Shown here piece after piece: positions 1 to 64,000 of a stretch of 64,000 bases of DNA. Under the pieces are notes generated by a model. It searched no databases. It was given only the letters and a program-made list of their open reading frames with translations, and was not told the DNA's origin. This stretch comes from Methylobacterium sp. FF17 (lineage in GTDB: Bacteria > Pseudomonadota > Alphaproteobacteria > Rhizobiales > Beijerinckiaceae), in contig NZ_CP107532.1 in NCBI RefSeq assembly GCF_025813715.1, positions 1,612,001 through 1,676,000 of the forward strand, in the 5' to 3' direction. The stretch's first letter is position 1; every line of letters starts with the position of its first letter. Made by a program: the position numbers and the translations under genes.

Positions 1-61
1 GATCCCTCCGGCGCGGGCGCGATGTGCGCCGGCACACGACCGCATCCGCGACGCGACGTCC

Positions 62-688
62 TCAGGAATGCGAAAAGATGTCGGTCTCGGGCCAGCCCGC
101 GAGGTCGAGGCGGGCCCGGGTCGGCAGGAAGTCGAAGCAGGCCTGCGCGATCTCGGTGCGGCCCTCCCGCGCCAGCATGGCGTCGAGGCGATCGCGCGCC
201 GCGTGCAGGTAGAGGACGTCGGAGGCCGCGTAATCGACCTGGGCCTGACTCAGGGAGGTGGCCCCCCAGTCGGAGGATTGCTGCTGCTTGGACAGGTCGA
301 CGCCCACGAGCTCGCGCACCACGTCCTTGAGGCCGTGGCGGTCGGTGTAGGTGCGGGCCAGCTTCGAGGCGACCTTGGTGCAGTAGACCGGCGCGGGCAT
401 GACCCCGAGGCCGTGGAACAGCACCGCGAGATCGAAGCGCGCGAAGTGGAAGATCTTCAGGGTGGCGGGATCGGCCAGCACCCGCATCAGCGTCTTGGGC
501 GCGGGCCCGCCGGGCACGATCTGCACCACGTCGGCGCTACCGTCGCCGCGCGAGATCTGCACCACGCAGAGCCGGTCCCGGTGCGGGTTCAGCCCCAGGG
601 TCTCGGTGTCGATGGCGAGGGCGGGGCCGGCGACGTAATCGGCCGGCAGGTCGCCGCGATGCAGGCGGATGGCGGGATGGGGTGGCAT
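62..688 (-). CDS. rnd: Short ribonuclease D-type 3'-5' exonuclease
   Basis: This 208-residue protein is a DEDDy-family 3'-5' exonuclease that probably trims structured RNA 3' ends. The three exonuclease motifs are visible: AIDTETLGL near residues 24-32, FHFARFDLAVL near 80-90, and VDYAASDVLYL near 150-160 with the Y..xD signature. It lacks the C-terminal HRDC domain of the E. coli enzyme, so it belongs to the short form common in alphaproteobacteria. The ATG at 688 was preferred over an upstream in-frame start because homology begins within ten residues of it. It is transcribed away from the repeat-bearing spacer and has no obvious operon partner here. Confidence 0.88.
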   Translation of the reverse strand: MPPHPAIRLHRGDLPADYVAGPALAIDTETLGLNPHRDRLCVVQISRGDGSADVVQIVPGGPAPKTLMRVLADPATLKIFHFARFDLAVLFHGLGVMPAPVYCTKVASKLARTYTDRHGLKDVVRELVGVDLSKQQQSSDWGATSLSQAQVDYAASDVLYLHAARDRLDAMLAREGRTEIAQACFDFLPTRARLDLAGWPETDIFSHS

Positions 689-724
689 GGACGGGGTTCT
701 GCGCTGTGGTCCCCGGCGCCTAGC

Positions 725-863
725 ACCCGTCCCGCGCCGCCACAAGAGAAGCGATGCCGCCCGCCGGCGCGCGGCATACGCTGCGACACGGGAGGCGCTG
801 CCGCGCGCCGGGGCGCGGCATACGTTGCGACAAGGGAAGCGCTGCCGCGCGCTGGGGCGCGGC
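725..863. repeat. 44-bp tandem repeat, two full units plus degenerate flanks
   Basis: Two nearly identical 44-bp units lie at 769-812 and 813-856. Each starts GCGCGGCATACG and ends near a GCCGCGCGC run. A third start is cut off after 857, and a weakly matching unit can be seen at about 725-768. The array fills the spacer between the RNase D start and the stop of the ComEA-like gene. It holds no spacers and shows no coding bias. Confidence 0.75.
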
Positions 864-872
864 AGCCGGGGG

Positions 873-1268
873 CTATTTCTGCTTGGCGATCACCTTGTCC
901 TTGATGCCGTCATAGGCATTCTGCGGGATGATCTTCTTCGCGATCAGCTCGTCCTTGCCCCGGTAGGGACGGCCCTTGATGATGGCGGCGGCCCGGGCCG
1001 CGCCGATGCCCGGCAGCGCGTCGAGTTCGGCGGCGGTGGCACTGTTGATGTCGATCAGGGCGCCCTTGTGCGCGGCGGGCGCTTCGACGGTGGGCGCCGT
1101 CACGGTGGGGGCCTTGGGCGGCGTCGGGCTGCTCGGGGCCGGCGTCGCGGGGGTGGGCGCGGGAACCGGCTTGGTGGTGGGCGTCGCGGGGCTCGGGGCC
1201 TGGGCCAGGGCGGGGACGGCCGCGAGGCAGGTCAGCACGGCCATCGTGCGCATCAGGGAAGACATCAT
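873..1268 (-). CDS. Secreted ComEA-like helix-hairpin-helix protein
   Basis: A protein of about 131 residues with an N-terminal signal peptide ([24 protein letters not shown], split here only by the cleavage region), a proline/threonine/alanine-rich linker, and a C-terminal helix-hairpin-helix module. The module includes [18 protein letters not shown] followed by an [10 protein letters not shown] stretch. This domain occurs in ComEA-family DNA-binding proteins and in many small periplasmic proteins of unknown role. No other competence gene is nearby, so DNA uptake is not inferred. The start at 1268 has a GGGAG ribosome-binding site seven bases upstream; a second ATG follows immediately. Confidence 0.82.
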
Positions 1269-1605
1269 GGGAAACTCCCGGGGTCGATGACAGGGCGGTG
1301 GCACCGCGCCAGCCGTCGAAACCTGGAGCACAACGCTTGAACCGCTGCTTAACATCGCGTTGTGCTGTCGATCATCCGGCCGAGGACCTCAGGGGCGGGC
1401 CGCAGCGCGGCGAATGCCCCGGCGACCCCGCCCCCCTTGGACCCCTCCGGGAAGCCGGCGGCATTTTTCGGCGGCCCCTAGCCAGGGCAGCGTCGCGGGG
1501 CTATAAGGCCGGCCTCGAATCTCCGTTTGAACACGGTGCCGAGGCGATCCCTCCGAGAGGGGGGAGCCGCCCAGGCGCCCTTTTTGCCATCGACAGGATC
1601 CTCCC
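1269..1605. other. Intergenic region upstream of rpmF
   Basis: This 337-base spacer separates the leftward ComEA-like gene from rightward rpmF and must hold both promoters. ORFs that cross it show no protein-like composition. The only clear structure is a terminator-like hairpin close to rpmF, annotated separately. Confidence 0.6.
1562..1585 (+). terminator. Terminator-like hairpin in the rpmF leader
   Basis: GGGAGCC (1562-1568), loop GCCCA, GGCGCCC (1574-1580), then TTTTT. Six of seven stem positions pair. It lies 20 bases before the rpmF start codon, so it could be an attenuator or could end a short upstream transcript. Confidence 0.5.
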
Positions 1606-1794
1606 ATGGCCGTTCCGAAGCGAAAGACCTCCCCCTCGCGTCGCGGCATGCGCCGCTCCGCCGACGCCCTCAAGGCCCCGACCTACGTCACCGACAAGGA
1701 TTCGGGCGAGCTCCGCCGTCCCCACCACATCGATCTGAAGACCGGCATGTACCGCGGTCGCCAGGTCCTGAAGGTGAAGTCGGCCGAGGCCTGA
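1606..1794 (+). CDS. rpmF: 50S ribosomal protein L32
   Basis: The 62-residue product begins [20 protein letters not shown], the hallmark start of bacterial L32, a small component of the large ribosomal subunit. It continues with the HHIDL and YRGRQVL segments seen in alphaproteobacterial L32. The zinc-binding cysteines of some L32 proteins are absent, as is usual in this group. Length is as expected. A hairpin with a T run sits just upstream. The gene stands alone, without plsX or fabH next to it. Confidence 0.96.
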
Positions 1795-1920
1795 GCCTCA
1801 CGGGGTGCGGCACGCCCGCCCCTGCGACGACCCGTCGATGCAATCGAGCCGAGGCCCGCACCCGCGAGCCCGGCTTTTTTCTTGCGCGGATGCCCTCGTG
1901 CCTCACCGAGGCCGGCCGAA

Positions 1921-2196
1921 TCAGGCGCGGCGGCCCGCTTCGGCGTAGCGTGCGGCGGCCGAGCGCGTGCGCTCGTGGCGCGACGGCCGGAGCGCCGGCT
2001 CGGCACTGACGATCAGCTGCGCGAGGAAGCCCGCCAGGGGACGCCGCGGCACGGCGCGCAGGCCGTCGGAGCGGGTCTCGGCGCCGCCGGCGATCACGAC
2101 GAGAGCCCGGGTAGGGTCCTGCCGCGCAGGACCCGCGAGATTCGCAGGATCCGTCTCATCCGTCCGGTCCGCCTCGGGGCGCCCCATCGCATCCAT
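1921..2196 (-). CDS. Small hypothetical protein (possible conserved alphaproteobacterial family)
   Basis: A 91-residue ORF between rpmF and phaR. Its C-terminal half carries the pattern ALVVIAGG, then FLAQLI, then an arginine-rich RHERTRSAAARYAEAG tail. From memory this resembles a family of short uncharacterised rhizobial proteins with a central FLAQLI-type motif and an RRxEP..A..Y ending. No signal peptide or membrane segment is seen. The N-terminal 30 residues are low in information and the true start may lie further in. Function is unknown. It is listed because the spacer is otherwise about 500 bases long. Confidence 0.5.
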   Translation of the reverse strand: MDAMGRPEADRTDETDPANLAGPARQDPTRALVVIAGGAETRSDGLRAVPRRPLAGFLAQLIVSAEPALRPSRHERTRSAAARYAEAGRRA

Positions 2197-2296
2197 CCCG
2201 GCGCCCGTGATGGCGCATGGGGACAGAATTGGCTCGCGTTAACGGAACGTCAACCTTTCGTCCGGAGTGCCCACCGGAGAGATCGCGGCGAGCGGC

Positions 2297-2923
2297 TTAT
2301 TTCTTCGCGAGATCTTCCAGCCGCGACTGCATCTCCGCCATCTGCCGCTTGAGGTCGTCGAGGTCGCTGCCGGCCTGCGGCGCCGGGGACGGGACCGGAA
2401 GGCCCGCGCCGGACTTTCCGGCGGAGGAGGGATGGGTTCCCATGGCGGAGAGCGGGCCGGTGCCGAAGGTGGTGAACATCTTCATGGCGTCGCCGAAGAA
2501 GCTCATGTTGGCGCGGACCTGCTCTTCCATCGCGCTCTGGAAGGCGGTGGGCGCGAAGCTCTGGGTCATCTTCTCGCGCAGGCCCTCCTGGTCGCGGGCG
2601 AAGTTCGCCATCGAGAATTCCAGGAAACTCGGGACCATGGTGCGCATGCTGTCGCCGTAGAAGCGAATCAACTGGCGCAGGAAGGCCACCGGGAGCAAGT
2701 TGTCGTCGCCGGCCTTGTTCTCCTGCTCGAAGATGATCTGCGTCAGCACCGAGCGGGTGATGTCGTCGCCCGAGCGTGCATCGTAGACGAGGAAATCCTC
2801 GCCGTTCTGCACCATCGTCGCCAAGTCCTCGAGGGTGACGTAGGTCGACGTCCCGGTGTGATAGAGGCGCCGGTTGGCGTATTTCTTGATGACGGTGTGA
2901 TTGGACTTACCGTTATCCGCCAT
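2297..2923 (-). CDS. phaR: Polyhydroxyalkanoate synthesis repressor PhaR
   Basis: A 208-residue PhaR/AniA-type regulator that couples polymer accumulation to transcription of granule genes by binding either DNA or the polymer. The N-terminal DNA-binding domain ([20 protein letters not shown], about residues 11-30) is diagnostic. It is followed by the accumulation-regulator region ([22 protein letters not shown]) and a C-terminal [22 protein letters not shown] segment likely to form a coiled coil. The start at 2923 places the conserved domain near the N-terminus; longer in-frame ORF sequence upstream has no homology. It is divergent from phaA, the usual arrangement. Confidence 0.95.
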
Positions 2924-3241
2924 CTCTGGAGGCCTCTCCCGACACGTTTCCACGCACGCGCAATCTCTTCCCAGACATCCGAGACCATTGCCCGATCTCG
3001 CGGCGCACAAGTTCATCTTAAGGCGTTCGCGTGCCGACGAAAACAGCAATTTATCGCCCATCCCGTAGAATACCACGCACGGACGTGGCCGCTGTCACGG
3101 GAGGAGCCTCGAACAACCGCAGGATGCCTTGACTTCGCAGGGGTGACGGCTTTCATCCGGAGGAACGGCACAAAGGCGCCCACGCTCGTCGATCCGATGA
3201 GCGTCAACGGAGCGCCATGCCGCCTTGAGGAGAACGTCACC
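2924..3241. promoter_or_regulatory. Divergent phaR/phaA control region
   Basis: This 318-base spacer between the leftward phaR and rightward phaA must carry both promoters and probably PhaR sites. It is more AT-rich than its surroundings around 3040-3075. No unambiguous PhaR palindrome was identified by eye. An AGGAG ribosome-binding site precedes phaA. Confidence 0.6.
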
Positions 3242-4423
3242 ATGGCAGCAGAAGACATCGTCATCGTTGGTGCGGCGCGCACCGCCGTGGGCTCGTTCGG
3301 CGGAGCGTTCAACACCGTCCCCGCGCACGAACTCGGTGCCGTGGCGATCAAGGCCGCCCTCGAGCGGGCCGGCGTGTCCGCCGACGACGTGGACGAGGTG
3401 ATCTTCGGCCAGGTGCTCACCGCCGGCGCCGGCCAGAACCCCGCCCGCCAGGCCGCGATCAAGGCCGGCATCCCGGAGAAGGCCACGGCCTGGGGCGTCA
3501 ACCAGGTCTGCGGCTCGGGCCTGCGCACGGTCGCCCTCGGCATGCAGCAGATCGCCAACGGCGACGCCACCGTCATCGTGGCCGGCGGCCAGGAATCCAT
3601 GTCGCTGAGCCCGCACGCGCAGTACCTGCGCGGCGGCCAGAAGATGGGCGACGTGCAGCTCGTCGACACCATGATCAAGGACGGCCTCTGGGACGCCTTC
3701 AACGGCTACCACATGGGCACCACCGCCGAGAACGTGGCCCAGGCCTTCCAGCTCACCCGCGAGGAGCAGGACGCGTTCGCCACGAAGTCCCAGAACAAGG
3801 CCGAGGCCGCCCGCAAGGAAGGCCGCTTCAAGGACGAGATCGTCCCCGTCACCGTGTCGAGCCGCAAGGGCGACACCATCGTCGACACCGACGAGTACAT
3901 CCGCGACGGCGCCACCGTGGAGGCGATGGCCAAGCTCAGGCCCGCCTTCTCGAAGGACGGCACCGTGACGGCCGCCAACGCCTCGGGCCTCAATGACGGC
4001 GCCGCCGCCCTCGTGCTGATGTCGGCCTCGGAAGCCGAGCGCCGGGGCATCAAGCCGCTCGCCCGGATCGTGTCCTGGGCCACCGCCGGCGTCGACCCGA
4101 AGGTGATGGGCACCGGCCCGATCCCGGCCTCGCGCAAGGCCCTCGACAAGGCCGGCTGGAAGCCCTCCGACCTCGACCTGATCGAGGCCAACGAGGCCTT
4201 CGCCGCCCAGGCGCTGGCGGTGAACAAGGACATGGGCTGGGACACCGATAAGGTGAACGTCAATGGCGGCGCCATCGCCATCGGCCACCCCATCGGGGCC
4301 TCCGGCGCCCGCGTCCTCGTCACCCTGCTGCACGAGCTGAAGCGCCGCGACGCCAAGAAGGGTCTGGCCACCCTCTGCATCGGCGGCGGCATGGGCGTCG
4401 CCCTCTGCGTCGAGCGCGTCTGA
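3242..4423 (+). CDS. phaA: Acetyl-CoA acetyltransferase (beta-ketothiolase)
   Basis: A 393-residue thiolase, exactly the usual length, condensing two acetyl-CoA to acetoacetyl-CoA as the first step of polyhydroxybutyrate synthesis. The acylated cysteine lies in [11 protein letters not shown] (about residue 89), the catalytic histidine in [15 protein letters not shown] (about 349), and the second active-site cysteine in CIGGGMGVA (about 379). The ATG at 3242 follows an AGGAG ribosome-binding site. It is 131 bases upstream of phaB and clearly forms an operon with it. In methylotrophs acetoacetyl-CoA also feeds the ethylmalonyl-CoA pathway. Confidence 0.97.
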
Positions 4424-4476
4424 GCCAGACTTGAGCGGCGCTCCATGAATTGTTGAGGGCGCCGCAAATTTAAATC

Positions 4477-4516
4477 GGTCGCGCGGAGGCGGGGACGCCC
4501 CTAAAGCCGCGCGACC
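4477..4516. repeat. Perfect 10-bp inverted repeat between phaA and phaB
   Basis: GGTCGCGCGG (4477-4486) and CCGCGCGACC (4507-4516) pair perfectly, and the 20-base loop contains a second GGGG/CCCC mini-stem. There is no T run, so it looks like an mRNA-stabilising or processing structure rather than a terminator. Confidence 0.7.
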
Positions 4517-4554
4517 CACAACAATCACAAGAAACCAGACTTTCGGAGGAAATC

Positions 4555-5283
4555 ATGGCTCAGGAACGCGTCGCACTCGTCACCGGCGGCACCCGCGGCA
4601 TCGGCGCCGCCATCTCGCAGGGCCTCAAGGCCAAGGGCTACAAGGTCGCGGCCAATTACGGCGGCAACGACGAGGCCGCCAGCGCCTTCAAGGCCGAGAC
4701 CGGCATCCCGGTCTTCAAGTTCGATGTGGGCGACTACGCCGCCTGCGAGGCCGGCATCAAGGCCGTGGAGGCCGAGGTCGGTCCCGTCGACGTGCTGGTC
4801 AACAACGCCGGCATCACCCGCGACGGCCTGTTCCACAAGATGAGCTTCGAGAAGTGGCAGGCGGTCATCAAGACCAACCTCGACTCGGCCTTCACGGTCA
4901 CGCGCCCCGTCATCGAGGGCATGCGCAACCGGGGCTTCGGCCGCATCATCCTGATCTCGTCGATCAACGGCCAGAAGGGCCAGATCGGCCAGACCAACTA
5001 CTCGGCCGCCAAGGCCGGCGTGATCGGCTTCGCCAAGGCGCTCGCCCAGGAGAGCGCCTCGAAGGGCATCACCGTCAACGTGATCGCGCCGGGCTACATC
5101 GCCACCGACATGGTCATGGCGGTGCCGGAGGACGTGCGCAACAAGATCATCTCCACGATCCCGGTCGGCCGCCTCGGCGAGGCCGAGGAGATCGCCCGCG
5201 CGGTGGAGTACCTCGCGGCCGAGGATTCGGGCTTCATCACCGGCTCGACCCTGACGATCAACGGCGCCCAGTACATCGCCTGA
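4555..5283 (+). CDS. phaB: Acetoacetyl-CoA reductase
   Basis: A 242-residue short-chain dehydrogenase that reduces acetoacetyl-CoA to (R)-3-hydroxybutyryl-CoA with NADPH, the second step of polyhydroxybutyrate synthesis. The Rossmann motif TGGTRGIG is at residues 11-18, NNAGITRD near 81-88, the catalytic serine in ISSINGQKGQ, and YSAAKAG supplies the Tyr-Lys pair. The PhaB-typical PGYIATDMV loop is present. A strong GGAGG ribosome-binding site precedes the start. No phaC synthase is encoded in the window. Confidence 0.97.
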   Translation: MAQERVALVTGGTRGIGAAISQGLKAKGYKVAANYGGNDEAASAFKAETGIPVFKFDVGDYAACEAGIKAVEAEVGPVDVLVNNAGITRDGLFHKMSFEKWQAVIKTNLDSAFTVTRPVIEGMRNRGFGRIILISSINGQKGQIGQTNYSAAKAGVIGFAKALAQESASKGITVNVIAPGYIATDMVMAVPEDVRNKIISTIPVGRLGEAEEIARAVEYLAAEDSGFITGSTLTINGAQYIA

Positions 5284-5362
5284 TCCGATGCCCGCGCGGC
5301 CCCGTCCGGGGGCCGCGCGGACCGATGCGCCGCTCTCCGGTCCGGTCGACCGGCGCCCGACC

Positions 5363-5412
5363 CAGTCGATCCCCGTCCGTCAGTCGATCCCCATCCGTCA
5401 TTCGATCGCCAT
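5363..5412. repeat. 18-bp tandem repeat over the 3' end of the GDPD gene
   Basis: Two 18-bp units, CAGTCGATCCCCRTCCGT, occupy 5363-5380 and 5381-5398, and a decayed third (CATTCGATCGCCAT) follows at 5399-5412. The stop codon of the leftward phosphodiesterase gene lies at the junction, so the last residues of that protein are encoded by the decayed unit. Confidence 0.7.
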
Positions 5413-6627
5413 GCAATTGGCGTAGAACGTCGTGGTCGCGGGCCAGTCCGAGAACACGCCCGCCACGCCGACATCCCGGTACAGCACGTCGAGGAGGGTG
5501 AGCACGTCGCCGTCCCGATCGATCAGCGGCCGGATCGACTTGTAGTAATATCCGCCCCCAGTCTTCAGCGGCCCCGAGCGCTCCAGCGACCAGGCCACGA
5601 GGTCGAGGCCGGCGGCCCGCGCCGCGCGCGCATAGGCCGAGGGCTCGATCGTCCCGTTCGCCCCGACCCGGACCAGCATCCAGAGTGGCGGCGCCAGGGT
5701 GCGCAGGCCGAGCGCCGACAACTCCGCCATGCCCGGCGTCCAGCTCCCGGGCTTCTCCGGGTCGAAGCCCGGGTCGGTCTCGTCGCGGTTGTCGAGCCAG
5801 AGCGCCTGCCGGCCGAACTCCGGCTCCGCCTTCAGCCAGTACAGGATGTCCCGGAGCTGGAAGCTCTGCGGCCGCACCTCGGAGGCCGGGATCCCCGCCT
5901 GCTTGTAGGCGTCGATCATCGCCTGGGCGTACTGGTCCTGGGTGTAGCCCGCGAAGGGCATGGCCACCTCGGGCGCCTTGAGTTCGGGCGTGAACCGGCG
6001 GCCCAGGGACTTCACCAGGGCGATATACGCGTCATGCGTCATCAGGGTGCCGGTGGTGGCGTAGAGGTCCGTGCGCCAGCGCGGCGTCGCGTTCATGTAG
6101 GCGGCCCGCGTGGTGGCGTCCGGGTCGCCGGCATCCATCTTGCCGTTCAGGGTCTCGAACTCGGCGCGCGTCAGGTCGCTGGTGCAGCAGCGCGCGCTGG
6201 CCTTGCGCCCCGTGGCGGGGTCGGCCGGCTGGAAATCCTGGGTGCATTTGGCCGCAAGGTCGGGCCGGGCCAGGATGTCGGTGGTGGTGTGGAGGTCGCA
6301 CTGGGCGTGCCGGCAGACGAGCTGCCGGTCCCGCGTGAAGGCGACGTCGCACTCGATCACCCCGGCCCCCATGCGGGCGGCTGCGAGCACGCCCTCCCGC
6401 GTGTGCTCGGGAAACTGCAGGGGCGCGCCCCGGTGCGCGATCGAGAACCGGCGCGCCGTGTAGGCCCGGTCGGTGCCGCAGGCCTGGAGCCGGTCCTTCA
6501 GGGGGCCGGGCTTCAGGCTGTCCACGAGGTAGAACGGGCGCGGCCCGATCTGCGCGGCCTCGCCGGCCCGAAGGGGCGCCGCGCACAGCCCGGTCAGGAG
6601 GGCGGCCGCCACGATGATCGCACGCAT
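5398..6627 (-). CDS. Secreted glycerophosphodiester phosphodiesterase
   Basis: A 409-residue exported enzyme predicted to hydrolyse glycerophosphodiesters to an alcohol and glycerol-3-phosphate. A signal peptide ([21 protein letters not shown]) precedes the GDPD barrel. The catalytic set is visible: [15 protein letters not shown] with the HR pair, [14 protein letters not shown] with the metal-binding E.D, and [16 protein letters not shown]. The long internal insert with [10 protein letters not shown] and the C-terminal GVFSDWP match the periplasmic GlpQ-like group. Start 6627 has GGGAGG upstream. The gene runs opposite to the neighbouring exporter. Confidence 0.9.
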
Positions 6628-6786
6628 GGGCCTGATCCTCCCGACCGTCTCGCATTCCCGGTCGAGGGTTAGCGCCGCCGCATGACCGGCCCGTGAAGGC
6701 CAAGGGCTCCGTTGCAACCGGAGGCCCGCGCATGGGACATAGGCGGGCCTTCCCCTCTCTCCCCCCTCCCCCCGCTCCGGTCCCCC

Positions 6787-7677
6787 ATGTCCCGCGCGAC
6801 CCTGCTCGGCTTCGGCGCGATCCTGCTGTGGTCGCTGCTGGCGCTGCTCACTGCCCTCTCCGGCGCGGTGCCGCCGTTCCAGCTCGCCGCGATGACCTTC
6901 GCCATCGGGGGGCTGGTCGGCTGCGCCAGCTGGATCGCGCGGCCGGCGGGATTGCGGGCCCTGCGCCAGCCCTGGCCGGTCTGGCTCCTCGGGGTCGGCG
7001 GCCTGTTCGGCTATCACGCCCTCTACTTCGCGGCGCTCCGCCTCGCACCGCCGGCCGAGGCCGGCCTCATCAACTATCTCTGGCCGCTGCTCATCGTGCT
7101 CCTGTCGGCGCAGCTTCCGGGGGCCGCCGGCCTGCGCGCCGGGCATCTCGGCGGCGCGGCCCTCGGCCTGGCGGGGGTGGCCGCCCTGTTTGCCGGGCGC
7201 AGCGGGCTCGACCTGCAGCCCGGGGCGCTGCCCGGCTACCTCGCGGCCCTGGCCGCCGCCTTCGTCTGGTCGGGCTATTCCGTCCTCTCGGCCCGGGTCG
7301 GCGCGGTGCCGACCGATGCGGTGGCGGGCTTCTGCCTCGTCACCGCCGCCCTGAGCCTCGCCTGCCACCGCGCCTTCGAGGCGACCCTGTGGCCGGAGGG
7401 CGCCGTGCAATGGGGCGCGATCCTCGCCCTCGGCCTCGGCCCGGTGGGCGCCGCCTTCTACCTCTGGGACATCGGCGTGAAGCGGGGCGACCTGCGGCTC
7501 CTCGGGGTCGCCGCCTATGCCGCCCCCGTCCTCTCGACCCTGACCCTGGTGGCGACGGGCCATGCCCGCCCCAGCCCGGCCCTCGGCCTCGCCTGCGTGC
7601 TCATCGTCCTCGGCGCCGGAGTGGCGGTCCGCGCCTCGCGCGCCGGGACGCCCTCGCGGCCGAAACCCGGGGCTTGA
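6787..7677 (+). CDS. EamA/DMT-family inner-membrane exporter
   Basis: A 296-residue protein with about ten hydrophobic segments in two repeats, typical of the drug/metabolite transporter superfamily, whose members export amino acids or metabolites. Recognisable features are [19 protein letters not shown] at the N-terminus, the [20 protein letters not shown] segment common to EamA proteins (split over helices 3-4), and [19 protein letters not shown] in the second repeat. The ATG at 6787 matches the family start, although its Shine-Dalgarno is weak; an in-frame TTG at 6712 is possible. Substrate cannot be predicted. Confidence 0.87.
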
Positions 7678-7743
7678 TGCTGGGGCCGGACATCCGTGAG
7701 GGGTGGATTTTTGCCGCTCCGCTTCCGGGAAGAGGCCAGTAGA

Positions 7744-8415
7744 TCAGACGTCGTCGACCATAGATTTGGCAATTCGGGCGTCCCAGCCAGCCATCGCGAT
7801 ATCGGCGACCGCGTCCAACTCTTCCCGGCTCGCGCCATCACGGGCCAGGATCGACATGCCGTTCTGAACGGTCTGCACGAAGCGGGAAAGAGCGCGAACG
7901 TTGGTGGAGGCCGGGAGCTCGCCCGCACCCATAGCCCTCTCCAGGCACGCCTGCAGGCTCTCAAGCGTACCGGCGCGTGCCGAGCGCACGAGATCCCCGA
8001 GTTCGGCGTGGCCCTCATTACCGACCGAGGACAGCGTCACCATGCAGCCGCGCGGAATGTCGGTGACCGACCCCGTCAAGGCCGTGGCGGAGTCCTTCAG
8101 AAAAGCCTCGACAGCCTCGCGGGCCGTCCTCGCCGTCCGGAACCGACCCCATACGAGCGCCTCGTAGGTGTGGACGTAGTGGCTTAGCGCCTCGGCATAG
8201 AGCGCTTCCTTCGAACCAAAGGCGGCGTAGAGGCTCGGCGATCCGATCCCCATCGCCTCCGTGAGTTCGGTGATGGACGTTGCTTCGTAGCCCTTGCACC
8301 AGAACAGACGCGTCGCCTGGGTCAACGCCGCCTCACGGTCGAACGCACGAGGGCGTCCGCGACCTCGTACCTGTTGTGCTCCGGGGGTCGCTGGTTTCTG
8401 ATCCGGTTTTTGCAT
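7744..8415 (-). CDS. TetR-family transcriptional regulator
   Basis: A 223-residue TetR regulator. The DNA-binding domain spans about residues 25-75, with RGRPRAFDREAALTQATRLF followed by the helix-turn-helix ITELTEAMGIGSPSLYAAFGS and KEALYAEALSHY. The C-terminal ligand domain contains IPRGCMV, seen in regulators of oxidoreductase genes. It is divergent from an SDR gene with 81 bases between the coding regions, and a matching pair of inverted half-sites lies there, so it very likely represses itself and the SDR. Base composition is slightly less GC-rich than the neighbours, which may indicate acquisition. Confidence 0.9.
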   Translation of the reverse strand: MQKPDQKPATPGAQQVRGRGRPRAFDREAALTQATRLFWCKGYEATSITELTEAMGIGSPSLYAAFGSKEALYAEALSHYVHTYEALVWGRFRTARTAREAVEAFLKDSATALTGSVTDIPRGCMVTLSSVGNEGHAELGDLVRSARAGTLESLQACLERAMGAGELPASTNVRALSRFVQTVQNGMSILARDGASREELDAVADIAMAGWDARIAKSMVDDV

Positions 8416-8480
8416 CGTTCGTTATATAAAACGCTTGACCCCAATCGCCAACATGCCTAGCCATTTATGTGTCGAACGAT
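8414..8480. promoter_or_regulatory. Candidate TetR operator pair between tetR and SDR
   Basis: ATCGTTCG at 8414-8421 and its reverse complement CGAACGAT at 8473-8480 face each other; the match extends to 10 of 11 bases (TGYATCGTTCG). The left copy overlaps the tetR start codon and the right one sits just upstream of the SDR ribosome-binding site. A TTGACC -35-like hexamer is at 8435-8440. Confidence 0.6.
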
Positions 8481-8496
8481 ACAGAAAGGTTCAGCG

Positions 8497-9237
8497 ATGC
8501 AGGAACTGGTTGGGAAGCGCGCCCTCGTCACGGGTGCCTCGCGCGGGATAGGCGCTGCCATTGCGGTCGCGCTCGCCGAGAAGGGCGCAGACGTGGCGAT
8601 CACCTACGAGCGTTCGGCAGACCGTGCCGCGGAAGTCGTCAAATCGATCGAAAGCAAGGGCCGCAGGGCGGCTGCCATTCAAGCGGATTTTGCAGATCCT
8701 TCGGCGGTCAAACGGGCGGTGGCGGAAGCTGTCCAGGCGCTGGGAGGCTTGGACATTCTCGTCAACAATGCTGGGATCGCTCTCTACTCGACGTTCGCGG
8801 ATGTCAGCGTCGAGACGATCGATGCCCTGTTCGACGTCAACGTGCGGGGGCCCCTACTCGCGGCGCAGGCCGCCATTCCTCATCTCCCCGCAGGTGGGCG
8901 CATCGTGACGATCGGCTCCGCGGGTGCCGAACGCATCGTCGGCGACACGGGTGCGATCTACTTCATGACGAAATCCGCCCTGCACTCCTTCACGCGCGGC
9001 CTCGCGCGCGAACTTGGATCGCGCGACATCACGGTCAATCTGGTCCAACCCGGATCCACCGATACAGACATGAACCCGGCAAACGGCGAGTTCTCCGACT
9101 TTCAGCGTAGCCTCAGTCCGCTCGGCCGGTATGGAACGCCAGAGGACGTCGCCGCCGCCGTCACCTTCCTGGCGAGTCCTTCAGCCCGACATGTCACCGG
9201 GGCCATCCTGAATGTGGACGGTGGACAGACGACGTAA
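8497..9237 (+). CDS. Short-chain dehydrogenase/reductase
   Basis: A 246-residue SDR oxidoreductase using NAD(P)H. The cofactor motif TGASRGIGAAIA lies near residues 12-23, NNAGIALYS near 86-94, and the catalytic tetrad residues in TIGSAGAERI and AIYFMTKSAL (YxxxK). The C-terminal PGSTDTDMNP and GAILNVDGGQTT are standard for the FabG-like classical family. The start at 8497 is preferred over an upstream ATG because of the AAAGG ribosome-binding site and the fit to family length. Its divergent TetR partner suggests induction by a small carbonyl or xenobiotic; the substrate is unknown. Confidence 0.9.
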   Translation: MQELVGKRALVTGASRGIGAAIAVALAEKGADVAITYERSADRAAEVVKSIESKGRRAAAIQADFADPSAVKRAVAEAVQALGGLDILVNNAGIALYSTFADVSVETIDALFDVNVRGPLLAAQAAIPHLPAGGRIVTIGSAGAERIVGDTGAIYFMTKSALHSFTRGLARELGSRDITVNLVQPGSTDTDMNPANGEFSDFQRSLSPLGRYGTPEDVAAAVTFLASPSARHVTGAILNVDGGQTT

Positions 9238-9404
9238 GAGCGGGATTTCGGCGTAATCCTGAGGTGGAGTGCCGTCGGTGTCGATCGCTCCACCTCATCG
9301 ACCACCAACCTGCCAACAACGGCCGCTTTCGGAATGTCCCGGCAATTCTCTGTACGGCTCGTATGAGTCGAAACCAGCCGGCACCCGGCGTCGGATCGCG
9401 GCCG

Positions 9405-9875
9405 CTAGACCCGCGGCGTCGGGCGCCAGTCCGGCGGGGCCATCTCGAAGCCGGCGAAGTCGAAGGCGGGTGAGACCGTGCAGCCCACCAGGGTCCAGGC
9501 GCCCAGGCTGGTGGCGGTCTGCCAATGGCCGGCCGGGACGACGATCTGCGGCTGCTGTCCCCGCATCAGGTCGGGGCCGAGATAGGCCGCGCTCGCGTCG
9601 TGGCCGTTTGGACTGACGGTGAGAACCAGGGGCGCGCCCGCGTGCCAGTGCCAGATCTCGGCGGCATCCACCCGGTGCCATTCGGAGACCTCGCCGAGGT
9701 CGAGCAGGTAGTAGATCGCGCTGCCCACCGAGCGCCCGTCCACGGTCCGGGGATCGCGAAACGTCTCGCGGTAATGGCCGCCCTCCGGGTGCGGCGCCAG
9801 CCCCAGGCGCGCGATCACCTCGGCGGCACTCGGGCCCTGTCCCTGGAATCCGGCCCCCGCGAATCCGGCACTCAT
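9405..9875 (-). CDS. Cupin (DUF985-type) protein
   Basis: A 156-residue single-domain cupin. After a short N-terminal extension come AAEVIARLGLAPHPEGGHYRE and the typical SAIYYLLDLGEVSEWHRVD, EIWHWHAGAPL, and WTLVGCTVSPAFDFAGFEMA blocks of the DUF985/cupin_5 family. Members are small beta-barrel proteins of uncertain function; some bind sugars or metal. GGGAG precedes the ATG at 9875. The gene lies 23 bases after the ATGA-coupled pair upstream and may share its transcript. Confidence 0.86.
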   Translation of the reverse strand: MSAGFAGAGFQGQGPSAAEVIARLGLAPHPEGGHYRETFRDPRTVDGRSVGSAIYYLLDLGEVSEWHRVDAAEIWHWHAGAPLVLTVSPNGHDASAAYLGPDLMRGQQPQIVVPAGHWQTATSLGAWTLVGCTVSPAFDFAGFEMAPPDWRPTPRV

Positions 9876-9897
9876 CGGCAAACTCCCTTGCACCGCG

Positions 9898-10686
9898 TCA
9901 CTCGATGGCCCCCTGCGGCAGGTTGAGGCCCGGCGGTGTCCTGACGCTGGAATCCCGGGTGCCCGGGGCGGCCCCGGCGCGGGCCTTGGTCCGCTCCTTG
10001 GCCCGCTCCTTGGACTTCGCCTTGTCCTTGGCGGCGACCGGCGGGGCTTTCACGGCCGGCGCCTCGCCGCATTCCCGGAACCCGAGCTGGGCCAGGCTCT
10101 GGCCCGTCTCGGAAACGATGTTGAGGGTGTCCGGCAGGGCGGTCGGCGTGCCGTCCCAGCGGATCGGCGCGCCGAGCATCGCCTCGAGGCCGCCCGGGCT
10201 GCCGCCCCGGCGCAGGGCGTACAGGTCCGGCCCGTAGGCGGTGGCAGCCTTGCCGGCGATGACGACCTGGAGCACCCGCGTCGTCTCCGGGGTGAGCGGG
10301 CGCAGCGGGTTCTCGACGACGATGAGGCCCGTGCGCGTGACCCAGAGCGTGAAATCCTTCGGCCCCTCGTAGAGCGCGGCCCGGGCCTCGCACTGCACCG
10401 TCAGGCCCGGCAGGTTGGCGGCCGGCATCGGCGCGGGGGCCGGGGCGGGGGGGACGGCCGCCGGAGCGGGGGCCGGGGGCACGGGCGCCGCCTCCGCCGC
10501 GGGCGCCGGCTTCGGCTTCGGCTTGCGCGGCGGCGGGGGGCGCTTCTTGGGCGGGGCGGCGGCGGGCGCCTCGGCCGGGGGCGGTTCCGGGGCCGGCTCG
10601 GAGGTCTGGCCGAAGCCAGACGCGGTCGGGAGCAGCAGGGCAGCCGGAATCAGGATGGACCACAGGCGCGTGCGCAGGCGCACCAT
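9898..10686 (-). CDS. Exported proline/alanine-rich protein
   Basis: A 262-residue protein of unknown function. It has a signal peptide (LWSILIPAALLLPTASGFGQ), a very long Pro/Ala/Lys low-complexity stretch to about residue 90, a compact central domain of about 110 residues starting NLPGLTVQCEARAALYEGPKD, and a basic Lys/Arg-rich segment (KDKAKSKERAKERTKARAG) near the C-terminus. The domain has two cysteines (VQCEA, FRECGE) that could form a disulfide. The start codon overlaps the stop of the preceding 98-residue gene as TGATG, so the two are translationally coupled. Confidence 0.78.
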   Translation of the reverse strand: MVRLRTRLWSILIPAALLLPTASGFGQTSEPAPEPPPAEAPAAAPPKKRPPPPRKPKPKPAPAAEAAPVPPAPAPAAVPPAPAPAPMPAANLPGLTVQCEARAALYEGPKDFTLWVTRTGLIVVENPLRPLTPETTRVLQVVIAGKAATAYGPDLYALRRGGSPGGLEAMLGAPIRWDGTPTALPDTLNIVSETGQSLAQLGFRECGEAPAVKAPPVAAKDKAKSKERAKERTKARAGAAPGTRDSSVRTPPGLNLPQGAIE

Positions 10687-10982
10687 CAGCGCGTCTCCTC
10701 GTCGGGGTTCCGGCCGTCGGGGGCGTGCCCACGGGGCAGGCGCCGGGGCTCCGGGATGGTTGCGGGCTGGATCTCGAGGATCGGCGCCGACCGGTCGATG
10801 GGGCTGGCCTGCGGCGGCTGCACGCTGCGGATCAGGGCCTCCTCGTCGTCGGCCTCGTCGATGAGATCCGTCTCGCGCGACATGCGCAGCTCGGGCCGCT
10901 GCCCCCGCGCCAGCACCGAGGCGACGAGGAGGCCGCAGAACAGGAGAGCCCCCACGGCGCTCAGGATCAGAATGGTTTCCAT
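10686..10982 (-). CDS. Small single-pass membrane protein
   Basis: A 98-residue protein of unknown function with one N-terminal membrane helix (ILILSAVGALLFCGLLVASVL) and an acidic, proline-rich cytoplasmic tail containing RETDLIDEADDEEALI. Its stop overlaps the start of the downstream secreted protein by one base, implying an operon of two envelope genes. The ATG at 10982 was chosen because the membrane helix follows directly; longer ORF sequence upstream is not protein-like. Confidence 0.72.
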   Translation of the reverse strand: METILILSAVGALLFCGLLVASVLARGQRPELRMSRETDLIDEADDEEALIRSVQPPQASPIDRSAPILEIQPATIPEPRRLPRGHAPDGRNPDEETR

Positions 10983-11217
10983 GCCGCGCCCAGCGTTAGC
11001 CCAGGACGGGCCGCGTTGCATCCTCCCCGGCGGAGGGACCGCACCGGCGGATAACCCGGAACGGTCCTTGCGTCTTCGTCGGCGGATGTCAGAAGCAGGT
11101 GTGCCGGACCGGCGCGACGACGGCGGTGGGACACGCGCGGCGCTGACGCCCAAACGTCGTCCCCGTCGGGTATCACACGGCCATCCGCCTTCCGCCCACG
11201 AACTTCAAGGTCGATCC

Positions 11218-14139
11218 ATGCGCCTGCATGACCTCACGCCAGCCGATGCCTCTTCGGATGCGGATCGCCGGCCCGGCGGGGCGGCGGGGCTGGAACAGGA
11301 CCTCCTGCGCCTCATCGAGGAATCCCGCGAGCAGGCGGCGGAGGACCCGTTCCGCAACCCCGTCCTCGCGGTGACGCTGGCGATCACCCGGCGCTTCGAC
11401 CGGGGGGAGATCGGCGAGGACGACCTCGATGCCCTGTTCCCCCGCCTGCGCGCGCAGTCCCTGGCCACCCGCGCCGAGCGCCTGCGCGCCTATGTGGGGC
11501 TCGACCGGGACGCGAAGGCGGCGCCCGACACCCGGATGGCGGCCCGCCTCGTCGCCGCGGTTCCGGAGCGCCAGGGCGATTTCGAGACGTTTCGCGATCT
11601 CGTGGGCCGCACGGGCTTCGCGGTGGTGTTCACGGCGCATCCGACCTTCGGCATGCCGCGCGCCGTCGCCGCCCTGATCGCCGAGGCCGCGAGCACGGCG
11701 GAGGGCGCCGCCCGCGAGCCGCTGATCGCGCGGGCCGCCGGCCTCTCCACCCGGCCCGACCCGAAGATCAGCCTCGACGACGAGTTCGACCAGGCCTGCG
11801 TCGCAGCCAATCACGGCCGCACGGCGCTCGATGCCTTCAATGCCGCCCTGCTCGATGCCGCCCGCGCGCGCTGGCCCGACCGCTGGACCGAACTGGTGCC
11901 CAAGCCCTTCGCCATCGCGAGCTGGGTCGGCTGCGACACCGACGGGCGCACCGATATCGGCTGGTGGGACACCCTGCGCTACCGCCTCGAATCGAAGCGG
12001 ATGCAGCTCGACCGGGTGATGCGCGAGTTGCCCCAGGTGCCCGCCACGCAGGTGGTGCGCGACCTGACGGGCAACGCGCTCGCCGCGGTGAACCGCCAGC
12101 TCGCGGTGGCGCCCCGCCTCGGCACCAAGCCGTCCCTGGAGGCGGTGCACCGCTTCGCCCTGGCCCTCATCATCGAGCGCGAGCGCGCGCAGACCGATTC
12201 CAGCGCGATCCTGGCCGGGCTCGCCGGCGCCCTCGGGGGGCTCGAGACGGACGCGGACCGGCGCGGGGTGGCGCTGCTGCGCTCGGGCATCGCCACCCAC
12301 GGCCTCTCGAACGCCCTGCCGCATTTCCGGCTCAACGCCAGCCAGATCCACAACGCGGTGCGCCGCGTGACCGACCTCGAGGGGGAGCCCACCGACGCCG
12401 CGCAGCGCCGCTCGCACCTCGCCACCATCCACGCCCTCCTCAACGACGTGCAGGCGGTGGACGTGGATTTCGGAGCGCTCGCCGCCGAGCGCGCCTCGGC
12501 CGCCCGGCTGATGATGACGATCACCCAGATCCTCAAGCACGTGGACGGCACGCATCCCGTGCGCTTTCTCATCGCCGAGACCGAGACCGGCTACACCCTG
12601 CTCGCCGCCCTCTGGCTGGCGCGGCATTACGGGATCAGCGACAAGGTCGAGATCACGCCCCTGTTCGAGACCGCGAGCGCCCTCGAACAGGGCGTACGCG
12701 TCCTCGACGATGCCCTGCGCAACCCGCACTGGCGCGCCTACCTCAAGCGCATCGGCCGCCTGACGGTGCAGTTCGGCTACTCGGATTCCGGGCGCTATGT
12801 CGGCCAGCTCGCCGCGAGCTTCTGGATCGAGCGCCTGCGCCTGCGCATCACCGAACTCATGGTGCAGAACGACCTGACCGGGGTCGAACTCGCGATCTTC
12901 GACACCCACGGCGAATCCATCGGCCGGGGCGCGCACCCGACCTCCCTGCGCGACCGCCTCGCCTACCTCGCTCCCGAGGATGCACGCCGCCGCAACCGGG
13001 CGGCGGGCCTTCGGGTCCGGCTCGAATCGAGCTTCCAGGGCTCGGACGGCTACCTGATGTTCGGCACCCTGCCGCTGGCGCAGGCGACGGTGGAGCGCAT
13101 CGCCGAGCACGTCTTCGCCCTCGACGTCGCCGACGACGATTCATTTGCCGACTACGTCCTGTCCGATCCGGCGAGCGGGGCCGACGAGGCCGACGACCCG
13201 ATCTACGCCGAGCCCGATTTCGCCGCCGAGTTCTTCACGGTGGTGCGCCAGGACATGGAATCCCTGGTGGACGACCCGGGCTACGCCGCCCTGCTCGGCA
13301 CCTTCGGCCCGAGCCTCCTCGACCGCACCGGCTCGCGCCCCGTGGCCCGCCAGACCGATGGCGGCGGCCCCAGCATGATCACCCATCCGCGCCAGATGCG
13401 GGCGATCCCCAACAACGCGATCCTGCAGCAGCTCGGCTTCCTCGCGAACTCGCTGCACGGCGTGGGCCGCGCCGCCGGGCGGGCGCCGGACCTGTTCCGG
13501 GACATGCGCCGGGATTCCGTGCGCTTCTCCCGCTCCTTCCGCCTCGCCCAGCACGCCGCCGCCGTCAGCGACCTCGACGTGCTGCGGGCCTATATCGACA
13601 CCCTCGACCCGGCGGTGTGGCTGGAGCGGGCCCGGCGCACGCAGCGCGACGGCCGGCGCGACGAACTCGTGGTCATCGCCAACGCCCTCGACCGCCTGCG
13701 GCTCGCACCCGATCTCCGCCACCTGTTCGGCCGCCTCACCTGCGACTGGCTGAGCCTGCAGGCGGCCGCCCCAGACCTCGGGCGGATGTCGGTGCGCCTG
13801 ACCCTGCTGCACGCGATCCGCCTCGCCCTGATCCACCGGATCTGGTTCCTGGCCGTGCACATCCCGGGCTTCCGCCCGCAATCGGGGGTGAGCCGCGAGG
13901 CCCTGATCGAGCGCTTCCTGCGCCTCGACATCGACGGCTGCCTCACGCTGCTGGAGGACATCTTCCCCATCACGCCGGACCCGACGCTCGGCCTGAACTT
14001 CGGCGAGCCCGCAGGCCCGCGCGACGTCGGCACCTACGAGGCCGAGCACCGGACGCTGTTCGAGCCGATCCGGCGCAGCTTCCAGCGCGTGCGCGAGATC
14101 TCGGGCATGATCCAGCACGAGGTCGGGGCGTTCGGGTAG
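11218..14139 (+). CDS. Phosphoenolpyruvate carboxylase-like protein with altered active site
   Basis: A 973-residue protein with full-length homology to PEP carboxylase, which forms oxaloacetate from PEP and bicarbonate. Recognisable blocks are FTAHPTFGMPRA (catalytic His retained; the usual Glu after TAHPT is Phe), TPLFETASAL, QFGYSDSGRYVG (metal Asp retained, catalytic Lys replaced by Arg), IFDTHGESIGRGAHP (canonical FHGRGGxIGRGG; His and first Arg lost, last Arg kept), and TGSRPVARQ...RAIPNN. The C-terminal QNTG allosteric tail is absent. It may be a divergent enzyme clade or a non-catalytic homologue. No other serine-cycle gene adjoins it. The start at 11218 has a modest AAGG site. Confidence 0.88.
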   Translation: MRLHDLTPADASSDADRRPGGAAGLEQDLLRLIEESREQAAEDPFRNPVLAVTLAITRRFDRGEIGEDDLDALFPRLRAQSLATRAERLRAYVGLDRDAKAAPDTRMAARLVAAVPERQGDFETFRDLVGRTGFAVVFTAHPTFGMPRAVAALIAEAASTAEGAAREPLIARAAGLSTRPDPKISLDDEFDQACVAANHGRTALDAFNAALLDAARARWPDRWTELVPKPFAIASWVGCDTDGRTDIGWWDTLRYRLESKRMQLDRVMRELPQVPATQVVRDLTGNALAAVNRQLAVAPRLGTKPSLEAVHRFALALIIERERAQTDSSAILAGLAGALGGLETDADRRGVALLRSGIATHGLSNALPHFRLNASQIHNAVRRVTDLEGEPTDAAQRRSHLATIHALLNDVQAVDVDFGALAAERASAARLMMTITQILKHVDGTHPVRFLIAETETGYTLLAALWLARHYGISDKVEITPLFETASALEQGVRVLDDALRNPHWRAYLKRIGRLTVQFGYSDSGRYVGQLAASFWIERLRLRITELMVQNDLTGVELAIFDTHGESIGRGAHPTSLRDRLAYLAPEDARRRNRAAGLRVRLESSFQGSDGYLMFGTLPLAQATVERIAEHVFALDVADDDSFADYVLSDPASGADEADDPIYAEPDFAAEFFTVVRQDMESLVDDPGYAALLGTFGPSLLDRTGSRPVARQTDGGGPSMITHPRQMRAIPNNAILQQLGFLANSLHGVGRAAGRAPDLFRDMRRDSVRFSRSFRLAQHAAAVSDLDVLRAYIDTLDPAVWLERARRTQRDGRRDELVVIANALDRLRLAPDLRHLFGRLTCDWLSLQAAAPDLGRMSVRLTLLHAIRLALIHRIWFLAVHIPGFRPQSGVSREALIERFLRLDIDGCLTLLEDIFPITPDPTLGLNFGEPAGPRDVGTYEAEHRTLFEPIRRSFQRVREISGMIQHEVGAFG

Positions 14140-14146
14140 GGCTCGG

Positions 14147-14220
14147 GGCTTCGCGGCACGGTTTTCAGGGCTCGCGGCGCGGTTTTAAGGCTCGCGGCGC
14201 GGTTTCAGGGCTCGCGGCGC
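14147..14220. repeat. 20-22-bp tandem repeat, four units
   Basis: Units begin at 14147, 14169, 14189 and 14209, with consensus GGCTCGCGGCGCGGTTTTCA. The array starts eight bases after the PEPC-like stop and runs over the stop codon of the converging leftward gene, so the last residues of that protein come from the repeat. Confidence 0.75.
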
Positions 14221-14744
14221 GTGACCGCCGCCTCGGGCCGCGCGGCCAGTTCGGCGAACAGGGCCGCGAGCAGCGCGAGTGGGATGGACCGGACGGTGTG
14301 GCTCCGCCCCGTCACGTCGTTCCACATGAGCCAAGCGCTGGGAGGGGCGCCCAACTGGGCGGTGATGCGATATCCGGCCGCCGGCAGCACGCTCCCGATG
14401 AGCCGCACGGCGTCATCGATCGATTCGGTGTAGCGCCGGCAATGGATGAAGCTCGTCGACACGTAGAACCGCTTCGGTCCGACCGGGCGGTGCGCCCGGT
14501 CATAATCCTGGACGTCGTCCCAGCAGGGCACGCCGATCGTGCGGTCCTTGATCCGGGCGCAGAACAGGGCGCGCAAGATCGCCAGGTCAGCGCCTTCCCC
14601 GGACCAGCCGCTCTGCCCGAACAGGTCGCGCAGCTGGGCCGCCTTGACGGGATCGATCACGCGCGGGTCGGGCGGCGGCTCCGCATGGTGCGGCCCGGCC
14701 CGCCCGGTCGACGGCCACCACGTCTCGTGTGCATCGACGGCCAA
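14205..14744 (-). CDS. Hypothetical protein downstream of nfeD
   Basis: A 179-residue soluble protein I do not recognise. It contains QLRDLFGQSGWSGEGADL, CARIKDRTIGVPCWDDVQDY, KRFYVSTSFIHCRRYTESI and a short hydrophobic ALLAALFAELAARPE near the C-terminus. No signal peptide is seen. The start is TTG at 14744, supported by an excellent GAGGAGG ribosome-binding site eight bases upstream; no ATG fits as well. It lies 58 bases beyond nfeD in the same direction and is probably the last gene of the SPFH-NfeD transcript. Its stop codon lies inside a tandem repeat. Confidence 0.72.
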   Translation of the reverse strand: MAVDAHETWWPSTGRAGPHHAEPPPDPRVIDPVKAAQLRDLFGQSGWSGEGADLAILRALFCARIKDRTIGVPCWDDVQDYDRAHRPVGPKRFYVSTSFIHCRRYTESIDDAVRLIGSVLPAAGYRITAQLGAPPSAWLMWNDVTGRSHTVRSIPLALLAALFAELAARPEAAVTRREP

Positions 14745-14802
14745 CGGGGTCCTCCTCGCAAGCGGTTGGCGTTGGAGATGATCTGGCGGGCGATGCGGTC
14801 GT

Positions 14803-15255
14803 TCAGGCCGGCGTCGGGGGCCTCTCAGACATCACCACGGTGAGCAGCGTGCCCTCCACCCCCGTCACCCGCACCCGCGCGCCCAGCGGCGCATCCGGTC
14901 CGGTGACGCGCCAGACCGTGTCGTTGACGCGGATGTGACCCTCGCCGGCCACGATGGGGGCCGAGAGGGGGTAGTCGCGACCCACCAGCCCCTGAGCGCC
15001 CTGGTTCAGGGTGTTCGCCGCCCGGGTCCGGCGGCTCGCCACCACCGCGAAGGCGACCGACAGGCCGCCGAACAGCAGGACCTGTCCCTGCCAGGGCATC
15101 GGCACGAGGAGGAGTTGGAGCCCCGTGAACAGCGCGGCGAGGCCGAGCCAGAGCAGGAACACCCCCGAGGCGACGAGTTCGGTTCCCATCAGCACGAGGC
15201 CGATCAGGACCCAGGTCCAGGCGGGGCCGATCGCCTCGACGAACGACGCGATCAC
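14803..15255 (-). CDS. NfeD-family membrane protein
   Basis: A 150-residue NfeD protein, short (truncated) form: three to four membrane segments (WTWVLIGLVLMGTELVASGVF, LLWLGLAALFTGLQLLLVPM, VLLFGGLSVAFAVVA) followed by a C-terminal OB-fold beginning GLVGRDYPLSAPIVAGEGHIRV. NfeD proteins partner SPFH/stomatin proteins and are thought to help organise or protect membrane microdomains. The GTG start at 15255 overlaps the stop of the SPFH gene (GTGA) and is preceded by GGAGG, which indicates translational coupling. Confidence 0.9.
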   Translation of the reverse strand: MIASFVEAIGPAWTWVLIGLVLMGTELVASGVFLLWLGLAALFTGLQLLLVPMPWQGQVLLFGGLSVAFAVVASRRTRAANTLNQGAQGLVGRDYPLSAPIVAGEGHIRVNDTVWRVTGPDAPLGARVRVTGVEGTLLTVVMSERPPTPA

Positions 15256-16232
15256 CGGGTGCCTCCGCCGACATTCGGCGGCAGGCCGCCACTCTTGCGG
15301 GCCTGGGCCCCTTCGCCGAAGACGCTGCGGGTGATCTCGGCGATGCCGCCGAGCGTACCGGCGAGCGCGGCCGCCTCGATCGGCACCACCACCACGCGCT
15401 GGTTCGGCGCCGTGGCGATGGCCTTGATCGCCTCCACGTACTTCTCGGCGACCAGGAAATTCGCCGCCGCGAGGTCGCCCTGGGCGATGGCCTCGCTGAC
15501 GAGCCGGGTCGCCTGCGCCTCGGCCTCCGCCCCGCGCTCGCGGGCCTCCGCATCGCGGAAGGCGGCTTCCTTGCGCCCCTCGGCCTCCAGGATGGCCGAT
15601 TGCTTGCGCCCTTCCGCGCGCAGGATCTCCGCCTGCCGGTGGCCTTCCGCCTCCAGGACCGAGGCACGCTTCTCGCGCTCGGCCTTCATCTGCCGGGCCA
15701 TCGCACCGGCGAGATCGGCGGGGGGCACGATGTCCTTGATCTCGATGCGGGTCATCTTCACGCCCCAGGGCGAGGCCGCCGCATCCATCACCCGCAGCAG
15801 GCGCTCGTTGATCTCGTCGCGGTGTGAGAGGAGCTGGTCGAGATCCATGGAGCCGACCACGGTGCGGATGTTCGTCATGGTCAGGGTCATCACCGCGACC
15901 TCGAGATTCGAGACCTCGTAGGAGGCGCGGGCCGCATCGAGCACCTGATAGAACACCACCGCGTCGATCCGCACCCCGGCATTGTCGCGGGTGAAGGCCT
16001 CCTGGCTCGGCACGTCGATGACCTGCTCCATCACGTTCACGCGCCGGCCGATGCGCTCGATATAGGGCGCGATCAGCCCCAGCCCGGACTCCAGGCTGCG
16101 ATGGTACTTGCCGAACCGCTCCACGGTGTAGACGTGGCCCTGGGGCACGATGTTGATGCCGATGCCCAGCGTCACCACCACGAGCACCACCAGCACCACT
16201 GCTGCGATGCTCACACCTGCGGAAAAGTCCAT
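15252..16232 (-). CDS. SPFH/Band 7 stomatin-like protein
   Basis: About 326 residues. An N-terminal membrane anchor (VSIAAVVLVVLVVVTLGIGI) precedes the SPFH domain with VPQGHVYTVERFGKYHRSLE, VIDVPSQEAFTRDNAGVRID and LLSHRDEINERLLRVMD. A long Ala/Glu/Arg-rich helical region (MKAEREKRASVLEAEGHRQA and following) mediates oligomerisation in this family. It is a QmcA/paraslipin-type protein of membrane microdomains. ATG 16232 is preferred because GGGGGCAGG lies directly upstream; an in-frame ATG at 16247 would add five residues. The following nfeD overlaps by four bases. Confidence 0.92.
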   Translation of the reverse strand: MDFSAGVSIAAVVLVVLVVVTLGIGINIVPQGHVYTVERFGKYHRSLESGLGLIAPYIERIGRRVNVMEQVIDVPSQEAFTRDNAGVRIDAVVFYQVLDAARASYEVSNLEVAVMTLTMTNIRTVVGSMDLDQLLSHRDEINERLLRVMDAAASPWGVKMTRIEIKDIVPPADLAGAMARQMKAEREKRASVLEAEGHRQAEILRAEGRKQSAILEAEGRKEAAFRDAEARERGAEAEAQATRLVSEAIAQGDLAAANFLVAEKYVEAIKAIATAPNQRVVVVPIEAAALAGTLGGIAEITRSVFGEGAQARKSGGLPPNVGGGTR

Positions 16233-16283
16233 GCCTGCCCCCGACATCCCGCGGCATTGAGACCGGCGGAATGGGGTGATGCA

Positions 16284-16413
16284 AGTCCTGTCGGTGCAAG
16301 TCCTGTCGACGCGAGTCCTGTCGACGCGAGTCCTGTCGACGCGAGTCCTGTCGACGCGAGTCCTGTCGACGCGAGTCCTGTCGACGCGAGTCCTGTCGAC
16401 GCGAGTCCTGTCG
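16284..16413. repeat. 15-bp minisatellite, nine copies
   Basis: AGTCCTGTCGACGCG repeats with exact 15-base periodicity, with copies starting at 16284, 16299, 16314, 16329, 16344, 16359, 16374, 16389 and 16404. The first junction reads GGTGCA instead of GACGCG; the rest are near-identical. Each unit contains the palindrome GTCGAC. The array lies between the stop of the nuclease-like gene and the start of the SPFH gene, within the leader of the SPFH-NfeD transcript. Confidence 0.93.
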
Positions 16414-16442
16414 AGGAATTTCGTCCGAGCGGTCCTTCGACC

Positions 16443-17639
16443 TCAGCGCGCCCAGACGCCGAGGCGCTCGGCGCGCGCGCGGTCCTCGGCCGCGACGAGG
16501 TCGGGTGTCGCCTCCGGCGAGGCGCGGCCGCCGCCGTTGAACAGCACCACCTCCGACAGGTCCCGCCCGTCCACCGAGCAGAGCCGGGCCTCGCTGCCCG
16601 CGACGGGCTGGCAGGTGACGTTGCGCCCGGAGAGATACCGGGTGAGTTCGTCGGCCTGTCCGCCGCGCACCCACTCCACCCCGAACAAGCGCACGAGCTT
16701 GCCGCCCACCCGCAGGGTGGCGGTGTCGATGACCTCCACGGGTCCGCTGATCTCGTTGGCCCGGGCGGGCTTGGGCGGGCTCTCATCGGGGGGCGCCGGG
16801 CTCATGTCCGGCGCGCTCGGCGGGGCTGTCGCGGCGGGCGGCTGAGCCTGGGCCTGGCTTCGGGTCTCGGCCGGCGCCGGCTCCTCCTCGTTGCCGCTCC
16901 GACCGGTGAGGATCGCCAGCAGGGCGACGAGGGCCACGGCTCCGAGCCCCAGCGTCACGGCGGGGCGGGAGATGGCGTCGCGCAGGGTGTTGCGGTCGCG
17001 GGTGACCTCGCGCAGGCGGGACACGGTGTCGGCGATCCGGCCCCGGGCGTAGCCGGTGGCGCCGCGCGCGCCTTCGCGCAGGCGGCCGGGGACGCCCCGG
17101 GACGGTCCCGCCCCGTCCCCCGGAGCCGGCTCGGTGGCGGCCGGGCGCGGGCGCAGGGCGGCCGCGCGCTCGGAGATCGTGGCGGCGAAGGCGCGTCCGC
17201 GCTCGGTCGTGCGTGACACCAGGGAGCGGGCCAGGACCGACTGCGCCCCGACGAAGCGGGCGGTGGCGGCCCGGAAATCCTCGGTCGGTTCGGGCGGTGG
17301 CTCGGGCACCGGCTCCGGCTCGGGAGGCGGCGGCAGGAACAGGGCGGGGTGCCGCGCGCGCAGTTCGGCGAACAGGGCCGCGAGGTCCATCGGCACCGGT
17401 CCGCCCTCGGCTCCGGTCACGAAGCGCAGAGATCCCGCCCGGTCGACCACGCGGTAACCTGGTTCCCCCGGGGTGGGGACGAGTGCCGCCTCCGCCAACA
17501 GGGCGAGCGTCCGTTGAGCGACGGGGTAGACGCCCTGGCGCCCGACTTCCTCGGCGACGCGCGCGCGGAGGGCTTCCTGGTCCGGTGTCGGCGCGGCCCG
17601 TCGCGCCTCGGCGGGCGGGGGTGGATTCCGTTCATCCAA
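16443..17639 (-). CDS. Membrane protein with degenerate thermonuclease (SNase-like) domain
   Basis: About 398 residues. The N-terminal half has VAEEVGRQGVYPVAQRTLALL and a proline-rich spacer, then one membrane helix (TLGLGAVALVALLAILTG) and a C-terminal periplasmic domain. ISGPVEVIDTATLRVGGKLVRL, LFGVEWVRG, and ending AAEDRARAERLGVWAR follow the staphylococcal nuclease pattern. Calcium-binding and catalytic positions of active nucleases (D-G-D-T, I-D-A-P-E) are replaced, so hydrolysis is doubtful. Start is uncertain: TTG 17639 has GGAG upstream, while an in-frame GTG at 17705 overlaps the preceding gene. The 15-bp repeat array begins shortly after the stop. Confidence 0.75.
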   Translation of the reverse strand: MDERNPPPPAEARRAAPTPDQEALRARVAEEVGRQGVYPVAQRTLALLAEAALVPTPGEPGYRVVDRAGSLRFVTGAEGGPVPMDLAALFAELRARHPALFLPPPPEPEPVPEPPPEPTEDFRAATARFVGAQSVLARSLVSRTTERGRAFAATISERAAALRPRPAATEPAPGDGAGPSRGVPGRLREGARGATGYARGRIADTVSRLREVTRDRNTLRDAISRPAVTLGLGAVALVALLAILTGRSGNEEEPAPAETRSQAQAQPPAATAPPSAPDMSPAPPDESPPKPARANEISGPVEVIDTATLRVGGKLVRLFGVEWVRGGQADELTRYLSGRNVTCQPVAGSEARLCSVDGRDLSEVVLFNGGGRASPEATPDLVAAEDRARAERLGVWAR

Positions 17640-17685
17640 GACGCAGGCTACTCCGGACAGGACGCGAGGCGCGGGGGGCGGGCTT

Positions 17686-18555
17686 TCAGGCGCCGCGTCG
17701 GCCACCCGCTATAGCGCTCAGCGGCCCGGCGCCATAGCGGCGCAGGACGCGGCTCGATTCGGAGACGATGAGCGGACGGGGACCGGCGAAGCTGATGGTG
17801 AGGCTGAGTTCGGAGACACCCTGCGAGCGGGCGCCATGGGCCGGGTTGTCGGCCCGGAAATCGAACGTCGTGCGGACGATGCAGGTGGCGGTGGCCGCGT
17901 TGCAGGCGGTGCGGGTGGCGCCGCCCTGGGCCTCGTAGCGCCGCTCCGGCCAGCGCCGGACGAAGCGGCGCTTCTCGGCGACGAGGGCGGCCAGCGAGAG
18001 CGTGCGTCCGTGGAACTGGACCCGCTCGGCGTAGAAGCGGGGCGTCGCCGCCACCATGGCCTCGCCCGAACCCGAGACGCTGTCGAGGTACTGGTCCGTC
18101 AGGCGCTCGGAGGCGATCGCCCATTCTTGAAAGCGTGCCTCGCTCGGAGCGGCGGACGGCGGGGCCAGCATCGCGGGCGTCCGCGCGATGCGCGGGCGGA
18201 CCCGCAGGCGCTCGGAGGCGGCCTCCTCGCGCGGGGCGGCGCGACGGGTCTCGCGGACCGGCTCGGCCGTGCGCCGGCGGTGCGCGGCCGGCGAGGGGCG
18301 CTCGGGCGTGGCCGGCGGCGTCTCCGCGAGCGACTTCGGGGGAGCCGGATTGCCAGCGGCCGGAGCCTCGGCGGCCGGTGCTTCCACGGTGGGCCGTGCG
18401 GATGCCGGCGACTCGGCCTGGCCCGGCTGGCGGGCCGGAGGATCGACCCAGCCCGGGCGGGTCTGAGCCTGCGCCGCACCCGCCATCAGCGCCGCTGCGA
18501 CCAGGGCGGTCGAGCACAGGAGGCGGACACCGTCGAAGGTCGAGCCGTGGCGCAT
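17686..18555 (-). CDS. Exported hypothetical protein with basic Pro/Ala-rich linker
   Basis: A 289-residue protein of unknown function. A signal peptide (LLCSTALVAAALMAGAAQAQ) leads into a long Pro/Ala/Arg disordered segment to about residue 125 and then a folded domain of about 150 residues: ERLTDQYLDSVSGSGEAM, ATPRFYAERVQFHGRTLSLA, AACNAATATCIVRTTFDF. The order helix, then AATPRFYAERVxFHG, then strands resembles NTF2-like folds; this is only a suggestion. One cysteine pair could form a disulfide. It precedes the nuclease-like membrane gene and probably shares its transcript. Confidence 0.78.
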   Translation of the reverse strand: MRHGSTFDGVRLLCSTALVAAALMAGAAQAQTRPGWVDPPARQPGQAESPASARPTVEAPAAEAPAAGNPAPPKSLAETPPATPERPSPAAHRRRTAEPVRETRRAAPREEAASERLRVRPRIARTPAMLAPPSAAPSEARFQEWAIASERLTDQYLDSVSGSGEAMVAATPRFYAERVQFHGRTLSLAALVAEKRRFVRRWPERRYEAQGGATRTACNAATATCIVRTTFDFRADNPAHGARSQGVSELSLTISFAGPRPLIVSESSRVLRRYGAGPLSAIAGGRRGA

Positions 18556-19105
18556 GGCACATCACCGGGGTCGCGGCCGTGGTTGCGGAGAAGGCGGGAT
18601 GTCGGACCGAACGACCGAGGGAAACGTCGCCTGGGCCCGCTAAGTTTCCCTGAATCCGTGCCGAAGGCGCGCGGATGTGGATGGCAGCGGGAATAGCGGG
18701 CGGTGTGGCCCGTATGGCCTCGCCCACGCGGCCGCACGCGTCTCGGCATACGCGGCCCGGCTCTCGTCCGAGGCGAAGCCCGGCCCTTGTCTCGCGCGAA
18801 GCCCGGCCCTTGTCTCACGCGAAGCCCGGCCCTTGTCTCACGCGAAGCCCGGCCCTTGTCTCACGCGAAGCCCGGCCCTTGTCTCACGCGAAGCCCGGCC
18901 CTTGTCTCACGCGAAGCCCTTGTCATTGCCAAGCCTGAGCCCACCTTGTGCTTCGGGTCCGGGCCCCTCTGGCGGTCGAGGCGTTGACCGTGATGTCGGA
19001 CCCTTCCTTGCCTTTGCGCTGACGCGGCGCGAACGCACCGGAGGGCTACGACCCCATGGTTTCCCCTTGCATCCCGCTCCGCCCGGCTCCGTCCGGGGCA
19101 CCACG
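18556..19105. other. 550-base intergenic region dominated by a tandem repeat
   Basis: This spacer lies between the leftward exported protein and the rightward lipid kinase. Six to seven copies of a 23-bp repeat occupy its centre. All three forward frames are open through the repeat because 23 is not a multiple of three, which gives spurious ORFs. No convincing gene is present. Promoters for both flanking genes must lie at the edges. Confidence 0.7.
18773..18926. repeat. 23-bp minisatellite, six full copies plus a partial one
   Basis: GCGAAGCCCGGCCCTTGTCTCAC units start at 18773, 18796, 18819, 18842, 18865 and 18888. The first unit ends TCTCGC rather than TCTCAC. A seventh unit is cut short (GCGAAGCCC then TTGTC) at 18911. 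Copies are contiguous without spacers, so this is not a CRISPR array. Confidence 0.93.
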
Positions 19106-20041
19106 ATGAGCGCCTCGTCCCAGCAGGGGCCGCGCAAGGCGCTGCTCCTCGTCAACCCGAACGCCCGGAACGGGAGCTTCTCCCTGGATGAGGTCCGCGA
19201 CGTCTTGCGCCAGGGCGGCATCGAGCCCTTCGAGCCGAAGGGCGAGGCCGACTGCACCGCCGTGATCAAGCGCCACGCCGAGGGATGCGACCTCGTCATC
19301 CTGGGTGGGGGCGACGGCACCCTGAACGCGGCGGCGCCCGCCCTCGTCGAGACGGGCCTGCCCCTCGGCATCCTGCCGCTCGGCACCGCCAACGACCTCG
19401 CCCGCTCGCTGGGCCTGCCCGTGGACCCGGTCGAGGCCGCCCGCCTCATCACCACCGAGGAGGCGCGGCCCGCCGACCTCGGCTGCGTCAACGGACACTT
19501 CTACTTCAACGTCGCCAGCATCGGCTTCTCGGCGGATCTGGCCGGCGACCTCACCGCCGAATCGAAGAAGACCTGGGGCACCCTCGGCTACGGCATCGCG
19601 GCGATCCGGGTGCTGCGGCGGATGCGGCCCTTCACCGTCTATATCGAGCATGACGGGCAGACCGAGACGGTGCGCACCATCCAGGTCTCGGTGGGCAACG
19701 GACGGCACTACGGCGGCGGCATGACGGTGGAGGAGACCGCCACGGTCGATGACGGCAAGCTCGATTTCTACAGCCTGGAGGTTGCCCACTGGTGGCGCCT
19801 GCTGATGCTGCTGCCGGCCCTGCGCCGGGGCACCCAGGGCAAGGCGGCGGATGTGCGGGCCTTCAGCACCACCGAGATCGTTGTGAAGACGAAGAAGCCG
19901 CGCCCGGTGAACACCGATGGGGAACTCTCCACCTACACCCCGGCGCACTTCAAGGTGCTGCCCAAGGCGGTGCGGATCTTCAGCCCCGCCCCCGGCGATC
20001 GACCCGGCGTCGCGGCCGGCGTTCAGGCGCCGGCAGCCTGA
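19106..20041 (+). CDS. YegS/diacylglycerol kinase-family lipid kinase
   Basis: A 311-residue DAGK-catalytic-domain protein. The nucleotide-binding signature LGGGDGTLNAAAPAL lies near residues 63-77, with KALLLVNPNARNGS at the start, LPLGTANDLARSLGLP near 93-108, and the C-terminal lobe with FNVASIGFSADLAGDL, GNGRHYGGGM and VNTDGELS. Such enzymes phosphorylate diacylglycerol, phosphatidylglycerol or sphingoid bases. The ATG at 19106 gives the family length; sequence further upstream runs into the 23-bp repeats. terC follows 110 bases downstream in the same direction. Confidence 0.9.
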   Translation: MSASSQQGPRKALLLVNPNARNGSFSLDEVRDVLRQGGIEPFEPKGEADCTAVIKRHAEGCDLVILGGGDGTLNAAAPALVETGLPLGILPLGTANDLARSLGLPVDPVEAARLITTEEARPADLGCVNGHFYFNVASIGFSADLAGDLTAESKKTWGTLGYGIAAIRVLRRMRPFTVYIEHDGQTETVRTIQVSVGNGRHYGGGMTVEETATVDDGKLDFYSLEVAHWWRLLMLLPALRRGTQGKAADVRAFSTTEIVVKTKKPRPVNTDGELSTYTPAHFKVLPKAVRIFSPAPGDRPGVAAGVQAPAA

Positions 20042-20151
20042 GCACCCAGCGCCGCCCCCCTCGGGGCGGCACCTCCTCCTGATCCCTCCCGGACCTGTGC
20101 ACGCCGCCGAACGCGCGGGGCGCGGGTCCCGATTTCTCGAACGAGGCCCAC

Positions 20152-20907
20152 GTGGACAGCCTGATTCAACTCGCTAGCGACCCGACAGCCTGGGTGGCCC
20201 TCGCCACCCTGGTGGTGATGGAGGTCGTGCTCGGCATCGACAACCTCATCTTCATCTCGATCCTCACCAACAAGCTGCCGCCCGAGCACCAGCAGAAGGC
20301 CCGCCGCATCGGCATCGGCCTCGCCCTCGTCCTGCGCCTCGGGCTGCTCGCCACCATCGCGTACATCGTCGCCCTGACGCAGCCGGTCTTCGAGGTCTTC
20401 GGCAAGGGCTTCTCCTGGCGCGACCTCATCCTCATCGCCGGTGGCCTCTTCCTGCTGTGGAAGGCCACCAAGGAGATCCACCACAGCGTCGACCCCGACC
20501 CGCAGGACACGGTTCCGGGGAGCGGCAAGGTCAGCCTCGGCTTCGCCGCGGCGATCGGTCAGATCCTCGTCCTCGACCTCGTGTTCTCCATCGACAGCAT
20601 CATCACCGCGGTGGGCATGACGGAACACGTGCCGATCATGGTCATCGCCGTGATCGCGGCGGTCTCCGTGATGCTGCTGGCCGCCGACCCGCTCTCGCGC
20701 TTCATCGCCGCCAACCCGACCGTGGTGATGCTGGCGCTCGGCTTTCTCATCATGATCGGCATGACGCTGATCGCGGAGGGCTTCGGGGCGCATGTGCCGA
20801 AGGGCTACATCTACACCGCCATGGCCTTCTCGGCGGGCGTCGAGGGGCTGAACATGGTGGCTCGTCGGCGCAAGCGAGCCCAGTCTGGGACGATGACCAA
20901 ACCGTGA
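20152..20907 (+). CDS. TerC-family integral membrane protein
   Basis: A 251-residue membrane protein of about seven helices. The family signatures are [20 protein letters not shown] in helix 1 and [17 protein letters not shown] in the fourth, with acidic residues in the membrane that coordinate metal. TerC-type proteins export manganese or help metallate exported proteins. The start is GTG at 20152 with GAGG nine bases upstream. I saw no yybP-ykoY riboswitch in the 110-base leader, although many terC genes have one. Two hairpins follow the stop codon. Confidence 0.92.
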
Positions 20908-20966
20908 AACGACGTGGTTAATGTTTCACGGGAAAACCGGGGTGCGGCTGGGAGACCGGCCGCACC
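20904..20966 (+). terminator. Two consecutive hairpins after terC
   Basis: GTGAAAC (20904-20910) pairs with GTTTCAC (20923-20929), and GGTGCGGC (20941-20948) pairs perfectly with GCCGCACC (20959-20966). The second is followed by TTGAGCTTTC, only weakly T-rich. The stems overlap or follow the terC stop codon and could stop transcription or protect the mRNA end. Confidence 0.5.
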
Positions 20967-21183
20967 TTGAGCTTTCGCAGGTTACGGGGACGGCATGTCG
21001 GTTCGAGCTGCTCCCAACGCCGAGTTCGGCAACCGGCGCGACAACCCAAACCCCCTCGTTCGGCGAGCGGGAACAGCCAGCGCTTCATCGGACGCGCGGA
21101 AACCCCGAGCCACAGAGTGGGATGGTGCGCTCCTGCCTTGAGGACGGGGGCGCCCCCGTCCACCGGTTGACGGAAACCGGAAC

Positions 21184-22047
21184 CTACAGGATCGGCTCGC
21201 GGGCCGCGGCCTCCTCGCGTGCGCAGACGGCGCGGTCGGGCTGCGCACCGCCGGCGGAGATCAGCTTGCCGAGTTCGGTGCGGGCCTTCTCCAGATCGCT
21301 TCGAAATCCCGGATCGCCCTGGAGGGTGGCGTAGACCGCGCTCGCCGTGGTGCGCCCGGCCTCGATGTCGCTCAGCCAGTGGAGGCCGCAGACGACGCGG
21401 CTCTCGCCATAGGAGCGGGCTCGGACGAAGAACTGCGTCGCCTTCTCGGGCATCAGCGTGGCCATGATCGAAGCGTAGGTCCAGGCCTGGGTCGCGTGGC
21501 TGGAGGGGAAGCTGAAGGCGTTGCTGAGTTCCGAGGTGCGGATCACGCAGATCTCCGCCTCGTTGCCCACGAAGGGACGCAGGCGGCGGTAATGCAGCTT
21601 CGGCGCGCGGGTCGCCCGGGCGATGTCGAGGCGCGTGCGCTCCAGCAGCGTCATCAGCGCCGGCGCCCGGGACTGGTCGATGCGCTGACCGATCACGCAG
21701 GCGAAATCATCGAGGATCGCCGAGGCCCCGTCCGCCACGTCCGTGGTGGCCAGCGCCCAGCGGGGGCTGCCCTTGAGCGATCGGGTGGCGTTGAAGGCGG
21801 CCTTGTCGGCAGCCTCGGAGGCCGAGTGCCCACGCGGCGGGGCTGCGAGGATCGCCACGGTATCGGGGGCCTGCGCGTCGGTGAGGTAGGGCGCGCGCGC
21901 GGGCTTGTCCGGCGTCAGGGGCGCCGTGCCCACGGAGGGGGCGGAGGCCGGTTTCTGCGGCGCGTCCTGGGCCTGTGCCGCCGAGGGCAAGGCCAGCAGA
22001 GGCGCGGCGGCGGCGAGGAGGGTCAGGACGAAGGGCAGGCGGGCCAT
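21184..22047 (-). CDS. Class A non-specific acid phosphatase (PAP2-type), periplasmic
   Basis: A 287-residue exported phosphatase. A signal peptide (LPFVLTLLAAAAPLLALPSA) is followed by the three-part vanadate-haloperoxidase/PAP2 signature: KLHYRRLRP (K-x6-RP), FPSSHATQAW (PSxH), and ESRVVCGLHWLSDI (SR-x5-H-x3-D). It should remove phosphate from organic phosphomonoesters in the periplasm. PSSH replaces the PSGH of classical PhoN/PhoC enzymes. The ATG at 22047 puts the signal peptide at the N-terminus. It is convergent with terC and is not linked to a visible phosphate-starvation element. Confidence 0.9.
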   Translation of the reverse strand: MARLPFVLTLLAAAAPLLALPSAAQAQDAPQKPASAPSVGTAPLTPDKPARAPYLTDAQAPDTVAILAAPPRGHSASEAADKAAFNATRSLKGSPRWALATTDVADGASAILDDFACVIGQRIDQSRAPALMTLLERTRLDIARATRAPKLHYRRLRPFVGNEAEICVIRTSELSNAFSFPSSHATQAWTYASIMATLMPEKATQFFVRARSYGESRVVCGLHWLSDIEAGRTTASAVYATLQGDPGFRSDLEKARTELGKLISAGGAQPDRAVCAREEAAAREPIL

Positions 22048-22205
22048 CGGCGTCTCGGGATCAGAAGTGACAAAGAGCAAGTGTCTCGGGAGATTAGGGT
22101 TCCCATGCAACAGGCATATGGCATTCCTAACCTGAACGCCGCCCGTTCCGACCTCGCACTTGCCTGAACCATCCCCTCGATCCGGTGCCGACCCGGCGCC
22201 TCGTG

Positions 22206-22997
22206 TCAGAGCTTCTCGGCCTCGTGCCCCGCGAGACGGCGCGCCGCGTTCGTGAGTCCGACCTGATCGCGGCCGCCGCTGAGCGCGTAGGCCGTGCGGG
22301 CGGCGGTCCAGTAGGCGGTCTCCCCGTCGCCGGGGCTCGCGATCACGCTCGGCGCCACGTTGGCGTCGGGCCCGCGCGTGGCGAAGAGCGAGACCTCGCC
22401 GAGCGTGCCGGCATCGATCATCACCTCGACACCCGTTCCGGTGCGGGCGGGCACGATCTGCACGTCACGCACGGTCCACTCCGCCGGCAGGTCTGGCAGG
22501 GCGATGCCGGTGGCCGCCCGGATTCCGTCGCGATCGTAGGAGCCCGCCAGGGCACGCTGCGAGGCGATCCGGAAGCGCACCTGCGCCGCCTCGCGGGCGT
22601 GGCGGGCATCGGCCACCAGGGCGGGGTCGACGGGCGAGGCGAAGGTGTCGGGCACGCCGAAGAAGGGACCGTCCGAATGTGCGAGCCATCCCGTCCCGAC
22701 CAGCAGGGCGATGACGGCGGCGCGGCGCAGGCGGTCGCCGAACCGGCGCCAGGCCAGGGTGCGGTCGAGACGCCGGGCGGCGGCCCGGTTGCGCTCGGGG
22801 CCGGCGCCCGGCAGGGCGGCGAAGGCCTGACACAGGGCGTCGCGATCGTGCAGATCGGCCATGATCAGCGCGGCGGTCTCGGGATTGCGCGCGAGGTAGG
22901 CTTCGACATCGAGGCGGCGCAGCCCGTCGAGCTGCCCGTCCACGTAGGCGGTGAGGTCGTTCTCGGTGATCGGGTCGATCATCGCGGTCGGTTCCAT
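22206..22997 (-). CDS. Membrane anti-sigma factor
   Basis: A 263-residue putative anti-sigma factor. The cytoplasmic N-terminal domain (ITENDLTAYVDGQLDGLRRL, about residues 10-29, then YLARNPETAALIMADL) is typical of alphaproteobacterial anti-ECF factors. One membrane helix (AAVIALLVGTGWLAHS) follows near residue 95, and a periplasmic domain of about 150 residues completes it. No HxxxCxxC zinc motif is present. It lies 109 bases after the ECF sigma gene, in the same orientation, and should hold that sigma factor inactive until an envelope or redox signal arrives. ATG 22997 precedes an alternative ATG (MIDP) five codons in. Confidence 0.85.
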   Translation of the reverse strand: MEPTAMIDPITENDLTAYVDGQLDGLRRLDVEAYLARNPETAALIMADLHDRDALCQAFAALPGAGPERNRAAARRLDRTLAWRRFGDRLRRAAVIALLVGTGWLAHSDGPFFGVPDTFASPVDPALVADARHAREAAQVRFRIASQRALAGSYDRDGIRAATGIALPDLPAEWTVRDVQIVPARTGTGVEVMIDAGTLGEVSLFATRGPDANVAPSVIASPGDGETAYWTAARTAYALSGGRDQVGLTNAARRLAGHEAEKL

Positions 22998-23106
22998 GGC
23001 GTCGGCTCCGGTCGAATACAGGGTGCGCGTCCCCGGACAAGGAGTCCCGGCCACGCTTCGGGAGAGACCGGCCCCTCGGCGCCGATCCTCCCCGGGGTCA
23101 TGAAAA

Positions 23107-23745
23107 TCAGGTGTCGCCGACGGCCCGGCCGGGCCGTGACGGAAACGCGCTTTCGGCGTCGTCCTGCGCCACGAGACGCAGGCGGGGACGCTCGGTGGCG
23201 AGGCGCTGGCGGCGCTCGGCGACGCTGCCGCCCGGTCGCTCGGGGGTGCGCTCGCCCTCCTCGAAGGCCCGCAACGCGGCGCGGCCCCGGCCGAGGCGCG
23301 ACATCAGCGTGCCGATGGGAATGCCGAGCACGGCCGCCGCATCCGCGTAGGCCATGCCCTCGAGAGTCACGAGGTGAAGGGCGGCGCGCTGCTCCTCCGG
23401 CAGGGTAAGGAAGGCGCGGCGGATCTGGCCGAGGCGGACCTGCGCCTCCTGCGAGGGCGGCGTCACCTCGTCGCTCATCTGGACCAGCGTGTCGGCGTGG
23501 CGGGCCTCGACCCGCTTGCGGCGCTGCTCGTCGATGAAGACGTTGTGCAGGACCGTCATCATCCAGGTGCGCAGGTTGGTGTTCGGCCGTGCCGCCTGCC
23601 CCGACTCGAGGGCCCGCACCAGGGCGTCGTGGACGAGGTCGTCGGCTCGGAGGGTGTCGCGGGTCAGCGCGCGGGCGTAGCGCCGCAGCGGCACGAGCAG
23701 GTCGACGATGGAGGTGGGGCCGGGCCGGCTGGGTTCTGTCGTCAT
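23107..23745 (-). CDS. ECF-type RNA polymerase sigma factor
   Basis: A 212-residue ECF sigma factor. Region 2 comprises LRRYARALTRDTLRADDLVH through NLRTWMMTVLHNVFIDEQRR; region 4 comprises RRAFLTLPEEQRAALHLVTL through YADAAAVLGIPIGTLMSRLG, with the helix-turn-helix. An extra arginine-rich C-terminal tail of about 50 residues follows. It is paired with the downstream anti-sigma gene. There is no Shine-Dalgarno before the ATG, and a candidate ECF promoter ends about ten bases upstream, so the mRNA may be leaderless and autoregulated. Confidence 0.93.
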   Translation of the reverse strand: MTTEPSRPGPTSIVDLLVPLRRYARALTRDTLRADDLVHDALVRALESGQAARPNTNLRTWMMTVLHNVFIDEQRRKRVEARHADTLVQMSDEVTPPSQEAQVRLGQIRRAFLTLPEEQRAALHLVTLEGMAYADAAAVLGIPIGTLMSRLGRGRAALRAFEEGERTPERPGGSVAERRQRLATERPRLRLVAQDDAESAFPSRPGRAVGDT

Positions 23746-23754
23746 AGGAACATC

Positions 23755-23780
23755 AACGCTTCACCCGCATGGTTTAATCC
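23755..23780 (-). promoter_or_regulatory. Candidate autoregulated ECF promoter
   Basis: Read leftward, GGATTAAACC (23780-23771) and CGTT (23758-23755) are placed as GGATTA-N16-CGTT, close to the GGAAC/GGAATA-N16-CGTT pattern used by several alphaproteobacterial ECF sigma factors. Transcription would begin at or within a few bases of the ATG at 23745. Confidence 0.5.
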
Positions 23781-23866
23781 GCCGCCGGGGCGGCGGACCC
23801 GTCCGTCGGGTCATGCCTTTGGGTCATGTCGTCGGACCCTGCCGGATCAGCGGTCGGTGGCCTCCC

Positions 23867-24979
23867 TCAACGATAGGTCGCTTCGAGGTCGAGGGTACAG
23901 GCGCGGCCGATCCCCTCATAGTTGTCCGCGAGCCAGGCCCGGGCGGCGCCGCGCCCCTTGTCGCGCAGGCGCTCGAACACCCGCCAGCGGGCGTCGAGGC
24001 GCGAGGAGGCCTGGTAGTCGTCGAGGGCGCCGGTCCCGTCGATCCGGTGGACGTATTGCGACTTGTATTCGCCCCGTCCCAGCACCCCCTCCTCGATGAG
24101 GTGATCGACGAAGTCGATGGCGCGCAATTCGCGCATGAGGTTGGCGTTGAAGGTGATTTCGTTGAGGCGGTCCTGGATCTCCTGCGGGGTGCGCGGCGTC
24201 TCGCGGCGCTCCACCGGGTTGATCTGAACGAGGACGATGTCGCGGGTCTCGGCGCCGCGATAGAGCGGGTAGAGGGGCGGGTTGCCGAGGTAGCCGCCAT
24301 CCCAGTACGGCACGCCGTCGATCTCCACCGCCTGGAACACGGTGGGCAGGCAGGCCGAGGCCATGAGGTGGTCGACGTTGAGCGCCTCGCGCTCGAACAC
24401 CGCGAGCTTGCCCGTCCACACATTGGTGGCGGAGACGAACACGCCCGCCGTGTCGGCCGCGCGCAGGCGCTCGAAATCCACCTGCGCGGCCAGGACCTTG
24501 CGCAGGGGATTGTAGTTCAGCGGGTTCGACGCGTAGGGGCTGGTCCGGAACGCCCGGCTCCAGAACTCCACCACGGGATTGTTCGCCCAGAACTCGAACA
24601 CGCCGCTCAGGGCCTTGCGTTGCGAGGGCCAGAGGTCGCCGTCGAGGCTGACCTCGCGCCAGAACCGCCCGAGGGCCCGGCGCGCGCCCTCGGGACCGTC
24701 CTCCAGCCAGCCATCCACCATCACGACGGCGTTCATGGCGCCCGCACTCGCCCCCGTGATCGCCTCGAAGCCGAGGCGCCCGTCCTCGATCAGCGCGTCG
24801 AGGACGCCCCAGGTGAAGGCGCCGTGCGCGCCGCCGCCCTGGAGGGCCAGCGCCACCGTCTTCTCCGCGCGCGGCCCCGCCATGACGCGCGTGTTGGCGG
24901 AGGGGCGCATCGGCAGGTCGTGCTCGACCGGAACGTCGATGAGGGAATCGACCGGCGGTTCCTGATCCGGATCGAGCAT
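23867..24979 (-). CDS. Patatin-like phospholipase/esterase
   Basis: A 370-residue cytoplasmic patatin-family serine hydrolase. The oxyanion loop LQGGGAHGAFTWGVLDAL (about residues 45-62), the nucleophile elbow GASAGAMNA (GxSxG) and the DGGYLGN motif carrying the catalytic Asp are all intact. A family C-terminal domain with VQINPVERRETPRTPQEI follows. Relatives act on phospholipids, and some are associated with polyhydroxybutyrate granules in rhizobia, but the substrate here is unknown. The ATG at 24979 has an AGGAG site. It is divergent from ispG. Confidence 0.9.
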   Translation of the reverse strand: MLDPDQEPPVDSLIDVPVEHDLPMRPSANTRVMAGPRAEKTVALALQGGGAHGAFTWGVLDALIEDGRLGFEAITGASAGAMNAVVMVDGWLEDGPEGARRALGRFWREVSLDGDLWPSQRKALSGVFEFWANNPVVEFWSRAFRTSPYASNPLNYNPLRKVLAAQVDFERLRAADTAGVFVSATNVWTGKLAVFEREALNVDHLMASACLPTVFQAVEIDGVPYWDGGYLGNPPLYPLYRGAETRDIVLVQINPVERRETPRTPQEIQDRLNEITFNANLMRELRAIDFVDHLIEEGVLGRGEYKSQYVHRIDGTGALDDYQASSRLDARWRVFERLRDKGRGAARAWLADNYEGIGRACTLDLEATYR

Positions 24980-25333
24980 GCTGGTCTCCTGGGCTCTATG
25001 CTGCACCGCAATATATGGTGCCGCAAGGCCACAAACAGGCGGGAAGATGCAGCGGTTCCCTGCCCCCTGCGCAGCCCTGCCCCCCGGAGGCCCCCGGAAA
25101 CTCGACATCGCGGCTGAGATGGGACATGGGAGGAGCCGAATACGATCCCGGCACTCGCTGCGCCCTCCGGCCCGTCCGGTGACGCAGCGGGCTTGACGCC
25201 CGCCCGCCGTCATCTCAGCTAAATGATCGAGGGCGTATTGTTTGCGGCATCGGAACGCCGCCACCCGGCCCGGACCGGCCGGGGCGCTGGCATCCGGTCG
25301 CCGATGGACGTTCCTCGGAGCGCACGGTCAACG
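24980..25333. promoter_or_regulatory. Divergent patatin/ispG promoter region
   Basis: This 354-base spacer between two divergent genes must hold both promoters. At about 24998-25028 it contains a TGC/GCA-rich imperfect inverted repeat, with GCACC and GGTGC around an AATATAT core. The remainder is unstructured to the eye, and short ORFs across it lack protein character. Confidence 0.5.
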
Positions 25334-26641
<1,308 letters not shown>

Positions 26642-26841
26642 GCAGCGACGACCGGCGCACCACCTGTGATGGAACGGCGGCCCCGGCGGGGTTGCCGTTC
26701 TCGCATGCTGCGCCGCATGATAGCGTGAACGCAACCGTCCCCCGCCGCCCGACACCGTCGGGACCGGCCCCGGCGTTCCCGCGCGCGGTCTGACACCGCG
26801 CCGCGAGGCGTTGGGCTCGCTAAGAGCCTCGATCGAGCCGA

Positions 26842-28791
26842 ATGACGCAAACCGCCACTTCGAGCGCGCAACCCCCCAAATCCGAGGGTGCCGGCGCGCC
26901 ACCGCCGGTCGAGGGCCAGGGCGAGACCGCCCGCGCCCACGCGCCCGCGAGCCTGTGGACCCTGGTTCTCGGCTCCATCGGCGTCGTCTACGGCGATATC
27001 GGGACGAGCCCCCTCTACGCCTTCCGCGAGGCCCTGGTCTCGGCCCGGGCCGACGGCATCCTGCTGCGCGAGGAGGTGCTCGGCGTCGCCTCGCTGATCC
27101 TGTGGGCCCTCGTCCTCATCGTCACCATCAAGTACGTCGTCATCCTGATGCGGATGGACAACAACGGCGAGGGCGGCATCCTCTCGCTGATGGCGCTCGC
27201 CCGCTCAGCGCTCGGCGGCTCGCGCATCGTGTTCATGTTCGGGCTCGTCGGCGCCTCGCTGTTCTACGGCGACGCCATCATCACCCCGGCGATCTCGGTG
27301 CTCTCGGCCGTGGAGGGCCTGAAGCTCGTCACGCCGGCCCTCGAATCCTACGTGCTGCCGATCACCATCGCGATCATCGTGCCGCTGTTCCTGATCCAGA
27401 ACCGGGGCACCGGGAAGGTCGCGACCTTCTTCGGGCCGATCATGGCGGCCTGGTTCGGCGCGATGGCGCTCGCCGCCCTGCCCCACATCGCCGCCAACAC
27501 CGACGTCTTCTGGGCCCTGAACCCCTATTACGCCGTCCATTACCTCCTGGGGCACGGTACCGGCGCCCTGGTGGCGCTGGGCGCGGTCTTCCTGGCGGTG
27601 ACGGGCGCCGAGGCCCTGTTCGCCGATCTCGGGCATTTCGGCCGCCGGCCGATCCAGATCGCCTGGCTCTGCCTCGCCGGCCCCTGCCTCGTCCTGAACT
27701 ATTTCGGGCAGGCGGCCCTCGTCCTGTCGAAACCCGACACCACCGATCCGTTCTTCCAGCTCGTGCCCGAATGGGGCCTGCTGCCCATGGTGTTGCTCGC
27801 CACCGCCGCCACCGTCACGGCGAGCCAGGCCGTGATCACGGGGGCCTTCTCGCTGTCGCGCCAAGCGATCCAGCTCGGCCTGCTGCCGCGCCTGGAGATC
27901 CGCCACACCTCGGAATCCCATTCGGGGCAGATCTACCTGCCGCAGATCAACGCGCTGCTCCTGGTCGGCGTGGTGATCCTGGCGGTGCTGTTCCGCTCGT
28001 CCGGCGCCCTCGCCTCGGCCTACGGCATCGCCGTCACCGGCACGATGCTGATCACCGCGAGCCTCGCCTTCCTGGTGCTGTGGAAGACCTGGAAGTGGTC
28101 GCCCTGGGCCGCCGGCCTCGCGATCCTGCCCTTCGCGGCGGTCGAGTTCCTGTTCCTGCTCTCGAACATGCTCAAGGTGTTCGAGGGCGGCTACGTGCCC
28201 CTGCTGTTCGCGGGCGCCCTGGTCGTGATGATGTGGACCTGGGTCCGCGGCGTCGGCATCCTCATCAATAAGACCCGCAAGACCGACGTGCCGCTGATCG
28301 AACTCGTCGGCATGCTGGAGAAGAGCCCGCCCCACCACGTACGCGGCACGGCGGTGTTCCTGACGAGCGACCCCACCATCGCCCCCGCCGCCCTGCTGCA
28401 CAACCTCAAGCACAACAAGGTGCTGCACGAGAAGAACGTGGTGCTCACCGTGGAGACGGTGGACACCCCCCGCGCCGCCGAGGCCGACCGCATCCGCATC
28501 GAGCCCATCGGCCCGCATTTCCACAAGGTGGTGATGAAGTTCGGCTACATGGAGACGCCGAACATCCCCAAGACCCTGACCCTCCTGCGGAAACAGGGCT
28601 TCAAGTTCGACATCATGGCGACCTCGTTCTTCCTGTCGCGCCGCTCGATCCGCCCCGCCGCCCATTCGGGCATGCCGCTCTGGCAGGACCGGATCTTCAT
28701 CACGCTCGCCAAGAACGCCAACGACGCCACGGACTTCTTCCAGATCCCGACCGGGCGGGTCGTGGAGGTGGGCACGCAGGTGACGGTCTGA
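26842..28791 (+). CDS. kup: Kup-family potassium uptake protein
   Basis: A 649-residue Kup transporter, K+/H+ symporter of the KUP/HAK/KT family. The conserved N-terminal motif [20 protein letters not shown] lies in helix 1 (about residues 51-70). About twelve helices follow, and a cytoplasmic C-terminal domain begins near [20 protein letters not shown]. Motifs [19 protein letters not shown] and [17 protein letters not shown] are intact. Length is normal. Methylobacteria often carry several kup copies; this one stands alone and is followed by a palindromic element. Confidence 0.96.
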
Positions 28792-28856
28792 GGGGGCGTC
28801 TGCTTGATCAAAGCGGACGCCGTATCGGATCAGCCCGCGCGGCGCCTGAGCGAAGC

Positions 28857-28893
28857 CCAAATCCGTCATCCCGAAGGGATCAATCGGATTTGG
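28857..28893. repeat. Nested palindrome after kup
   Basis: The outer arms CCAAATCCG (28857-28865) and CGGATTTGG (28885-28893) are perfect complements. They enclose a second hairpin, ATCCC (28868-28872)/GGGAT (28876-28880), with a three-base loop. The 3' part (GATCAATCGGATTTGGTCTG) recurs in altered form at 48526-48546. It may be a dispersed REP-like element, a terminator, or both. Confidence 0.6.
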
Positions 28894-28957
28894 TCTGAGG
28901 GGCGGACCTCGGAGACGGCTGATACCGGCCCCGACCCAGGGCCGGGGAAGCCAGATC

Positions 28958-29797
28958 CTACAGGCCGAACTCGGTCTTCAGCGTCCGGAGATCGTCGAGG
29001 AACTGCCCGCGCATCTCGGTGGTGTAGACGCGCGTGATCCGGCCGTCGTTCTGCCGCTCGACGATGCGGGCCATGTCCGATTGCCGGGCCTTCCAGGTGA
29101 TGCCGTCGGTGACGACGAGCAGGGCGGCGTCGCGTCTCTTGGCCTCGATGATATGGTCCAGGTCTCCGATGACGTCGCTCATCTTGGAGCCGGTCGCGCC
29201 ATAGGCCTTGCTCTCGATCAGAATGCGCGGCTCGCCTTTGTCGGGGATGGCCACGTCGCATTTCGCGATCCGGCCGGACACGCCCGTGAAGGTGACGCGC
29301 ATCTCGTACCCGCCCTCGCCGAACACCTCCCGCACCACGGCTTCGACGACGTTCTCGAGACCGAGCCCTCTCTTCTGACCCGAGATCGCGCTTCCGCGGC
29401 CGGACCTCAGCCGCTCGACCAGCACATCGCTCCAGACCGCCCGGTGGTTCACCGCCACGCTCATGGCATCGAGGAGGCCGAGCCCTTCCAGCGCGGCCAG
29501 GAAGTTCTCGCCATCCCGGACGTAGCGGGTCACGCCGATCCCGCCCGGCCCGAGCGCGGCCCTCAGGGCGGCCTCGCACTGGTCCTTGGACAGGGCTAGG
29601 AACAGGCGGCAACAGAGCAGGCCGGTCTGGAAGTCCGCATCGAGGAGCGCGGCGACGTCCGCCCGCGCGTAAGCGTCCTTGGCCGGCAGCGCGGTGAGGG
29701 CCGCGATGGCGTCGGCGGCCTGCTCGTCCATCCAGTCGACCGGCAACGGGCTCAGCGCCGCGACGAGTTCGCCGACCGTCTGCCTCAGGACGCGCAT
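28958..29797 (-). CDS. Type II restriction endonuclease, DpnII-like PD-(D/E)XK
   Basis: A 279-residue putative restriction enzyme. The catalytic core is KCDVAIPD (Asp about 181), then RILIESKAYG (Glu 195, Lys 197), a D-x13-E-x-K arrangement. The order GLGLENVVEAVVREVF, then D..E.K, then YGATGSKMSDVIGDL and VVTDGITWKARQSDM follows my recollection of DpnII-family enzymes, which cut GATC. Specificity here is unproven. It starts ten bases after the stop of the adenine methyltransferase gene, so the two form an operon with the methyltransferase translated first. The locus is flanked by core genes. Confidence 0.82.
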   Translation of the reverse strand: MRVLRQTVGELVAALSPLPVDWMDEQAADAIAALTALPAKDAYARADVAALLDADFQTGLLCCRLFLALSKDQCEAALRAALGPGGIGVTRYVRDGENFLAALEGLGLLDAMSVAVNHRAVWSDVLVERLRSGRGSAISGQKRGLGLENVVEAVVREVFGEGGYEMRVTFTGVSGRIAKCDVAIPDKGEPRILIESKAYGATGSKMSDVIGDLDHIIEAKRRDAALLVVTDGITWKARQSDMARIVERQNDGRITRVYTTEMRGQFLDDLRTLKTEFGL

Positions 29798-29807
29798 CCG
29801 GAGCCTC

Positions 29808-30893
29808 TCACCGCCCGACGATCAGATATTCTTCGACCACCGCGCGCTTGACCGTCCCGTGCGTGCCGAAGTGATAGCGGTGGGGACGCGTGAAGGTCTC
29901 CACCCGGCGTTTGTGCTTCTGCATCAGGCCGAGGAGAACATCCAGGTCCGGATAGCCGTTCGAGGAATAGCTCAGCACGATCGTCTGCTTGCGAAACCGC
30001 TCGAACATGCGCGCGAACGCCTCGGTCGCTTCAGAGCGATAGCTGAAGGGCGTATAGCGCTTGGCGAACTTCTTGACCTTCGTTCGCTCCATGATCTCGA
30101 GGTCGCGCCAATAGCACGAGAGCCCCTCGATAAAGTGATACCGCTTCACGTAGCAGTTGTCGTCCGCGCGGGGAACATAGGGCGGATCCAGGTAGACCAG
30201 ATCGATGCCACGCAGATCTCCCTCGAAGACGTCGCGCTTGTAGGCCTTGTTCTTGCGGCCGTTCGAAAAGACGGCCTTGTTCATCACCGCGACCTGCTCG
30301 TGGAAATGCTCTTCGATCGACAGCCGGAGGTCGCGCCGGCCGTCGTCGTAATGGGAGACATCCCCCGCGATGGTGAATACGCCCCGAGGCTGCCGCTTCA
30401 GGCAGGAGCGGGCGAGCGCCGCCGTGGCGAGGGCGCGCTGGTGAGCGTCGTCGAGCCGTGCCAGGTTCGCGCTGACGCGATCGAGGAAGACGAGGTCCTC
30501 GGGGGTGTAGAAGACGCCCGTGAAGGTTCGCGCGATGAAGTCGGGCGCCCCGGGCGCCTCCGCGACCAGCGTCCCGACCGCCGCCTCGTCGAGCACGGCC
30601 GAATCGTTCTCGATCAGGGCACTGGCGATGGTGGCCGAGACGTTCAGGAAGTCGGTGGCGGTCACCCGACGTCCCATGGTCTTCATCAGGTAGCCGACCG
30701 CGCCGCTGCCGCTGAAGGGATCGAGGGCGGTCTCGAAATCGAGGTCCTGGAGCACCCCGTGAATCCACGGCAACAGCCGCTTCTTCGAGCCCATGTAGCG
30801 CCATTCGGGGAACCGCGCGGCCGCCTCCGGAAGCGCCTCGTCCGTCCGGACGGAAGGGGCGGCACGCCTCGGAGCCGGGATGACGACGTTCAT
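29808..30893 (-). CDS. D12-class N6-adenine DNA methyltransferase
   Basis: About 361 residues. Motif X (EWRYMGSKKRLLPWI) is followed by the AdoMet motif I ALDPFSGSGAVGYL (about residues 57-70) and catalytic motif IV VYLDPPYVPRADDN (DPPY near 236-239). This order is that of Dam-like D12 adenine methyltransferases. Together with the adjacent nuclease it makes a type II restriction-modification system. The start is uncertain: ATG 30893 and an in-frame GTG at 30902 both lack a Shine-Dalgarno. A nested inverted repeat lies just upstream and may control the operon. Confidence 0.9.
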   Translation of the reverse strand: MNVVIPAPRRAAPSVRTDEALPEAAARFPEWRYMGSKKRLLPWIHGVLQDLDFETALDPFSGSGAVGYLMKTMGRRVTATDFLNVSATIASALIENDSAVLDEAAVGTLVAEAPGAPDFIARTFTGVFYTPEDLVFLDRVSANLARLDDAHQRALATAALARSCLKRQPRGVFTIAGDVSHYDDGRRDLRLSIEEHFHEQVAVMNKAVFSNGRKNKAYKRDVFEGDLRGIDLVYLDPPYVPRADDNCYVKRYHFIEGLSCYWRDLEIMERTKVKKFAKRYTPFSYRSEATEAFARMFERFRKQTIVLSYSSNGYPDLDVLLGLMQKHKRRVETFTRPHRYHFGTHGTVKRAVVEEYLIVGR

Positions 30894-30918
30894 GGGGCTC
30901 ACATATCCGGCAACGAAC

Positions 30919-30951
30919 CGACACCCTAATACCCTGTCGGACAGGATGTCG
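30919..30951 (-). promoter_or_regulatory. Nested inverted repeat upstream of the methyltransferase gene
   Basis: The outer arms CGACACCC (30919-30926) and GGATGTCG (30944-30951) match at seven of eight positions; the inner CCTGT (30933-30937) and ACAGG (30941-30945) are perfect. It lies 26-58 bases before the methyltransferase start, in a spacer that is AT-richer than its surroundings. Confidence 0.45.
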
Positions 30952-31032
30952 TTAATGCGCTCCCGCGGCGCACAGCGACCTGCGGCCCCGCGACCCGACT
31001 CGTGCCGCGCTCCGGAGCGGAACCGCGTTCGA

Positions 31033-31851
31033 TCAGGGGCGCGGCAGGTTGAGGACCGGCGGCGGGGGCGGCTCGGGGGCCAGGGCGGCGGGCGTCAGGG
31101 CGAGACGGCTCCGCGAGGGCTTCGCCGGCGCGGTGGCGACGGGCTTCGGCTCGGCGGGGGCCCGCGCGAGGCGAACGGGTGCCGTGGCGCGGACCGGTGC
31201 CGATGCGGCCGGCGTCGCAGCAACGGGCGCGGCCGCCTGCGGGGTCGAAGCCGCCGGAATCGCGGACGCCGCCGGCATCACGGGCGGAGGGACGGCGGCG
31301 AAGGCGAGCGCGGTCGGCGGAGGTGCGGCCGGTTCCCCGGCGCCGGGCTTGCGCTTCTCGTAGAAGGCGTTGCCGCCGGCCACCGCCACGTAGTGCATGT
31401 TGTTGTAGGGGAAGCGCAGGCCGGCGGTGTGGAAGTGCATCGTCCGGCCGAGCTTGGGATGGCGCTGACCGTCGAGCACCGCGTCGGTCACCTCGGCGAC
31501 CTTCTCGAGTTCCTTGCCCTCCATCTTGCGCGTCAGCACGCCGGGCGCGAACTGGCGGGGCTGCCCGACCACGGCGCAGATCCCGCCGTTGGGGAAGGCG
31601 GCGGCCTCCAGGCGGTTCATCACCACCGTTCCCACGGCGAGCAGCCCTTCGGGGTCGCTGCGGTTGGATTCGAAGTACATCGCCCGGCCGAGACAGTCGC
31701 GCTCCTCGTCGGTGACGGAGATCGGCTTCGCGGCGAGCGTCGAGCCCGTACCCCCGGTCGTCGGCGCATAGGTGTTGCACCCGCCCAGGCCGGGAAGCCC
31801 CAGGATGAGGCCGAGAAGAGGCAGCGTCGTCGCCGATCGGAATTCCTGCAT
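31033..31851 (-). CDS. SleB-type cell wall hydrolase lipoprotein
   Basis: A 272-residue lipoprotein. The signal sequence LGLILGLPGLGGC ends in a lipobox with an acylation cysteine near residue 25. The hydrolase_2 (SleB/CwlJ) domain covers about residues 48-150: DEERDCLGRAMYFESNRSD with the catalytic Glu, VVMNRLEAAAFPNGGICAVV and FPYNNMHYVAVAGGNAFYE. A long Pro/Ala low-complexity tail follows. In Gram-negatives such proteins are probable lytic transglycosylases or amidases in peptidoglycan remodelling. ATG 31851 puts the signal peptide at the N-terminus. Confidence 0.88.
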   Translation of the reverse strand: MQEFRSATTLPLLGLILGLPGLGGCNTYAPTTGGTGSTLAAKPISVTDEERDCLGRAMYFESNRSDPEGLLAVGTVVMNRLEAAAFPNGGICAVVGQPRQFAPGVLTRKMEGKELEKVAEVTDAVLDGQRHPKLGRTMHFHTAGLRFPYNNMHYVAVAGGNAFYEKRKPGAGEPAAPPPTALAFAAVPPPVMPAASAIPAASTPQAAAPVAATPAASAPVRATAPVRLARAPAEPKPVATAPAKPSRSRLALTPAALAPEPPPPPVLNLPRP

Positions 31852-31942
31852 GCCGTTCCGCTCATCCCTCAAGCTTGTCCATGAGGCTTGGCGGCGAAAT
31901 GGGTTCGTTTTCGGGCAGGCGGGAAACTTCGGCGCGGCCGGA

Positions 31943-32349
31943 TCAGGTCTCGCGGTCGTAGCGGAAGGCGTCCGCCACGCGGGGCATGCCGATATGGTCG
32001 TAGAAGGTGATGGCATCGGGAGCCGCGGTCAGCAGCAGCGAAGCCTGGGGGCCGACCGCCGCGCGGGTGGCGGCGATCAGGCCCTGGCCGACTTTCAACC
32101 CCTGCGCCGAGCGGCAGACCGCGAGGTCCGAGAGGTAGGCGCAGAACACGAAGTCGGTGAGCGTGCGCGCCACCCCCACCAGCTCGCCGTCGCGGCGGGC
32201 CGTCACCACGAGGTCGGCTTGCCGCAGCATCCGATCGAGGCGAGGCAGGTCGTCGGCGGGCCGGCGCGGGGCGAGACCCGACTCGACCAGCACGCGGCGG
32301 AACTCCGCCGCGTCGAGGTCCGGCTCGATGCCGTAGACGACGGAAGGCA

Positions 32350-32350
<1 letters not shown>
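31943..32350 (-). CDS. GNAT-family N-acetyltransferase
   Basis: A 135-residue GNAT acetyltransferase. It shows GELVGVARTLTDFVFCAYLS, LAVCRSAQGLKVGQGLIAAT (the acetyl-CoA-binding Q/R-x-x-G-x-G region, here QGLKVGQGL) and AAPDAITFYDHIGMPRV at the C-terminus. The acceptor is unknown. Its ATG overlaps the secA stop codon by one base (TGATG), so it is translationally coupled to secA, an arrangement that may simply reflect compaction. Confidence 0.88.
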
Positions 32351-35244
<2,894 letters not shown>

Positions 35245-35414
35245 CGTGAACCTACGGTCGATCGAATAAGGCTGAAGGCGAATGTTGGCCGGGCTTATAG
35301 AGGTAAATATCCGGATACGCATCAGACAAGGGGCGCCGCCGCCGGTGCTCGGCGTACCGTGCCCGCGCCCATCACGTTTCGGCGCGATGGCCCTTATACC
35401 GGACGGTGCGGGCC

Positions 35415-36260
35415 CTAGAGCGCCAGCGACGACCGCCGGTTCTCGATGATGCGGACCAGGGCGAGAGCCGTCAGTTCCGAGGATTTCGGGTTCTCGGCCA
35501 GGGGCCGGTTCTCGATGCTCACGTCGAGCGTCCCGAAGGCGCCAACCGCCCGCAGCCGATGTCCGTTGCCCGTCGCGGCCGGGTCGGCCACGAGTTCGAT
35601 CCGGGTCCGGTCGAGGCCGATGCCCGCCAGCGCCGTGATCACGGCGACGTTGGCATTCGCCGGGAAGCGCCGCGCCGCCTCCCGCGCCGACCCCTCGAAG
35701 AACACCGTGGGCTGGGTCAGCGCATCGAGATCGATCAGCGTCTCGGCCGGCGTATCGACCCATGCGACCGGTGGCTTGACGATGCGGTGCGTGACCGTCT
35801 CGAGCGGCAGGACGGCCGCCGCAGCCAGGGCATCGACGGCCGCGAGCGCACCGGTCGGAACCAGGATCTGACTTCCGTGCGTGTCGGCGACCGATACGAG
35901 CCGATCGAGCAGACCGGGCTCGCAGAAGGCGCTCGTCGACGACACCGCGAAGCTCTGCGCCTGCCGAAGCGCGACGGTCCCCCAGGGCTCGACGGCCGCG
36001 CGGCTGGCGGCCTCGACCACCATGTCCAATCCCAGGTCCGTCAAAGCCCGGGGCTCGGGCATCCAGACGGTTCCGGCGGGAAGCGCAGCGCCTCCGGTCG
36101 GCTTCTCCCGTGTCCCGACACCGACGAGGACGACGTCGCTCGCCCGCGCCGCGAGTAGCTGGATCGTCCGCCGCGCGATGGCGCCCCAGCCCACGAAAGC
36201 GAGGCGCAGAGGAGGCCTGGACCCCGATTGCGTCCTCGGCGTCCCCCGGGGTTCCTGCAT
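35415..36260 (-). CDS. L-aspartate dehydrogenase-family protein
   Basis: A 281-residue NAD(P)-dependent dehydrogenase of the aspartate dehydrogenase type. The Rossmann motif [19 protein letters not shown] lies near residues 18-36. [31 protein letters not shown] and the domain [17 protein letters not shown], followed by [20 protein letters not shown], are characteristic. It would interconvert L-aspartate and oxaloacetate/iminoaspartate, possibly for NAD synthesis; no nadA or nadC is adjacent. ATG 36260 is chosen because the upstream ORF extension is not protein-like. Confidence 0.88.
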
Positions 36261-36434
36261 GACCGATGCGTGTCCCGAACGATGAGCCGAAATCGGGTCC
36301 TGCGTACAGAATCCGAGGGCGGCCGGCACCATCACGGTCACGCTTTCGGCGACCTTTCCCAAGAAAGCTCACCGTAGAAAGCGCACCGTGCCGTCGCCGC
36401 GCCGGATTCGGCGGAGGGGCTCGGAACCGGCCGC

Positions 36435-36749
36435 TCAGTTGATGACGCAGAACCCGGTGCCGGTGCCGACCACACGCCGGTTGGAGCACCACGGCTCGGC
36501 GGCCCGGACCTCGCGCTGGAGCGGGGCCGGCGCGGTCACGGGACCGACGGGGCGCAGGCGGGGCTCGCGCGCGGCCTGATCCGAGCCGGAACGGGGGGAG
36601 GCCGCCACGGCGGCGGCACTTCCCGTGGAGACCAGCACGACGCCGCCCCGCGATCCTCCGCGTCCGCCCCGTCCCCGCGCCTCGGCATCGTCGGCCGCGC
36701 CGAGCGCCAGGACGAGCAGGGCCGCGCCGATGACCTGACCCCTCCGCAT
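36435..36749 (-). CDS. Small exported Gly/Arg-rich protein
   Basis: A 104-residue secreted protein of unknown function with a signal peptide ([21 protein letters not shown]), an [12 protein letters not shown] stretch and two cysteines near the C-terminus ([18 protein letters not shown]) that may form a disulfide. A strong GGGAGG ribosome-binding site precedes the ATG. Tail-end cysteine pairs of this kind occur in many small rhizobial periplasmic proteins. It is divergent from the PpiC gene, with 246 bases between them. Confidence 0.75.
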
Positions 36750-36995
36750 CGCTACCTCCCGAGAATGAGCGCCTCGAGCCTAGTCGCGGGGGCGTTAACG
36801 GCCCCTGCGGGGAACGGATCGCAATTGCGCGAAATCGGTGATCCGGCCGGATGGCCGCGCTTGCCTTCGCCACGCCCGCACGCCACCTGATGTCGCGGCC
36901 GGACCAGCGACGGCTGCCGGCCGCGCATCCCTCTCGACCGCCCCATGCGAACACCTTCGGCCGGGCCGACGGGCGGCGCTCCCAAGGACGCCTCG

Positions 36996-37934
36996 ATGAC
37001 GATGACCAAGCTTCCCTCGCGTTCAGGTCTCCTGCGCTCACATCTCCTGCGCTCACGTCTGCTGCGCACGGGCGCCGTCGCCCTGGCCCTGGGGCTGCCC
37101 CTGGCCTCCGCCGCACGCGCCCAGGCGCCCGCCGCGACGCCGGCGGCCCCCGCCGCCGCGCCCGTGGCGCCCGAGACCGTGGTCGCGAAGGTGAACGGTG
37201 CGGCGATCACCGCCGGCGACCTCGCCATCGCGGGTGAGGATCCCGCCCTCTCGCTGCCGGGGGTGGACGACGCGCAGAAGAAGAACCTGCTCGTCGACTA
37301 CATGATCGACCTCAAGGTCGGGGCCCAGGCGGCGGACGCGGCCAAGATCGGCGATTCGCCCGACTTCCAGCGCAAGCTCGCCTACTTCAAGGACAAGCTC
37401 CTCCTCGACGAGTACCTGGAGCGCGAGGCCAAGAAGGCCGCGACCCCGGAGGCGGCCAAGGCCCTCTACGAACAGACCGTCAAGGCGATGAAGCCCGAGG
37501 AGGAGGTGCATGCCCGCCACATCCTCGTGGAGAGCGAGGACGAGGCCCGGAAGATCGCGGCGCGCATCAAGGACGGCGAGGATTTCGCCAAGGTCGCGGC
37601 CGAGGTCTCGAAGGATCCGGGCTCGAAGACCGAGGGCGGCGACCTCGGCTGGTTCACCAAGGAGCGCATGGTCGCCCCCTTCGCCGAGGCCGCCTTCAAG
37701 ATGAATGCCGGCCAGGTCTCGGATCCGGTCAAGACCCAGTTCGGCTGGCACGTGATCAAGCTCGAGGAGAAGCGCACCAAGCCGGTGCCGACCTTCGACG
37801 AGATGCGGGAGCAGGTGGACCAGTACATCACCCGCAAGGCGCAGCAGGACCTGATCCTGAAGCTGCGCGAGGGCGCCAAGATCGAGCGCACGGCCGCGGC
37901 GCCCGCCGTGGCTCCGGCCCCCAAGGCCCCGTAA
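36996..37934 (+). CDS. Periplasmic parvulin-type peptidyl-prolyl isomerase
   Basis: A 312-residue PpiC/SurA-like foldase. A basic N-terminus with an odd triple repeat ([17 protein letters not shown], from three 15-base DNA repeats) leads into a signal sequence ending ASAARAQA. The N-terminal chaperone region has [19 protein letters not shown]. The parvulin domain (about residues 165-265) shows [35 protein letters not shown] and [13 protein letters not shown]. It assists folding of exported proteins. ATG 36996 is preceded by AAGGA. Confidence 0.92.
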
Positions 37935-37979
37935 GCGCGCCCCGGGCGGGGTACGGGCCGGGGTGAAGGGTCGGCGCCC

Positions 37980-39149
37980 TCACGCCACCCGGCGCACCGG
38001 CGGGGCGGACTCGCTGCGTCCCCGCCCGGTCCGCTTGGCGCGGTAGAGCGCGGCATCGGCGAGGCTGAGCAGCGCATCGAGGCTGCGGGCCGCCGGCGCC
38101 AGCCGGCCCTCGGTGCTCGCCAGCCCGATGCTGACACTCACGGTGAGGCGCGACAGTTCCGGCACGGCGATCCGCGCCACGGCCCGGCGCAGGAACTCCG
38201 CCTGGGCCAGGGCTTCGTCCGGAGTCGGACCCTCCAGGAGACAGGCGAACTCCTCGCCGCCCATCCGGCCGAAGACCGCCCCCTCCGGCAGCAGATGCGC
38301 CACCGTGTGGCAGAACCCGACGAGGACGCCGTCGCCCACGGCATGGCCGTGCACGTCGTTGATGCGCTTGAAATGGTCGAGGTCGAACAGCAGCAGGGTG
38401 ACGGCCGATCCCCCGTGCGCGAGGACGGCCTCCGCCCGGGACACGAAGGCCCGGCGGCTGAGGACGCCGGTGAGCGCGTCGGTGTCGGCGGCTCGCCGCT
38501 GCAGGTGCTCCGCGCGCTCCTTCGTCAGCGACATGAACACGAAGGCGATGGCCAGGGTGAACAGCATGCCGACGAGGCACAGGATCGTCAGCCAGGGGCT
38601 CTGGAGCGAGTTCGGCCCGGTTTGCGGCGGCGATACGAGGGCGAGGGGCACGCGGATCCAGTAGGCGGCCGCGTAGAGGAGCAGCAGGGCGATCCCGGGA
38701 TAACGCGACATCAGCGGTTCGGCCCGCGCGCGCCAGAACTCCCGCGCGGCCAGGAGGCAGAAGCCCCCGGCGAGCCCGGAGGCCAGGATCACCCGGGCGG
38801 GCAGCGACGCGTAGAAAGCGGGGATGAAGCAGGCGACGCACCAGAGCGCGACCGCCACCGCCACCACGGCGGGACGCGCCCCACGGCCCTCGAAGGCCCG
38901 GGTGCCCGCCCAGATCAAGCCGTAGGCGCCGATCATCACGCCGTTGGCGACGCCGATCGAGACCCAGTCGGGGATGACGCCGCGCAGGGCGAGCAGGGCG
39001 GAGGCCAGGGCGCCCGTGATGTGGGCGACGCCCCAGATCGCCAGGGCATGGACGTGCCGCGCCTGACTCCAGGACAGCAGGAACAGGCTCCCGACCATGA
39101 AGGTCAGCAGCATCGTCACCAGCAGCAGGGTCGAGGCGTCAAGCAGCAT
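37980..39149 (-). CDS. Membrane-bound diguanylate cyclase (GGDEF)
   Basis: A 389-residue protein with about seven N-terminal membrane helices (MASE-like sensor, residues 5-200) and a C-terminal GGDEF domain. The active-site motif is GRMGGEEFACLL (GGEEF), and substrate-binding FDLDHFKRINDVHGHAVGD is intact, so cyclic-di-GMP synthesis is likely. The inhibitory RxxD site normally preceding GGEEF is missing (LLPEGAVFGRMGG), suggesting no product feedback. ATG 39149 has GGGGAG upstream. The signal sensed by the membrane part is unknown. Confidence 0.92.
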   Translation of the reverse strand: MLLDASTLLLVTMLLTFMVGSLFLLSWSQARHVHALAIWGVAHITGALASALLALRGVIPDWVSIGVANGVMIGAYGLIWAGTRAFEGRGARPAVVAVAVALWCVACFIPAFYASLPARVILASGLAGGFCLLAAREFWRARAEPLMSRYPGIALLLLYAAAYWIRVPLALVSPPQTGPNSLQSPWLTILCLVGMLFTLAIAFVFMSLTKERAEHLQRRAADTDALTGVLSRRAFVSRAEAVLAHGGSAVTLLLFDLDHFKRINDVHGHAVGDGVLVGFCHTVAHLLPEGAVFGRMGGEEFACLLEGPTPDEALAQAEFLRRAVARIAVPELSRLTVSVSIGLASTEGRLAPAARSLDALLSLADAALYRAKRTGRGRSESAPPVRRVA

Positions 39150-39354
39150 CGATCGGTTCCGCTCCCCCGCCCGCAGGTTGATCGAGGGGCAGCCCACCGC
39201 TCGGGCCGGCACCCGACGCCTGCGGTTCTACACCGGCGAGGCGACCGGGGTCGAGGCGGCTCGGGGCTCGACCCCGGTCGCCCGTCGCCTGCGCAGGCCT
39301 GGCGCCGCCGCGGACCCTGCGCCGGCGCCCGGATGCGGAGGCGCGGACGCTTCC

Positions 39355-42225
39355 TCAGCTGTCCGCGATCAGCTCCCGGATCCGCGACGCCAGCGCCTCC
39401 ATCACGAAGGGCTTCGTGAGCACCTGCATGCCGGGCTCCAGGTAGCCGTTGCCCAGCACCGCGTTCTCGGCATAGCCCGTGATGAACAGCACCTTCAGGC
39501 CCGGCCGGAGGACGCGGCCGGCATCCGCCATCTGGCGGCCGTTCATGCCGCCGGGCAGGCCCACATCGGTGACGAGGAGGTCGAGGCGCACGTCCGACTC
39601 CATCACCTTGAGGCCGGCCGGCCCGTCGGCGGCCTCGATGGCGGTGTAGCCGAGGTCCTCCAGCACCTCCGTCACCAGCATGCGCACGGTGGGCTCGTCG
39701 TCGACGATGAGCACCGTCTGGCCCTGCTCGGCGCGGGGTGCGCGGCCGAGGTCCGCCTGCCCCTCCCGTTCCTCCGCCTGCCCGTAATGGCGCGGCAGGT
39801 AGAGGCAGACCGTCGTGCCCTGGCCGACCTCGGAGTAGATCCGCACCTGACCGCCGGACTGGCGCGCGAAGCCGTAGATCATGGACAGGCCCAGGCCCGT
39901 GCCCTCCCCCATGGGCTTCGTGGTGAAGAACGGATCGAAGGCGCGGGCGATCACCTCCGGGGTCATGCCGGTGCCGGTGTCGGTGACGCAGAGCGAGAGG
40001 TACTGGCCGGGCTCCAGGTCGCGCTCCCGGGCGGCACGGGCATCGAGCCACTTGTTGGCGGTCTCGATGGTGATGCGGCCGCCCTCCGGCATGGCGTCGC
40101 GGGCATTGATGCAGAGGTTCAGGAGGGCGTTCTCGAGCTGGTTGGGGTCGACCAGGGCGGACCACAGGCCGGCCGCCCCCACCACCTCGATGGCGATGGC
40201 GGGGCCCACCGTCCGGCGCACCAGCTCCTCCATGCCGCCGATGAGGCCGTTCACGTTGGTGGGCTTCGGGTCGAGGGTCTGGCGCCGGGAGAAGGCGAGC
40301 AGGCGGTGGGTGAGCGCGGCGGCGCGCTTGGCCGCGCCCTGGGCCGCGTTGATGTAGCGGTCGAGGTCGGTCAGCCGGCCCTGCGCCATCCGGGTCTGGA
40401 GCAGTTCGAGGCCGCCCGAGATGCCGGTGAGCAGGTTGTTGAAGTCGTGGGCGAGGCCGCCGGTGAGCTGGCCCACCGCCTCCATCTTCTGGGATTGCCG
40501 CAGGGCTTCCTCGGTGCGGCGCTGCTCGGTGATGTCGCGCCCGATGATGGTGAAGATCTCGCCGTCGGGCTCGGCCGTCCACATCACGATGCGCTGGCTG
40601 CCATCCCGGGCGAGGAGGCGGTCGACGAACCCGGTCACGGTCTCGCCCCGCCCCAGGCGCGCGACCACCTCCGCCGTCTCGGCGTGATCGCCCGGGTCGA
40701 TCAGCACGGCGAAGGGCTGGCCGAGCAGGGTGTCCTCGTCCCAGCCCAGGGTCCGCGTCCAGGCCGGGTTGATGGCCTTCAGGTAGCCGTCGAGCCCGGC
40801 GGTGCCCATCAGATCGGTGGTGGTCTCCCAGATCCGGTCGCGCTCGCGGGTGCGGTGCGCGACCTGTCGCGCCAGGCCCGCGTTGAGGCGCGCGAGTTCG
40901 GTGGCCGCCGCCTTGCGGTCCTCGATGTCGGTGTTCGTGCCGACCCAGCGCAGGATGGCGCCGTCATCGGCCCGGATCGGCTCGGCCCGGACCAGGAACC
41001 AGCGGTGGTCGCCATCGCCGCGCCGGATGCGAATCTCGACCTCGTAGGAATGTCCGCCGGCCAGCGCCTCGCCCCAACTCCGGATCACCGTCGCGCGGTC
41101 GTCGGGGTGGACGAGATCGGCCCAGGCCGCGCCGTCGAGGGTGCCCGGCGCGGCGCCGCTATAGGCGTAGACCTGCTCGTTGAACCAATCGAGGGCGCCC
41201 TCCGCCGAGGCGGCCCAGACATGGATGGGGATCGCCTGCGCGAAGGCGTGGAACTGCGCTTCGCTGGCCCTGCGCGCGGCCGTGGCGCGGCTGCGCTCGG
41301 TGGCCGCGCGCACGCGCTCGGCGACGTTGCGCATGAAAGCGAGTTCCTCCGACGACCAGGACCGCGCGGTGGCGTGGTTGAGGTACAGGAGGGCCACGAA
41401 GCCGCCATGCTCGGTGAGCGGCATGTTGACGAAGGATTGCGCGCTGATCGCCTTCAGGGCCTCGGCGCCGGAGGCGGTACGCGCATCTTCGGTCGCATCG
41501 GCGCAGATCACGGTCTCGCCGCGCTTCAGATCCTCGATATACGAGCCGTAATCGCGGAAATGCAGGGTTCCGGCGAGACTCCGGATGCCGGGCGCGTTCC
41601 AGTCGCGCTCGATCAGGATCGTCTCGGCCACGGGATCAATGGTGCCGTAGCCGGCCCGGCTGACCCCGAGGGTGGTGCCGAGGATCTCGGAGGCCGCGAA
41701 GGCGATCTCGGCGGTGTCGTCGAGGTCGCGCAGGCGGTCGCCGAGCTCGGCCACCGCGATCCGACGGCTTTCCGCCGCCCGGCGCTCGTCCACGTCGATG
41801 GCGAGCACGAAGAAGCCCTCCACCGTCCCGGCCGCGTCCCGGCGCGGGATGTACTGGATGGCGCAGGCCCGCAGCCGGCCGTCGCGGTCCGGCAGGACGC
41901 CGTCGACGGCGACGGTCTCGCCGGCCAGGGCCTGCTCCATGAAGGGCTGGCGCTGCGCGAAGACATCGGGGCCGAGCACCGCGCGCACGTGGAGGCCGGT
42001 CAGGGCCTCGACGCCCTGCCCGAACCAGGTCTCGTAGTGGCGATTGTTGAAGCGGTAGCGATAGTCCCGGTCGACATAGGCCACGAGGATGGGCAGCGCG
42101 TCGGTGATGAGGCGCAGCTCCGCCTCGCGCGTTCCCTGCCCCGCCGGCTGCGCGCGCAGGTGCGCGACCTCGGCCTCCAGCGCGGCCACGCGGCGGCGCA
42201 GGGTCTCGATCTCGGATTCGCTCAC
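39355..42225 (-). CDS. Hybrid sensor histidine kinase (PAS-GAF-PAS-PAS-HK-REC)
   Basis: A soluble protein of about 956 residues. In order: a coiled coil (ESEIETLRRRVAALEAEVAH), a PAS domain (about 45-155), a GAF domain (about 165-315), two PAS domains (about 335-580), the dimerisation helix with the phospho-His in GGLAHDFNNLLTGI, the ATPase (NLCINARDAM, VTDTGTGMTPEV, FTTKPMGEGTGLGLSMIYG), and a receiver with the phospho-Asp in LLVTDVGLPGGMNG. No membrane helix is present, so it senses a cytoplasmic cue. Start: GTG 42225 with GAAGG five bases upstream, preferred to an in-frame TTG at 42246. Confidence 0.92.
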   Translation of the reverse strand: MSESEIETLRRRVAALEAEVAHLRAQPAGQGTREAELRLITDALPILVAYVDRDYRYRFNNRHYETWFGQGVEALTGLHVRAVLGPDVFAQRQPFMEQALAGETVAVDGVLPDRDGRLRACAIQYIPRRDAAGTVEGFFVLAIDVDERRAAESRRIAVAELGDRLRDLDDTAEIAFAASEILGTTLGVSRAGYGTIDPVAETILIERDWNAPGIRSLAGTLHFRDYGSYIEDLKRGETVICADATEDARTASGAEALKAISAQSFVNMPLTEHGGFVALLYLNHATARSWSSEELAFMRNVAERVRAATERSRATAARRASEAQFHAFAQAIPIHVWAASAEGALDWFNEQVYAYSGAAPGTLDGAAWADLVHPDDRATVIRSWGEALAGGHSYEVEIRIRRGDGDHRWFLVRAEPIRADDGAILRWVGTNTDIEDRKAAATELARLNAGLARQVAHRTRERDRIWETTTDLMGTAGLDGYLKAINPAWTRTLGWDEDTLLGQPFAVLIDPGDHAETAEVVARLGRGETVTGFVDRLLARDGSQRIVMWTAEPDGEIFTIIGRDITEQRRTEEALRQSQKMEAVGQLTGGLAHDFNNLLTGISGGLELLQTRMAQGRLTDLDRYINAAQGAAKRAAALTHRLLAFSRRQTLDPKPTNVNGLIGGMEELVRRTVGPAIAIEVVGAAGLWSALVDPNQLENALLNLCINARDAMPEGGRITIETANKWLDARAARERDLEPGQYLSLCVTDTGTGMTPEVIARAFDPFFTTKPMGEGTGLGLSMIYGFARQSGGQVRIYSEVGQGTTVCLYLPRHYGQAEEREGQADLGRAPRAEQGQTVLIVDDEPTVRMLVTEVLEDLGYTAIEAADGPAGLKVMESDVRLDLLVTDVGLPGGMNGRQMADAGRVLRPGLKVLFITGYAENAVLGNGYLEPGMQVLTKPFVMEALASRIRELIADS

Positions 42226-42298
42226 GGATACCTTCGATCCCGGCAAGGATGCCGCGCCTGGGAAGCCTGCCGATTCCGGGAGATCTGCGGGCCGACGC

Positions 42299-43417
42299 TC
42301 ACGCGGCGCTCAGTTCATCGTTCAGGAAGGCACGGACCTCCGCCCGATCGATGCCGGGGGCGATGAAGCTCAGCCCGATGCCGCGGGCCAGGATGAAGGT
42401 GAGCGCGCCGTCGCGGACCTTCTTGTCCTGGGCCATGGCCTCCACCAGGGCCTCGGCGTCGCCGCAGCCGCCCGGCACCGCCTGGAGCCGGGTCGGCAGG
42501 CCGGCCAGCGCGAGGTGGTTGGCGACGCGGCCCGCATCCTGGCCCGGGCAGAGGCCGAGGCGGGCGGAGAAGCGGAAGGCGAGCGCCAGCCCGATCGCCA
42601 CCGCCTCGCCGTGAACGAGGCGCGCGGACTCGTAGGCCGTCAGGCGCTCCAGGGCATGGGCGAAGGTGTGGCCGAGGTTGAGGAGGGCCCGCTCGCCGTC
42701 CTCGCGCTCGTCGCGCACGACCACCCCGGCCTTGGCGCGGCAGCAGATCGCCACCGCCTCGTCGCGCTCGGGCCCGCCGGCGAAGATGCCGGCCCAGTGG
42801 GCCTCGCACCAGTCGAAGAAGGCCGCATCGTTGATGAGGCCGTACTTGGCCACCTCCGCGTAGCCCGCGCGCATCTCGCGCTCCGACAGGGTGTCGAGGG
42901 TGGCCGTGTCGGCGAGCACGAGCCGGGGCTGGTGGAAGGCGCCGATGAGGTTCTTGCCGTGGGGCGAGTTGATGCCGGTCTTGCCGCCCACCGAGGAATC
43001 GACCTGGGCCAGCAGACTCGTCGGCGCCTGCACGAAGCGCACCCCGCGCCGCAGGGTGGCGGCCGCGAAGCCGGCGAGATCGCCGACGACGCCGCCGCCG
43101 AGCGCCACCACGAGGTCGTTGCGCTCGACCTTCTGGGCGAGGAGCCCGTCGCAGACCTGCGCGTAGGTGGCGTAGGCCTTCGAGGCCTCGCCCGGCGCCA
43201 CGGTGACGAGGCCCGAGCGCAGGCCCGCCGCCTCCAGGCTCGCGCGCAGGCGGTCGGCATAGAGCGCGGCCACGTTGGTGTCCGAGACGATGACCGCCGC
43301 CCTGGCCCCGAGGGCGGCGACGTGCCGGCCGGCCTCGTCGAGGAGGCCGCGTCCGATCAGGATGTCGTAGGCGCGCCCCTGGTCGAGGGGCACGGCCACG
43401 GTGAGGCGGTCGGTCAC
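42299..43417 (-). CDS. aroB: 3-dehydroquinate synthase
   Basis: A 372-residue AroB, the second enzyme of the shikimate pathway, NAD- and metal-dependent. Motifs include DLVVALGGGVVGDLAGFAAA (NAD-binding), PTSLLAQVDSSVGGKTGIN, GKNLIGAFHQP and LLNLGHTFAHALE with metal-binding histidines. The GTG start at 43417 overlaps the aroK stop by four bases (GTGA), so translation is coupled to shikimate kinase, as in many proteobacteria. Confidence 0.96.
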   Translation of the reverse strand: MTDRLTVAVPLDQGRAYDILIGRGLLDEAGRHVAALGARAAVIVSDTNVAALYADRLRASLEAAGLRSGLVTVAPGEASKAYATYAQVCDGLLAQKVERNDLVVALGGGVVGDLAGFAAATLRRGVRFVQAPTSLLAQVDSSVGGKTGINSPHGKNLIGAFHQPRLVLADTATLDTLSEREMRAGYAEVAKYGLINDAAFFDWCEAHWAGIFAGGPERDEAVAICCRAKAGVVVRDEREDGERALLNLGHTFAHALERLTAYESARLVHGEAVAIGLALAFRFSARLGLCPGQDAGRVANHLALAGLPTRLQAVPGGCGDAEALVEAMAQDKKVRDGALTFILARGIGLSFIAPGIDRAEVRAFLNDELSAA

Positions 43418-44043
43418 TGGGCGGCGATTCCTGGCTTCAGGGCATTCAGGTAGGCGTCGAGGGCTTCCATGACGTCCTGCACCACCCGGTCATGGGCGAC
43501 GTCGCGGGAGATCACCTCCACGTCGGCGGTGGCGTAGACGGGATGGCGCTGGGCCATGAGCTGGCGCAGGGTCTCCTCCGGATCCTCGGTCTGGAGGAGC
43601 GGGCGCCCGCCGCGCTTGCGCACCCGGCGCATCAGCACGTCGAGCTCGGCCTTGAGCCAGATCGAGACGCCGCCCTCGGCGATGCGCGCGCGCGTGGTCT
43701 CGCGCATGAAGGCGCCGCCGCCGGTGGCGAGCACCAGGGGCCCCTCGCGCATCAGCCGGGCGATCACCCGCTCCTCGCCATCGCGAAAACTCGGCTCGCC
43801 GTAGATCGCGAAGATGTCGGGGATCGTGAGCTTGGCCGCCGTCTCGATCTCGTTGTCGGCATCCTTGAACATGAGGCCGAGGCGCGTGGCGAGGCGCTTG
43901 CCCACGGTGCTCTTGCCCGCGCCCATGAGGCCGACGAGCACGATCGAGCGGTGCCCGAGGGCACGGCGCAGTCGCAATTCGATCGGCGGGTCACCGGGGG
44001 GCGGGTCGCCGCCCGCAGGAGGGACTACGGTCATCACGGGCAT
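43414..44043 (-). CDS. aroK: Shikimate kinase
   Basis: A 209-residue shikimate kinase with a proline-rich N-terminal extension of about 30 residues. The P-loop is LVGLMGAGKSTVGKRLA (about residues 36-52), the shikimate-binding DADNEIE and FRDGEERVI follow, then LATGGGAFM and the lid region RGGRPLLQTEDPEETL. It phosphorylates shikimate in aromatic amino-acid synthesis. It is the first gene of the aroK-aroB pair. The first ATG lies at 44043 and a second at 44034; neither has a strong ribosome-binding site. Confidence 0.96.
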   Translation of the reverse strand: MPVMTVVPPAGGDPPPGDPPIELRLRRALGHRSIVLVGLMGAGKSTVGKRLATRLGLMFKDADNEIETAAKLTIPDIFAIYGEPSFRDGEERVIARLMREGPLVLATGGGAFMRETTRARIAEGGVSIWLKAELDVLMRRVRKRGGRPLLQTEDPEETLRQLMAQRHPVYATADVEVISRDVAHDRVVQDVMEALDAYLNALKPGIAAQ

Positions 44044-44266
44044 CTACACATTGTCGGGCGGGTCTTAGCGCGTTTTCCGGTGCGGGCGAAGCGTCCGGAC
44101 GGCCACCCGCGCCGGAATGCGGCGGCGCCTGTGGCCATGAAGTCATTGCCATTCATGCCCGCGCGTGATGCAACCCCAAGCTTGCCGTCAGCCCCGCTGT
44201 CCCTGAAGCCATCTGGCCCCCGAGGCGCACTCCGTCACCAGCGCCGCACGATCGAGGTTCGTCCGA

Positions 44267-44419
44267 GTGCCGACCCTGTTCCGTTTCCTCGCCACCCTCG
44301 CCATCCTGGGCGGCCTCGCCTTCGCGGGGATGTTCGCGCTGGCGACCCTGGTGGTGCCGACCCCGCGCGAGATGAGCGTGACCATTCCCGCCGCGAAGCT
44401 CCAGCCGCAGAACCGGTGA
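44267..44419 (+). CDS. 50-residue single-pass membrane protein upstream of xerD
   Basis: A short GTG-initiated gene: one membrane helix (LFRFLATLAILGGLAFAGMF) followed by LATLVVPTPREMSVTIPAAK and a polar tail LQPQNR. The VxPxPREMxVxIP pattern matches, from memory, tiny proteins between aroK and xerD in many Rhizobiales, sometimes misannotated as histidine kinase. Its stop overlaps the GTG start of xerD (GTGA), so the two are translationally coupled. Function is unknown. It is too short for routine ORF calling. Confidence 0.78.
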   Translation: MPTLFRFLATLAILGGLAFAGMFALATLVVPTPREMSVTIPAAKLQPQNR

Positions 44420-45411
44420 CGGAGGCCGGCGCACCGCCCGCCCCGACGCCCCCCCTCGAACCGGGCGAGGCGCTGATCCGGGACTACCTCGACATGCTCG
44501 CCGCCGAGCGGGGCGCGGCCCTCAACACCCTGGCCGCCTACCGGCGCGACCTCGCGGATTACCTCGGCGCCCTGGCGCGGGGCGGGCACGACCCCGTGGC
44601 GATGGAGGCGGCCCCCTTGCGCGCCTACCTCGCCGACCTCGAGACGCGCGGCCTCTCGGCGGCCTCCGCGGCGCGGCGGCTCTCCTGCATCCGGGGCTTC
44701 CACCGCTTCCTCTACGCGGAAGGACTCGCCGAGGACGACCCGAGCGCGCCGATCGGGGGCCCGCGCCGGGTGCGGGCGCTGCCCAAGGTGCTCTCGGTGG
44801 CCGAGGTCGACCGGCTGCTGGCCACGGCGCGCGACAGGGCGGCGGGAAACGGCGCGGCCAGAGATGGCGCGGCAAGGGACGGCGAGAGCGGGAACGCGGC
44901 AAAGGTCGACGCGCGGGGCACGCGCATGCTCTGCCTGATCGAACTCCTCTACGCGACGGGCCTGCGCGTCTCCGAACTCATCGCCCTGCCCCGCGCGGCG
45001 GCCTCCACGCGGGAGCGCTACCTCGTGGTCAAGGGCAAGGGCGGGCGCGAGCGGCTGGTGCCCCTCACCGAGGTGGCGCGGGGCGCCATGCGCGACCACC
45101 TCGCCAACCTGACCACGGATGGCCCCTGGCTGTTTCCGGCCGACAGCGAGAGCGGGCATCTGACCCGGCAATCCTTCGCCCGCGACCTCAAGGGCATGGC
45201 AGCGGCCGCGGGCCTCAGGGCCGACCGGGTGAGCCCGCACGTGCTGCGCCACGCCTTCGCCAGCCACCTCCTGCAGAACGGCGCGGACCTGCGCATCGTC
45301 CAGGAACTGCTCGGCCACGCGGACATCTCGACGACGCAGATCTACACCCACGTCCTCGACGAGCGCCTCAAGACCATGGTCCGCGACCTGCACCCGCTGA
45401 TGGACGAGTGA
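44416..45411 (+). CDS. xerD: Site-specific tyrosine recombinase XerD
   Basis: A 331-residue XerD-type recombinase resolving chromosome dimers at dif with XerC. The SAM-like N-terminal domain (EALIRDYLDMLAAERGAALN) precedes the catalytic domain with TGLRVSEL (Arg), VVKGKGGRERLVPL (Lys), SPHVLRHAFASHLL (His-x-x-Arg), LGHADISTTQIYTHV (His and nucleophilic Tyr). An insert of about 30 low-complexity residues (AAGNGAARDGAARDGESGNA) lies between the domains around residue 140-170. GTG 44416 is coupled to the upstream small gene. Confidence 0.94.
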   Translation: MTEAGAPPAPTPPLEPGEALIRDYLDMLAAERGAALNTLAAYRRDLADYLGALARGGHDPVAMEAAPLRAYLADLETRGLSAASAARRLSCIRGFHRFLYAEGLAEDDPSAPIGGPRRVRALPKVLSVAEVDRLLATARDRAAGNGAARDGAARDGESGNAAKVDARGTRMLCLIELLYATGLRVSELIALPRAAASTRERYLVVKGKGGRERLVPLTEVARGAMRDHLANLTTDGPWLFPADSESGHLTRQSFARDLKGMAAAAGLRADRVSPHVLRHAFASHLLQNGADLRIVQELLGHADISTTQIYTHVLDERLKTMVRDLHPLMDE

Positions 45412-45421
45412 GGGGCGGCCT

Positions 45422-46618
45422 TCACCCCTCCGCCTCCTCGTGCAGGGTGTCCTCGATGTAGAGCTGGGCCAGCAGCACCTTCGCCACCGCCATCAGCGGC
45501 AGGGCGAGCGCGATGCCCCAGAGCCCGAAGATCACGCCGAGCACGAGCTGGCCCGCGAAGATCGTGGCCGGGGGAATGTCGAGGGCCCGCTTCTGGATGA
45601 AGGGCGTCAGCCCGTAGCTCTCGAGGGTCTGCACCGCGAGATAGACGCCGAGTGCCCCGAGGAGCGCCGTGGTGCCGGAGGCGAGGGACGCCAGCACGAT
45701 CACCACGCCGGCGATCAGGGGGCCGATGGTGGGAATGAAGGCGAGGAGCCCGGCCTGGAGCCCGAGAATGAGGGCGCCGCCGATCCCCAGGAAGGCGAGG
45801 CCGGCCCAGGTGCACAGGAAGATCACCGCCATGGTGATGAGCTGGCCGAACAGCCAGTGCCGCAGGGTCTCGCCCATGCCGTCCAGAAGGGCCGTGGCGC
45901 GGTCCCGGTGCTTCGGGGGCACGAAGCGCACGAGGCCGTCGCGGTAGGCGCCCGGGTCGGCGGCCACCGACAGCCCCAGGAAGACGATGACGAGGGTGTT
46001 GCCGAGCGCGTTGAACAGGCCGATGACCACGGTGGCCGCGGGTCCGAGCACGCTGCCGGCATCCGAGAGGAGCGAGCCCGGGCTCTTCATCGCGCCGGAG
46101 GCGAGGCCCGCGAGGCCGCCGCGCTTCTGGTCGGACGCACCGGACGCGTCGGCCGGTTTGTCGCCCGAATCCGTGTCCCCGTGGGCTTTGGGTTCGGCAT
46201 CCTGCCCCTCGCCGCCCTTCGGCGCCGCGATCTCGGGCACGTCGATGCCGTAAGCCTTGAGCTTGTCGCGCACGGTGCCGGCCTGGGCCGCCACCGTCTG
46301 CCCGAGGTCGCGCCCCTGCTGCACGATCGTGGCGCCCCCGAAGGCGATGAGGCCGAGGGTGAGGCCGGCGAGCACGAGGCTGACGAGGCTGAGCCGCAGG
46401 CCCCGGCTCGCGGGCATCACCTGGCCGAGCAGCCGGGTCAGCCCGTCGAGGAAGACCCCGAGCAGGATGCCGGCGAAGACGAGGAGCAGGGTCGAGGCTG
46501 CCATCCAGGCCATGGCCAGCAGAGCGATGAAGGCCACGACGGCGATGCCGGAGACGGCGTGCGACCAGCCGCGCGGGCGCGGGCCGGCGGCGTCGGGGCT
46601 CTGGAAGGGGGCGGGCAT
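45422..46618 (-). CDS. AI-2E family (UPF0118) transporter
   Basis: A 398-residue membrane protein of about eight helices belonging to the AI-2 exporter/YdiK/PerM family. N-terminal helices (AVSGIAVVAFIALLAMAWMA, LLLVFAGILLGVFLDGL) are followed by a soluble segment with an Ala/Lys/Asp low-complexity insert (KGGEGQDAEPKAHGDTDSGD) and the conserved C-terminal FIPTIGPLIAGVVIVLASL and LVLGVIFGLWGIALALPLMA. Transport of autoinducer is known for few members; the substrate here is open. It converges with xerD, with ten bases between the stops. Confidence 0.88.
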   Translation of the reverse strand: MPAPFQSPDAAGPRPRGWSHAVSGIAVVAFIALLAMAWMAASTLLLVFAGILLGVFLDGLTRLLGQVMPASRGLRLSLVSLVLAGLTLGLIAFGGATIVQQGRDLGQTVAAQAGTVRDKLKAYGIDVPEIAAPKGGEGQDAEPKAHGDTDSGDKPADASGASDQKRGGLAGLASGAMKSPGSLLSDAGSVLGPAATVVIGLFNALGNTLVIVFLGLSVAADPGAYRDGLVRFVPPKHRDRATALLDGMGETLRHWLFGQLITMAVIFLCTWAGLAFLGIGGALILGLQAGLLAFIPTIGPLIAGVVIVLASLASGTTALLGALGVYLAVQTLESYGLTPFIQKRALDIPPATIFAGQLVLGVIFGLWGIALALPLMAVAKVLLAQLYIEDTLHEEAEG

Positions 46619-47227
46619 GGGCGGATTCGGCTCCTGGCGGCGTCCCGCGCATGCGGGAGCCTGTCCCTCGTGCGCGGCGTCTTGAAGGGGTCTGGAGCGC
46701 GGCGCAGCCGGCTCGTCCCGGGTGGGGGATGTCTCCAGCCACGCTTGGGTTCCCATGTCGGTCCGGCGGCCCGCGCCGAGGGTGAAGATTCGGTCGCGCC
46801 CGCCATGGTCTCCGTTGGTGTTCGGACCCGGACCGGGACCACGGTGTCCGAGCTGGGCAAGATGATCGACGTGCATTCGATCGTGGTCGCCTCCACCGCG
46901 ACGCAATGGTATGGCGGCGCGGCGAAGGTCCTGCGCTATGTCTTCTTCCACGCGATCGTGCTCGGCCGGCCTCGTCGGCATGCGGGTGATGCTCCAGGCC
47001 CAGGTGCCGCTCTTCGCGGCCATGGTCCCGGCGCTCACCCGCGAGGGCGTCGCCCACCGAAGCGGATGCCGGTTCGGTGTGAGCGCGCGCGTCAGGACAC
47101 CGGTTCGGAGCCGCTTCCCGTCGCGATGCGACGGGGAACGATTGCCGCCCGGCAAGCCGGGGGCGCTTCGGCGTCCCCGTTCCCCCCTTCATTCGGCGAT
47201 GGCGCCACGCGCCCGCGGAGACGCACG
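46619..47227. other. Spacer with permease remnant upstream of lldD
   Basis: This 609-base region carries promoter sequence for the leftward AI-2E gene at its left end. Its central part is the decayed end of a lactate permease gene (annotated separately). The final 150 bases before lldD contain no recognisable gene or regulator site. Confidence 0.6.
46841..47060 (+). pseudogene. C-terminal remnant of L-lactate permease (LctP/LldP), frameshifted
   Basis: Translation from 46841 reads VSELGKMIDVHSIVVASTAT then QWYGGAAKVLRYVFFHAIVL, matching the C-terminal end of lactate permeases (GKMISxQSIAVAtAAT...FRftxxHS). Near 46961-46968 the match jumps to another frame, giving AGLVGMRVMLQAQVPLFAAMV. The roughly 500 residues expected before this point are absent, because the oppositely oriented AI-2E gene lies directly upstream. 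It sits immediately before lldD, where an intact permease gene would be expected. Confidence 0.72.
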
Positions 47228-48373
47228 ATGCGCCTGAGGAACTGCCACAGCTTTCACGATTTCCGCCGCATGGCGCAGTCCCGCCTGCCGGGGCCGATCT
47301 TCGATTACATCGACGGCGCCGCCGATGACGAGGTGACCTACCGGCGCAACACCACCGCCTTCGAGACCTGCCAGCTCGTGCCGAACGTCCTGCGGGGCGT
47401 ACGCGAGATCGACATGTCGGTGACGGTGATGGGCCAGAGGCTCGCCATGCCGGTCTACTGCTCGCCGACCGCCCTGCAGCGGCTGTTCCACCACCAGGGC
47501 GAGCGGGCCGTCGCCGCTGCGGCCGGCAAGTTCGGAACGATGTTCGGCGTCTCGTCCCTCGGGACGGTGAGCCTCGAGGAGGCGCGCCGGATCAGCAGCG
47601 GTCCGCAGGTCTACCAGTTCTACTTCCACAAGGACCGCGGCCTGAACCGCGCGATGATGGCGCGCGCCAAGCAGGCCGGCATCCAGGTGATGATGCTGAC
47701 GGTCGACAGCATCACGGGCGGCAACCGCGAGCGCGACAAGCGGACGGGCTTCTCCATCCCGTTCCGCCTGACCATGGCGGGCATGCTGCAATTCGCGATG
47801 AAGCCCGCCTGGGCGATCAACTACCTCACCCACGAGGGATTCAAGCTGCCGCAGCTCGACGGTCACGTCGACATGGGCGGCGGCGCCCTCTCGATCAGCC
47901 GCTACTTCACCGAGATGCTCGATCCCAGCATGTCCTGGGACGACGTGGCCGCCATGGTCCGGGAATGGGGCGGCCAGTTCTGCCTGAAGGGCGTGATGTC
48001 GGTGGAGGATGCCAAGCGCGCGGTCGAGATCGGCTGCACCGGCATCGTGCTGTCGAACCACGGCGGACGCCAGCTCGACGGCTCGCGCACGGGCTTCGAC
48101 CAGCTCGCGGAGATCGTGGATGCGGTCGGAGACCGGATCGACGTAATCATGGATGGGGGCGTTCAGCGCGGCACGCACGTCCTGAAGGCGCTGTCGCTCG
48201 GGGCGAAGGCGGTCGGCCTGGGTCGCTACTACCTGTTCCCCCTCGCCGCCGCCGGGCAACCCGGCGTCGAGCGTGCGCTCGACCTGATGCGATCCGAAAT
48301 CGAGCGCGACATGCGGTTGATGGGCTGCGCGTCCGTCAGCCAGCTGACGCGCAGCAACCTGCGATACGTCTGA
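47228..48373 (+). CDS. lldD: FMN-dependent L-lactate dehydrogenase
   Basis: A 381-residue alpha-hydroxyacid oxidase-family enzyme oxidising L-lactate to pyruvate and passing electrons to the quinone pool. The opening HSFHDFRRMAQSRLPGPIFD and IDGAADDEVTYRRN are typical. FMN/substrate residues are in VYCSPTALQRLFHHQGE, QFYFHKDR, LTVDSITGGNRERD and the catalytic IVLSNHGGRQLDGSRTG. Length is normal and no frameshift is visible. The ATG has GGAG eleven bases upstream. A decayed lactate permease lies directly upstream, so uptake must rely on another gene. A hairpin follows the stop. Confidence 0.92.
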   Translation: MRLRNCHSFHDFRRMAQSRLPGPIFDYIDGAADDEVTYRRNTTAFETCQLVPNVLRGVREIDMSVTVMGQRLAMPVYCSPTALQRLFHHQGERAVAAAAGKFGTMFGVSSLGTVSLEEARRISSGPQVYQFYFHKDRGLNRAMMARAKQAGIQVMMLTVDSITGGNRERDKRTGFSIPFRLTMAGMLQFAMKPAWAINYLTHEGFKLPQLDGHVDMGGGALSISRYFTEMLDPSMSWDDVAAMVREWGGQFCLKGVMSVEDAKRAVEIGCTGIVLSNHGGRQLDGSRTGFDQLAEIVDAVGDRIDVIMDGGVQRGTHVLKALSLGAKAVGLGRYYLFPLAAAGQPGVERALDLMRSEIERDMRLMGCASVSQLTRSNLRYV

Positions 48374-48420
48374 CGCGGCGTCCGGATGAGTGACTCACGC
48401 GGTCGAGACGACTGACGCGG

Positions 48421-48461
48421 GTTCTTGGGGAGAGGGGGCGGCGGAAGCCTCCCGCAAGAAC
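48421..48461 (+). terminator. Long hairpin after lldD
   Basis: GTTCTTG-GGGAG (48421-48432) pairs with CTCCC-g-CAAGAAC (48449-48461), a twelve-base-pair stem with a single bulged G. No T run follows; G-rich sequence does. It begins 47 bases after the lldD stop. Confidence 0.55.
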
Positions 48462-48525
48462 GAGGGGGGGCCGACCGACAACCCCGGTTCGATCGTGGAG
48501 CGCGTTGCGGGCGCGGCCCCGCAGC

Positions 48526-48546
48526 GATCAACCGGATCCGGTCTGC
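48526..48546. repeat. Second copy of the GATCAAYCGGAT element
   Basis: GATCAACCGGATCCGGTCTG matches 28878-28897 (GATCAATCGGATTTGGTCTG) at 17 of 20 positions, and CGGATCCG is itself palindromic. It lies in the lldD-moaE spacer. Two intergenic copies in one window suggest a dispersed repeat family. Confidence 0.5.
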
Positions 48547-48641
48547 TCCACGAACCCTCGATCCCGCTCACCCCGTGGCGACGGCCATCCGGTTCGCGCA
48601 GGCGCCCGGCGCGTCGGGCCGGCCTTCGCGAACGTCGCGTC

Positions 48642-49097
48642 TCAGGCCCAGCGCGCGGCGGCCGCGTCGTCGGCCTCCGTCGCCTCGACCCAGCCGCCGG
48701 TGGTGCCGTCGGCGAGGTGCTCGCGCTTCCAGAAGGGCGCCCGCGTCTTCAGGTAGTCCATGAGGAAGCTCGCGGCCTCGAAGGCCGCGACCCGGTGGCT
48801 CGACGCGGTGACCACGAGGACGATGCCGTCGCCCGGCGCCACGAGTCCGTGGCGGTGGATCACGCGCACCCCCTGGAGCGGCCAGCGCGCCCGCGCCGTC
48901 TCGACCACGCGCGCGATCTCGGCCTCCGCCATCCCGGGGTAATGCTCGAGTTCGAGGCCGTTGAGCCGTCCGCCCTCGTCGCGGCACAGGCCCGTGAAGG
49001 TGACGATGGCCCCCGCCCGGCCCCCGAGTTCGCGGGTGAGGGCGGCGATCTCGGCGCTCGCGTCGAAGGGGGCGCTCTGGATGCGGATATCGGGCAT
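48642..49097 (-). CDS. moaE: Molybdopterin synthase catalytic subunit MoaE
   Basis: A 151-residue MoaE, the large subunit that transfers sulfur from MoaD thiocarboxylate to cPMP in molybdenum-cofactor synthesis. Motifs: GAIVTFTGLCRDEGG, LELEHYPGMAEAEI, VIHRHGLVAPGDGIVLVVTA, SSHRVAAFEAASFLMDYLK, and the catalytic lysine region TRAPFWKREHLADG. GGGGGAG precedes the ATG. moaD is not adjacent here. The cofactor would serve formate dehydrogenases and other oxidoreductases. Confidence 0.95.
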   Translation of the reverse strand: MPDIRIQSAPFDASAEIAALTRELGGRAGAIVTFTGLCRDEGGRLNGLELEHYPGMAEAEIARVVETARARWPLQGVRVIHRHGLVAPGDGIVLVVTASSHRVAAFEAASFLMDYLKTRAPFWKREHLADGTTGGWVEATEADDAAAARWA

Positions 49098-49259
49098 GCT
49101 CTCCCCCTTCGAACCGGCGCCCGCGCGGCTCCGCGCCCGGGCGATAAACGCTTGACCGGGCCGGAAAACCTTGACGGGGTTCCCCGAACCTGCCCACTCG
49201 GGCGCTCTATGCCCCCGAACGCCCGGCGACGCCACCGGGCTGCGAAGGACGTGTCCGCC

Positions 49260-50279
49260 GTGACGCCAGAGCTGATCCTGCCCCATGACGGCGTCCTGCC
49301 CGTCTTCTCGGCCCGCCCGGTCTGGTGCGGTCGCGCGAGCACGGTGATCGGCGACGCCACCCTCGGGGCGCAGGCCTGGCTCGGCGACCACAGCGTGATC
49401 CGCGCCGACGGGAACCGCGTGACCATCGGCGAGCGCTTCTGGCTCGGGCACCGCTCCACCGTGCACATCGCCACCCACACCTACCCCACGGAGGTCGGCG
49501 ACCGGGTGACGGTGGGCCGCAACGCCGTGGTGCATGCCTGCACCGTCGGCTCGGACGTGGTGATCGAGGACGACGTCATCGTGCTCGACGGCGCGCGCGT
49601 GGAGGACGGCGTGCTGATCGAGGCCGGCGCCACGGTGTTTCCCCGGGCGCATCTGGCCACCGGCTTCGCCTATGCGGGGAGCCCCGCCAAACCCGTGCGC
49701 CCGGTCTCCGGGCCGGAGATCGCCGAGCGGGCCGAACGCCTGCGGGAGGCCTCCGGCGACCTGCCGCCCGCACCGCCCGCCGACGAACCGCTGCCGGAGC
49801 CGAGCGTCTTCGTCGCCCGCACCGCGCGCCTGCGCGGCCGCATCGCCCTCGGGGCCGGGTCGACGATCCTGTTCTCCTGCGACCTGCAGGCGGAGGTCGG
49901 CCCCATCGTGGTCGGCGCCAACACCAACATCCAGGACAACAGCGTCATCCGCACGCGGGGCGAGGGCGTCGTCCTCGGGCGCGACACCACCATCGGGCAC
50001 AATGTCCGGCTCTCCGATTGCCGCATCGGCGCCCGCAGCCTCATCGGGATCGGCTGCGTCGTCGCCCCCGGCACCGTGGTGGCCGACGACGTGCTGCTCG
50101 CGGCCGGCGCCACCACCGATCCGGGTCAGCTCCTGGAGGGGGGCCATCTCTGGGGCGGGCGCCCCGCCCGCATCCTCGGGCCCCTCGACGCGGACAAGCG
50201 CACGATGATGGCCCGGGTGGTCGAGGGCTACGTGGCGCATGGCCGTGCCTACCGAGAGGCGCAGGACGCCGCGCCGTAA
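49260..50279 (+). CDS. Two-domain gamma-carbonic-anhydrase-like hexapeptide-repeat protein
   Basis: A 339-residue protein made of two successive left-handed beta-helix domains. The first (about residues 10-150) keeps gamma-CA-type histidines in STVHIATHTYPTEVG and NAVVHACTVGSDVVI. The second (about 180-330) has NIQDNSVIRTRGEGVV and TIGHNVRLSDCRIGARSLIG, where one metal histidine is Ser, and ends with the family GGHLWGGRPARILGPLD. Single-domain relatives (YrdA, PaaY) are trimers binding zinc. GTG 49260 has AAGGA ten bases upstream; GTG 49251 is also possible. Confidence 0.85.
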   Translation: MTPELILPHDGVLPVFSARPVWCGRASTVIGDATLGAQAWLGDHSVIRADGNRVTIGERFWLGHRSTVHIATHTYPTEVGDRVTVGRNAVVHACTVGSDVVIEDDVIVLDGARVEDGVLIEAGATVFPRAHLATGFAYAGSPAKPVRPVSGPEIAERAERLREASGDLPPAPPADEPLPEPSVFVARTARLRGRIALGAGSTILFSCDLQAEVGPIVVGANTNIQDNSVIRTRGEGVVLGRDTTIGHNVRLSDCRIGARSLIGIGCVVAPGTVVADDVLLAAGATTDPGQLLEGGHLWGGRPARILGPLDADKRTMMARVVEGYVAHGRAYREAQDAAP

Positions 50280-50524
50280 TTCCTGCCGAAAGTCGTTCCT
50301 TCTGGGATGTCATTACTGCCGGGATCAGGTGGCGCGGCGCGAAGCAACCACCCGGCGAACGACGCTTGTTCGCCACCGGCCGAAAGATCGTCCCGGTCTC
50401 GTCGCACTGCGATCCCGCGTGCTTTCAGACCACGCAGCCATCCCGCCGCGCGCATCCGGCCGGGAACGCTTGCCGCCGGGCGCACGTTGTTGGGCCCCGC
50501 ATGCCGTGGTGCAAGGAGTTCTTC

Positions 50525-50815
50525 ATGAAAGCCGTCACACTCGCCGTCGCCGCTACGCTCGCCCTCAGCACGGCCGCCCTCGCCGCCGGCGCGGGACCGG
50601 GCTCGGCCAACAACGCGCCGGTCCAGGAGACGCAGCAGAACGGGTCTCAGTACGGCACCACCGGTGCCTCCGGACACGCACCGGGCCACGAGATGGGCGC
50701 CACGACGGGCTCGACCGGCCGCTCCGGCACCGCGAACAGCACGGGCGCGAACGATGCCGGTTCGGGCTCCTCGCCGGGCGCGGCCGGCATGAAGTCCGGC
50801 GCCGGCAGCCGCTGA
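50525..50815 (+). CDS. Small exported Gly/Ser/Thr-rich protein
   Basis: A 96-residue secreted protein of unknown role. A clear signal peptide (MKAVTLAVAATLALSTAALA) is followed by a wholly low-complexity, cysteine-free mature part rich in Gly, Ser, Thr and Asn (HEMGATTGSTGRSGTANSTG). The AAGGAG ribosome-binding site is optimal. Similar short proteins are frequent in Methylobacterium and Rhizobiales and are often stress-linked, but nothing here indicates the function. Confidence 0.78.
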   Translation: MKAVTLAVAATLALSTAALAAGAGPGSANNAPVQETQQNGSQYGTTGASGHAPGHEMGATTGSTGRSGTANSTGANDAGSGSSPGAAGMKSGAGSR

Positions 50816-51000
50816 TCGCCGGGGGCCGACCCCGATCCGCAGGCTCGGCCTATCCTGAAACGAGAGGGCCCGGTGATCCGGGCCCCGTCTCGCGGTTCGG
50901 GCGGACCCGTCGCCGCGCGACTCCGACGCCGGAGGGGATCGGCGCAGTTGCGCACATGGTGTTCACGGGTTCGTGAGGGCCCCGGGGCCATGATTGTGCG

Positions 51001-51339
51001 ATGCACACCGATCCGCTCTCAGTCCGGAATGTCGCTTGTGCCTTCGCCCTCTACGGCCTCGGCACGTTGATGCTCGCGCCCGAGCCGAGTTGGCACACGG
51101 TCGGGATCGGGCTCGCCTGCCTCGTGGCCTTCGGCATCCTGGCGCTCGTTCCCTCCCGTAAGCCGGCGGCGCGACGCGCGAGGCCCGGACAGGCCGCGCG
51201 CAAGATCGCGCGGGTGGCCGAGATCCCGCCGCCCCCTTCCTTCCCGGCCCTCGAAGCCCCCGTTCCGCAGGGGCTCAACGACCCCCATCCCGCCGTCTTC
51301 CGCGGCCTGCGCACCCGGCGGAGCGCGCCCCCCGGCTGA
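51001..51339 (+). CDS. Small two-helix membrane protein
   Basis: A 112-residue protein of unknown function with two hydrophobic segments (NVACAFALYGLGTLMLAP and VGIGLACLVAFGILALVP), a basic region (RKPAARRARPGQAARKI) and a proline-rich C-terminus. The ATG has no strong ribosome-binding site. It is convergent with the TetR gene downstream; the two stop codons abut. Codon use looks coding, but the call rests on composition only. Confidence 0.6.
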   Translation: MHTDPLSVRNVACAFALYGLGTLMLAPEPSWHTVGIGLACLVAFGILALVPSRKPAARRARPGQAARKIARVAEIPPPPSFPALEAPVPQGLNDPHPAVFRGLRTRRSAPPG

Positions 51340-51960
51340 TCAGTCCGGCTCCCCCGCTCCGAGGAACCGGCCCACAAGGAGTCGCGCGAGGTCGCGGGGC
51401 GATTCCGGCGTCAGCACGGCGAGCTTGCGCGAGGTGGAGAGGGAGGCGAGCCCGTGCAGGCCCGCCCACAGGGTCGCCACCGCCTGCCGGCGCTCGTCGG
51501 GATCCGGGATCATCGGCCGGAGCACCGCGTCGACGAGGTCGGTGGCGCGGGCCAGGGCGCCCGCATACCAGTCCGGGAAGACCGCGTCGGGCGCGATCTG
51601 GTGCTCGAAGACGAGGCTCCAAACCTGCGGATCCGCCGCGACGAAGGCGAGGTAGGCATCGGCCACGGCGAGCGCGTTGGCCCGGGGCGATGCCTCCGGC
51701 CGCACCGCCGCCGTGAGGGTCGCGTGCAGCCGCTCCAGAGTACGGGCATTGACCCGCAGGACCACCGCGTCGAGATCCCCCACCGCGTTGTAGATCGAGT
51801 TCGGCGCGTAGCCGATCGTGCTGGCGAGCCGGCGCATGCCGAGGCCCCGCAGGCCCTCGTGCCGGACCAAGCCCTCGGCCGCGCGGGTCACCAGGGCCAG
51901 GAACTCGTCCCGGTTGTGCTCGCTGCGCGGGCCGGTACCCCGCTTTTCGGTCCGCGCCAT
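51340..51960 (-). CDS. TetR-family regulator of the acyltransferase-synthetase gene
   Basis: A 206-residue TetR regulator. The helix-turn-helix is in VRHEGLRGLGMRRLASTIGY and APNSIYNAVGDLDAVVLRVN (residues 33-72). The C-terminal domain contains VWSLVFEHQIAPDAVFPDWY and ATLWAGLHGLASLSTS, typical of the TetR_C_13/WHG group. It is divergent from a large lysophospholipid-acyltransferase gene with 176 bases between them holding two similar palindromes, so it is the likely repressor of that gene and of itself. The ATG at 51960 has GGAAGG upstream. Confidence 0.9.
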   Translation of the reverse strand: MARTEKRGTGPRSEHNRDEFLALVTRAAEGLVRHEGLRGLGMRRLASTIGYAPNSIYNAVGDLDAVVLRVNARTLERLHATLTAAVRPEASPRANALAVADAYLAFVAADPQVWSLVFEHQIAPDAVFPDWYAGALARATDLVDAVLRPMIPDPDERRQAVATLWAGLHGLASLSTSRKLAVLTPESPRDLARLLVGRFLGAGEPD

Positions 51961-51998
51961 CGTTCCCGATCCTTCCCCCGTGCGGCCCCGCACGCTCG

Positions 51999-52066
51999 AT
52001 TGCACGCTGTGCAATAGCACTGTTGCGGCCGCTCCGCTCCAGGCCTAGATTTTGAACAACGTACAA
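51999..52066. promoter_or_regulatory. Promoter with two TetR-type operators
   Basis: ATTGCAC-GCT-GTGCAAT (51999-52015) is a perfect 7-3-7 palindrome. TTGAAC-AAC-GTACAA (52052-52066) is a second copy with the form TTGnAC-N3-GTnCAA. The centres are 52 bases apart, about five helical turns. Between them is a promoter-like pair, TTGCGG (52023-52028) and TAGATT (52046-52051), spaced 17 bases and pointing at the rightward gene, so the second operator covers its transcription start. Confidence 0.7.
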
Positions 52067-52136
52067 ATGACGGGTGCTTCAGCATTTGACGCTATCGCGT
52101 CGGGCGGGCAGTCATGCGTCGTGCGAGGAGATCCCC

Positions 52137-55100
52137 ATGTTTCGGACCTTGATGACGACCCGCCGGTTCGCCCCCCTGTTCTGGTGCCAGTTCTTCTCCG
52201 CCTTCAACGACAATTTCCTCAAGAACGCCCTGGTGTTCCTGATCCTGTTCAAGGTCGGCGGTGAGGGCGGCGGCTCGCCGATGCTGGTGACGCTGGCGGG
52301 CGCCGTGTTCATCGGCCCGTTCTTCATCCTCTCCGGCCTCGGCGGCCAGATGGCCGACCGCTACGACAAGGCCCTCATCGCCAAGCGGCTGAAATTCGCC
52401 GAGATCTTCGGCGCGGCCGCGGCGGCAATCGGCTTCTGGATGCATTCCGTGCCGGTGCTGTTCGTGGCGCTCGGCCTGTTCGGCACCATCGCGGCCCTGT
52501 TCGGGCCGATCAAGTACGGCATCTTGCCCGACCACCTGCGCCGGGACGAACTCACCGCCGGCAACGCGCTCGTCGAGGCCGCGACCTTCCTCGCCATCCT
52601 GCTCGGCACCATCGTGGCGGGCCTGGCCACGGCGATGGGCGGCGGCGCGCTGGCCTTCAGCACGATGATCATGGCGTTCGCCGTGCTGTGCTGGCTCTCG
52701 GCCCGGGCGATCCCCGCCACCGGCGAGGCCGCGCCGACGCTGCGCATCGACCCGAACGTCGCCCGCTCCACGGGCGCCCTCCTGCGCGACCTCTGGCGCG
52801 ATACGCGCCTGTGGCGCGGCTCGCTCATCGTGAGCTGGTTCTGGCTGGTCGGCGCCGTGATCCTGTCGCTGCTCCCCGTCCTCGTGCGCCAGAGCCTCAA
52901 CGGCTCCGAGACCGTGGTGACCACCCTGCTCGCGGTGTTCTCCATCGGGATCGCGGTGGGCTCGGGGCTGGCCTCCTGGCTCGCCAGCGGCCGCATCGTG
53001 CTGCTGCCCACCCCCATCGGCGCCCTGCTCATGGGTGCTTTCGGCCTCGACCTGGCCTGGACCGTGGCGCATCTGCCGCCCGTCTCCGGCGAGCCCCTCG
53101 GGGCCTTCGACTTCCTGACCACCGGCACGGGCCTGCGCGTCACCTTCGACCTGTTCGCCCTCGCGGTGGCGGGGGGGCTCTACATCGTGCCGCCCTTCGC
53201 CGCCGTGCAGGCCTGGACCGACAAGGACAAGCGCGCCCGCGTCATCGGCGCCGTCAACGTGCTCACCGCCGCCTTCATGGTGACGGGCGCCCTCGGGCTG
53301 GCCGTGCTGCAGGGCGCCGGCTGGTCGATGGCCGCCCTCCTCGCCTTGCTGGGGGTGCTCAACCTCGTGGCGGGCGTCGTCATCCTGGCCGTGCTGCCCA
53401 CGAGCCCGTTCCGCGACTTCCTCTCGATCCTGTTCCGGGCCTTCTACCGCCTGGAGGTGCGCGGTCTGGAGAACGTCGAGAAGGCCGGCCCGAACGCCAT
53501 CATCGCCCTCAACCACGTCTCCTTCCTCGATGCGCCCCTGGCCCTCTCGCTCCTCGACCAGGAGCCCGTCTTCGCCGTCGATCACGGCATCGCGCAGCGC
53601 TGGTGGGTGAAGCCGTTCCTGGCGATGACGAAGGCGATGCCGCTGGACCCGACCCGGCCGCTCGCCACCCGCACGCTGATCAACGCGGTGAAGAGCGGCG
53701 AGACCCTGATCATCTTCCCCGAGGGGCGCCTCACCGTCACGGGGAGCCTGATGAAGGTCTATGACGGGGCCGGCCTCATCGCCGACAAGTCCGGCGCCAT
53801 GGTGGTACCGGTGAAGATCGAGGGCCTGGAGAAGACGGTGTTCTCGCGCCTCTCGAAGGCCCAGGTGAAGCGGCGCTGGTGGCCCAAGGTCACCGTCACG
53901 ATCCTGTCTCCGGTGGCGCTTAACGTCGATCAGGCCCTCCGGGGCAAGGCCCGCCGGCAGGCGGCGGGCGCCGCGCTGTACGGGATCATGTCCGACCTCG
54001 TCTTCCGCACCTCCGGAATCGACCGCGGCCTGATGCAGGCCCTCATCGACGCGGGCGACCGCCATGGCTGGCGCCGCACGGCGGTCGAGGACCCCACCGG
54101 CACCCTGAGCTATTCCCGGCTCGTCATGGGCGCCAACATCCTGGGGCGAAAGCTCCAGGGGCTGGGCGCCCCGGGCAAGCCCCTCGGCGTGATGCTGCCC
54201 AACGCCAACGGCGCGGCCGTGACCCTGTTCGCCCTGGCCTCGGCCGGACGGGTGCCGGCGATGATCAACTTCTCGGCGGGCGCCGCCAACATCCTGTCCG
54301 CCTGCAGGACGGCGCAAGTCGACACCATCCTGACCTCCCGCGCCTTCATCGAGAAGGGCCGCCTCGGACTCCTGGTCGAGACGATCGGGGAGGCCGTCAC
54401 CCTCGTCTACCTCGAGGACATCCGCGCCGGCATCACGACGGGCGACAAGCTGCGCGGCTTCCTGAGCCGACGCGCGCCCCTGGTCACCCGCGGCGGCGAC
54501 GACCCGGCCGCGATCCTGTTCACCTCCGGCTCGGAGGGCACGCCGAAGGGCGTGGTGCTCGCCAGCCGCAACATGCTCGCCAACACCGCGCAGGTCGCCG
54601 CCCGGATCGACTTCGGGCCGAGCGACAAGGTCTTCAACGTGCTCCCCGTCTTCCACGCCTTCGGGCTGACGGCGGGGCTGGTGCTGCCCCTGGTCTCGGG
54701 CGTTCCGGTCTACCTCTATCCATCGCCGCTGCATTACCGGATCGTGCCGGAGCTCATCTACGGCTCCAACGCCACCGTCCTGTTCGGCACCGACACCTTC
54801 CTCGCCGGCTACGCCAAGACCGCGCATTCCTACGACCTGCGTTCGCTGCGCTACGTCGTGGCCGGGGCCGAGGCGGTGAAGGAGGCCACCCGCAAGACCT
54901 GGGGCGAGAAGTTCGGCCTGCGCATCCTGGAGGGCTACGGCGTCACCGAGTGCGGCCCGGTGGTCGCCCTGAACACGCCGATGTTCAACCGCTTCGGCAC
55001 GGTGGGACGCCTGCTGCCCGGCCAGGAGTGGCGCCTGGAACCCGTGCCCGGCATCGAGGAGGGCGGGCGCTTGGTCCTGCGCGGCCCCAACATCATGCTG

Positions 55101-55547
55101 GGCTACCTGCGGCCCGAGCGGCCCGGCAGCATCGAGGCACCCCCGGAAGGCTGGCACGACACCGGCGACATCGTCGTCATCGACGCCCAGGGCTTCGTCA
55201 CCATCAAGGGCCGGGCCAAGCGCTTCGCCAAGATCGCCGGCGAGATGGTGTCGCTGGCCAGCGTCGAGGCCCTCGCGGCCGAGCTCTGGCCGGATACCCC
55301 GAGCGCGGTCGCCGCCGTACCGGATGCCCGCAAGGGCGAGCGGCTGGTGCTGTTCACGGAGCGCACGGACGCGACGCGATCCGCCTACCAGACCTTCGCC
55401 AAGGGCAAGGGCGCCCCGGACATCGCGATCCCCGCCGAGGTGGTGGTGCTCGACCGGGTGCCCATGCTCGGGACCGGCAAGGTCGACCAGGTCAGCGTGG
55501 TCAAGCTGGCCCGCGAGCGCGCGGCGGGCGAGGCGCACGCCGCGTGA
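52137..55547 (+). CDS. aas: Fused LplT-type transporter / acyltransferase / acyl-ACP synthetase
   Basis: A 1136-residue three-part protein. Residues 1-420 form an MFS transporter like LplT (RRFAPLFWCQFFSAFNDNFL, KYGILPDHLRRDEL). Residues 430-620 are a PlsC-type acyltransferase with the catalytic NHVSFLD (HxxxxD) and FPEGRLTVTG. Residues 640-1130 are an AMP-forming acyl-ACP synthetase with ILFTSGSEGTPKGVVLAS, YGVTECGP and the lysine motif GKVDQVSV. In E. coli, LplT and Aas are separate; together they flip and re-acylate lysophosphatidylethanolamine. AGGAG precedes the ATG. Likely repressed by the divergent TetR. Confidence 0.93.
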   Translation: MFRTLMTTRRFAPLFWCQFFSAFNDNFLKNALVFLILFKVGGEGGGSPMLVTLAGAVFIGPFFILSGLGGQMADRYDKALIAKRLKFAEIFGAAAAAIGFWMHSVPVLFVALGLFGTIAALFGPIKYGILPDHLRRDELTAGNALVEAATFLAILLGTIVAGLATAMGGGALAFSTMIMAFAVLCWLSARAIPATGEAAPTLRIDPNVARSTGALLRDLWRDTRLWRGSLIVSWFWLVGAVILSLLPVLVRQSLNGSETVVTTLLAVFSIGIAVGSGLASWLASGRIVLLPTPIGALLMGAFGLDLAWTVAHLPPVSGEPLGAFDFLTTGTGLRVTFDLFALAVAGGLYIVPPFAAVQAWTDKDKRARVIGAVNVLTAAFMVTGALGLAVLQGAGWSMAALLALLGVLNLVAGVVILAVLPTSPFRDFLSILFRAFYRLEVRGLENVEKAGPNAIIALNHVSFLDAPLALSLLDQEPVFAVDHGIAQRWWVKPFLAMTKAMPLDPTRPLATRTLINAVKSGETLIIFPEGRLTVTGSLMKVYDGAGLIADKSGAMVVPVKIEGLEKTVFSRLSKAQVKRRWWPKVTVTILSPVALNVDQALRGKARRQAAGAALYGIMSDLVFRTSGIDRGLMQALIDAGDRHGWRRTAVEDPTGTLSYSRLVMGANILGRKLQGLGAPGKPLGVMLPNANGAAVTLFALASAGRVPAMINFSAGAANILSACRTAQVDTILTSRAFIEKGRLGLLVETIGEAVTLVYLEDIRAGITTGDKLRGFLSRRAPLVTRGGDDPAAILFTSGSEGTPKGVVLASRNMLANTAQVAARIDFGPSDKVFNVLPVFHAFGLTAGLVLPLVSGVPVYLYPSPLHYRIVPELIYGSNATVLFGTDTFLAGYAKTAHSYDLRSLRYVVAGAEAVKEATRKTWGEKFGLRILEGYGVTECGPVVALNTPMFNRFGTVGRLLPGQEWRLEPVPGIEEGGRLVLRGPNIMLGYLRPERPGSIEAPPEGWHDTGDIVVIDAQGFVTIKGRAKRFAKIAGEMVSLASVEALAAELWPDTPSAVAAVPDARKGERLVLFTERTDATRSAYQTFAKGKGAPDIAIPAEVVVLDRVPMLGTGKVDQVSVVKLARERAAGEAHAA

Positions 55548-55755
55548 CGGCCGCGCCCCCGCTCGAAATTCGGGCGGGACGCGCGGGTTTGGGACACCAG
55601 GACAAGAGTTCTGGACTCACGGACCAAGCCTCGGCCTCACTCGGCTGAGGTAATCCTTTATGGTGGCGCACGAATCCAGGGCTTTGCGAAAAGCTCGGGT
55701 GGGGGCGAGGTCGCCTGTCCGCGTCGCGGGCAGCGCTGGATCTCGACAACCAGCG

Positions 55756-56103
55756 ATGTGCATGATGACCGCGGAAACACGCAAGATCCGACTCTACGAC
55801 GTCGTCGCCGACGACGAAGCAACCGATATGGGTAAAACCGATACCGGGTCGGCGTCCCTCGGCGGCGCGGCCACGCCCTTCAACGACAATGCGCGGGGGA
55901 TCTCGGCGCGGCCGCTTCCGCAGGAGGGGGAATCCGACGGCGAGGGGTTCACCGCCTCCGCGCCCGAGGGCACCGGCCCGGCGGCCGATGGCTCTGTCCA
56001 CGTCCGGCGGCGCGGCCCCCTCGTCACGCGCTGGATCGGTTTCGCCGCCCAGCGCCGGCGGGCACAGGCCCGGGTGAGCCGCATGCGGGACCGGCAAGCC
56101 TGA
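55756..56103 (+). CDS. Hypothetical protein
   Basis: A protein of about 115 residues I do not recognise. It starts near MTAETRKIRLYDVVADDEAT, has a variable Gly/Ser/Pro middle and ends in an arginine-rich helix-like segment (LVTRWIGFAAQRRRAQARVS). Three close ATGs (55756, 55762, 55765) make the start uncertain and none has a clear ribosome-binding site. The ORF could be extended to 55660, but that part looks non-coding. No signal peptide or membrane segment is seen. Confidence 0.5.
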   Translation: MCMMTAETRKIRLYDVVADDEATDMGKTDTGSASLGGAATPFNDNARGISARPLPQEGESDGEGFTASAPEGTGPAADGSVHVRRRGPLVTRWIGFAAQRRRAQARVSRMRDRQA

Positions 56104-56151
56104 TCCCGCACCGGCCGGACGGTCCGTCGCGACGTCGGACCGGGCGCGGCC

Positions 56152-57345
56152 TCACGGCTCGACCCGCAGTGCCTCCCCGATCCCGAGACTGACGAGGGCC
56201 TCGGCGAGGGCATCGACCTGGTCCACCGAATGGGCCGCCGAGAACGCCACCCGCAGCCGCGCGGTCCCGGCCGGGACCGTGGGCGGGCGGATCGCCACGA
56301 CGAGGAAGCCGCGCGCTTCCAGGGCGGCCGAGAGCGCCAGGGCCGTCTCCGCCTCCCCCACCAGCACGGGTACGATCGGACTCGCGGCCTCGGGCAGGCC
56401 GAGGCGGGCGGCGAAGCGGCGCGCCAGGGCCAGGGGCCGGGCCGCCCGCTCGGGCTCCGCCTCGACGATCTCCAGGGCCCGCAGCGCCGCCGCCGCCGAG
56501 GCCGGCGGCAGGCCGGTGGTGTAGACGAAGCTCCGCGCCCGGCTCGTCATCAGGTCGATCACGGCCCGCGAGGCGCAGAGATAGCCGCCATAGGATCCCA
56601 GGGTCTTCGAGAGCGTGCCCATCTCGAGGGGTGCGCGCACGCCCGCCTCCACCACGCCGAGGCCGTGGGCATCGTCCACCAGCGTCCAGGCATCGTGTTC
56701 GGCCGCGACGCGGAGGATCGCCTCGACGGGGGCCCGGTCCCCGTCCATGCTGAACACCCGCTCGGTGAGGATCAGCGCCCGTTCGTGCCGGCCGCGCCGG
56801 GCGCTCAGGAGCGCGCGCAGGTGCGCGACGTCGTTGTGGCGGAACCGCAGCATCGTCGCGCCCGCGACCTGCGCGCCCGCGAACAGGCAGGAATGTCCGA
56901 GCGCATCGACGAGGACGAGGTCCTTCGGCCCCGCCAGCGCCGAAACGATGCCGAGATTCGCCATGTACCCGCTGCCGAAGACGAGGGCCGCTTCCGTGCC
57001 CTTGTGTGCGGCCAGCCGCGCCTCCAGGGCCGCCAGCACCGGGTGGTTGCCGGTGACCAGGCGCGAGGCGCCCGCCCCCGCGCCGTAGCGCGCCAGCGCC
57101 TCCTGGCCCGCCGCGACGACGCGCGGATCGTCGGAGAGGCCGAGATAGTCGTTGCAGGAGAACGACACCAGGCTGCGCCCCCCCCGCCGGGCCGCCGGGC
57201 CGGGCCCCCGCGCGGTTTCGACGAGCCGCCTGCGCAGGGCGCGGGCATCGAGGTCGGCCAGGGTCGCGCGGGCGAAGGCGTCGAGGCTCGACGCCCCGGG
57301 GGCGGTCTCGGACGGGCGTTCGGGCGTTGCGGTCACGGAAGACAT
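56152..57345 (-). CDS. bioF: 8-amino-7-oxononanoate synthase-like PLP enzyme
   Basis: A 397-residue alpha-oxoamine synthase. FSCNDYLGLSDDPRVVAAGQ, the glycine-rich GAGASRLVTGNHPVLAALEA, ALVFGSGYMANLGIVSAL, DDAHGLGVV and the PLP-lysine motif GTLSKTLGSYGGYL are all in place. BioF condenses pimeloyl-thioester with alanine in biotin synthesis. No other bio gene is adjacent, so a related role (for example a 2-amino-3-ketobutyrate ligase-like reaction) cannot be excluded, although length and the N-terminus fit BioF. ATG 57345 follows a weak ribosome-binding site. Confidence 0.87.
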   Translation of the reverse strand: MSSVTATPERPSETAPGASSLDAFARATLADLDARALRRRLVETARGPGPAARRGGRSLVSFSCNDYLGLSDDPRVVAAGQEALARYGAGAGASRLVTGNHPVLAALEARLAAHKGTEAALVFGSGYMANLGIVSALAGPKDLVLVDALGHSCLFAGAQVAGATMLRFRHNDVAHLRALLSARRGRHERALILTERVFSMDGDRAPVEAILRVAAEHDAWTLVDDAHGLGVVEAGVRAPLEMGTLSKTLGSYGGYLCASRAVIDLMTSRARSFVYTTGLPPASAAAALRALEIVEAEPERAARPLALARRFAARLGLPEAASPIVPVLVGEAETALALSAALEARGFLVVAIRPPTVPAGTARLRVAFSAAHSVDQVDALAEALVSLGIGEALRVEP

Positions 57346-57556
57346 GCCGTCCGAAGGGGGCGACCGGTCCCGGCTTGTCAAGGCGCGGACGCCGTATCGG
57401 TCCCGCCGGACCCCGCCGGCGCGCAGTTAACTGCTTCGCAATGCAATGCGGCGTAGTTTCAATTGCAAGGGGCGCACGAAACCTTGGCGCTCCGGCCCTT
57501 TTCCAGGGGCGCCGTGCCCGAGGCATCGGCCCTCACCCGACGGAGCTCACCGACTC

Positions 57557-57940
57557 ATGGCCCTCGATCTCGGCATGCCGATCCTCGTCGTCGACGATTA
57601 TCAGACGATGGTCCGTATCATCCGCAACCTCCTGAAGCAGCTCGGCTTCGAGGAGGTCGACGACGCCTCCGACGGCACCGCCGCCCTGGCACGCCTGAAG
57701 AACCGCAAGTACGGCCTCGTCATCTCCGATTGGAACATGGAGCCGATGACGGGCTACGAGCTGCTGCGCCACGTGCGCGCCGACGAAGCCCTGCGCACCA
57801 CCCCGTTCATCATGGTCACCGCCGAGTCGAAGACCGAGAACGTCATCGCGGCCAAGAAGGCCGGCGTGAACAACTACATCGTCAAGCCCTTCAACGCCGC
57901 CACGCTGAAGAGCAAGATCGAAGCCGTCTGCGGCGCCTGA
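57557..57940 (+). CDS. cheY: CheY-type single-domain response regulator
   Basis: A 127-residue receiver domain without an output domain. Acidic pocket: ILVVDDYQTMV (Asp 13-14), phospho-Asp in LVISDWNMEPMTGYEL (about residue 57), FIMVTAESKTENV with the switch Thr, and the conserved Lys in NNYIVKPFNAATL. It should bind the flagellar switch when phosphorylated. It is 51 bases upstream of cheZ, so phosphorylation and dephosphorylation partners are co-expressed, although the chemotaxis kinase is not in the window. Confidence 0.94.
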   Translation: MALDLGMPILVVDDYQTMVRIIRNLLKQLGFEEVDDASDGTAALARLKNRKYGLVISDWNMEPMTGYELLRHVRADEALRTTPFIMVTAESKTENVIAAKKAGVNNYIVKPFNAATLKSKIEAVCGA

Positions 57941-57991
57941 GCGGGCCCGTTTCGGCCGCTGTGAAAGAACGAGATCGGGGAGCCGGAACCG

Positions 57992-58525
57992 ATGCACATG
58001 GCCAAGCAGGCGCGGAAGTCCAGCCCCGCGCCGGAACAGCCTTCGTTGATCCGTGAACTGGTGGAGATCGCGGACTACATCGCTCACCTGCGCAACGAGA
58101 TCGCCGCGCTGCGCGCCAACGAGCTCACCCGCGATCGCCTGCCGATGGCCCACGAGGAACTCGGCAGCGTGGTGGCCGCCACCGCCGGCGCCACCAACGC
58201 CATCATGAACACGGCCGAGGAGATTCTCGGCCTGCCGAACGACAAGAACTACCGCGCCGCCGTCGAGGCGCGGATGAACGACATCTTCGAGGCCTGCACC
58301 TTCCAGGACATCACCGGCCAGCGCATCGCCAAGGTGGTGGAGGCCCTGCGCCAGCTCGAGAGTCGGCTCTCGCGTTTCGCCAGCGCCGTGAAGGCCCGCG
58401 ACGAAGGTGGGATCGACCCGGAGGAGGTGGAGCGCCGGGTCCGCAAGGAACTCCTCATCCTCAACGGCCCGCAGCTCAACGGCCCGGCCGTCGCCCAGGA
58501 CGAGATCGACGCGCTGTTCGCCTGA
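57992..58525 (+). CDS. cheZ: CheY-P phosphatase CheZ
   Basis: A 177-residue CheZ-family protein that accelerates CheY-P dephosphorylation. The long four-helix bundle carries the active-site motif ACTFQDITGQRIAKVVEAL, retaining the Asp and Gln that insert into the CheY active site in E. coli. The extreme C-terminus, VAQDEIDALFA, resembles the CheY-binding peptide of both CheZ and the FliM N-terminus. GGGGAG precedes the ATG. The stop codon abuts the stop of the convergent HAD gene with no spacer. Confidence 0.9.
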   Translation: MHMAKQARKSSPAPEQPSLIRELVEIADYIAHLRNEIAALRANELTRDRLPMAHEELGSVVAATAGATNAIMNTAEEILGLPNDKNYRAAVEARMNDIFEACTFQDITGQRIAKVVEALRQLESRLSRFASAVKARDEGGIDPEEVERRVRKELLILNGPQLNGPAVAQDEIDALFA

Positions 58526-59455
58526 TTACCAGGTGAGGCGCTCGATCACCGCATCCGGCCGCACCGCCTGGGCGTCGAGCCATCCGGCGATGTCGCCGAG
58601 GGTCGCGTGCGCGGCCGAGACCCCGAGCTCCTCGGCATGGATGCCGCGCGCCACCAGCAGGCTGGGAATGCCGAAGGCCGACGCGCCCGCGATGTCGGTG
58701 CGCAGGGCGTCACCCACCGCGAGGGTTCGGGCGGGATCCGGCGCCTCGCGCCCGTCGAGGGTGCCCGCCAGGGCGAGGGCGGCCTCGTAGACCGGACGGT
58801 GCGGCTTGCCCGCATAGGTCACGCCGCCGCCGAGGGCCTCATAGGCCTCGGCGACGAGCCCGGCGCAGGGGATCAGCAGACCGGCGCGCTCCACCACGAG
58901 GTCGGGATTGGCGCAGAGCATGGGCACGTCGCGCGCCCGCAGGCCCTCCAGCGTCGCGCGGTAATCCTCGGCCGTCTCGCGTGTGTCGTCGAACAGCCCC
59001 GTGCAGACCACGCGGTCCGCCGCCTCGGCCGGGACCAGCGTCACGTCGAGGCCCGCGAAGATCGTGGCGTCGCGCTCCGGGCCGAGATGGTGGATGCGCT
59101 CCCCGGGATGCGCCGAGATCAGCTTGCGGGTGAGGTCGCCCGAGGTCAGGATCGCGTCGTAGGCCTCGCGCGGGATGCCGAACCCGTCGAGGATCGTCTG
59201 CACCCCGGCCCAGGGGCGGGGCGCGTTGGAGACCAGCACCACCCGGCGCGGGCGGCCCGCCCCCGGCAGGGCGCGAAAGCGCATCAGCGCGTCGCTGGCG
59301 CCCCGGTGCGCGGCGGTGCCGTCGTGCAGGACGCCCCAGACATCGCACAGGATGAGGTCGTAGCCCTCGGCGATCCCGGAAATTCCCCCGAGGGTCGGGA
59401 CGTGGGCCCGCGCGGGCAGGCCCGGCACGGGGGAGCGATCGGACGTTTGGGTCAT
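58526..59455 (-). CDS. TIGR01459-type HAD-superfamily hydrolase
   Basis: A 309-residue HAD phosphatase of the NagD-like class IIA subgroup. The nucleophile motif is LILCDVWGVLHDGT (DxWG replaces the usual DxDG), motif II is VVLVSNAPRP, and motifs III/IV are YAGKPHRPVYEAAL and TLAVGDALRTDIAGASAFGI. Such proteins dephosphorylate small sugar or nucleotide phosphates; the substrate is unknown. It converges directly onto cheZ and is preceded by the TipF-like gene in the same orientation. Confidence 0.88.
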   Translation of the reverse strand: MTQTSDRSPVPGLPARAHVPTLGGISGIAEGYDLILCDVWGVLHDGTAAHRGASDALMRFRALPGAGRPRRVVLVSNAPRPWAGVQTILDGFGIPREAYDAILTSGDLTRKLISAHPGERIHHLGPERDATIFAGLDVTLVPAEAADRVVCTGLFDDTRETAEDYRATLEGLRARDVPMLCANPDLVVERAGLLIPCAGLVAEAYEALGGGVTYAGKPHRPVYEAALALAGTLDGREAPDPARTLAVGDALRTDIAGASAFGIPSLLVARGIHAEELGVSAAHATLGDIAGWLDAQAVRPDAVIERLTW

Positions 59456-59537
59456 GCGGCGGCCCTGAACCTGGAAGCGGAGGGGATCGGCGTCCGGTTA
59501 GGCGGGGCGTCCGCGAAAATCAAACGCCTTCCCCGCC

Positions 59538-60980
59538 TCAGCCGGCGCGGCGCAGGAAATCCCGGAAGGGACGGCGCTGCGGCGGCTCGGGAGCCTCGTT
59601 CGGCGTCGGGACGGGCTCCGGCGCCTCGGGCGGCGGGGCGTTCAGCACCTCGGAGCGCACCACGCGGGCCGGCGCGAAGACGCTGCCCTGCGCCAGGGGG
59701 ACGTCGAGTTCGATGAGGTCGGGCACGTCGGTCTCGCGCTCGACCCCGTCCGCCACGAGGCGGATGCCGGCCCGCGCGAACGCCGCCACGAGGTCCTCGA
59801 GGGCGATGTCGGACAGGGTCTGATACGAGCCGGGACGCAGCAGGAGGTCGGCGGGCACCTTCACCTGCGCCACGCCACGGTCGGCGAGCGCCAGGGGATC
59901 GAGGCGCAGGTCGAGGGGCCGGTCGAGGATGAACCCGATGCGCCCCCGCAGGTCGGCCAGGGCCCCGGCCTGCTCGGCGTCGAGGCTGCGCCAGCTCGCC
60001 TGCGGCAGGGCGAGCATCACCCGTCCCGACAGGTCCGGCTCACCCTCCACGAGGCGCCCGAGCGAGCGCAGGAAGCCCGGCTCGAACAGGGAGCGCGGCG
60101 ACAGGCCGTAGGCCACCGCCGCCTGGCTGCCGCGCCCGGCGAGATGGCGCGCGATGGTGGCGACGCGCTGAAGCATGCGCCGGTCGAGGTCGGTGGTCCG
60201 TCCGTGGCGCTCCAGCACGGGGACGAAGATTTCCGGCGACAGGATCTCGCCCGCCACGCGCAGGCGCGCCAGGGCCTCATAGGAAACCACCTTGCGCTGG
60301 GGCAGCGACACGACGGGCTGCAGGTGGACCTCCAGCCCTTGTTCGTCGAAGGCCTCGAGCAGCGCCGCGTCGCGCTCCGGATCGCGGATCGCGGGCGTGG
60401 ACCGGCCCGGGGCGCGGGGTGTCCAGGGCGGGATGGGGGGAGCCGTGGGCTCCGGACGCCGGGGCGGCGCGACCTGGAGGGAGCGCGGCTCCGGTCGCGC
60501 CTCGGCACGGACCACCGCGCGGGCGGGCGGCGGCGGGGGCGCGGCCTTCAGTCCGGCGATCTCGCCGTCCTGCGCCGCGACTACGGCGGCGAGTTCGCGC
60601 ACGATGCCGCTGAGAAGGCCGATCTCGGCCGTGACCTCCTCGATCCCGGCGCTCAAGCTGCTGGTGTCCGGCGCGGCCTCCGGGCGATCCGCCGGGAGGC
60701 CGGCATCGGCGGCCCGCACCTGCTGCTCGGCGATGGCCCGCGCCACCGTCTCGATGCGCAGGAGGCGCTGCGACAGCACGTCGACCTCGCCCGACAGCTT
60801 GTCGCAGCGCGCCGCGAGGCGGTTCGCCCGCAATTGGGCGACGAGCCCCAGGATCAGGCCGGCGGCGGCCAGCGCGAGGCTCGCCCCGAGGGGCGTGAAG
60901 ACCGCCAGGGGCCCGATGAGGCAGAGTCCAAGAAGGCTCGTGGCCCAGAGACTCGTACGCCGGCCGACGATCCGGGCCAT
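59538..60980 (-). CDS. TipF-like EAL-domain membrane protein, catalytically degenerate
   Basis: A 480-residue protein with one or two N-terminal membrane helices (LLGLCLIGPLAVFTPLGASL, ALAAAGLILGLVAQL), a coiled coil (LSGEVDVLSQRLLRIETVAR), a proline-rich linker and a C-terminal EAL domain from about residue 220. The fold is recognisable from VHLQPVVSLPQRKVVSYEALARLR, but the phosphodiesterase metal-binding and DDFG motifs are lost (LDPLALADRG, RLVADGVERE). This is the layout of TipF, the Caulobacter c-di-GMP-binding flagellar positioning protein. Its position beside cheY-cheZ supports a motility role. Confidence 0.82.
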   Translation of the reverse strand: MARIVGRRTSLWATSLLGLCLIGPLAVFTPLGASLALAAAGLILGLVAQLRANRLAARCDKLSGEVDVLSQRLLRIETVARAIAEQQVRAADAGLPADRPEAAPDTSSLSAGIEEVTAEIGLLSGIVRELAAVVAAQDGEIAGLKAAPPPPPARAVVRAEARPEPRSLQVAPPRRPEPTAPPIPPWTPRAPGRSTPAIRDPERDAALLEAFDEQGLEVHLQPVVSLPQRKVVSYEALARLRVAGEILSPEIFVPVLERHGRTTDLDRRMLQRVATIARHLAGRGSQAAVAYGLSPRSLFEPGFLRSLGRLVEGEPDLSGRVMLALPQASWRSLDAEQAGALADLRGRIGFILDRPLDLRLDPLALADRGVAQVKVPADLLLRPGSYQTLSDIALEDLVAAFARAGIRLVADGVERETDVPDLIELDVPLAQGSVFAPARVVRSEVLNAPPPEAPEPVPTPNEAPEPPQRRPFRDFLRRAG

Positions 60981-61230
60981 CGAAATACGCGATCCTCGCA
61001 CGCGGGAAACCAGGGACGGGCGCAGACCGCACCGATCCCGTCTTTTGTTACCGAGACGTTTCCCGCCCACAAGGGAGCGGGAGACACGGTGAACGGATTT
61101 TCGCGACCTGTGTCCCGCGCCGCGCGCCGCTTCGGCCACGCCGGATGGGCCCTGGTCGGACGGCTCCGCTTGCATCCCGGGGACCCGACGCCAAGATGGA
61201 GCGCTGGAACGAGAGCCCGGAGCGGACCTC

Positions 61231-61452
61231 ATGGACGCGATGCCATCGGACCTCCTCATGCAGGTGGAGGGCATGACCTGCGACGGCTGCGCGGCGGCGG
61301 TACGCCGGGCGATCCAGCGCGTCGACCCCGAAGCCCGGGTCGCGGTGGACCTCGACCATGGCCGCGTCGCCGTGACCACCACCGCCCAGGCCCTGACCAT
61401 CGCGGAGGCCCTGAACGATGCCGGATACACGGCCAGCGCCATGACGGGGTGA
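61231..61452 (+). CDS. Heavy-metal-associated (CopZ-like) chaperone
   Basis: A 73-residue HMA-domain protein with the copper-binding motif VEGMTCDGCAAAVRRAIQRV (GMTCxxC) near residues 12-31 and the expected beta-alpha-beta-beta-alpha-beta length. It would carry Cu(I) or another soft metal to a P-type ATPase or an apoprotein; no such ATPase is nearby. GGAG precedes the first ATG; a second in-frame ATG is three codons on. ftfL follows in the same direction after 229 bases but has its own AT-rich leader. Confidence 0.88.
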   Translation: MDAMPSDLLMQVEGMTCDGCAAAVRRAIQRVDPEARVAVDLDHGRVAVTTTAQALTIAEALNDAGYTASAMTG

Positions 61453-61470
61453 CAGGCGTCTGATCCCGAA

Positions 61471-61681
61471 CAAAATTTTGCTTGCGAATTCAAAATTTCC
61501 GACGCGCTTTTGCTTGTTCGTTCGCGCAAACTGGTGTGATCGATAGCGCGTGGCCGTTCGGCCGGTCCGCACGGCCCAACGCCGGCGGATCCGGAACCGG
61601 CGGCCGCCGACAAACGCCAGCGGATGTGTTCGGCCCCGCGCCGGGCGCCGCCGCATAAGAAATATCCGGGAGAGACGAAGA
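61471..61681 (+). promoter_or_regulatory. AT-rich ftfL leader with repeated TTTTGCTTG
   Basis: The region just upstream of ftfL is unusually AT-rich for this window. TTTTGCTTG occurs at 61476-61484 and again at 61508-61516, 32 bases apart (about three helical turns), with CAAAATTT motifs between. It is the likely promoter and activator site; in methylotrophs a LysR-type regulator (QscR) controls serine-cycle genes. Confidence 0.5.
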
Positions 61682-63355
61682 ATGCCGTCAGATATCGAGA
61701 TCGCGCGCGCGGCGACACTTCAGCCGATCACCGAGGTTGCCGCCCGCATCGGCATCCCGGACGACGCGTTGCATCATTACGGCCGGCACATCGCCAAGAT
61801 CGACCACGGCTTCATCAAGGGCCTGGAGGGCAGGCCCGAGGGCAAGCTCGTCCTCGTGACCGCGATCAGCCCGACCCCGGCCGGCGAGGGCAAGACCACC
61901 ACGACGGTCGGCCTCGGCGACGCGCTCAACCGCATCGGCCAGAAGACCGTGATGTGCCTGCGCGAGCCCTCGCTCGGCCCCTGCTTCGGCATGAAGGGCG
62001 GGGCGGCCGGCGGCGGCAAGGCCCAGGTCGTGCCGATGGAGCAGATCAACCTGCACTTCACCGGCGACTTCCACGCCATCACCTCGGCGCACTCGCTCGC
62101 GGCGGCGCTGATCGACAATCACGTCTACTGGGCCAACGAGCTCAACATCGACGTGCGCCGCATCCACTGGCGCCGGGTGGTCGACATGAACGACCGGGCG
62201 CTGCGCGCCATCACCCAGTCGCTGGGCGGCGTCGCCAACGGCTTCCCGCGCGAGGACGGCTTCGACATCACCGTGGCCTCCGAGGTTATGGCGGTGTTCT
62301 GCCTCGCGCGTGACCTCGACGACCTCGAGGCGCGGCTGGGCCGCATCGTCATCGCCGAGACCCGCGACCGCAAGCCGGTGACGCTCAAGGACGTCAAGGC
62401 CACGGGCGCCATGACGGTGCTCCTGAAGGACGCGCTGCAGCCCAACCTGGTGCAGACCCTGGAGGGCAACCCCGCCCTCATCCATGGCGGCCCCTTCGCC
62501 AACATCGCGCATGGCTGCAACTCGGTGATCGCCACCCGCGCGGGCCTCAAGCTCGGCGACTTCGTGGTCACCGAAGCGGGCTTCGGCGCCGATCTCGGCG
62601 CGGAGAAGTTCATCGACATCAAGTGCCGGCAGGCCGGGCTGAAGCCCTCCGCGGTGGTCATCGTCGCCACCGTGCGCGCCCTCAAGATGCATGGCGGCGT
62701 CTCGAAGAAGGAACTCGGCAGCGAGAACCTCGACGCCCTCGAGAAGGGCTTCGCGAATCTGGCCCGCCACGTCGCCAACGTGCGCAGCTTCGGCCTGCCG
62801 GTGGTGGTCGGCGTCAACCACTTCTACGCGGACACCGATGCCGAGCACGCCCGGCTGAAGGAACTCTGCCGGGACAAGCTCCAGGTCGAAGCGATCACCT
62901 GCAAGCACTGGGCGGACGGCGGCGCGGGCGCCGAGGACCTCGCGCATGCGGTGGTCAAGCTCGCGAACGGCGAGCAGAAGCCCCTCAGCTTCGCCTACGA
63001 GACCGAGACCAAGCTCACGGACAAGATCCTCGCCATCGCGACCAAGCTCTACGGCGCCGGCGACATCCAGGTGGAATCGAAGGCCGCCACCAAGCTCGCC
63101 CAGTTCGAGAAGGACGGCTACGGCCACCTGCCCGTCTGCATGGCCAAGACGCAGTACTCGTTCTCCACCGACCCGAACCTGATGGGCGCGCCCTCGGGCC
63201 ACCTCATCGCGGTGCGCGACGTGCGCCTGTCGGCGGGCGCGGGCTTCGTCGTGGTGATCTGCGGTGAGATCATGACCATGCCGGGTCTGCCCAAGGTCCC
63301 GGCCTCGGAGGGCATCCACCTCGACGCCAACGGGCAGATCGAGGGGCTGTTCTAG
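61682..63355 (+). CDS. ftfL: Formate--tetrahydrofolate ligase
   Basis: A 557-residue ATP-dependent ligase making 10-formyl-tetrahydrofolate from formate. It is the branch-point entry of formate into the serine cycle in methylotrophic alphaproteobacteria. The ATP-binding P-loop [20 protein letters not shown] (about residues 58-77), [20 protein letters not shown] and the C-terminal [17 protein letters not shown] motif are intact. The start has GGGAGAG upstream and length equals that of the M. extorquens enzyme. The synonym fhs is used elsewhere. Confidence 0.97.
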
Positions 63356-63496
63356 CCTGCGCCAAGCGTCGATACAGCCGGCGCGTTTCCCTCTCCCCTC
63401 TGGGGGATAGGGTCGATCCCGCGCATCCCAGCGTGATCCGGCACGCGAGCCGTGCTAGCCCGGGCCCATGATCGTCCCGCGTCCCGAGCCCCGACC

Positions 63497-64000
63497 GTGA
63501 TCCCCTGGGTCGTCCTCGACACAGCCCCGATTCCGGGCGGGTCCGAATCCCTGCGTCTCCTTCAGCGCGGCACCGAGTTCTCGATCCAGCTCGGGCACAA
63601 CGAGCTGATGAACAGCCGGCTCAGCGGTTCGGAGGAGGCGCTGGCGACGCTGAGCGCCGCCCGCGTCGGGGCGCGGCGGAACGCGTGCTGGCTGATCGGC
63701 GGCTACGGCATGGGCTTCACCCTGCGGGCGGCCCTCGATGCGCTCGCGGACGATGCCCGCATCGTGCTGGCCGAACTCGTGCCGGCGGTGCTGGATTGGG
63801 GGCGCGGCCCCCTCGCGGGAATCGCGTCGGATGCGCTCCTCGATCCCCGGGTCGCGGCACGGGTGGCCGATGTCGCGGAGGTGATCCGCGCCGGGCGCAG
63901 CACCTACGATGCCATTCTGCTCGACGTGGACAACGGCCCCGACGGGCTCACGCGCAGCGCCAACGACCGGCTCTACGACCCGGCGGGCCTCGCGGCGGCC
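63497..64000 (+). CDS. Spermidine-synthase-like protein (5' part; runs off the window)
   Basis: GTG-initiated coding sequence without a stop before the window end; at least 168 residues are visible. It begins VIPWVVLDTAPIPGGSESLR and contains WLIGGYGMGFTLRAALDALA (glycine-rich AdoMet-type motif), IVLAELVPAVLDWGRGPLAG and YDAILLDVDNGPDGLTRSAN, the pattern of spermine/spermidine synthase-like proteins of unknown substrate. The ribosome-binding site is weak. Its C-terminal part lies outside the window. Confidence 0.82.
   Translation, partial: MIPWVVLDTAPIPGGSESLRLLQRGTEFSIQLGHNELMNSRLSGSEEALATLSAARVGARRNACWLIGGYGMGFTLRAALDALADDARIVLAELVPAVLDWGRGPLAGIASDALLDPRVAARVADVAEVIRAGRSTYDAILLDVDNGPDGLTRSANDRLYDPAGLAAA

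Follow-up and report, generated by a model that had tools for sequence, protein, structure and literature searches.

The window analysed here, a 64,000-nucleotide stretch of the genome of Methylobacterium sp. FF17, carries a gene for a divergent member of the phosphoenolpyruvate (PEP) carboxylase (PEPC) family. The open frame extends upstream to position 10756, and the start was placed near 11218, where close relatives begin; the relatives at 95% protein identity are Methylobacterium. We aligned 63 divergent rows, representing 62 distinct genes with that of the window included, with 33 canonical PEPCs. One gene was present in duplicate (L148 and L189) and was removed for the 62-gene residue counts, remaining in the median identities. 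The gene and its active-site elements are listed below in E. coli numbering, with the numbering of the window protein in parentheses.

11218..14139, + strand: gene for the divergent PEPC-family protein, 973 amino acids
11632..11649, + strand: TAHPTF, with H138 kept (H141) and E141 replaced by F, in 62 of 62 genes
11923..11949, + strand: WVGCDTDGR, with W248 kept, R253 lost and N256 replaced by R (R244); N256R in 62 of 62 genes
12667..12669, + strand: metal-ligand Glu, E506 of E. coli (E484), in 62 of 62 genes
12778..12795, + strand: YSDSGR, with D543 kept (D523) and K546 replaced by R (R526), in 62 of 62 genes
12898..12933, + strand: FDTHGESIGRGA, with H579 replaced by D, G580 by T, R581 by H and G583 by E, and R587 kept
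13330..13341, + strand: GSRP, with R699 kept in 62 of 62 genes; R703 is kept too, at 13348-13350
13399..13410, + strand: RAIP, with R713 kept in 62 of 62 genes
13744..13746, + strand: position of E. coli R832, Asp here; D in 57 and E in 4 of 62 genes

Directly 3' of the stop codon lie 3.7 copies of a 20-bp repeat (14146-14221). A second repeat, of 15 bp in 8.7 copies with 97% matches, occupies window positions 16284-16414 near minus-strand frames that are stomatin- and NfeD-like, as judged from their translations.

The divergent proteins are annotated at source as 'phosphoenolpyruvate carboxylase'. The window protein matched PF00311 with 65.7 bits against a gathering cut-off of 22.4, over residues 359-575 only, and its score with the NCBIfam equivalog for PEP carboxylase, NF000584, was 72.8 bits against a curated cut-off of 815. 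Both the predicted model and a profile comparison indicated a PEPC fold along the whole length of the protein, which bears out the original prediction of a full-length homologue. The same prediction held that the C-terminal tail is missing. The tail proved to be present, as structural alignment reaches residue 971 and the terminal Gly is conserved in 60 of the 62 divergent genes, with gaps in the other two.

The active-site differences first noticed in the window protein are real and recur throughout the group. All 62 genes share E141F, N256R, A/N545G, K546R, G580T and R581H, so that neither the canonical motif FHGRGGxxxRG with H579 and R581 nor the canonical Lys of GYSDSxK is found in any of them. 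Position 579 is D in 43 genes, N in 17, H in one and S in one; position 583, a Gly in canonical PEPCs, is E in 60 and D in two; and position 401 is Q in 61. The resulting signature is F[DN]THGESxGRG plus SD[SA]GR. Equally fixed across the 62 genes are the residues reported as retained, namely the metal ligands E506 and D543, the first catalytic His (H138), the last Arg of the FHGRGG motif (R587) and the PEP arginines R699 and R713, together with W248, R396 and R703. The alignment did not place the catalytic His and Arg at other, intact positions, yet an Arg appears at position 256 where R253 and R581 are gone. Of the alignment columns that reach 95% fixation in each group, 33 were the same and 13 were switched; K620 is among the switched, although K620E is alignment dependent, being seen in the MAFFT columns in a stretch that hhalign shifts.

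In the E. coli enzyme, R396, R581 and R713 bind the phosphate of PEP, and E506 and D543 are the metal ligands. H138 and R587 are required for carboxylation and not for PEP cleavage, R699 serves the carboxylation half-reaction too, and K546 and R581 are near bicarbonate. Mutagenesis of the E. coli or plant enzymes indicates that R581, K546 and H579 matter for activity, with the E. coli H579 mutant retaining part of it. K773, R832 and N881, which we take to be the aspartate-inhibitor site of bacterial PEPC, are V, D and A in the window protein; across the 62 genes, position 773 is variable, R832 has become D or E in 61 and N881 has become A in 43. The suggestion that the protein is free of allostery is supported for the aspartate site alone, whose side chains are lost, and not for the tail.

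An unrooted tree built quickly under LG+G4 from 62 rows (33 divergent, 29 canonical) placed the divergent and canonical PEPCs on two sides of one branch with 100% SH-aLRT support, with the caveats that the remote row L195 is long-branched and unsure in placement and that 20 rows were flagged for unusual composition. Identity within the divergent group has a median of 37% and falls as low as 20%, and the median identity between divergent and canonical PEPCs is 17%. Divergent PEPCs are a distinct, deeply separated and widespread subfamily, and the branch together with the substitutions recurring in 62 genes supports the separate enzyme clade that had been proposed. With the E. coli and plant PEPCs (PF00311, EC 4.1.1.31; PDB 1FIY/1JQN), the subfamily shares the predicted whole-length fold, the metal ligands, H138, R396, R587, R699, R703, R713 and the terminal Gly; it differs in the replacement of K546, H579, R581, E141 and the aspartate site and in forming a separate group. 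Archaeal-type PEPC (PDB 3ODM; PF14010) is also among the closest known systems.

A still more remote PEPC-like group is represented by two adjoining frames of 1109 and 1158 amino acids (L236 of genome G579, 586-3912 and 4014-7487) with weak PF00311 matches; the TAHPT, YSD, GRG and GSR motifs were sought in both frames and none was found. Locus L239 has an 824-amino-acid PEPC-like frame without the motifs, and L242 has a frame of 1101 amino acids with GRG only.

The divergent gene is under purifying selection. In eight comparisons at 87-95% identity, dN was 0.026-0.083 and dS was 0.28-0.52, with dN below dS in all eight. Between genomes G000 and G008, dN/dS was about 0.19 for the divergent gene and 0.07 for PpcA, the serine-cycle PEPC, indicating weaker constraint on the divergent gene.

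A PF00311 search of the whole genome found two places only. The divergent gene scored 59.3 bits; the other place, a canonical PEPC at C1:520218-522851 that carries FHGRGGSVSRGG and GYSDSNKD, scored 788.9 bits. The canonical gene adjoins frames read from their N-termini as mclA, mtkB, mtkA, fch, mtdA and hprA, and the mtkA and mtkB products of this cluster are BLAST-similar to succinyl-CoA ligase subunits. In the tree, 99% SH-aLRT support joins its product to the PEPCs of Paraburkholderia phymatum, Aminobacter and Paracoccus aminovorans, the last of which is encoded in one row with glyA and the genes for malate-CoA ligase and D-glycerate dehydrogenase. We take the canonical PEPC to be the serine-cycle PpcA of this genome and the divergent gene to be something else. 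The serine-cycle enzymes of this genome, Aminobacter and P. aminovorans belong to the same superfamily as the divergent protein, and this genome has both types; they differ from it in keeping FHGRGGSVSRG and GYSDSNK and in sitting among canonical PEPCs.

That the divergent protein is itself the serine-cycle PEPC of the organism, or a recent duplicate of PpcA, is scarcely credible. This reading gains something from a Phyllobacterium plasmid member of the subfamily that lies directly behind a sucC-sucD pair and near oxalate genes, but that pair resembles E. coli SucCD at least as much as MtkAB. BLAST was undecided for SucC and placed SucD nearer E. coli SucD, so the pair is not assigned to MtkAB. 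Moreover, the divergent protein is found neither in the serine-cycle cluster, which holds the canonical PEPC instead, nor in the PpcA group with the Aminobacter and P. aminovorans PEPCs; it stands across the deepest branch of the tree from PpcA. The genome's own cluster and the tree together led us to reject the divergent gene as the serine-cycle PEPC.

The divergent protein is encoded at no fewer than 79 loci, nearly all Methylobacterium or Methylorubrum, and 10 genomes of the window's genus carry it among the matches listed, one with the gene split over two contigs; that listing leaves out 132 genomes that gave no match. Within the class Alphaproteobacteria, the divergent type was present in 57 of 385 genomes or, counted by genus, in 42 of 276. 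When 299 genomes were drawn from the phylum, the 17 carriers among them all belonged to the same class, the rows of that draw being mostly near relatives; Burkholderia and Paraburkholderia members of the subfamily also exist. For the 385 genomes, canonical PEPC was counted above 400 bits (38 genomes), and G499, G360 and the remote PEPC-like G208, G244, G307, G341, G368, G503 and G579 were counted as neither type. Pyruvate carboxylase was counted above 180 bits, which accepted 60 of 81 genomes with a match and left out 21, including the carriers G440 and G520 with low-scoring PYC/OADA matches.

Under these definitions, canonical PEPC occurred in 2 of the 57 carriers against 5.6 expected (P = 0.06; both belong to the window's genus), pyruvate carboxylase in 1 (8.9 expected, P = 4e-4), and one or the other in 3 (14.1 expected, P = 4e-5). 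The P values take no account of kinship, and genomes of related organisms are not independent samples. Lack of both enzymes was also common in non-carriers (236 of 328). More telling than the P values is an either/or pattern within families: six families (f14, f17, f53, f96, f103 and f108), each represented by few genomes, have members with one type or the other and none with both. Replacement does not explain the window's genus, in which the divergent gene and canonical PEPC occur together in 2 of 2 sampled genomes.

Alternative routes were examined in 54 carriers (the 57 less G243, G472 and G521), 52 of which lack canonical PEPC. ATP-dependent PEP carboxykinase (ATP-PEPCK) was present in 22, crotonyl-CoA carboxylase/reductase exceeded its cut-off in 19, and a malic enzyme match was found in 48. 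Isocitrate lyase exceeded its cut-off in 37 carriers, of which 26 had strong or profile-spanning matches; we use the lower figure because short matches were taken for other members of the superfamily. Three carriers, G275, G428 (90% complete) and G560, gave no isocitrate lyase match at all, and neither ATP-PEPCK, crotonyl-CoA carboxylase/reductase, malic enzyme, canonical PEPC nor pyruvate carboxylase was found in them.

We compared gene neighbourhoods by all-against-all BLAST of the open frames at 46 loci (39 from the numbered genomes, three plasmid loci, the window and three from Methylobacterium/Methylorubrum). Apart from the gene itself (46 of 46), the most frequent families, at 37 and 20 loci, had representatives, the only members inspected for overlap, that overlap the gene in other frames. 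The next family, whose representative has 611 amino acids and no annotation, was present at 11 loci and the rest at 9 or fewer, so that no neighbour beyond such overlapping frames was common to more than 11 of the 46 loci. On a Sphingobium plasmid (L163, 7400-14775), genes for a 2-hydroxyacid dehydrogenase, an APH-like kinase, an enolase (eno_2) and a fumarylacetoacetate-hydrolase-like protein precede the divergent gene, a row that looks like a catabolic pathway feeding a PEP-like intermediate; the adjacent enolase fits a PEP-like substrate. The Phyllobacterium plasmid (L164, 2146-14826) has formyl-CoA transferase, oxalate/formate antiporter and CoA ligase genes with the divergent gene, and on a Burkholderia plasmid the gene lies between those for an RraA-like aldolase and a 2-hydroxyacid dehydrogenase.

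Since the same rebuilt active site recurs in dozens of bacteria, the divergent protein is probably an enzyme that still works, not a degenerate copy. We infer the following substrate, metal, product, regulation and role. PEP and a divalent metal would bind at the usual TIM-barrel site, where E506, D543, R396 and R713 are kept. The carboxylation residues H138, R587 and R699 are retained, so the enzyme probably still joins CO2 to PEP through a C-C bond, with oxaloacetate as its likely product. K546, H579 and R581 have been lost and R546, T580, H581, E583 and R256 gained, which suggests a different hold on bicarbonate and on the phosphoryl group in transfer; aspartate feedback is probably absent. 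The usual job may be anaplerotic supply of oxaloacetate in bacteria without ordinary PEPC and pyruvate carboxylase, and in Methylobacterium the enzyme may provide a second route beside the serine-cycle PpcA.

Because the metal ligands, the carboxylation pair and all but one of the three phosphate arginines are kept and the acceptor part is rebuilt, we favour a functional subfamily that uses PEP and forms oxaloacetate, with altered handling of bicarbonate and the phosphoryl group and without the aspartate site, a reading to which we give about as much belief as doubt. Against it stand the loss of R581, K546 and H579, the weaker constraint than on PpcA, a deficit that is weak for canonical PEPC alone, the frequent lack of both carboxylases in non-carriers and the absence of a widely conserved neighbourhood. 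The main rival, possible if somewhat doubtful, is an enzyme that shares the fold and the use of PEP but takes a different co-substrate; it might pass the phosphoryl group to Pi instead of bicarbonate (CO2 + PEP + Pi -> oxaloacetate + PPi), or its substrate might be a different enol-phosphate. K546R, R581H, H579D/N, G583E and N256R, all switched and then fixed near bicarbonate and the transferred phosphate, would suit such a change, as would the Sphingobium and Burkholderia plasmid neighbours. Those contexts are not conserved, however, H138 and R587 are invariant, and the distribution resembles replacement of oxaloacetate-forming enzymes. The Pi-dependent reaction is that of PPi-type PEP carboxykinase (carboxytransphosphorylase, EC 4.1.1.38), likened here by reaction and not by sequence; PPi-PEPCK is unrelated to ATP/GTP-PEPCK according to excerpts of a review (PMC8100219). 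A more far-reaching proposal, which we consider unlikely, is a new enzyme class in the PEPC fold that would combine PEP and CO2 (or act on a PEP-like enol phosphate) with a phosphoryl acceptor other than bicarbonate, employ H581, E583, R546 and R256 in catalysis, and take the place of both PEPC and pyruvate carboxylase in some Alphaproteobacteria.

The original prediction also raised a regulatory pseudoenzyme, which could bind and sense PEP or act as a scaffold. The loss of H579, R581 and K546 and the constraint weaker than on PpcA would accord with this, as would the low PEPC activity of M. extorquens on acetate and succinate: excerpts of PMC2948502 give 63 nmol/min/mg for AM1 extracts from methanol, 4 from acetate and 6 from succinate. 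We find a pseudoenzyme improbable, as all 62 genes share the metal ligands, H138, R587, R396, R713 and several of the new polar residues, and 52 of the 54 carriers examined lack a canonical PEPC that it could regulate. Assuming that AM1 carries the divergent gene, its contribution under those conditions is small or missed by the assay, and the low activities on acetate and succinate make it not obvious that the gene yields an ordinary active PEPC.

Excerpts of the review of the PEP-pyruvate-oxaloacetate node describe four main PEPC types and mention none like the divergent subfamily (PMC8100219), and one PEPC reaction is given in excerpts of PMC3227643, PMC3486813, PMC4949768 and PMC11665112. 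No study of the subfamily, biochemical or other, was among the papers listed by literature searches that covered few subscription journals. These proteins are annotated as PEPC, yet every aligned gene has replacements at residues considered essential. If they carboxylate PEP, the accepted roles of the replaced residues need revision; if they do not, a step of central metabolism is mis-assigned in many Alphaproteobacteria. For Methylobacterium, a platform for methanol-based production, the protein would also represent a second enzyme at the PEP-oxaloacetate branch.
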